From positions 1 to 23,883 of the IMG/VR virus record IMGVR_UViG_3300031957_000842: a stretch of DNA of 23,883 nt. One strand, written 5' to 3'. This DNA comes from a virus. Below the pieces are notes generated by a model. That model was not told the DNA's origin and searched no databases. It was given only the letters and a program-made list of their open reading frames with translations. Below, in pieces: positions 1 through 23,883 of the stretch (its first letter is position 1; each line of letters opens with the position of its first letter). Made by a program: the position numbers and the translations under genes.

Positions 1-26
1 AGGCACAAGCGAGCCTCTGCGTTTTT
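1..26 (+). terminator. Rho-independent terminator, left arm cut by window edge
   Basis: The first four bases (AGGC) can pair with GCCT at 13-16 across an 8-base loop. The right arm continues as CTGC (17-20) and is followed by GTTTTT (21-26). The pattern looks like the right side of an 8-bp stem whose outer four bases (expected GCAG) lie just outside the window. If so, it ends a transcript from genes to the left and insulates the packaging operon. Only half the stem is visible, so the call is an inference. Confidence 0.45.
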
Positions 27-71
27 GTGACTTTCTGTCGCAAAACCTTTTAAAATAAAAATAACAAACAA

Positions 72-581
72 ATGAAAGAACCAACTTGGACTCAAATTGC
101 CTCACAATTAGGCGTGACTAATGTCACATTGTCCAAGTGGCGTTCAAAGCATACTGACTGTCCAAAGGATTCCAAAAAGCTTGAGGATTGGAAACTATGG
201 ATTCAGAAAAAGGAGATTGACGGCAAGGGATCGGGAAGAGTCGCAATAGATGGAAAAGAATATTCGGCTGCCGACATACACGACTTAAAGGCAAAGCTAA
301 TCGCAGCACAGGAAAGGCGAGAGAATGCAATGGCACAGATTCGAGAAATCGAATTGCAACAGAAAAGAGATAATTTAATTCCTGAATCGGAAGCGACCGA
401 GAAACTTATAAAACTACTAACTCCTCTAAGGAGATTGCTCGATGCCTTACCAAGGCAAATAGCATCTCAAGCAAATCCATCAAATCCAAACATTGCAGAA
501 CTTGCTATTCGCAATGGCTTAGACGATCGAGTCTTCGCTGAGATTGAAAAAATAATAAAGAACAATAGTGGCAAAGCGTAA
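72..581 (+). CDS. Terminase small subunit (Nu1-like), putative
   Basis: This 169-residue protein has an N-terminal helix-turn-helix (about residues 4-27, TWTQIASQLGV then TLSKWRSKH), followed by a charged, helical middle (about 70-115) and a helical C-terminal part. DNA-recognition helix first and oligomerising helices after is the usual build of small terminases, which bind the packaging site and bring the genome to the large subunit. It is the first gene of the block that holds the large terminase and portal, which supports the role. The ATG start has no Shine-Dalgarno site; the leader is A-rich. The end overlaps the next gene by 14 bases, suggesting translational coupling. The family call rests on the HTH, length and position; a generic HTH regulator is the alternative. 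Confidence 0.7.
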   Translation: MKEPTWTQIASQLGVTNVTLSKWRSKHTDCPKDSKKLEDWKLWIQKKEIDGKGSGRVAIDGKEYSAADIHDLKAKLIAAQERRENAMAQIREIELQQKRDNLIPESEATEKLIKLLTPLRRLLDALPRQIASQANPSNPNIAELAIRNGLDDRVFAEIEKIIKNNSGKA

Positions 582-978
582 AGAGAATCAGGTCATAAAA
601 TCTATTTCTAAAGCATTCCCGAAAATGAGTAAGCTGAAGGACACTCATAGAACTGAAACCTTTGACTGTGAAAACAAGAATTACATTATTGAAATCAAAT
701 GCCGAGATAAGCGTTACGACTCTTGGCTTTTCGAGCGTTCCAAATATGACTCCAATCTCCCAAAGGCGAAGGAGTCAGGAAGAGAGTTTATTTATATTGT
801 TGAATATAAGGGAGACTGTTGGGCTTGGAATATTTCAAAGCTAGTAAGCAAGGAACACAACTTTGAATGGGAGGAACGATCAATGCCTAAGACAACAGAA
901 TTTAGAAACAGGAGTTTGATAAACAAGCAAGTCGGTTATGTTTACGAAAAGGATGCTTTACATTTTAAACTTTTATAG
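568..978 (+). CDS. PD-(D/E)XK-like nuclease, putative
   Basis: The product has 136 residues and starts at GTG. The segment around residues 32-46 (FD, then seven residues, then IIEIKCR) fits the core of PD-(D/E)XK nucleases: D33, then E42-I43-K44 on a predicted strand. It is followed by a basic and aromatic stretch with W53 and an ERSKYD motif that resembles the DNA-contact region of phage resolvase-like members. A nuclease beside the terminase could trim or resolve branched DNA before packaging, or act as an HNH substitute as in many cos phages; that role is inferred. It overlaps the small terminase gene by 14 bases and abuts the next gene with no spacer, so it sits in the same transcript. 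Metal-binding residues are guessed from motif spacing, not from an alignment. Confidence 0.6.
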   Translation: MAKRKENQVIKSISKAFPKMSKLKDTHRTETFDCENKNYIIEIKCRDKRYDSWLFERSKYDSNLPKAKESGREFIYIVEYKGDCWAWNISKLVSKEHNFEWEERSMPKTTEFRNRSLINKQVGYVYEKDALHFKLL

Positions 979-1767
979 ATGAGTACACGAATGAACATAA
1001 ACGCTCAAGGGTTCAATAATATGATCCGAGCGTTAAAAAAGAAGACGGGTGCTTCTTATAAAGATGTTGTTCGAGGAGTTGCTTCCTCTGTTCTTACTCG
1101 ATCTGCTCAACTTACAAAAGGATCGTCTGCTAAGAAGATTACAGAAGATGTAAACAGAATGCTTCGCAAACCTTACAAGACAAGAGACGGAGATTTGGTT
1201 GCAGTCGCAAAAGATGGTCAAGTTTGGTATAATGGAGCAGGATGGCAGAAAGACAGATGGATCAAAGTTAATGGAGACGGAAGATTGAAGAATGTCGGCA
1301 AGACTGTTCAAAGAACAGGAAGGAACGCAGGACAATCAGCAACACTTTCTCCCAAACTTAGGTCTAAGATAAACAATGCAGTCAGGGAAGCAAAGACAAC
1401 AAAGACTCATCAACTGAAGTATAAAAAAGCGAGAATACACGCAGGCAAAAAATCTTTCCTTGAGATATTGAAAAAATTAAGAATCCCGATGGCTAACACT
1501 AGAGGGCTTGGCAAAGCAATGAAAGCGATTACTGATCCTGAACTTGGGAGAGCAGTCAATGGTTTTCAAAGTCAATCTTCGAGAACAGACTATGAAATCA
1601 CGATTTCATCAAAAGCTCAAAGTGCTTTGAATAAAAAATCGGGAGGAATCTTTGCTTTTTCAAGAGCGTTGAATGGTAACATCAAGGCATTTGAAAAAGC
1701 AGCAGAAAAAGATTTGGAAACCTATGCAAAACAATTCGCTTTAAAAAATGGCTTCTCTGTCCGATGA
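979..1767 (+). CDS. Unrecognised phage structural-type protein (possible tail-completion protein)
   Basis: The 262-residue product is very basic, with many Lys and Arg in the first 150 residues. The N-terminal 50 residues (FNNMIRALKK, then an Ala/Val/Ser-rich helix SSVLTRSAQ) resemble the opening of gp10/gpZ-like tail-completion or neck proteins, but this is weak. There is no TM segment or signal peptide and no catalytic motif. It starts directly after the nuclease stop and overlaps the large terminase start by 20 bases, so it is co-translated with packaging genes. A gpZ-like gene is missing from its usual lambda position between head closure and tail terminator, so this may be the displaced equivalent. 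A packaging accessory protein is equally possible. Confidence 0.45.
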   Translation: MSTRMNINAQGFNNMIRALKKKTGASYKDVVRGVASSVLTRSAQLTKGSSAKKITEDVNRMLRKPYKTRDGDLVAVAKDGQVWYNGAGWQKDRWIKVNGDGRLKNVGKTVQRTGRNAGQSATLSPKLRSKINNAVREAKTTKTHQLKYKKARIHAGKKSFLEILKKLRIPMANTRGLGKAMKAITDPELGRAVNGFQSQSSRTDYEITISSKAQSALNKKSGGIFAFSRALNGNIKAFEKAAEKDLETYAKQFALKNGFSVR

Positions 1768-3559
1768 ATTGGCGAGACTGTTCGCTCCTCGAAAACTCAC
1801 TTCTCCAATCAAGTGGGCTTATGATAACTGTGTCCTGAGGGCTAACATCTCTGAACTGTCAGGAGCGTTAAAAATATTTCCTTACGCTGAAGAACCTTTA
1901 AACGCTTTAGTTGATCCGATGGTCAACAAAGTGACTCTCTGTTGGGGATCGCAAAGTTCAAAGACAACAACAATGTATGCAGGAGTTGCTTATCTATTGT
2001 CAGAGTTTCCTAAAGATACTCTTTGGATTATGCCTTCTGCCGAGAATGCTCGGAACTTCTCAAAGGGAAGATGGCTTCCATTCGTTGAAGATTGCAAACC
2101 ATTGATGGATCAATGTCCAATCTCTCCCTCTTCAGGAAAAGTTGATACTGATAAAATTACAAATATGAGACAGGAGTTCCTGAATTGTGTCCTGACTTTT
2201 GCAGGAGCAGGAAGTGAGAACAATGTTAAGTCTGCTCCTGTCGCTTACTTGGTACTTGATGAGATTGATGAGATTGATCCCGACATAAGACTCGCAGCAC
2301 TCGAACGGATTAAGGGAAGGCGAGAATATAAGATTATCCAAACATCAACTCCAAAGGAAGAGAAGGGAGGAATATGGGAAGAATATATTTACGGAGATCA
2401 AAGAAAATATTTTATGCCTTGTCCTGAATGCGATGAAATGATTCAGTTCGAGTGGAGGCAGAAAGGAAAAGACGGAAAGCTCAGATATGGAATCGGGTTT
2501 GATGAATCTGCAAAGATGGATGACGGCTCTTATGATTTCCTAAAGGTTGCATCTTCTGCTCACTATCGTTGTCAAAATTGCGACTGCAAGATTCTCGATG
2601 CTCACAAACCAACAATGATAAAGAAGGGAGAGTGGAGACAAATGAATCCGAACGCTCCATCGGGACATCAGAGTTATCATTTAAATTCTATGTATTCTCC
2701 TGCGATGACTTTTGCAGACCTGATTGTTAATTGGCTTCAAGTGAGTTCAAGTATTTATGGACTCAAGAAGTTTGTTCAAGGAAACTTGGCAGAGGCTTGG
2801 AAAGAAGATTGGGTTAATCAAGATGAGAGCGAAGCAAATGTTTTAGAGTCAAACTATGAAAGAGGAGATTTAAGAGGCGATTATAGAATCCTTGCAGTTG
2901 ATACTCAGACGGATCACTTTAGATTTGTTGTTAGAGGCTTTGAATCGAGTGGCGAAAGTTACTTAATTGACTTCGGGAGTGTCGCTTCATTTGTTGACTT
3001 GGATAAAATCTTTGAAGACAACAAATGTCATAAGGCAATCATTGACTGTGCAGGAGATAGAACTCAGGAAGTTTATGAAGAAGTTTTCAAGAGAAGAACC
3101 CATTGGTTCGGCTCAAGAGGTTGGAAGACAATGGCAGAACCTTATCGCTTGCAACAAAAAGACCCGTTCACAGGAGACAACAAGGGAAGAGCAGGAAAAG
3201 GAAAGTTTTTATATTTACACATTGATAAGAACATTTGGGAATCTGAGATTGCAAAGCTAAGATCGCAACAAATGTCGGGGTTCTTTACTTTCACAGATAC
3301 TCCCAAGGAATACTACGATCAATTATTTGCAGTCTATTGGGCGAAGGAAACCGACAGAAGTGGACATATTAAGACAGTTAGGAAGATGAAGAGAAGCCGA
3401 GGAGATCACTATTTTGACTGCGAATGTATGGCAAGAGCCTTGAGTAAGTTTATCGGAATCGCAAGAGTTGACAGAATGAATGCCAACCCGATTGGAGAAC
3501 AACAACAAAGAAAGCCGAGGAAGCCAAAGAATCGACAACCCTCTGAGAGTTGGTGGTAA
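1748..3559 (+). CDS. Terminase large subunit, GpA family
   Basis: The 603-residue product is the ATP-driven motor and nuclease that cuts and pumps DNA into the prohead. The N-terminal ATPase has a Walker A-like loop at residues 67-74 (GSQSSKTT), Walker B with catalytic acid at 166-172 (AYLVLDE) and a coupling motif at 197-202 (IQTSTP). Two cysteine pairs (C225/C228 and C275/C278) form a likely zinc-binding insertion, seen in lambda gpA-type terminases. The nuclease half shows the acidic residues expected: D384 in ILAVDTQTD, D433 in IIDCAGD and a DHYFDCE segment near 553-559. Length and motif order match GpA terminases (about 600-640 residues), so the gene appears full length. A cohesive-end packaging style is suggested by the family but is not proved here. 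Confidence 0.95.
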   Translation: MASLSDELARLFAPRKLTSPIKWAYDNCVLRANISELSGALKIFPYAEEPLNALVDPMVNKVTLCWGSQSSKTTTMYAGVAYLLSEFPKDTLWIMPSAENARNFSKGRWLPFVEDCKPLMDQCPISPSSGKVDTDKITNMRQEFLNCVLTFAGAGSENNVKSAPVAYLVLDEIDEIDPDIRLAALERIKGRREYKIIQTSTPKEEKGGIWEEYIYGDQRKYFMPCPECDEMIQFEWRQKGKDGKLRYGIGFDESAKMDDGSYDFLKVASSAHYRCQNCDCKILDAHKPTMIKKGEWRQMNPNAPSGHQSYHLNSMYSPAMTFADLIVNWLQVSSSIYGLKKFVQGNLAEAWKEDWVNQDESEANVLESNYERGDLRGDYRILAVDTQTDHFRFVVRGFESSGESYLIDFGSVASFVDLDKIFEDNKCHKAIIDCAGDRTQEVYEEVFKRRTHWFGSRGWKTMAEPYRLQQKDPFTGDNKGRAGKGKFLYLHIDKNIWESEIAKLRSQQMSGFFTFTDTPKEYYDQLFAVYWAKETDRSGHIKTVRKMKRSRGDHYFDCECMARALSKFIGIARVDRMNANPIGEQQQRKPRKPKNRQPSESWW

Positions 3560-3631
3560 CCTAAATTTGACAATTTATAAAAACTTATTTGAATAGATTT
3601 ATTATCTATTTTCTTTTTCATTCATAAGGTT

Positions 3632-3658
3632 GCTTTGTCAGTTGAAAGACTGTGAAGC
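3632..3658 (+). other. Imperfect hairpin in terL-gpW gap
   Basis: GCTT (3632-3635) pairs with AAGC (3655-3658) and CAGT (3639-3642) with ACTG (3649-3652), with a small internal loop (TGT opposite TG) and a 6-base apical loop. It has no T-run of its own and lies 20 bases upstream of a canonical terminator. It could be part of a short RNA, an mRNA processing site or incidental structure in a 181-base non-coding gap. Confidence 0.3.
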
Positions 3659-3677
3659 ATATTAATCAATAAAAATT

Positions 3678-3712
3678 CTCTCAGGTTTTTGGTAGTTCCT
3701 GAGAGTTTTTTT
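3678..3712 (+). terminator. Rho-independent terminator
   Basis: A perfect 8-bp stem CTCTCAGG (3678-3685) and CCTGAGAG (3698-3705) with a 12-base loop is followed by seven T residues (3706-3712). It lies between the large terminase and the gpW-like gene, so it should end or attenuate the packaging transcript and implies a separate start for the head operon, or antitermination. Confidence 0.8.
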
Positions 3713-3740
3713 GATTAAATTGACAAATTTGCTTTTTTAG

Positions 3741-3980
3741 ATGGCATCAACAACTCCTGTAGCAACACTTATTATCCTGAGAGACAAACTCTTGCTTGCT
3801 TATGCAAAACTTGCAGAAGAGGGAGTTTCTAGTTATTCAATCGGAGATCAGACTTTTACCCTTAGAGATACGATGACAATTTTAGAAGAGATTACCAAGT
3901 TGGATAAACTCATAGCTTTAAAAAGTGGTACTCTCGGAGGAGGAAGAAACAGAATAACATTAAAGAACTTCGATGGCTAA
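3741..3980 (+). CDS. gpW-like head-tail joining protein
   Basis: The small 79-residue protein lies exactly between large terminase and portal, as lambda gpW (68 residues) does. It is predicted as two helices (about residues 7-27 and 42-62) linked by a beta hairpin that carries SYSIGDQTFTLRD. That helix-YSIGD-helix arrangement is typical of gpW-family connectors, which close the portal after packaging and form the platform for the head-closure protein. The ATG is preceded by a T-rich stretch, not a Shine-Dalgarno site. Its last codons overlap the portal start (ATGGCTAA), indicating coupled translation. Family membership is by size, pattern and synteny. Confidence 0.8.
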   Translation: MASTTPVATLIILRDKLLLAYAKLAEEGVSSYSIGDQTFTLRDTMTILEEITKLDKLIALKSGTLGGGRNRITLKNFDG

Positions 3981-5427
3981 AAAAAAGAAACCTTCAAAAC
4001 TAGGATTTGCTACAAAGCAATTCATTAAAGCATTCAGGGGATATGATGCTATAAAGAACACTCGTTATCGTGCGAGGCGAGGCTATGAAGCTATCCGATC
4101 CGAAGAGATTGAATTAGGTAATTATGACAGAGACAAATTAATCTCTGCTTCTTTAGAATTTAGAAGAAACAATCCTGTTATTGTTTCAATGTCCCGATTG
4201 AGAAAGGCTGACATTGTAGGAAGAGGGATTATTCCACAGGCTAACACAGGAGACGATTCTCTCGATTCTAAGATCGAGGAAGAGTGGGCAGAGTTTAGCC
4301 AAGACCCTGACATCACAGGTCAATTCGATATGAGAGAAATTCAACAACAGATGGTTGATTCTCTTTTATTTTATGGCGATTGTGGATTGATAGTTTTGGA
4401 CGGAAAGGTTCAATTCATTGATGGTTCTCGAATCGGTAATCCAAAAGGAACGGCTACAGGTTCAGAGCAAGACAACTTTCAAAACGGAGTTGAGGTCAAT
4501 GATTTAGGGAAACCAATTAATTATTCTGTCGGCAATCGAGTAAATGGAACTTTAAAAGACTACAGATTAATCTCATCAAAGGACTTTATTCCTTTCTTCA
4601 GAAAGATTCGTCCTGTTCAATATCGAGGGATTCCCGAACTCGCTCCTATTTTAAACACTCTTCAAGATTGCGATGAATACGACAGGATTGAGATGATCTC
4701 AGCAAAGGTTGCTGCATCTCTATCGGTTGCAGTCAAAAGGCAGAACTCTTATGAGTATGAATTGCAAAATAAATTAGGCAACGAAGAGCAAGATTCGCTT
4801 GGGAATCTAGAAACTTTTGAGACAGGAAGATTCCATTACTTAGAACCTGATGAAGATGTCAGCGTTATAAGTTCAAACGGCAGACCGAATGTCGATGGAG
4901 TCGAATGGGTTTCATATTTATTGAGAAAGGTAGGAAGTGCAGTCGGCATTCCTTTAGAATTTTTATTGATGGAGATAGGAGGAAGTTCTTTCTCTGCATC
5001 TCAAGGAGTTGTTCTTCAGTATCAACAAACAGTTGAGAGTTATCAGACTGATTTAATCAGAGCTATGCAGACACTTTATCGAAGATGGTTGACTCAGAAG
5101 ATAGCCGACAACGAAATCTCAGTTCCTTCAGGAGTAGAAAATCCTTTTAAGGTTCGTTGGCAGAGACCTGCGTTTCGTTGGATTAACCGAGCAGCACAAG
5201 TAAAAGCAGATTTGGATTATTTCCGAGTTGGTGCAATGAGCTTGGATGATATAACTGCTCCTTTTGGATATACGGCTGAAGATGTAATGGTTCGCAAGGC
5301 TCAAAATATTTCAAAGGCTAAGAAGATAGCCGAACAAAACGGATTAGATTGGAAAGATTTAATAAATCCATTCCCAACATCAATCTCAGGAAACTATTCA
5401 GAAGTCATTGAAGATGCCTCTTCCTAA
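3973..5427 (+). CDS. Portal protein, lambda gpB family
   Basis: The 484-residue portal subunit forms the ring at the capsid vertex through which DNA enters and leaves. Recognisable family segments include the N-terminal YRARRGYEAIRS, the RLRKADIVGRGI region near residues 77-90, DGSRIGNP in the middle, the RGIPELAPIL loop near 218-228, and the conserved EFLLMEIGGSSFSASQG segment near 329-345. The closing QRPAFRWINRAAQVKADLDYF section also matches lambda-type portals. Length is normal for the family (about 480-530). It overlaps the gpW-like gene by 8 bases and the protease gene by 14 bases when that gene is started at its ATG. Confidence 0.95.
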   Translation: MAKKKKPSKLGFATKQFIKAFRGYDAIKNTRYRARRGYEAIRSEEIELGNYDRDKLISASLEFRRNNPVIVSMSRLRKADIVGRGIIPQANTGDDSLDSKIEEEWAEFSQDPDITGQFDMREIQQQMVDSLLFYGDCGLIVLDGKVQFIDGSRIGNPKGTATGSEQDNFQNGVEVNDLGKPINYSVGNRVNGTLKDYRLISSKDFIPFFRKIRPVQYRGIPELAPILNTLQDCDEYDRIEMISAKVAASLSVAVKRQNSYEYELQNKLGNEEQDSLGNLETFETGRFHYLEPDEDVSVISSNGRPNVDGVEWVSYLLRKVGSAVGIPLEFLLMEIGGSSFSASQGVVLQYQQTVESYQTDLIRAMQTLYRRWLTQKIADNEISVPSGVENPFKVRWQRPAFRWINRAAQVKADLDYFRVGAMSLDDITAPFGYTAEDVMVRKAQNISKAKKIAEQNGLDWKDLINPFPTSISGNYSEVIEDASS

Positions 5428-7702
5428 ACCAAGCAACCAAGAAAAGAGAGCAGAGTTTGTTGATCGTTGTATGAAAGACGATGAAACACTCAAGGACTTT
5501 CCTGACGAAAAGCAAAGAGTTGCAGTTTGTATTGGTATTTATAAAAAAGAAACTCAGTTGAACGAAGGTTCAAACGATAATGTCAGCAAGACAGTTGAGA
5601 AGGGGTTGGAGAAGAAACTCGAAGACCACCGAGAGAAAGTAGGAAAAGACAAACGCAAACAAACGACTTTAAGAAAGCTCAAGATTGTTTACAACCGAGG
5701 AATCGGAGCTTACAGATCAAATCCAAGTTCAGTCAGACCTTCAGTCGGTTCTCCTGAACAATGGGCAAGTGCAAGAGTGAACTCATTTCTTCACGCATTA
5801 AGAAATCTTCGTTACCGAAGTGGAAAACACGATACAGATTTACTTCCAAAGGATCATCCAATCAGGAAGAACATAGATAAGAAACAAGCGAGTTTAGACG
5901 ATCATAGGAGATACGAAGACGGAGAAGTTATTCCTTCTGCTCTTCCTCCTGCTTACAGAAAGAGTAGAAAAGATGGAGAAACAAAAGGACAAGCCTGCAT
6001 TAATTGCAAATTTTACAAGGAAGATCAAAAAGACCATCGCTTTTACTGCACTAAATTTGAAGCTCCTGTTCGACCTCAATATTGGTGCAAGGCTTGGAAA
6101 GCAAAAGGCGAAGCATTGGCTGAAACATATAATGATTATCCTGAGTCGGCTTCAAACAATGCGAAGAAAGTGTTGCGATGGAGAGACGAACACGGAGACG
6201 AAGTAAAAGGAATGACTCAAGTCGGATGGACAAGAGCAAACCAATTGGCAAAGCGAGAAAGGATTTCAAGAGAAACGATTGCAAGAATGGCATCATTCAA
6301 GAGGCATCAAAAGAATGCAGAGATTGATCCTAAATATAAAGCAACTCCTTGGAAGGACAAGGGTTATGTCGCTTGGCTTGGTTGGGGAGGAACTTCAGGA
6401 ATCGAGTGGGCGAGTAGAAAACTTAAACAAATTGACAAAAAACTGAATAGTAAAATGCAAAGTAAACAATACGGATTTTCAGCGTTAAACATTTCCGAAT
6501 CTAAAATTGACAAAGAGTCAGGGAAGATGTTCGGAGTTTCTCTTATAAGCGTAGGCGAGGCACTAGGTCACGAATTATTCGTGGACGATGATAGTATCGA
6601 TTCAATTCTCCAATCAATAGAAGGAGAAAAATTGCCTGCTTACATTACTCATAGAGGAGCATTGTTTGAAGATCGACTGACAAGGGAGATCGGAATGTTT
6701 ACAAACTTTAGAACGGAAAACGAAAGATTGATGGCAGACTTTGAAGCCTTTGAATCTTTCAGGGATGACGATAATCGCAAATTCAATCGCTTATTTGAGA
6801 TGGCTGAAAAAATGCCTGAACGATTTGGATTAAGCATTGTATTCTCAGCGACTCAAGCTTGGGCAACTCCTGAAGGAGATGTCGAGCTAGGAGGAAGACC
6901 CGAAGATGCTTTATTTGATTATCCATCAATTCGGGTTCAGGAAGTATCGAGTGCAGATTTTGTTGATACTCCTGCAGCAAATCAAAAAGGACTTTTTTCA
7001 AAAATAGAAATCAAACCAACAAGTAAAATGTTAAAATCAGAACTCATCGAAGCAAATGAAAAACTCTCTGCTGAGAACGAAGCTCTTAAAGCAAAAGTTG
7101 CAGAACAAGATTCTGTTGAACAAGAAGCCTTAGAAGCACAACTCTCAACCGAAGAGGCACAGATTGAGTCAAGCAACGAAGTTCAAGAAGAAGCTTCATC
7201 TGAAGAAACTCAAGAGTCTTTTAATAAAGACGAAGAGATGGCAGTCACAGACAATGAGAAAACTATCGGAAAAGGTGGTTCTCAAGGTTTAGAAGGTCAC
7301 GAAGATGAAGAGGAAATTGAAGAAGAAGAAGCTCAAGAGGAAGAAGAAAGCCTTGAAGAGAAAGTTGCTTCGCTTGAATCTGTTATCGCAAGCCTACAAG
7401 ATCAACTTAAAGAGAAGGACGAAGAAATGTCTAAACTCCAAGAGCAACTTGAAGGTCACGAAGAAGAAGAAGAAGAAATGAAAGAAAAACTCTCTAAGGT
7501 AACCGAAGAGAACTCAAAACTTTCTTCTCTTATCAAAGGAGCTAATCCTGTTGAAGTAAGTAAAGGAGACGATTCAATTTGGTCTCCAAGCAAATCAACT
7601 AAAGATCAATTCATTAAGGATTACGCTAAAGAAAAAAATATTTCAGAATTTACGGCAACTCTTCGTCTCGGCAAAGAGAAGCCTGAACTCTTTAAACTAT
7701 AA
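5414..7702 (+). CDS. Multi-module prohead protease-scaffold polyprotein
   Basis: Starting at the ATG at 5414 (a TTG lies 6 bases earlier) gives 762 residues. Modules in order: a small phage motif EFVDRCM...FPDEKQRVAVC (14-39); a basic region ending in a WASARVNSFLHALRNL helix (117-132); a four-cysteine cluster C195, C198, C212, C225; a domain common in phage protease polyproteins (241-341, with VGWTRANQLA and LGWGGTSG); the protease core (372-530) with candidate catalytic H413 in ITHRGAL and S474 in FGLSIVF and the closing FVDTPAAN motif; then a Glu-rich coiled-coil scaffold (540-707) with two LEGHE repeats; and a short C-terminal tail likely to contact the capsid protein. Protease plus scaffold in one chain recalls lambda C/Nu3. 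In-frame Met codons at 7028 and 7238 could give a separate scaffold product. Confidence 0.88.
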   Translation: MPLPKPSNQEKRAEFVDRCMKDDETLKDFPDEKQRVAVCIGIYKKETQLNEGSNDNVSKTVEKGLEKKLEDHREKVGKDKRKQTTLRKLKIVYNRGIGAYRSNPSSVRPSVGSPEQWASARVNSFLHALRNLRYRSGKHDTDLLPKDHPIRKNIDKKQASLDDHRRYEDGEVIPSALPPAYRKSRKDGETKGQACINCKFYKEDQKDHRFYCTKFEAPVRPQYWCKAWKAKGEALAETYNDYPESASNNAKKVLRWRDEHGDEVKGMTQVGWTRANQLAKRERISRETIARMASFKRHQKNAEIDPKYKATPWKDKGYVAWLGWGGTSGIEWASRKLKQIDKKLNSKMQSKQYGFSALNISESKIDKESGKMFGVSLISVGEALGHELFVDDDSIDSILQSIEGEKLPAYITHRGALFEDRLTREIGMFTNFRTENERLMADFEAFESFRDDDNRKFNRLFEMAEKMPERFGLSIVFSATQAWATPEGDVELGGRPEDALFDYPSIRVQEVSSADFVDTPAANQKGLFSKIEIKPTSKMLKSELIEANEKLSAENEALKAKVAEQDSVEQEALEAQLSTEEAQIESSNEVQEEASSEETQESFNKDEEMAVTDNEKTIGKGGSQGLEGHEDEEEIEEEEAQEEEESLEEKVASLESVIASLQDQLKEKDEEMSKLQEQLEGHEEEEEEMKEKLSKVTEENSKLSSLIKGANPVEVSKGDDSIWSPSKSTKDQFIKDYAKEKNISEFTATLRLGKEKPELFKL

Positions 7703-7721
7703 CAATTAATTATTTAAAATT

Positions 7722-8093
7722 ATGTCAACAGTAATAAACGGAACTCAGCGAACCTTTACTGCAACAGGCACAATGTCAGCTTACATCTTAACTAAATTAG
7801 ATACTGACGGAACTGTCTCAACTGCAACAAAAGTCGCTTCAGGGGAAACTCGTGTAGGCTTCACAACAAGAGAAGTCTTATCAGCAGGGGATTCAACAGG
7901 AATCGCTTTGCTTAATGGTGGTGGTACTGCTTACGGAACAGCAGCAGGAACAATCACTAATGCAGGGACTGCTCTTTACGGAGCGTCAGGTGGTAAACTA
8001 GGAACAACTGCTTCAGGTGGTGTTGTTGGTTTCTCTTTAACATCAGCAGCAGCAAATGATGTTATCGAAGTTTTACTTCACGAATCTGCATAA
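7722..8093 (+). CDS. Capsid decoration protein (DUF2190-like)
   Basis: The 123-residue product is rich in Gly, Ala, Thr and Ser. Pattern features are an N-terminal strand-forming segment, a STGIALLNGG motif near residues 58-67, and the AGTALYGASGGKL...GGVVGFSLTSAAANDVIEVLL ending, which is typical of small phage decoration proteins annotated as DUF2190. These trimerise on the capsid surface and stabilise it after expansion. Position between protease-scaffold and major capsid protein equals lambda gpD. The leader TAACAATTAATTATTTAAAATT before the ATG (19 bases between the genes) has no Shine-Dalgarno site but resembles the leaders at 16859 and 19044. Confidence 0.75.
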   Translation: MSTVINGTQRTFTATGTMSAYILTKLDTDGTVSTATKVASGETRVGFTTREVLSAGDSTGIALLNGGGTAYGTAAGTITNAGTALYGASGGKLGTTASGGVVGFSLTSAAANDVIEVLLHESA

Positions 8094-8096
8094 AAT

Positions 8097-8102
8097 AGGA
8101 GA
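8097..8102 (+). promoter_or_regulatory. Shine-Dalgarno site of the major capsid gene
   Basis: AGGAGA lies 10 bases before the ATG of the capsid gene. It stands out because most genes in the window have no such site, and it fits the very high expression a capsid protein needs. Confidence 0.7.
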
Positions 8103-8112
8103 AATTTAAATT

Positions 8113-9033
8113 ATGTCTTTATACGGAAACGCATCATTCAATCCTGTGCTTTCAGAAGCACTTAACAAGATAGGGGAAAACAAATTTGTTGGAACTTCAA
8201 TTCTTCCGATCAGAAATGTCGGAACGAAAAACGGAGATTATCCTATCTTTTCAGACGATCAGTTCGATCTTAACGATTCAGCTATTCGTTCAGCAGGCTC
8301 TTCATTCGCTCGAAGAGATTTCGATTATGGTAAGCAATCTTATTCTTGCTTGCAGTACGCTTTAGAGGGAGTTCTTCCTGACGAAGATTCTAGCAAAGCA
8401 AATGATGACGGCATCTCAGATGCTGCAGGTGCTATCGCTCAAAAACTTCAGCGAGACATTATGGTTGGTCACGAACTTCGTGTCGCATCTGCCTTGCAAA
8501 ATGGTGGCTTTACTGCAACTGCTCAAACAGGTGCAGCGATGTCAGACTCAGCAGCAGCAAAACCTATCACAACTATTCAAAACGCAGTTGAGCGTTTGAA
8601 TGCAAATGGTATGTTCGACAACCTTGCACTCATCATCGAGTCTTCATTGTATAACGAAATGATCAACACAGACGATGTTCGTAACATCTTCAATGGTAAT
8701 GGTCAATATACAAGCAAAGACATCTTAACAAGTGCTTTAGGTGTTAGCAACATTATCGTATGTCCTACACGCTACAATTCAGCAGCTAAAGGACAGAGTG
8801 CATCTCGCACAAAGATTTGGGAAACTGATACTTATTATGTTGCTCAAATCGCAGGAGGCGAGTTCTCAAATGGTGGTATCGGAAGAACATTAGCTTATTC
8901 TCCTGATGGTGGAGCATTTACTGCTGAAACTTACAGAGACGAGCCAATCAAATCTGACATCCTTCGTGTTTATATGTCAACAGACGAAGTGATCATCAAT
9001 GCCAACGCAGGCGAAGAGATCACAGGTGCTTAA
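8113..9033 (+). CDS. Major capsid protein, HK97 fold
   Basis: The 306-residue product is the shell subunit by position (after protease-scaffold and decoration protein) and by pattern. The N-terminal NPVLSEALNKIG and SILPIRNVGTKNGDYPIF segments match E-loop-side sequences of lambda gpE-like capsid proteins. An acidic and aromatic loop (RRDFDYGKQSY), a long spine helix (DAAGAIAQKLQRDIMVGHELRVASAL, about residues 101-127) and the A-domain with TIQNAVERLN and LALIIESSLYNEM then follow. Length is at the short end of the family (lambda gpE has 341), with no separate N-terminal delta domain, as expected where the scaffold is supplied by the upstream polyprotein. It has one of the few clear ribosome-binding sites and is followed by a very strong terminator. 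Confidence 0.92.
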   Translation: MSLYGNASFNPVLSEALNKIGENKFVGTSILPIRNVGTKNGDYPIFSDDQFDLNDSAIRSAGSSFARRDFDYGKQSYSCLQYALEGVLPDEDSSKANDDGISDAAGAIAQKLQRDIMVGHELRVASALQNGGFTATAQTGAAMSDSAAAKPITTIQNAVERLNANGMFDNLALIIESSLYNEMINTDDVRNIFNGNGQYTSKDILTSALGVSNIIVCPTRYNSAAKGQSASRTKIWETDTYYVAQIAGGEFSNGGIGRTLAYSPDGGAFTAETYRDEPIKSDILRVYMSTDEVIINANAGEEITGA

Positions 9034-9062
9034 TACTTTGTTTTATTCATAGTGTTGTAAAA

Positions 9063-9096
9063 AGTCCTCACTCTTCGGAGTGGGGGCTTTTTTTTT
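9063..9096 (+). terminator. Strong rho-independent terminator after capsid gene
   Basis: An 11-bp stem (9063-9073 with 9078-9088, two G-U pairs) is closed by a C(TTCG)G tetraloop and followed by a run of nine T residues (9088-9096). It ends the head transcript after the major capsid gene and separates it from the connector and tail genes. Confidence 0.92.
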
Positions 9097-9113
9097 ACAA
9101 TCTTCCTATTTGT

Positions 9114-9446
9114 ATGAGTAGCATTATTAGTTCGTCATTGATCGGAGACAACCTGAACTTCGCAATTACGAATATGACAACAACCTTAACTGCCGTAACT
9201 CCAACCAATACGGAGACATATATCGCAAACAAACAAGATGTCGAGATTGCTTTCGCTATCTTTGAAGACGGAAGAGAGACAACGATTGACACAAAGTTTT
9301 ATTTGAATATTGGTAGTTATACAACGCTACCAACAAAAGGAATGGTTCTTAATGATGGAAGCAGAAATTACAAAGTTGTTAACACTCAAAAAGATGCTAT
9401 AAATGTCACACTCAGAATTGATTGCGAAGCCGAAGGACAGAGATAA
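9114..9446 (+). CDS. Head-closure (stopper) protein, putative
   Basis: The 110-residue product is mostly beta, with a C-terminal half YTTLPTKGMVLNDGSRNYKVVN...VTLRIDCEA that matches the usual layout of gpFII/gp16-like head-closure proteins: a strand with Pro, then G-x-x-V-x-x-x-G-x-x-Y-x-V. Such proteins bind under the connector and plug the portal after packaging. Its place as the first gene after the capsid gene and before the tail-terminator gene agrees. It begins 17 bases after the terminator T-run, with a T-rich leader and no Shine-Dalgarno site. Overlap of 44 bases with the glycosyltransferase start suggests that gene was inserted between two formerly adjacent connector genes. Confidence 0.6.
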   Translation: MSSIISSSLIGDNLNFAITNMTTTLTAVTPTNTETYIANKQDVEIAFAIFEDGRETTIDTKFYLNIGSYTTLPTKGMVLNDGSRNYKVVNTQKDAINVTLRIDCEAEGQR

Positions 9447-10512
9447 ATTAAATCTTTATCTAATAGGATACTCTCCTGACTTAAAATATTTAAAGAGACT
9501 GCTTTCTCAGGTTAAGCCGATTATTAAGTCTCTCTCTTTTGTCTGCACAGATGACAAGGACGATTGCTTGGAGGCGATAAAAGAATCAGGGATTCCTTAT
9601 CAGTTTGATAGAATGATCTTCCCAAGCAGAGAAGACTTTGATTTCTCCAAAGCGAGAAACCTTGCTAGGAAGATGTCATTGAAGAACGAAGGTTGGAGTT
9701 TTTGGTTGGATTGCGATGACACAATCGAGAATCCTGAGAAGATAATTGAGTTAATGCTCAAACATCCAAACGCAGAAGCTTATGGGCTTCCTTACGATGT
9801 AAATGAACGATCGGGGAATTTATTTAAGATTAGAATACATAAAGACGGATGGCATTGGCAAAATAAGGTTCACGAAGAGCTTATTCCTATCCTAGAAGGC
9901 GATAAGAAGAGAAATGTGACTGTTCTGTCAGAATGTCCTGTCAAACACGCTCCTGACGAAGATAAGAGCAATCACGAGTTTCATATTAGCCTCCTAAAGA
10001 AGAATGTTAAGACTGCCGAGGCAGATTATACTTATATTGCCAAAGAATACTTTAATTGCTTACAAAATGAGAAGGCGATCCCTTACATAAAGAAAGCCTT
10101 GGCGATTCATTCCTACCCTCACGAAATTTATAACCTTTGGATGATGCTTGGGATTTGTTATGCCGTTGATGATAAGAACGAAGAAGCGAAGGAGGCTTGG
10201 CTTTCAGGGATTCCTGTCGCTCCTTATCGCAAGGAGGCTTATTACTATCTTGCAGAGCTTTATGGTAAGCTAGGAGACAACGAAAACCTTCATAAGGGTC
10301 TCGGATACATCTGTGCCTGTAACGCTCAAATTGATAAAGGAGAGCCTCTTCAGAATATGAATATATATAATTATATGGGCTATCTTTTACACGCTCGATA
10401 TTTACAAAAGTTCAATAAGTATAAGGAGGCTCTTGAAATTTTAGAACAAATCAAAGAGCCAAATGAAGAATCTGATTTAATAAGAAAAGAGATAAACGAT
10501 GCCTGCTCCTGA
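9403..10512 (+). CDS. Glycosyltransferase family 2-like with TPR region
   Basis: The 369-residue product has a GT-A start (LNLYLIGYS, 16-24), the family 2 signature region DFDFSKARN (78-86) leading to WLDCDDTI (101-108) in the place of the nucleotide-sugar/metal DxD motif, and a W..KVHEEL motif (151-160) usual in GT2 proteins that carry TPR repeats. Residues about 200-350 form helical pairs of TPR type (for example AIPYIKKALAI and EAKEAWLSGI). It would transfer a sugar from a nucleotide-sugar to an acceptor in the cytoplasm. The embedding in connector genes suggests a virion protein or tail protein as acceptor, but host surface modification is possible. The ATG lies 44 bases inside the upstream gene; a TTG at 9418 is an alternative. 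There is no TM segment, so the enzyme is soluble. Confidence 0.85.
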   Translation: MSHSELIAKPKDRDKLNLYLIGYSPDLKYLKRLLSQVKPIIKSLSFVCTDDKDDCLEAIKESGIPYQFDRMIFPSREDFDFSKARNLARKMSLKNEGWSFWLDCDDTIENPEKIIELMLKHPNAEAYGLPYDVNERSGNLFKIRIHKDGWHWQNKVHEELIPILEGDKKRNVTVLSECPVKHAPDEDKSNHEFHISLLKKNVKTAEADYTYIAKEYFNCLQNEKAIPYIKKALAIHSYPHEIYNLWMMLGICYAVDDKNEEAKEAWLSGIPVAPYRKEAYYYLAELYGKLGDNENLHKGLGYICACNAQIDKGEPLQNMNIYNYMGYLLHARYLQKFNKYKEALEILEQIKEPNEESDLIRKEINDACS

Positions 10513-11314
10513 TTTTACAACATTGCTCGACTTCGAGACTAACATCGAAACTGCTGCAACGACTTTTCTTTCAACCGACACAGGACTGACTGCATCGAGT
10601 TTGTTTGCAACATTGGATCAGGACACTTTCGTTGTTCCAAGATTGGAAGTAATGTTTGAGAAGGGCGAAGCTCTCGATCCTCCAACTCCTCAAACTGAAA
10701 ACAGTTCTCAAGTTGAATATATGCAACATAAAGGAGTTCTATCAATTAGAGTTGTTAGCGATGCTTCTGTTGTAGATACTCAAACAACTCACAGGCAGTT
10801 GAGAGGGAAGGTCAGAACTTCAATGCTCCTGAATGCTCAGAACTTCACAACTCCTTCGGGAGGGTCAACAGTCCTTCCTTACTATGAGGTCAAATATATG
10901 AGACCGACAGGGACAACTTATGAAGTTGATGGAGACTTGGCGATTTCATCTCTGACTTACGATATGACAATCGCAATCAAAACCGATGCTTTCCCTTCAG
11001 CTAATCTTAGATTGAAAACCTTAAACGAATTAGGGGATATTATTTCAATCGGCAATCCTTTTTACGATACTAGCACTCCAAGTCTGACAACATCATTCCA
11101 AACAGTTGGGAAGATTGGATTGTTGCAAGGAACTCAAACTGTAAATGTTACAGTTGATTTCGGCTCTTATGATATATCGACATCGGACTTCACGATCGTA
11201 AACGCAAGCAATTTGCAAACAGTTCAGACTTCGGGAGAATTTAGTTTTGATATTAATACTGATTCTCTCTCAAACGGAGACAATATTGACATCGGAGTTT
11301 TCTTTGAAAATTGA
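10499..11314 (+). CDS. Tail-terminator-like protein with extra C-terminal domain
   Basis: The 271-residue protein has an N-terminal domain (about 1-165) with the order expected of tail terminators: an N-terminal helix, a PRLEVMFEKGEA strand, a GVLSIRVVS strand, the helix THRQLRGKVRTSML, then LPYYEVKYMRP and a TYDMTIAIKTDAF strand. Such proteins cap the tail tube and bind the head-closure protein. The remaining 100 residues are Ser/Thr-rich and look like a beta-sandwich (about 170-271), not part of a minimal gpU-like protein (about 130 residues), so this looks like a fusion that adds a surface-exposed Ig-like knob. It overlaps the glycosyltransferase stop by 14 bases. Assignment is by pattern and synteny. 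Confidence 0.6.
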   Translation: MPAPDFTTLLDFETNIETAATTFLSTDTGLTASSLFATLDQDTFVVPRLEVMFEKGEALDPPTPQTENSSQVEYMQHKGVLSIRVVSDASVVDTQTTHRQLRGKVRTSMLLNAQNFTTPSGGSTVLPYYEVKYMRPTGTTYEVDGDLAISSLTYDMTIAIKTDAFPSANLRLKTLNELGDIISIGNPFYDTSTPSLTTSFQTVGKIGLLQGTQTVNVTVDFGSYDISTSDFTIVNASNLQTVQTSGEFSFDINTDSLSNGDNIDIGVFFEN

Positions 11315-11364
11315 CAAATTAACAATTATTGAATCCTTTTTTAAAAATTAAAATATAATATATT

Positions 11365-11703
11365 ATGGCAGTAATTTCAGATGGTGGACAAAAATTCGGT
11401 ATTACCACAACTTTGGTAACTCCTTCCGATTCATTTGTTGTTGAAAGTTTCACAAAGAACTTCACTTCAAACCGAGTCGATTTAGATAATGGAGCAGGCG
11501 AACCTTTGGGTTCTGTAACTGTTACAGGTAGAACAGAGATTTCAATGACTGCACAGTTCGGAACTGCAACAAATGCAACTCCAACTGTAGGCGATGAAAT
11601 CACTTATGGTTCTGATACAATTATCTTAACAGATGTTACCTTTAACGAAGCTCAAGCAGACTTCGTAAGATTGGACTTATCAGGTTACATTAAGATCAAC
11701 TAA
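11365..11703 (+). CDS. Major tail tube protein, putative
   Basis: The 112-residue all-beta product lies where the tail tube gene is expected, after the tail terminator and before the chaperone and tape measure. The N-terminal SFTKNFTSNRVDLDNGAGEPLGSVTVTGRTEISMTA region gives paired strands with a DNG turn, followed by a GDEIT strand and a C-terminal FVRLDLSGYIKIN strand, matching compact tail-tube folds in which hexameric rings stack to form the tube. It is short for a tube protein, which implies no decorative Ig domain; the preceding gene carries one. The leader is A/T only and lacks a Shine-Dalgarno site, with 50 bases between it and the previous stop. Confidence 0.55.
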   Translation: MAVISDGGQKFGITTTLVTPSDSFVVESFTKNFTSNRVDLDNGAGEPLGSVTVTGRTEISMTAQFGTATNATPTVGDEITYGSDTIILTDVTFNEAQADFVRLDLSGYIKIN

Positions 11704-11714
11704 TTTAATTTAAT

Positions 11715-12329
11715 ATGTTTAAAGCAGTAGAGTTTGATAATACTGCTCAAGAGCGTATTAAAGAGGCTGCAGACTTAGAAAAAAGACTGCGACTTGAGGC
11801 TTTAATCGGGTTAGAGTCAGACATTGGAGGCATTAAAATTCGTCAAATGACGGGCTTTGATGTCTTACAATTGCAATATGTCGAAAATAAAATCATAATC
11901 GGAGGAGTTCCTGACGATTCTGATTTTGCTCACTTCTTTTGGTTGTTAAAATCCAAAGAAGAAAAAAGGTCTCAGGTTAAACTATTTCACTTCATCATCA
12001 AGAAGATGAAGAATCCTGAATTTATAAAAGAAGTTTATGATTACATAGACCATTGCTTTTTAGATTTACCAACTTTCGGAGGAGGCTCAAAGCAAAGTGG
12101 GAGTTACGATGCGAGTTCAACTGTTTGGCTGAATGGAATCATTGACAATGTTGCTTCCGAATATGGTTGGACTTACGATCAGATTCTTTCTGCTCCACTA
12201 GCTAGGACTTTGCAACTGTACCAATATTTGCTAAAAAGACAATTAGGAGATAAGTATAAGATAAGGAATCCAATAACGGCTCAAGCATCTGCAAACGAAT
12301 TAAATAAAGTAAGGAACAACGATGGCTAA
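11715..12329 (+). CDS. Tail assembly chaperone, putative
   Basis: The 204-residue product is acidic to neutral and mainly helical, directly upstream of the tape measure gene. That position and the helical content are those of the gpG-like chaperone that keeps the tape measure soluble during tail assembly. Segments such as IRQMTGFDVLQLQYVENK (residues 41-58) and DYIDHCF (110-116) look like conserved phage chaperone helices but no family is certain. Most siphophages make a longer form by a programmed frameshift; here the single reading frame runs through to within 8 bases of the tape measure start (ATGGCTAA), with no obvious slippery heptamer near its end and no separate T-like frame. Confidence 0.55.
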   Translation: MFKAVEFDNTAQERIKEAADLEKRLRLEALIGLESDIGGIKIRQMTGFDVLQLQYVENKIIIGGVPDDSDFAHFFWLLKSKEEKRSQVKLFHFIIKKMKNPEFIKEVYDYIDHCFLDLPTFGGGSKQSGSYDASSTVWLNGIIDNVASEYGWTYDQILSAPLARTLQLYQYLLKRQLGDKYKIRNPITAQASANELNKVRNNDG

Positions 12330-13869
12330 TTTTTCACTTCTCGCAAAACTTGGACTCGATTCCAAGTCATTTCAAAACGGCTTAAAGACTGCTCAGAAAA
12401 AAGCTCAAGGGTTCTCTAAACATATTGGCAAAATCTTTGCAGCTACTGCTGCTCTCGGAGGGCTTACTGCATTAATTAAAAAATCAATTGAGTTCGGAAC
12501 TGTTTTGTCCGATGCAGCAGGTCAATTAAATATTTCTGCAAAAGCATTTCAAATACTTACAGGAGCAATGAAAGATGCAGGAGGGACTCAAAAACAATTA
12601 GAGAAGAATCTTTTAAATATGCAAAGAGCTATCGTCCAAGGCTCTGAAGGGTTGACAACATTTATCAGAGCTTTTGAGCGAATAGGTTTAAGTATTGATG
12701 ACTTGAGAAATTTGTCTCCTGATCAACAATTTATTGCAATATCTTCTGCGATAGCAAATGCAGACGATAAAGCAGGAGCGTTGACTGCAACTGTTGAAAT
12801 ATTCGGTGGAAAAAGTAGGCAATTGACTGAAGTGATGAAGCGTTTGACAGAAGACGGATTCATTGAAATGGGAAAAGAGATTGAAAAGACTCACGGATTA
12901 ATGCGTGATTCAACTTCTAGAGCATTGGATGAAATTGCAGACAATATGCAATCCCTGTCAAATAAAACAACTGTTACCATAGGAGAATTGACAGTAGCAT
13001 TTTTGAGTTTCTCTGATATAATAGGAAGGGCTTTAAAATCAATAGTCACTTTCTTTGGAGGATTGTATTTTTCCTTTTCTGCAATAGTTCAAAATTTCGT
13101 TCAAAGGTTTAAGTCAGCAAATAAAGTCATCGGTCATTTGATGGTGGATTTAGGTAAACAAATATTTAAAACATTGGGTTCAATATCGACGGCATTTGAA
13201 CAAGTATTGTCAGGAGATTTCAAAGGTGCAGTTGATACATTAGCAGAGAGTTTTGAAGGCACATTCAAAAACACAATGAAAGCCATTGACGAAGAAACAA
13301 AGAAGCTGAACAATAGTCAGCAAAGAACAATCGATGCCTTAACCGATCTTTATTTTCAAGCAGGCGATGAAATAAAGGAAGAAATCGCAGGTATTATAAA
13401 GGCTTATAAAGACTTAGTGGGGGAAACTGAACTCGCAAACAAAAAGCTAGAAGGTAATTTGTTTCCTTCAACAGGAGGAGACGGAGACGGAGACGGAGAT
13501 GGCACAGGAGGAACAGGAGGAACAGGAGGCACAGGAGGCACAGGAGCAAAAGAAGACAAATTCGCAAAGGCTCGAAGTGTCGCAAGAGAAGCATTCAAAG
13601 CGAGTGGAGGAGATTTAGCAAAGTTAGGAACTGCAATCCTTCAAGAGAAAGGAAAATCAGATAGTCGCATTGAGAATTTTGGAACTGTTGGAGGCGAAGA
13701 AAGATTCAGAAGATTTGACGGAGGGAAGATTACAGGAGAGTTCACAAGAGAACAAATAGCTGCAGGAATCGGAAAAGAAGCTCAAGCAGAAACAGGAGGG
13801 GAAGAAGCGATTGAGAACATATTGAAAGAAATAAACGAAAACTTGAAAGGAAAATTTGTAAGTGAGTAG
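12322..13869 (+). CDS. Tape measure protein
   Basis: The 515-residue protein is the ruler inside the tail tube. The N-terminus (GLKTAQKKAQGFSKHIGKIFAATAAL) matches the usual start of tape measures, followed by amphipathic helices and hydrophobic stretches near residues 235-260 that may insert in the membrane during DNA ejection. A Gly/Asp/Thr repeat linker spans residues 384-408. The C-terminal part (about 409-515) is helical and charged, possibly held at the tip. AAGGA at 12311-12315 gives a ribosome-binding site 6 bases before the ATG. By the family rule of roughly 0.15 nm per residue the tail would be near 75 nm or shorter. It overlaps the chaperone by 8 bases. Confidence 0.88.
   Translation: MANFSLLAKLGLDSKSFQNGLKTAQKKAQGFSKHIGKIFAATAALGGLTALIKKSIEFGTVLSDAAGQLNISAKAFQILTGAMKDAGGTQKQLEKNLLNMQRAIVQGSEGLTTFIRAFERIGLSIDDLRNLSPDQQFIAISSAIANADDKAGALTATVEIFGGKSRQLTEVMKRLTEDGFIEMGKEIEKTHGLMRDSTSRALDEIADNMQSLSNKTTVTIGELTVAFLSFSDIIGRALKSIVTFFGGLYFSFSAIVQNFVQRFKSANKVIGHLMVDLGKQIFKTLGSISTAFEQVLSGDFKGAVDTLAESFEGTFKNTMKAIDEETKKLNNSQQRTIDALTDLYFQAGDEIKEEIAGIIKAYKDLVGETELANKKLEGNLFPSTGGDGDGDGDGTGGTGGTGGTGGTGAKEDKFAKARSVAREAFKASGGDLAKLGTAILQEKGKSDSRIENFGTVGGEERFRRFDGGKITGEFTREQIAAGIGKEAQAETGGEEAIENILKEINENLKGKFVSE
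13471..13545 (+). repeat. Short tandem repeats encoding a Gly/Asp/Thr linker
   Basis: GGAGAC units (6 bases, four near-copies) are followed by ACAGGAGG(A/C) units (9 bases, about five copies), encoding (GD)n then (GGT)n in the tape measure protein. The repeats keep frame because units are multiples of three and could change length by slippage without breaking the gene. Confidence 0.85.
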
Positions 13870-14518
13870 AGTTTTTGATTTTTCAGATGAGTTTCTAGAC
13901 AATGAAAATGCAGTCCTTGTTTTAGATGCTAATTTTAATTTCTACAAACCTAGAATGGAACACGATGGGTCTGTTTTCGTTGAAAAATGTTTAGTTAGAA
14001 AAGGGAAGTATGTCCCAACTCCATTGTCGGATTCTTCAGGAAATTTAACTGCAAAACTATCAAATTCTAATGCTTTCTTAGTTAAAGAAACAAACTTTTC
14101 CGATGTAGGTGGGGGCTTACTAACATTTGAAAGACATTACGCAACTATTCCTAAAACTTGGTATCAATATGAACAAGTATCTTATAGGACTCTTTGGTGG
14201 GGAGCGATAAATTATAGAAGCAGTTCAGGAGGAGGAGACTCTTGGGATAAAACAAGAACAACATCTGCTCAAGCTTATTATTATTATTTTACCAAAAACG
14301 AACTTCCGACAATCCCTGTCCCTGAAGGCGATTTCGTTGGAAGAGATTACTTAAACGACTTCACTAGAGTCTTTACAATTGCTCCCGAATCAAGAGTTGG
14401 GAGTAATTGGGAAGGACAAGCAGGTGGCTACGGAACAACTGTTGCTATTGCTCCTGATAAGATTACTCCATATATGGGAGAAATATATGAGTTCGTAAGA
14501 TATTCATTTACTTTTTAA
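13862..14518 (+). CDS. Tail-tip protein of unknown family, paralogue A
   Basis: The 218-residue product starts at GTG, 8 bases inside the tape measure gene, with AAAGGA about 10 bases upstream as ribosome-binding site. It has aromatic, Ser-rich beta sequence without a signal peptide or TM segment. Residues 38-103 (VFVEKCLVRKGKY...LVKETNFSDVGGG...FERHYATIPKTW) and the C-terminal GEIYEFVRY align with the next gene, showing a tandem duplication. Direct position after the tape measure suggests a role in the distal tail or tip, where the lambda M and L genes would lie, but no family is recognised. Function is unassigned; structural status is inferred from context. Confidence 0.6.
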   Translation: MSRVFDFSDEFLDNENAVLVLDANFNFYKPRMEHDGSVFVEKCLVRKGKYVPTPLSDSSGNLTAKLSNSNAFLVKETNFSDVGGGLLTFERHYATIPKTWYQYEQVSYRTLWWGAINYRSSSGGGDSWDKTRTTSAQAYYYYFTKNELPTIPVPEGDFVGRDYLNDFTRVFTIAPESRVGSNWEGQAGGYGTTVAIAPDKITPYMGEIYEFVRYSFTF

Positions 14519-14521
14519 ATT

Positions 14522-15616
14522 ATGGCTATTAAAGAAGACCTTACACTTACTCAGAAAAATGAACTTCCAACTGCAGTCGATTTAGACTTTTCGACTTATC
14601 AGTTGCAACAACAAGGCGATTCTCAAGTGTATGTTGAGAAGTATTTAGTTCCCAAGGATAGCTATGCTCCATTCCGATTTGCGAAGTATGGAAGCATAAA
14701 AAGATCAAGACCAAACTGCATCCTAATTAAAGAGGATGGATTTACTGACATTGGTGGAGGCTATGCAACTTTTTTGAGACATTATGCAAGAGTTCCTGAT
14801 AATTGGTTTGATTATGAAATAAAATCAATTCAATTTTATTTTGCTAAATATAGCACAGGAGTAGGAATAAATTACGATTACGGATGTGGAAGCATTCCTT
14901 ACGGATTTTCAAATTGTGGATTTAATTCAGGATACTATAGAAGTAATATTACATTAAACACAAAAGCAACTCGGTATTATTTAACAAAAACTGTTTTAGA
15001 TTCCTACTTCAACAATCAATACATACTTCCTGCATCAGGAGCTTCTTGGGCTTTTAATCCTGTTTACCCTGTAGCAAGCAACGAAAATGATTACACAACA
15101 ACTACTATTTACGGGGAATCTAGGGAAGTCCCAAGTCGTTTAATTTTAAATGAACCTAGAATAAAAACAAGTAGATCGGATGAAACAGAAATGGTTGTTG
15201 CTACTGATTCAATTAAAAGGTGGTATGGAGACATTTACGAACTCACTCGATATACAAGTCAACTTCAACCTAACTTTGCAACTGAAGTTTCTGTTCTTAC
15301 TGTTCAAGTAAGCTATTCTTTCGGCTCTGATGTAACACAGGCAGAAATAGATTCTGCTCAAATAACAATCGGAAGCAATTCATCTGTTGAAGCTGAAACT
15401 TTAGTAACAGTTGCAACGCAAACTAATCCAATAGAAACTTTTGAAACCCAATTTCCACTAGTTATTTCTTCGGGATTATATGCCACAGGGATAACAACTA
15501 GAGGTGGAGTTTCTGAATATAATGAAAACGATGCAACAGTTACCACAAAATGGAATGGATTAAACGAAACAATTTTTGTAAACATTCGTTTAACAACGAT
15601 AGAACCGATAAATTAA
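14522..15616 (+). CDS. Tail-tip protein of unknown family, paralogue B with extra domain
   Basis: The 364-residue product begins 3 bases after the previous stop. Residues 35-98 (VYVEKYLVPKDSYAP...LIKEDGFTDIGGG...FLRHYARVPDNW) and about 230-245 (WYGDIYELTRYTS) repeat the pattern of the 13862 gene. Between them it has an insertion rich in Tyr and Asn, with a GCGSIPYGFSNCG segment whose two cysteines could be paired. After the shared C-terminal motif it adds about 115 residues of Thr/Val-rich beta sequence, which looks like a separate exposed domain. The pair probably forms a hetero-oligomeric ring or layered tip. No enzyme motif is visible. Confidence 0.6.
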   Translation: MAIKEDLTLTQKNELPTAVDLDFSTYQLQQQGDSQVYVEKYLVPKDSYAPFRFAKYGSIKRSRPNCILIKEDGFTDIGGGYATFLRHYARVPDNWFDYEIKSIQFYFAKYSTGVGINYDYGCGSIPYGFSNCGFNSGYYRSNITLNTKATRYYLTKTVLDSYFNNQYILPASGASWAFNPVYPVASNENDYTTTTIYGESREVPSRLILNEPRIKTSRSDETEMVVATDSIKRWYGDIYELTRYTSQLQPNFATEVSVLTVQVSYSFGSDVTQAEIDSAQITIGSNSSVEAETLVTVATQTNPIETFETQFPLVISSGLYATGITTRGGVSEYNENDATVTTKWNGLNETIFVNIRLTTIEPIN

Positions 15617-15620
15617 AACA

Positions 15621-15923
15621 ATGGCTAATAAAATAAAAGAATTAAACGCAGGACAAGCTCCATCTCTTCTCGATACAACCAAAGCAAATGAATTAATAAA
15701 AAAGATTAATGCTTTAACTTCATCGGAAGCCTCTACGATGGCACAACTCGGAGGTCTTTCTTTAAAAGTTTCCGATGAAGGAAAAATAGAACTTGATATT
15801 TCCCAAGATGCTTTAGAAGTTTTGCAAAGTAGTGGACTTGGAGTTCCTGAAGGATTTGCCGAGCAAAATTTCATCACTATTGTAAACGGAAGTTGGGCAG
15901 ACTTCACTTTTTTAGTTAAATAA
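15621..15923 (+). CDS. Small helical virion-region protein
   Basis: The 100-residue product has a motif LLDTTKANELIKKINAL (residues 16-32) seen as a general theme in short proteins encoded among phage tail genes, followed by a variable linker and a C-terminal beta part ending VNGSWADFTFLVK. A short helix and a beta tail suggest an oligomerising piece of a fibre or its attachment. It fits tightly between neighbours (4 bases before, 1 base after). No function can be assigned. Confidence 0.55.
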   Translation: MANKIKELNAGQAPSLLDTTKANELIKKINALTSSEASTMAQLGGLSLKVSDEGKIELDISQDALEVLQSSGLGVPEGFAEQNFITIVNGSWADFTFLVK

Positions 15924-15924
15924 A

Positions 15925-16857
15925 ATGGCATTTAGTAGCGATCCAACTCCCTCATTTCGGTACTTAGGAGACGGAGATGGCTTCCCTGTTAATATAAGGC
16001 GTAATTTTTGGGAAGGACTCGGTTCTTCAAATGCCTATATGAATACAAACAATGTTTTTACTGTTGAAGCACAAACTGTTGGAACGGATGCTTACAATGA
16101 TCAAATCTCCGATGGAAATGATAATTTTCCAAGTGGTTGGAATAATTTTGCAGGTAGTGGAGCAGTTGTAGGAAAGACAAACTTTTTGCTTCTAAATTTT
16201 CAACAAGCGATGGAAGTTTTTTGGAAATTAAGAGGTATTAAATACGAAGTTCCTACTATGTCTGCATCAATTGGCTCTGCAAATGCTTTTGTTTCTGTGC
16301 CTCAAGAAATAGATTTCACAGAGGTAGTAGGATATAACTCTCAACCATTCAACAGAATTTGGGCATTGGCTGAAGGAGGAACGCAATTTAGAGAGTTTCA
16401 CAATGTAGAAACTGTTTTCGACAGAGAATATAGAAGTGGTAGATTGATTGAATACACGCAAGGGGCAACTGCCAACATTAATGTTACTTTAAGAGTTCCC
16501 TATGGAAAATTAGTGAGATACCCATTCGGAGCAGGTGGATTTGGATTTGAACCTTTCGCTGAAATCATCGCAGGAAGGTCTATAGGTAGAAACTCTAAAG
16601 ATCATTGGAATGGAGGAAGTGCATCATCATCAACGCAGGTTATGCTTGGAACGCAATTTGATCTTCCCGAAGATAAAGATGACGGAAATGGCAATACAGT
16701 AACCAATAGAATCGAACGAGTAAATTTTGGAGGAGTTAGATTACTGCAATACACTAGACAAACAACGAACAATTCTTTGGCGTTAGCAGGTAGCACAGAA
16801 GGGCAACCGATTAATGTAAATTTTGACGATGTTATTCTTTGGAACAATTTTGTTTAA
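15925..16857 (+). CDS. Unrecognised tail-region structural protein
   Basis: The 310-residue, mostly beta product is rich in Asn, Gly and aromatic residues, with no signal peptide, TM or catalytic motif. The most ordered-looking parts are NFLLLNFQQAMEVFWKLRGIKYEVP (82-106) and GRLIEYTQGATANINVTLRVPYGKLVRYPFGAGGFGFEPF (172-211). It lies between a small helical protein and the beta-helix fibre protein, so it is probably a tip or fibre-base component. I do not recognise the family. Confidence 0.55.
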   Translation: MAFSSDPTPSFRYLGDGDGFPVNIRRNFWEGLGSSNAYMNTNNVFTVEAQTVGTDAYNDQISDGNDNFPSGWNNFAGSGAVVGKTNFLLLNFQQAMEVFWKLRGIKYEVPTMSASIGSANAFVSVPQEIDFTEVVGYNSQPFNRIWALAEGGTQFREFHNVETVFDREYRSGRLIEYTQGATANINVTLRVPYGKLVRYPFGAGGFGFEPFAEIIAGRSIGRNSKDHWNGGSASSSTQVMLGTQFDLPEDKDDGNGNTVTNRIERVNFGGVRLLQYTRQTTNNSLALAGSTEGQPINVNFDDVILWNNFV

Positions 16858-16858
16858 A

Positions 16859-16879
16859 TTAACAACTAACCTTTTATAG
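16859..16879 (+). promoter_or_regulatory. A/T-rich leader with AACAACTAACCTT motif
   Basis: TTAACAACTAACCTTTTATAG lies immediately before the ATG at 16880 and has no Shine-Dalgarno site. AACAACTAA(C/T)CTT recurs at 22991 and, with one change, at 19047. A recurring leader in a genome without purine-rich sites could set transcription or translation starts. Confidence 0.4.
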
Positions 16880-18472
16880 ATGGGATTACAAATATACGGA
16901 AACATTGATGCAGGAAGCTTGCTAGGAGGCAAGGTTGAATCTGCCACTAACTTATCTGCTTCAGGCATAAAGAATCTTGTCGCAGGTGATGGTTTGGAAG
17001 TTGAGTTATTCTTAACAAGTCAAACAGGCTTGGTAAACATTCAGGATTATTCTGTTCGTTTAGGTATCGGAGACTTAAATGCAAGACCGACAGGAGGAAC
17101 TTTTGACTTAGGATCGACAACAGGGTTGGCTTACAATCTTTCAGCTAGTGATTTGCAAACTGCAATCACTTCTGAATCTGCAGCGAACACAACAACTCAG
17201 CTTTCTCCATTCGTATTTAAAACAGTATTTACGGCAAACGGCTCTCAGACAATCCCGACTATTGATGCAACAAGTCTGACTCCAAGCTCAACAGTTTCTA
17301 TTGTGAAACTAGTCACGGGAGACGGATCAACGAAAGAGCAATGGTTGACTAGAATTTTTGCAAATCCATTAGCCTTCCAAGATACTTTTACGAATTTCAC
17401 AAAAGCAGGAGTTGGAGAAGGAATCTTCGGTGCTTTAGGTTTAGGGACTACAGATATTTATTCTCAATTTAGCGACACAGTAACTTCCTTTTCCACTACA
17501 ATGGAAATGGAAGTTACGGATACAAATGGCAATGTAACAACTATCTTTCAGATTCCTGTTACAATAGGTGGAGAAGCTTTAGGAGCAGGAATAACTGTAA
17601 GCTCAATCAGTCCTTCAAACTTTGTTACTGCGACCGATGTGAATACAACAGTTGATTCTGTAACCACTAGGGCAAACAGTATTTACATTTCAGCAAGCAG
17701 AGGAAACGATGCCACAGGAACTCGAAACTCTACAACAAAACCTTATGCGACTTTAGCAGGTGGTTACGCTGATGCACAATCAGAAGATACTATCATAGTT
17801 TTAGACGGAGACTTTTCTTCCGAATCAACTCTTAATTTAGCACATCCAAACAATTTTCATCTAGAAGAAGGAGTTGTTTTAGGTAATATAACTTCAACAG
17901 TTTCAGGAGTAGTAAGATTCAAAGGATTAGGAAATAGGCAAGATGTCGGTACATTAGATTTTTCAGGGAGCAGTCATAGCGTAAATATCGAGCAACTAAA
18001 TATCGATATTTTAAAAATGGGATCGAATGGAGGAAGACTTGTTAACAGCGATTTCCAAGGTGGCTCTGCTCATTCATTAGACATAGGTTCGTCAGTACAA
18101 ATTCAAAATGTTTACGCAAAAGACTGTTCGTTCCAATCTAACGCAACTGAATCTATTCACTTAAATGAAACGCAAGTAAGGTTATATTTAGATAATTGCC
18201 TAGTTGGAGGAAGTCCTTTCGTTGGTGATACTATAAAAATCACTAACGCAACAAACGCTCCTAGTCAAATAGCCATCAAAGATTGTGTTATCTCAGGAAA
18301 CTCAGCAGGAAACGCATTTGCAAAAACAAGCTCTGCAACAACTATTGAAATTGATTTTATAGGTGGGGTTTCAGAATTAGCTTATTTATCAAATGCTTCA
18401 GACTTTACCATTAATGGAAACTATGTAATTGATGCAAGAAGTGGTCAACTTCCTTATGTAAATAACTTTTAA
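16880..18472 (+). CDS. Tail fibre or spike with predicted beta-helix
   Basis: The 530-residue product has two parts. Residues 1-235 are a beta-rich attachment domain (LGIGDLNARPTGGTFDLGS, then LSASDLQTAI) like the N-terminal halves of other phage fibre proteins. Residues 267-510 resemble a right-handed beta-helix: the entry SIYISASRGNDATGTR...KPYATLAGGY, the hinge DTIIVLDGDF, then repeating short strands with Asn and Gly turns (for example LEEGVVLGNI, FKGLGNR, CSFQSN, LDNCLVGG, IKDCVISGNS). Beta-helices of this kind form trimeric spikes that bind or cut surface polysaccharide. No catalytic acid pair can be assigned by eye, so it may be a binder. Its length and downstream neighbours fit the receptor-recognition cluster. 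Confidence 0.65.
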   Translation: MGLQIYGNIDAGSLLGGKVESATNLSASGIKNLVAGDGLEVELFLTSQTGLVNIQDYSVRLGIGDLNARPTGGTFDLGSTTGLAYNLSASDLQTAITSESAANTTTQLSPFVFKTVFTANGSQTIPTIDATSLTPSSTVSIVKLVTGDGSTKEQWLTRIFANPLAFQDTFTNFTKAGVGEGIFGALGLGTTDIYSQFSDTVTSFSTTMEMEVTDTNGNVTTIFQIPVTIGGEALGAGITVSSISPSNFVTATDVNTTVDSVTTRANSIYISASRGNDATGTRNSTTKPYATLAGGYADAQSEDTIIVLDGDFSSESTLNLAHPNNFHLEEGVVLGNITSTVSGVVRFKGLGNRQDVGTLDFSGSSHSVNIEQLNIDILKMGSNGGRLVNSDFQGGSAHSLDIGSSVQIQNVYAKDCSFQSNATESIHLNETQVRLYLDNCLVGGSPFVGDTIKITNATNAPSQIAIKDCVISGNSAGNAFAKTSSATTIEIDFIGGVSELAYLSNASDFTINGNYVIDARSGQLPYVNNF

Positions 18473-18474
18473 TT

Positions 18475-19047
18475 ATGTCAACTAGCACTAAATTCAATTC
18501 ACAACTAGAAGTCACTCAAACTGTAACGCTCGGAGGAACTTTAAATGTCACAGGTACTGCAACTTTCAATGAACAAGTTGCTATTGTAGCAACCAATGAC
18601 ACAGTTTCAATCGTTGCAACGGGAGTGGCAATAACTGCTTCAACAACGATCACAGGTGCAGTTGGAATAAGTGGAAACACTACTATCACAGGAACTGTTG
18701 GAATAACAGGAACTACGACAATCACAGGAAGCCTCGCTTGCACCGATTTGCAACTTGCATCTCCTTCCGATAAGTTGACTCAGATTTTAACACAATCGTC
18801 TTCTATATTTTTTGACGATGTTGCAGGGAACGCAGTTGCGACTGCAAATATGACAGTATCAGGAGCATTATTATCATCAATGAACTCTGTTGTGATTGAT
18901 ACTCCTGACATTCTTAATGATGCATTTATCGTTCAAGCAGTTGTTGTAGCAGATGACACAGTTGGCTTAAAACTTCACAACACTTCAAATGCAACTGTCC
19001 AAGCTATAACTGCAACCTATGAGGTTGTAGTCCTTCAATTTTCTTAA
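18475..19047 (+). CDS. Repeat-rich fibre protein
   Basis: The 190-residue product is built of short beta strands: TLNVTGTATF-type segments in the first 50 residues and a 12-residue repeat TTITGxVGIxGx from residue 57 to 86, giving a narrow triangular or spiral fibre shaft as in other phage fibres. A C-terminal domain (about 97-190) follows with IFFDDVAGNAVATANMTVSG and EVVVLQFS, perhaps the knob. It starts 2 bases after the previous gene. The repeat is typical of trimeric fibres; function as a fibre or fibre tip is inferred. Confidence 0.6.
   Translation: MSTSTKFNSQLEVTQTVTLGGTLNVTGTATFNEQVAIVATNDTVSIVATGVAITASTTITGAVGISGNTTITGTVGITGTTTITGSLACTDLQLASPSDKLTQILTQSSSIFFDDVAGNAVATANMTVSGALLSSMNSVVIDTPDILNDAFIVQAVVVADDTVGLKLHNTSNATVQAITATYEVVVLQFS
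18643..18732 (+). repeat. 36-base coding repeat in fibre gene
   Basis: Two and a half copies of a 36-base unit encode TTITGxVGIxGx (residues 57-68, 69-80, 81-86). The DNA copies share ATCACAGG and GTTGGAATAA blocks but differ at third positions, so the repeat is not recent or is under selection at the protein level. Confidence 0.8.
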
Positions 19048-19066
19048 CAATTAATCTTTATTTATA
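19044..19066 (+). promoter_or_regulatory. A/T-rich leader with AACAATTAATCTT motif
   Basis: TTAACAATTAATCTTTATTTAT lies just before the ATG at 19067 and overlaps the stop of the upstream gene. It matches the leader before 16880 in the AACAA(C/T)TAA(C/T)CTT core. No Shine-Dalgarno site is present. Confidence 0.35.
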
Positions 19067-19321
19067 ATGGCACAAACTAAAGTCACAAATCAACCAAGGT
19101 CAGCAATTGATGCTCAAACCATTACTGCTTCAACAACTGCAACTCTCTCTAATTTAACAAGAGCAATTTATGTCGGAACGGCAGGAAATCTTTCTGTTAA
19201 ATTTACTTCAGGAGGCTCGGCAGTAAACTTCCCTAATGTTTCCAATGGATACCATCCTTTGCAAGTTGAGGTAATCAACGGAGATGACACATCTGCTTCA
19301 GGAGTTATAGCCTTATTTTAA
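19067..19321 (+). CDS. Spike-base protein, RCAP_rcc01079-like
   Basis: The 84-residue all-beta product reads like the small spike-base family known from gene transfer agent RcGTA and marine phages: an early TRAIYVGTAGNLSVKF strand pair, a FPNVSNGYHPLQVEVIN turn region and a C-terminal GVIALF strand. The protein would sit at the base of a spike or fibre and join it to the tail tip. Its location among fibre genes agrees. It starts after a 19-base gap with an AATTAATCTTTATTTATA leader and its stop codon abuts the next ATG. Confidence 0.65.
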   Translation: MAQTKVTNQPRSAIDAQTITASTTATLSNLTRAIYVGTAGNLSVKFTSGGSAVNFPNVSNGYHPLQVEVINGDDTSASGVIALF

Positions 19322-20362
19322 ATGGCTAATGTCACAGGCATAGGCACAAACCTTGGTCTAAATAATTTTGCTAAGGAAGGAAGACTGAAAAGCATTGTTG
19401 GAACAAATGCTTTGCAGAATCCTTTTTTCAATGCAGACAATGGTTATCCGATAGGAGGAATTTATAATGGAGTAACTAGTTTGGTAGCTGATCAATCTTT
19501 CATTCCTGAATATTGGTCTCCTTGCTCTCCTTTATACATTAATGCTCCTACTGCTTTCAGGAGTTTAAACAATAATTTTTTTAAAACAAATTATAGACCT
19601 TACGATGATACTGCACTATTCGGAGAAGTGAATAATCCCGCTTACCCGACTCACATAGCAAATATAAATTATTCAGGTGGCAGAGTTTTGACAATGTTTG
19701 GTGTTGGTCAAACATTAACTTCTTTTGATAGGGATGCAGATAGAACATCTCCCGATTATCCGATCACGATGTGTACATCGCCAACTAGAACTATTGATTC
19801 TTCTACTCCTTGGGGAGAAAACGATTGTTGGACTAAATATGAATGGAGTCAGGGAGTTACTGTTCCCGATTCAATGAACTCAGTTACTTTTGGAGCTTAT
19901 GTTAGATGCAATCCAAACGACTTATTTAGAGAGTTAAATTTCGGAGGTGTTTATGTTTGGCAAGATACTGCATCAACTCCTCCTGCTAATACATTCGCAA
20001 ACATTATTGCAGTTAAAAAAGCATCTCATTCATTATCTTTAAGAAGTGGAGTTTGTCCCACAGGTCAAGGTCAATATCAATGGTCAGGAAACTCAGCTAG
20101 ATTGGATGGAGCTAACACATACCCTCAAAGAATTAATTCAGCTTGTAACATTGAAAGTATAACTTACAAAAACGCAGAAGACTTTTCTGACTTTATGGTG
20201 GTTGAAAAAACTATTTCATTACAAGCAGGAACATCGAGGAAACTAGGATTGGGAATGTACTTCTGCGAAAATCATTCCTACTTACCCGAAACTGCACCCG
20301 ACCCAAATCCTTTGTCAGGTGCAATAGATTTTTATAACCCTTTCTTAATTTTCAGTACATAA
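19322..20362 (+). CDS. Tail-tip or receptor-binding protein, unknown family
   Basis: The 346-residue product is beta-rich with many Asn, Tyr and Pro residues and eight cysteines or so, some of which may pair (for example near residues 68, 154, 172 and 201). Segments FGAYVRCNPNDLF and LGLGMYFCENHSY look like jelly-roll strands, as in carbohydrate-binding modules placed at the end of phage tail operons. It is the last large gene of the tip cluster and next to a spike-base gene, consistent with a receptor-binding spike. No catalytic motif is visible. Family and ligand are not identified. Confidence 0.55.
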   Translation: MANVTGIGTNLGLNNFAKEGRLKSIVGTNALQNPFFNADNGYPIGGIYNGVTSLVADQSFIPEYWSPCSPLYINAPTAFRSLNNNFFKTNYRPYDDTALFGEVNNPAYPTHIANINYSGGRVLTMFGVGQTLTSFDRDADRTSPDYPITMCTSPTRTIDSSTPWGENDCWTKYEWSQGVTVPDSMNSVTFGAYVRCNPNDLFRELNFGGVYVWQDTASTPPANTFANIIAVKKASHSLSLRSGVCPTGQGQYQWSGNSARLDGANTYPQRINSACNIESITYKNAEDFSDFMVVEKTISLQAGTSRKLGLGMYFCENHSYLPETAPDPNPLSGAIDFYNPFLIFST

Positions 20363-20523
20363 TGGAAGATGCAATTTACAGAACCACAATAGGTTCACTA
20401 GGAACTTTACTAAGCTTTTCACTACAAAGCATCGACACAATGGCTTCCATAGCCGTAGCAGTAGCGACTTTGTTTTATATGATTTTATCAATAATTAAAA
20501 TAGTAAAGGAGTTAAAAAAATGA
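20362..20523 (+). CDS. 53-residue one-TM membrane protein, holin candidate
   Basis: This short gene lies between the last tip gene and the GTA-type holin. Its ATG shares the final A of the preceding stop (TAATG) and its stop overlaps the next start (ATGA), the usual signs of coupled phage genes. The 53-residue product begins MEDAIYRTTI, has a hydrophobic helix at about residues 28-46 (SIAVAVATLFYMILSIIKI), and ends KIVKELKK. A weaker hydrophobic stretch at 10-22 could be a second segment. Small size, a single TM and a lysine tail match small holins or antiholins. It is not a random frame: length, coupling and composition fit. Confidence 0.65.
   Translation: MEDAIYRTTIGSLGTLLSFSLQSIDTMASIAVAVATLFYMILSIIKIVKELKK
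20505..20511 (+). promoter_or_regulatory. Shine-Dalgarno site of the holin gene
   Basis: AAAGGAG lies 8 bases before the ATG at 20520, embedded in the end of the 53-residue gene. It is one of few clear sites in the window. Confidence 0.65.
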
Positions 20524-20918
20524 GCGATGAATTAATTGGACTAGGTGCAGGAAGTACAATGGGATATGTATTTAAATTTATGTCCACAATGCAACAACAA
20601 CAAGCAGCGACAGTCGATAATCTGATTAAGAAACAGAATATTGCTGACGAAAGTGCTGACTTGGCATCCAAGAGAGGAAACGATGGAGTTTGGGTGAGAA
20701 GAGGAATCGTAGCGACAATCTTATTTGCAGTAGTTGTTATCCCTTTCATTATGGCTTTCCAAGAGCAAGGGCTAACAATTTCAAAAGAAACAAATGTTTT
20801 AGGCTTATTTACTTTCGAGAATTATAAAGAGTTATCAGGGATGGTTCTGATAAGTGAAGTCAGAGTGGCTTTACTCAGTATTATTGGATTCTACTTCGGT
20901 TCTTCACAAGTAAAGTAA
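20520..20918 (+). CDS. Holin, GTA_holin_3TM-like
   Basis: The 132-residue product has an N-terminal amphipathic region (GLGAGSTMGYVFKFMSTMQQQQ, 7-28), a TM helix at about 61-80 (RGIVATILFAVVVIPFIMAF), a second at about 107-127 (GMVLISEVRVALLSIIGFYFG) and the closing GFYFGSSQ motif that is characteristic of the 3-TM holins first noted in gene transfer agent release. The function is to form lesions in the inner membrane at the end of infection. The gene overlaps the 53-residue membrane gene by 4 bases and has a good AAAGGAG site. The first TM of the usual three is weak, and the number of segments remains uncertain. Confidence 0.7.
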   Translation: MSDELIGLGAGSTMGYVFKFMSTMQQQQAATVDNLIKKQNIADESADLASKRGNDGVWVRRGIVATILFAVVVIPFIMAFQEQGLTISKETNVLGLFTFENYKELSGMVLISEVRVALLSIIGFYFGSSQVK

Positions 20919-20927
20919 TTTTATGAA

Positions 20928-21770
20928 ATGGACAAAAAAACTGCCAAAGATAAACTTAAAGAGTTGCGAGATTCTCTCTCCACAATATTGGACGGAAAAG
21001 AGTATCAGTCTGCTAAAGAAATTAAAGAGCAATCTAAAGAAGCTCTTGAGCAAGCTCAAGATGCTTCTAAGCAATTTAAGAAATCTCTTTTAGAGAGAGT
21101 AAAAGATTTCCCGATAGTTGATAAAGTTTCTCAACTAGGAACGGCAGGAACTGTCGCAGTTAGTTCGGCAGCAGTCGTTCAGACAGATTTAGCCGTTAAT
21201 CAGACTCAAGTCTTTATTGCCGAAGTTGCAAACGATGTTGTCGAGGAACGAATCGAAGCTCCATTCTTTATTGATACATTCGTTGACTTCTATGAGTTGA
21301 ATGATTGGGGGCAAGTTGTGATTGCCGAAAGAGTTCAGGAGGCTCAAGCATTTGTTGAAGACATAGAAGTCAAAGTTAATCCTTCTCCTCAACAGACTCC
21401 GAGTAATGATCAAACTCCCGACTCAAAGGATTCCAAACCAAGCAACGCTTCCTCTTCCTCCTCCTCGGATTCTGACGGAGAAAAGCAAGCCGATAGCAAA
21501 GAGCAAAAATCAGGAGAAAAGGAATCCAAAGCAGAAGAAAAAAGTTCATCGGATAAGAAGGTAGAGGAAAAGTCCGAGGAAGTCAAAAAAGAGGCACAGG
21601 AGACTCAAGAAGAGCCTAATAAAGAATCCGAGACTAAGGAGACTCAAGAGCAACAAAACGCTCCTGAAGGCAAATCTGAAGCAGAAGTTGACGATCTTCC
21701 TATAATTGAAACTCCTTTTGACTACCAAGATGACATTAAACCACACCGACAAGTCTCTCCAACCAATTAA
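20928..21770 (+). CDS. Charged coiled-coil protein of lysis region, unknown
   Basis: The 280-residue product has an N-terminal helical charged part (1-58, KAKDKLKELRDSL style), a moderately hydrophobic segment (about 63-86, IVDKVSQLGTAGTVAVSSAAVVQ) that may cross the membrane, an ordered Val/Glu/Phe-rich middle to about residue 148, then a long Ser/Lys/Glu/Gln low-complexity stretch (150-262). The N-terminus inside, tail outside layout could suit a spanin-like or envelope-spanning role, but no lipoprotein box exists here or in the next gene. It begins 9 bases after the holin stop and overlaps the next gene by 41 bases. No family is recognised. Confidence 0.55.
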   Translation: MDKKTAKDKLKELRDSLSTILDGKEYQSAKEIKEQSKEALEQAQDASKQFKKSLLERVKDFPIVDKVSQLGTAGTVAVSSAAVVQTDLAVNQTQVFIAEVANDVVEERIEAPFFIDTFVDFYELNDWGQVVIAERVQEAQAFVEDIEVKVNPSPQQTPSNDQTPDSKDSKPSNASSSSSSDSDGEKQADSKEQKSGEKESKAEEKSSSDKKVEEKSEEVKKEAQETQEEPNKESETKETQEQQNAPEGKSEAEVDDLPIIETPFDYQDDIKPHRQVSPTN

Positions 21771-22167
21771 CGAATTAGATGCAATTTTTCAATTACATAT
21801 TCGAGAACTACAACAAAGACCTTTTGGCGATCTTGTTCACTTATATCGGGATAGCTTCTATAATTTTGATGTTTTTGCCGAAGAACAATTTCTTCGTAAA
21901 GGCATTCAAGGAGATAGCCTCGATCTTTACATCCTTGTTCAAGAAATAGAATATCCCGAACTTCCTCTCTTGGAGTTTAATCCGAAGCTAAAAATCCAAC
22001 CGATAGTCGAACCTTACTTCTCGGAGACTTGGTATTCTTTTGAGTCACAACCGATTGAAGTTGATTACAACATCGGAGTTCCTGAACCGAATGATCTTGG
22101 ATTAGTAATGGGATTAATATTGTTTGCTTTATTGTTTCCAATTAAGTGGCTTAAGAAATATTTCTAA
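21730..22167 (+). CDS. Tail-anchored protein with VPEP/TM/basic C-terminus
   Basis: With the ATG at 21730 the product has 145 residues (a TTG at 21706 would add 8). Residues 10-112 are acidic and aromatic and have no signal peptide. The C-terminus is VPEP (117-120), NDLGLVMG, a hydrophobic helix (about 123-138) and a short basic end (KWLKKYF). This is the layout of PEP-CTERM sorting tails (motif, TM, basic residues), but without an N-terminal export signal. It could be a simple tail-anchored membrane protein of the lysis region. It overlaps the charged-coil gene by 41 bases in another frame. No family known to me fits the globular part. Confidence 0.55.
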   Translation: MTLNHTDKSLQPINELDAIFQLHIRELQQRPFGDLVHLYRDSFYNFDVFAEEQFLRKGIQGDSLDLYILVQEIEYPELPLLEFNPKLKIQPIVEPYFSETWYSFESQPIEVDYNIGVPEPNDLGLVMGLILFALLFPIKWLKKYF

Positions 22168-22169
22168 GC

Positions 22170-22196
22170 AAAAAAAAGCCTCTCCGAAGAGAGGCT
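22170..22196 (-). terminator. Strong terminator of the minus-strand genes
   Basis: Read on the minus strand, AGCCTCTC pairs perfectly with GAGAGGCT over a TTCG tetraloop (C(TTCG)G) and is followed by eight T residues. On the plus strand the hairpin has no T-run after it, so it mainly ends the two minus-strand genes rather than the converging lysis transcript. Confidence 0.9.
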
Positions 22197-22218
22197 GAAC
22201 AAACAATTATAAAGTTTT

Positions 22219-22458
22219 TTAGCCTGCTTGATATTCTCTAACTGCGATTCCATTATCGTTGAGCAAACGATAAAGAAGACTCCATTCGCTTAGTTTTCGT
22301 GAGTATATTTCATTATAGATTTCATTCTTAGGGTCTCTTTTTGAAAGGTCTCTTAAACTATTAAGAACTCCGTTAAGCTCTTCATATTGCTTAATCAGGT
22401 CAGCAACTAATTTTGTTTTACGATTAGTAGGAATATTTTTATAATAGATTTTTTTCAT
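22219..22458 (-). CDS. Small unknown protein, minus strand
   Basis: The 79-residue product is basic and helical (KLVADLIKQYEELNGVLNSL, then EIYSRKLSEWSLLYRLL), likely a coiled-coil or helical hairpin. It has no recognised motif. It is the second gene of the leftward pair and shares the 14-base leader motif ATTAACCTTATAAA with the first, 9 bases before the ATG, so the two may be co-regulated. The strong TTCG terminator follows its stop by 22 bases. A regulatory or anti-host role is possible but nothing in the sequence shows it. Confidence 0.6.
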   Translation of the reverse strand: MKKIYYKNIPTNRKTKLVADLIKQYEELNGVLNSLRDLSKRDPKNEIYNEIYSRKLSEWSLLYRLLNDNGIAVREYQAG

Positions 22459-22467
22459 AGCGTTTAA

Positions 22468-22481
22468 TTTATAAGGTTAAT
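22468..22481 (-). promoter_or_regulatory. Shared leader motif ATTAACCTTATAAA (gene at 22458)
   Basis: On the minus strand ATTAACCTTATAAA lies 9 bases before the ATG at 22458. The identical 14 bases lie 7 bases before the ATG at 22870. The core also appears before plus-strand starts. It is likely a promoter or translation element; which one cannot be told from sequence. Confidence 0.4.
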
Positions 22482-22528
22482 GTTTTTAAAAAAATTGAGC
22501 AGTTTTAAATCTTACTCAGGATCGTTGG

Positions 22529-22870
22529 TTATAGTAATGTTTTAAATACTTCAAATCCCTTCTCTGTTAAAGCGATTTCATTTTCGTTTAATCCTTCTGC
22601 AACGCAACCTTTAGCACCTTTGATTTCTTCCCAAATTAATTCTTTTTTTGCGAGGCTTGATATTACTCCTGCGATGTTTCTTTTGTTAAGAGGGCAAGGA
22701 ATGAAATTGCGATTCTTATCTAATCTCCGTCCTTCCGTTAAAGAGCAAACAAGAGTAATTGTTTGGGTTTCATCGCTTGGGATGCCTCCATTGCATTCGT
22801 TATCTAAAGTGACTGCGATTGAGTGGATTGCTTCTGCTTCAAGTTTAGTAATATTGATAGTGTTTTTCAT
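22529..22870 (-). CDS. Winged-helix-like small protein, putative regulator
   Basis: The 113-residue minus-strand product reads as a MarR-like winged helix: an opening helix (TKLEAEAIHSIAVTL, 9-23), then a candidate recognition helix (NKRNIAGVISSLAKKELIW, 63-81), a wing region (EIKGAKGC...) and the closing LTEKGFEVFKTLL. This order is that of small transcription regulators. Three cysteines (near 27, 47 and 59) are not obviously ordered. Its start faces the divergent control region that also drives the kinase gene, so it may regulate itself and the plus-strand operon. It has the ATTAACCTTATAAA leader and no Shine-Dalgarno site. Confidence 0.55.
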   Translation of the reverse strand: MKNTINITKLEAEAIHSIAVTLDNECNGGIPSDETQTITLVCSLTEGRRLDKNRNFIPCPLNKRNIAGVISSLAKKELIWEEIKGAKGCVAEGLNENEIALTEKGFEVFKTLL

Positions 22871-22877
22871 AAGATTT

Positions 22878-22891
22878 TTTATAAGGTTAAT
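22878..22891 (-). promoter_or_regulatory. Shared leader motif ATTAACCTTATAAA (gene at 22870)
   Basis: This is the second exact copy of the motif, 7 bases before the ATG at 22870. Upstream on the same strand are TTGACA (22935-22930) and A/T-rich sequence, but no well-spaced -10 box stands out. Confidence 0.4.
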
Positions 22892-22943
22892 AATTAATAT
22901 AACTCTAAGAAAAGTGATTTTTATAAGTATGTCAAATAAATAT

Positions 22944-22965
22944 TAAACTTTTTTAAACTTTTTTT
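22944..22965. repeat. Left copy of 22-bp inverted repeat
   Basis: Reads TAAAC, T6, AAAC, T7: two AAACTTTTTT direct units in tandem. The exact reverse complement occurs at 23809-23830. It lies in the divergent region between the winged-helix gene and the kinase gene. Confidence 0.85.
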
Positions 22966-22978
22966 AATATACACAAAT

Positions 22979-23007
22979 TTGACAAAATTAAACAACTAAT
23001 CTTAAAT
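22979..23007 (+). promoter_or_regulatory. Possible promoter before kinase gene
   Basis: TTGACA (22979-22984), 17 bases, then TTAAAT (23002-23007; four of six matches to TATAAT). The ATG follows 8 bases after the -10 box, so the transcript would have almost no leader. The AACAACTAATCTT motif at 22991-23003 lies inside. Host sigma-factor preference is unknown, so the call is weak. Confidence 0.35.
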
Positions 23008-23014
23008 CCATTCT

Positions 23015-23551
23015 ATGGACAAAAAGATTATCGCTTTGACAGGAGCAAAGACTGTCGGAAAAACAACCATAGCAAAAGCAGTTCAGGCTTGGGCTATTAA
23101 TTCAAAGATCGTTTCGTTCGCTACTCCAATAAAAGAAATGCTTTGGCAGATGGGGATTCCTTACGAAGCTCTCAACGGAAAAGATAAGGAAGCAATTATT
23201 CCCGAACTAGGAAAGTCATCGAGGGAGCTTATGCAATCTCTCGGAACTGAGTGGGGAAGAGATTTAATAAATCGCAACATTTGGGTCTTCGCTATGCAGA
23301 AACAAATCGAGCGAATGAGTGAAGATATTATCATCATTGATGACTTGAGATTTCCCAACGAAGCAAATTGGGTTTTGGTAAATGATGGAATTATAATTGA
23401 ACTCAAAAGAGAAGGAGTCGAGTGCAACGACCAACACTCAAGCGAGCAACCACTCCCTAAACAATTCATCACTCAATCAATCGACACAACCGATCTTGAA
23501 GAAGGAATCAACAAGGTCATCGATGAAATTGAACAAATGTTCTATTATTAG
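23015..23551 (+). CDS. Deoxynucleoside monophosphate kinase
   Basis: The 178-residue product phosphorylates dNMPs to dNDPs for phage DNA synthesis. Walker A is G10-AKTV-GKT (10-17). The substrate side shows ATPIKEMLWQMG (36-47), LGTEWGR (76-82) and the family-typical DDLRFPNEA (109-117), which is shared with phage deoxynucleotide monophosphate kinases of the T4 gene 1 type. Length is shorter than T4 gp1 (241) but usual for smaller phage forms. It opens a plus-strand operon, probably the nucleotide-metabolism or early block. No Shine-Dalgarno site is present; the AACAACTAATCTT leader lies 12 bases upstream. Confidence 0.85.
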   Translation: MDKKIIALTGAKTVGKTTIAKAVQAWAINSKIVSFATPIKEMLWQMGIPYEALNGKDKEAIIPELGKSSRELMQSLGTEWGRDLINRNIWVFAMQKQIERMSEDIIIIDDLRFPNEANWVLVNDGIIIELKREGVECNDQHSSEQPLPKQFITQSIDTTDLEEGINKVIDEIEQMFYY

Positions 23552-23552
23552 T

Positions 23553-23810
23553 ATGCCATCTCCTGAAGAAGAAGCAATCGAAGAAGTCAAAGCAAAGCTT
23601 GGCGAACACTTTCAAAATTATGCCATCGTTGTCCAATGGGATGACGGAGACATCCAATATGAATTTAATAATTCCCTTGTTGGGAAAGCTTTATTCAGAG
23701 AGAGTCTTCTATCTATGAAGAGAGAGCAAGAGCTTGAAGACGATGATTGTGAGGTTATTTGGGAAGAGGAAGAAACAGACGATTTCGGAGAGTCCGAATA
23801 CGAAGAATAA
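23553..23810 (+). CDS. Small acidic protein, unknown
   Basis: The 85-residue product starts at the ATG 1 base after the kinase stop; the reading frame is open further upstream inside the kinase gene but that part is a shadow. It is strongly acidic (MPSPEEEAIEEVKAKLG at the start, ELEDDDCEVIWEEEETDDFGE at the end) with a central beta part YAIVVQWDDGDIQYEF. Small acidic phage proteins can mimic DNA or act as inhibitors, but no family is recognised and a role in nucleotide metabolism is equally possible by context. The stop overlaps the right copy of the inverted repeat. Confidence 0.6.
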   Translation: MPSPEEEAIEEVKAKLGEHFQNYAIVVQWDDGDIQYEFNNSLVGKALFRESLLSMKREQELEDDDCEVIWEEEETDDFGESEYEE

Positions 23811-23830
23811 AAAAAGTTTAAAAAAGTTTA
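23809..23830. repeat. Right copy of 22-bp inverted repeat
   Basis: Reads A7, GTTT, A6, GTTT, A and is the perfect reverse complement of 22944-22965. It begins within the stop codon of the small acidic gene and precedes a terminator. The two copies bracket the kinase operon, with 843 bases between them. Confidence 0.85.
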
Positions 23831-23835
23831 ACTAC

Positions 23836-23865
23836 AGGCTTGACTCATTTGGGTTAAGCCTTTTT
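23836..23865 (+). terminator. Rho-independent terminator after kinase operon
   Basis: AGGCTTGAC (23836-23844) pairs with GTTAAGCCT (23853-23861), one G-U pair, over an 8-base loop; the T-run is 23861-23865. It ends the transcript of the kinase and the small acidic gene. Confidence 0.8.
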
Positions 23866-23883
23866 ATTCTACTTATTCAATTA

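Follow-up and report, generated by a model that had tools for sequence, protein, structure and literature searches.

A candidate virion-modifying GT-A/TPR glycosyltransferase encoded in the head-tail module of a tailed phage

A glycosyltransferase gene among connector genes

Many phage glycosyltransferases have unassigned acceptors, be it DNA, the host surface or the virion. One such gene lies between the connector genes of the virus record IMGVR_UViG_3300031957_000842, and its place raises the question of why a phage would make a glycosyltransferase together with its head-tail junction, and which molecule the enzyme would modify. The window hereafter means the whole stretch of 23,883 nucleotides that was analysed (positions 1 to 23,883 of the record), in which terminase, portal and capsid genes around the glycosyltransferase gene (GT) form a tailed-phage morphogenesis module. 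The region contains the following features.

7722-8093, + strand: small Thr-rich protein, decoration-protein-like by position and a candidate acceptor (gene order, just upstream of the capsid gene, and composition)
8113-9033, + strand: major capsid protein, a candidate acceptor (phrog_1005, E 2.4e-32)
9065-9097, + strand: terminator-like hairpin with a T-run, directly downstream of the capsid gene (sequence; gap sequences of relatives)
9114-9446, + strand: small connector gene, probably head closure, 110 aa (position between the capsid and tail-terminator genes)
9403-9446, + strand: out-of-frame overlap between the start of GT and the end of the upstream gene, encoding GT residues 1-11
9403-10512, + strand: GT, a GT2-type glycosyltransferase with C-terminal TPR helices, ATG start, 369 aa (phrog_13126, AlphaFold model, SunS/ThuS fold, purifying selection)
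10499-11314, + strand: tail terminator, gpU-like fold over residues ~8-165; its Ser/Thr-rich C-terminal extension is optional (fold matches)

Judged from its sequence, GT is a genuine gene under strong purifying selection. Its dN/dS is 0.058 and 0.136 against two relatives about 96% identical, similar to that of the capsid gene (0.14-0.16), and the reading frame is intact in homologues down to ~35-43% identity. As reported in a preliminary description of this DNA, the frame carries the motifs DFSKARN, WLDCDDTI and W..KVHEEL and shares 44 bases with the upstream gene and 14 bases with the downstream gene. The upstream overlap extends over 29-95 bases in every GT-bearing relative measured (counted from the first in-frame start). 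The conserved core of the protein, DKL.LY.IG, starts at the stop codon of the upstream gene, and residues 1-11, encoded by the overlap, have a pLDDT below 50 in the AlphaFold model and are thus predicted to be disordered.

The gene at 10499-11314, earlier claimed to encode the tail terminator, is confirmed as such by its fold: the list of matches is filled with terminators, lambda gpU and T5 p142 among them, with Z scores of up to 13. The companion claim that 9114-9446 encodes the head-closure protein fits the position of the gene, on which the call rests; its family assignment found no support, neither PHROGs nor any other family match identifying the product as head closure. A hairpin equivalent to that after the capsid gene stands in the relatives read, GT-bearing or GT-free, and may keep the enzyme and the connectors below capsid levels; the terminator scan did not list this + strand hairpin. 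The promoter scan remained at chance level (14 found compared to 11.3 expected). Late expression of GT follows from its position in the morphogenesis operon, and we propose that GT would be translated as part of this head-tail assembly operon.

Other features of the head region deserve mention in their own right. Between the portal and decoration-like genes, 5408-7702 of the window encodes a large protein with a four-cysteine stretch, which matches the Pfam high-potential iron-sulfur protein family above cut-off (E 5.9e-6) as well as DUF5824, an unusual product for a head-assembly region. The gap between capsid and connector genes is an insertion hotspot that holds differing small open reading frames in many relatives (e.g., L004:4683-5159, L005:5267-5644, L030:9115-9522 and L031:3794-4680). 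A tandem pair of decoration-like genes precedes the capsid gene in the GT-free loci L011, L012, L013, L015, L016 and L019.

The predicted enzyme and its characterised counterparts

Structure prediction bears out the earlier reading of GT as a GT2-type enzyme with TPR helices. The AlphaFold model (pLDDT 89, pTM 0.82) places a GT-A domain, in which strands and helices alternate across residues 16-182, ahead of the TPR helices, and the predicted GT-A fold includes the DxD of a putative nucleotide-sugar site. SunS and ThuS are the best whole-chain matches and cover the GT domain: they account for the first six PDB matches (E 4.8e-14 for 7msn to 7.6e-11), followed by a TPR-only match at 3.5e-06, and VIA-align gave SunS (7msp) a Z score of 21.6 over 274 residues compared to 18.5 for the top TPR-only entry. 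The overall rmsd of the Foldseek alignment with SunS is high (13.6 over both domains), so that the two domains differ in their orientation. The parts of the protein to which we attach a role are located as follows.

9640-9660, + strand: DFSKARN motif, residues 80-86 (R85 never varies among 31 diverse homologues)
9703-9720, + strand: WLDCDD, residues 101-106, containing the DxD, putatively the nucleotide-sugar/metal site of the GT-A domain
9850-9879, + strand: W150-E159 region (W.W....HEE; W152, H157 and E158 invariant in the same 31 homologues)
9973-10509, + strand: TPR-like helices, running from residue ~191 to the C terminus, a candidate acceptor-binding surface by analogy with GmaR and FlmG

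R144 is likewise invariant in the alignment of 31 diverse homologues, and D103-C-D105-D106 is present in all focal GT homologues. The DxD belonged to the search pattern for distant homologues, such that its invariance among these is partly by construction; W152, H157 and E158 lie outside that pattern.

Family searches agree with the model to varying degrees. The protein matches phrog_13126 over its full length (E 5.6e-21, residues 27-364 to positions 13-351 of 394), a family whose name, 'beta-1,4-glycosyltransferase', is an annotation only, and the viral structure library BFVD contains many phage and giant-virus models of like architecture (TM 0.7-0.8). A profile of the GT domain alone matches GmaR (E 7.7e-5, profile positions 15-152) and also yeast Mnn9. 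The TPR helices are seen in the model of the window protein and in Pfam matches across the GT family. The window protein itself has no Pfam Glycos_transf_2 match and an Anp1 match below cut-off; among 10 family members, PF00535 (best 3e-5) and Anp1 are each matched in 4. SunS is absent among the sequence matches shown for GT, and the similarity between the two is one of fold only. A scan of cellular genomes for GT returned a single weak match, from a Fimbriimonadia MAG, and the close relatives of GT in annotated phages amount to three records of only 24% identity.

The SunS/ThuS glycocin S-glycosyltransferases (7msn, 7msp, 7msk) resemble the phage protein in that TPR-like helices follow a GT-A catalytic domain, at about 15% identity. 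These enzymes act on a small bacteriocin peptide, and no gene for a bacteriocin-type acceptor peptide was recognised in the window. The GT domain of the Listeria protein GmaR (PDB 22ao), a flagellin O-GlcNAc transferase that is also an antirepressor (PMC9638930), is a like GT2 domain with DFS.ARN, DxD and HE.L and also precedes TPR helices; however, GmaR comprises 637 aa with extra linker and antirepressor domains, both absent from the phage protein, which ends with its TPR region at residue 369. Binding of the acceptor protein by the TPR part has been proposed for GmaR (PMC9638930) and shown for FlmG (PMC7591256). As modelled, GT is of a kind already known, a GT-A/TPR enzyme of SunS-like fold. 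We infer that it is catalytically active and has a protein acceptor; both closest characterised enzymes, SunS-type and GmaR, modify polypeptides.

Presence of GT and candidate acceptors within the lineage

A capsid-based search returned 56 related loci. GT lies between the connector and terminator genes in the window and in L002, L003, L004, L005, L030, L037, L045, L049 and L053, and follows the connector gene in L048, whose contig ends inside GT. Later searches added the GT-bearing L069, L070, L072 and L075, the last again ending within GT. The placement of GT inside structural genes, as first described, is thus seen in 15 related loci, whose GT proteins diverge to ~35% identity among themselves. 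In 31 other relatives, connector and terminator genes are directly adjacent with their neighbours unchanged. The conserved linkage with the terminator gene that had been anticipated is therefore not obligatory, absence of GT with unchanged neighbours being the very outcome that the preliminary description had named as speaking against tight coupling. Since these 31 relatives manage without it, GT is dispensable; its long retention and divergence to such low identity argue that its function is useful nonetheless.

For phylogenetic analyses, contigs ending before the junction were scored as unknown rather than GT-free. In a connector tree containing GT-free outgroup loci, the GT-free group nests inside the GT-bearing group with L030 as its sister (support of 94/99 for L030 plus the GT-free group, 89/81 for the GT-free group alone). 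The portal tree also separates the GT-bearing and GT-free groups, with weak support (48/91). With modest support, this history suggests one gain of GT followed by one later loss.

The preliminary description had named the Ser/Thr-rich C-terminal domain of the terminator as a possible acceptor. This candidate fails: the extension varies independently of GT (3/7 compared to 9/21 after dereplication, Fisher p = 1.0), being missing in the GT-bearing L005, L045, L049 and L069 and present in GT-free phages. For the decoration-like protein, Thr77 occurred in 15/15 GT-bearing and 0/36 GT-free copies of the first set (51 copies). A prediction based on Thr77, fixed before new loci were added, failed, as the GT-free outgroup loci L191-L199 also have Thr; Thr77 was accordingly rejected. 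The association between GT and clades of the decoration-like protein was rejected as well, being largely phylogeny, for GT-bearing loci also separate on the portal and connector trees; L031, which is GT-free and lacks Thr77, groups with GT-bearing phages in the decoration-protein tree. Position 17 is Thr or Ser with GT and Ala without it, except for Ser in the GT-free L031, which makes Thr17 a weak lead, drawn from alignment and confounded with descent. In the capsid protein, no Ser, Thr, Asn or Cys column tracks the presence of GT.

Other modification genes occur in these phages. Tet_JBP and a TET-associated glycosyltransferase (TAGT) were found in five contigs, with one TAGT match below cut-off, and a further Tet_JBP match was found in G080. 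Base-modification genes are present in the GT-bearing L064 (16602-19369; IMGVR_UViG_3300046169_000048) and in G006, G013, G028, G041 and G080. In the GT-free L066 (14248-16274), probable tail-fibre genes flank a gene for a nucleotide-sugar epimerase (phrog_540, E 7.9e-72) and one for a possible glycosyltransferase that matches no family.

Recurrence behind capsid genes and the likely target

Distant homologues were gathered by motif and alignment, ignoring their neighbours. They form 24 distant clusters at 70% identity (a twenty-fifth, L075, is part of the focal lineage). For 14 of the 24, the gene of a PHROGs major head protein stops 77-1795 bp before GT; with the annotated phage MW202718 included, the median distance is 645 bp. 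The head proteins upstream belong to five capsid families (PHROGs 283, 1005, 1328, 212 and 1357). The circular genome of MW202718 carries terminase, portal, capsid protein, one small gene and GT in this order, and in MW202497 a GT2 gene lies between terminase and portal. Random placement in a 60-gene genome would yield 14/24 with P ~1e-12, a value that treats clusters as independent, which they are not, and that rests on a rough null (3 of about 60 genes) computed for GT2-TPR alone. By capsid family, adjacency holds for five of ~eleven lineages, a number that is itself an estimate, with P between 1e-4 and 0.02 depending on the assumed rate. Several distant homologues are multidomain proteins of 720-850 aa. 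GroEL-like genes lie beside GT2-TPR genes in the head-module region of some distant phages (L098:5644-6996 and L111:609-2030 by sequence reading, L137:5640-7208 by annotation).

The architecture of the enzyme is ordinary; its place is informative, and what merits further attention is that GT2-TPR genes recur behind capsid genes. Since unrelated phages share this location shortly downstream of the capsid gene, glycosylation of a virion protein has the best support among the functions considered. The original suggestion that sugar is added to a virion protein thereby survives, shorn of the terminator domain as its acceptor. We consider it fairly probable that GT is a GT-A/TPR enzyme made within the head-tail operon that glycosylates a virion protein of the phage itself while particles assemble. 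More tentatively, and with somewhat less than even confidence, we propose that the SunS/GmaR-like GT2-TPR family is a recurrent, optional morphogenesis component that directly follows the capsid gene in five or more capsid families, where it would glycosylate capsid or decoration proteins. The placement could also reflect an insertion hotspot, other small open reading frames being inserted after the capsid gene.

The main rival is that GT is a moron-type gene whose enzyme modifies a host molecule, be it a surface glycan, a lipid or a protein, for instance to block superinfection, its place in the operon ensuring late expression and nothing more. Such a role is possible, if rather unlikely. It would suit an optional gene with apparently one gain and one loss, in a neighbourhood where other small open reading frames have also been inserted, and PHROGs files the family under moron, auxiliary and host takeover functions. 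However, recurrence right behind the capsid genes of five families is unexpected for a late gene of this sort, the characterised enzymes of closest fold modify peptides or proteins, and no partner gene from a sugar pathway could be recognised in the window. We give even less credence, and indeed very little, to the idea that catalysis has been lost and that GT is a TPR chaperone or scaffold in head-tail joining. The TPR domain and the position between connector genes would fit such a role, for which GmaR offers the precedent of a GT-TPR protein with a second function (PMC9638930), but family members retain both the DxD and the R/W/H/E motif residues, dN/dS is low and 31 relatives do without the gene.

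A role in DNA modification was considered since L030, which bears GT, also encodes a Tet_JBP oxygenase, a TAGT and two ParB-like genes, and since the window contains a dNMP kinase gene; GT would then cooperate with the TET/TAGT cassette, adding or extending sugars on hypermodified phage DNA. TAGT (PF20691) is, like GT, a phage glycosyltransferase found in some of these relatives, and acts on DNA (PMC13390438). The GT protein has no Pfam match to PF20691, and its closest folds act on polypeptides. Moreover, among the four contigs with TET, TAGT and a known junction, only L030 has GT, whereas L021, L026 and L035 lack it, and the TAGT gene of L030 sits with TET, away from the capsid gene, unlike the GT2-TPR gene. 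No TET or TAGT was found in the window record, which like all contigs here is a fragment, and no TET in the other GT2-TPR records searched, including MW202718. L190, which at the portal shares 99% identity with the window, shows no TET on its 13.3 kb, although this is a fragment and a cassette may lie elsewhere in the genome; in it, only 140 bases separate a small conserved gene (5542-5958) from the terminase small subunit gene (6099), where L030 has the cassette. DNA glycosylation by GT is hence an unlikely explanation, to which we would assign only a slight chance.

Returning to virion glycosylation, we envisage GT as a cytoplasmic GT-A (GT2-like) enzyme whose C-terminal TPR domain would hold the acceptor polypeptide. 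By analogy with GmaR (PMC9638930) and FlmG (PMC7591256), the TPR surface would recruit a virion protein, onto which the sugar would be transferred; the capsid or decoration protein is the likeliest candidate, ahead of a neck or tail protein. The benefit to the phage may be, for example, a change in surface, stability or recognition. A precedent is provided by mycobacteriophage Che8 and its relatives, where capsid and tail-tube proteins bear glycans that have been linked to glycosyltransferases encoded by the phage, according to the accounts of Freeman et al. 2023 in PMC11256854 and PMC12619734. In Maravista, a related phage of cluster F1, the glycosyltransferase genes are located towards the 3′ end of the genome (PMC11256854), in contrast to the head-tail junction occupied by GT.

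The lineages named above, with and without GT, are concrete material for a direct comparison of virion glycosylation. If our reading is true, phage-encoded glycosylation of virions would be far commoner than the few known mycobacteriophage cases, and a capsid-adjacent subfamily of glycosyltransferases in unrelated lineages would let gene order pick out the enzymes directed at the virion.
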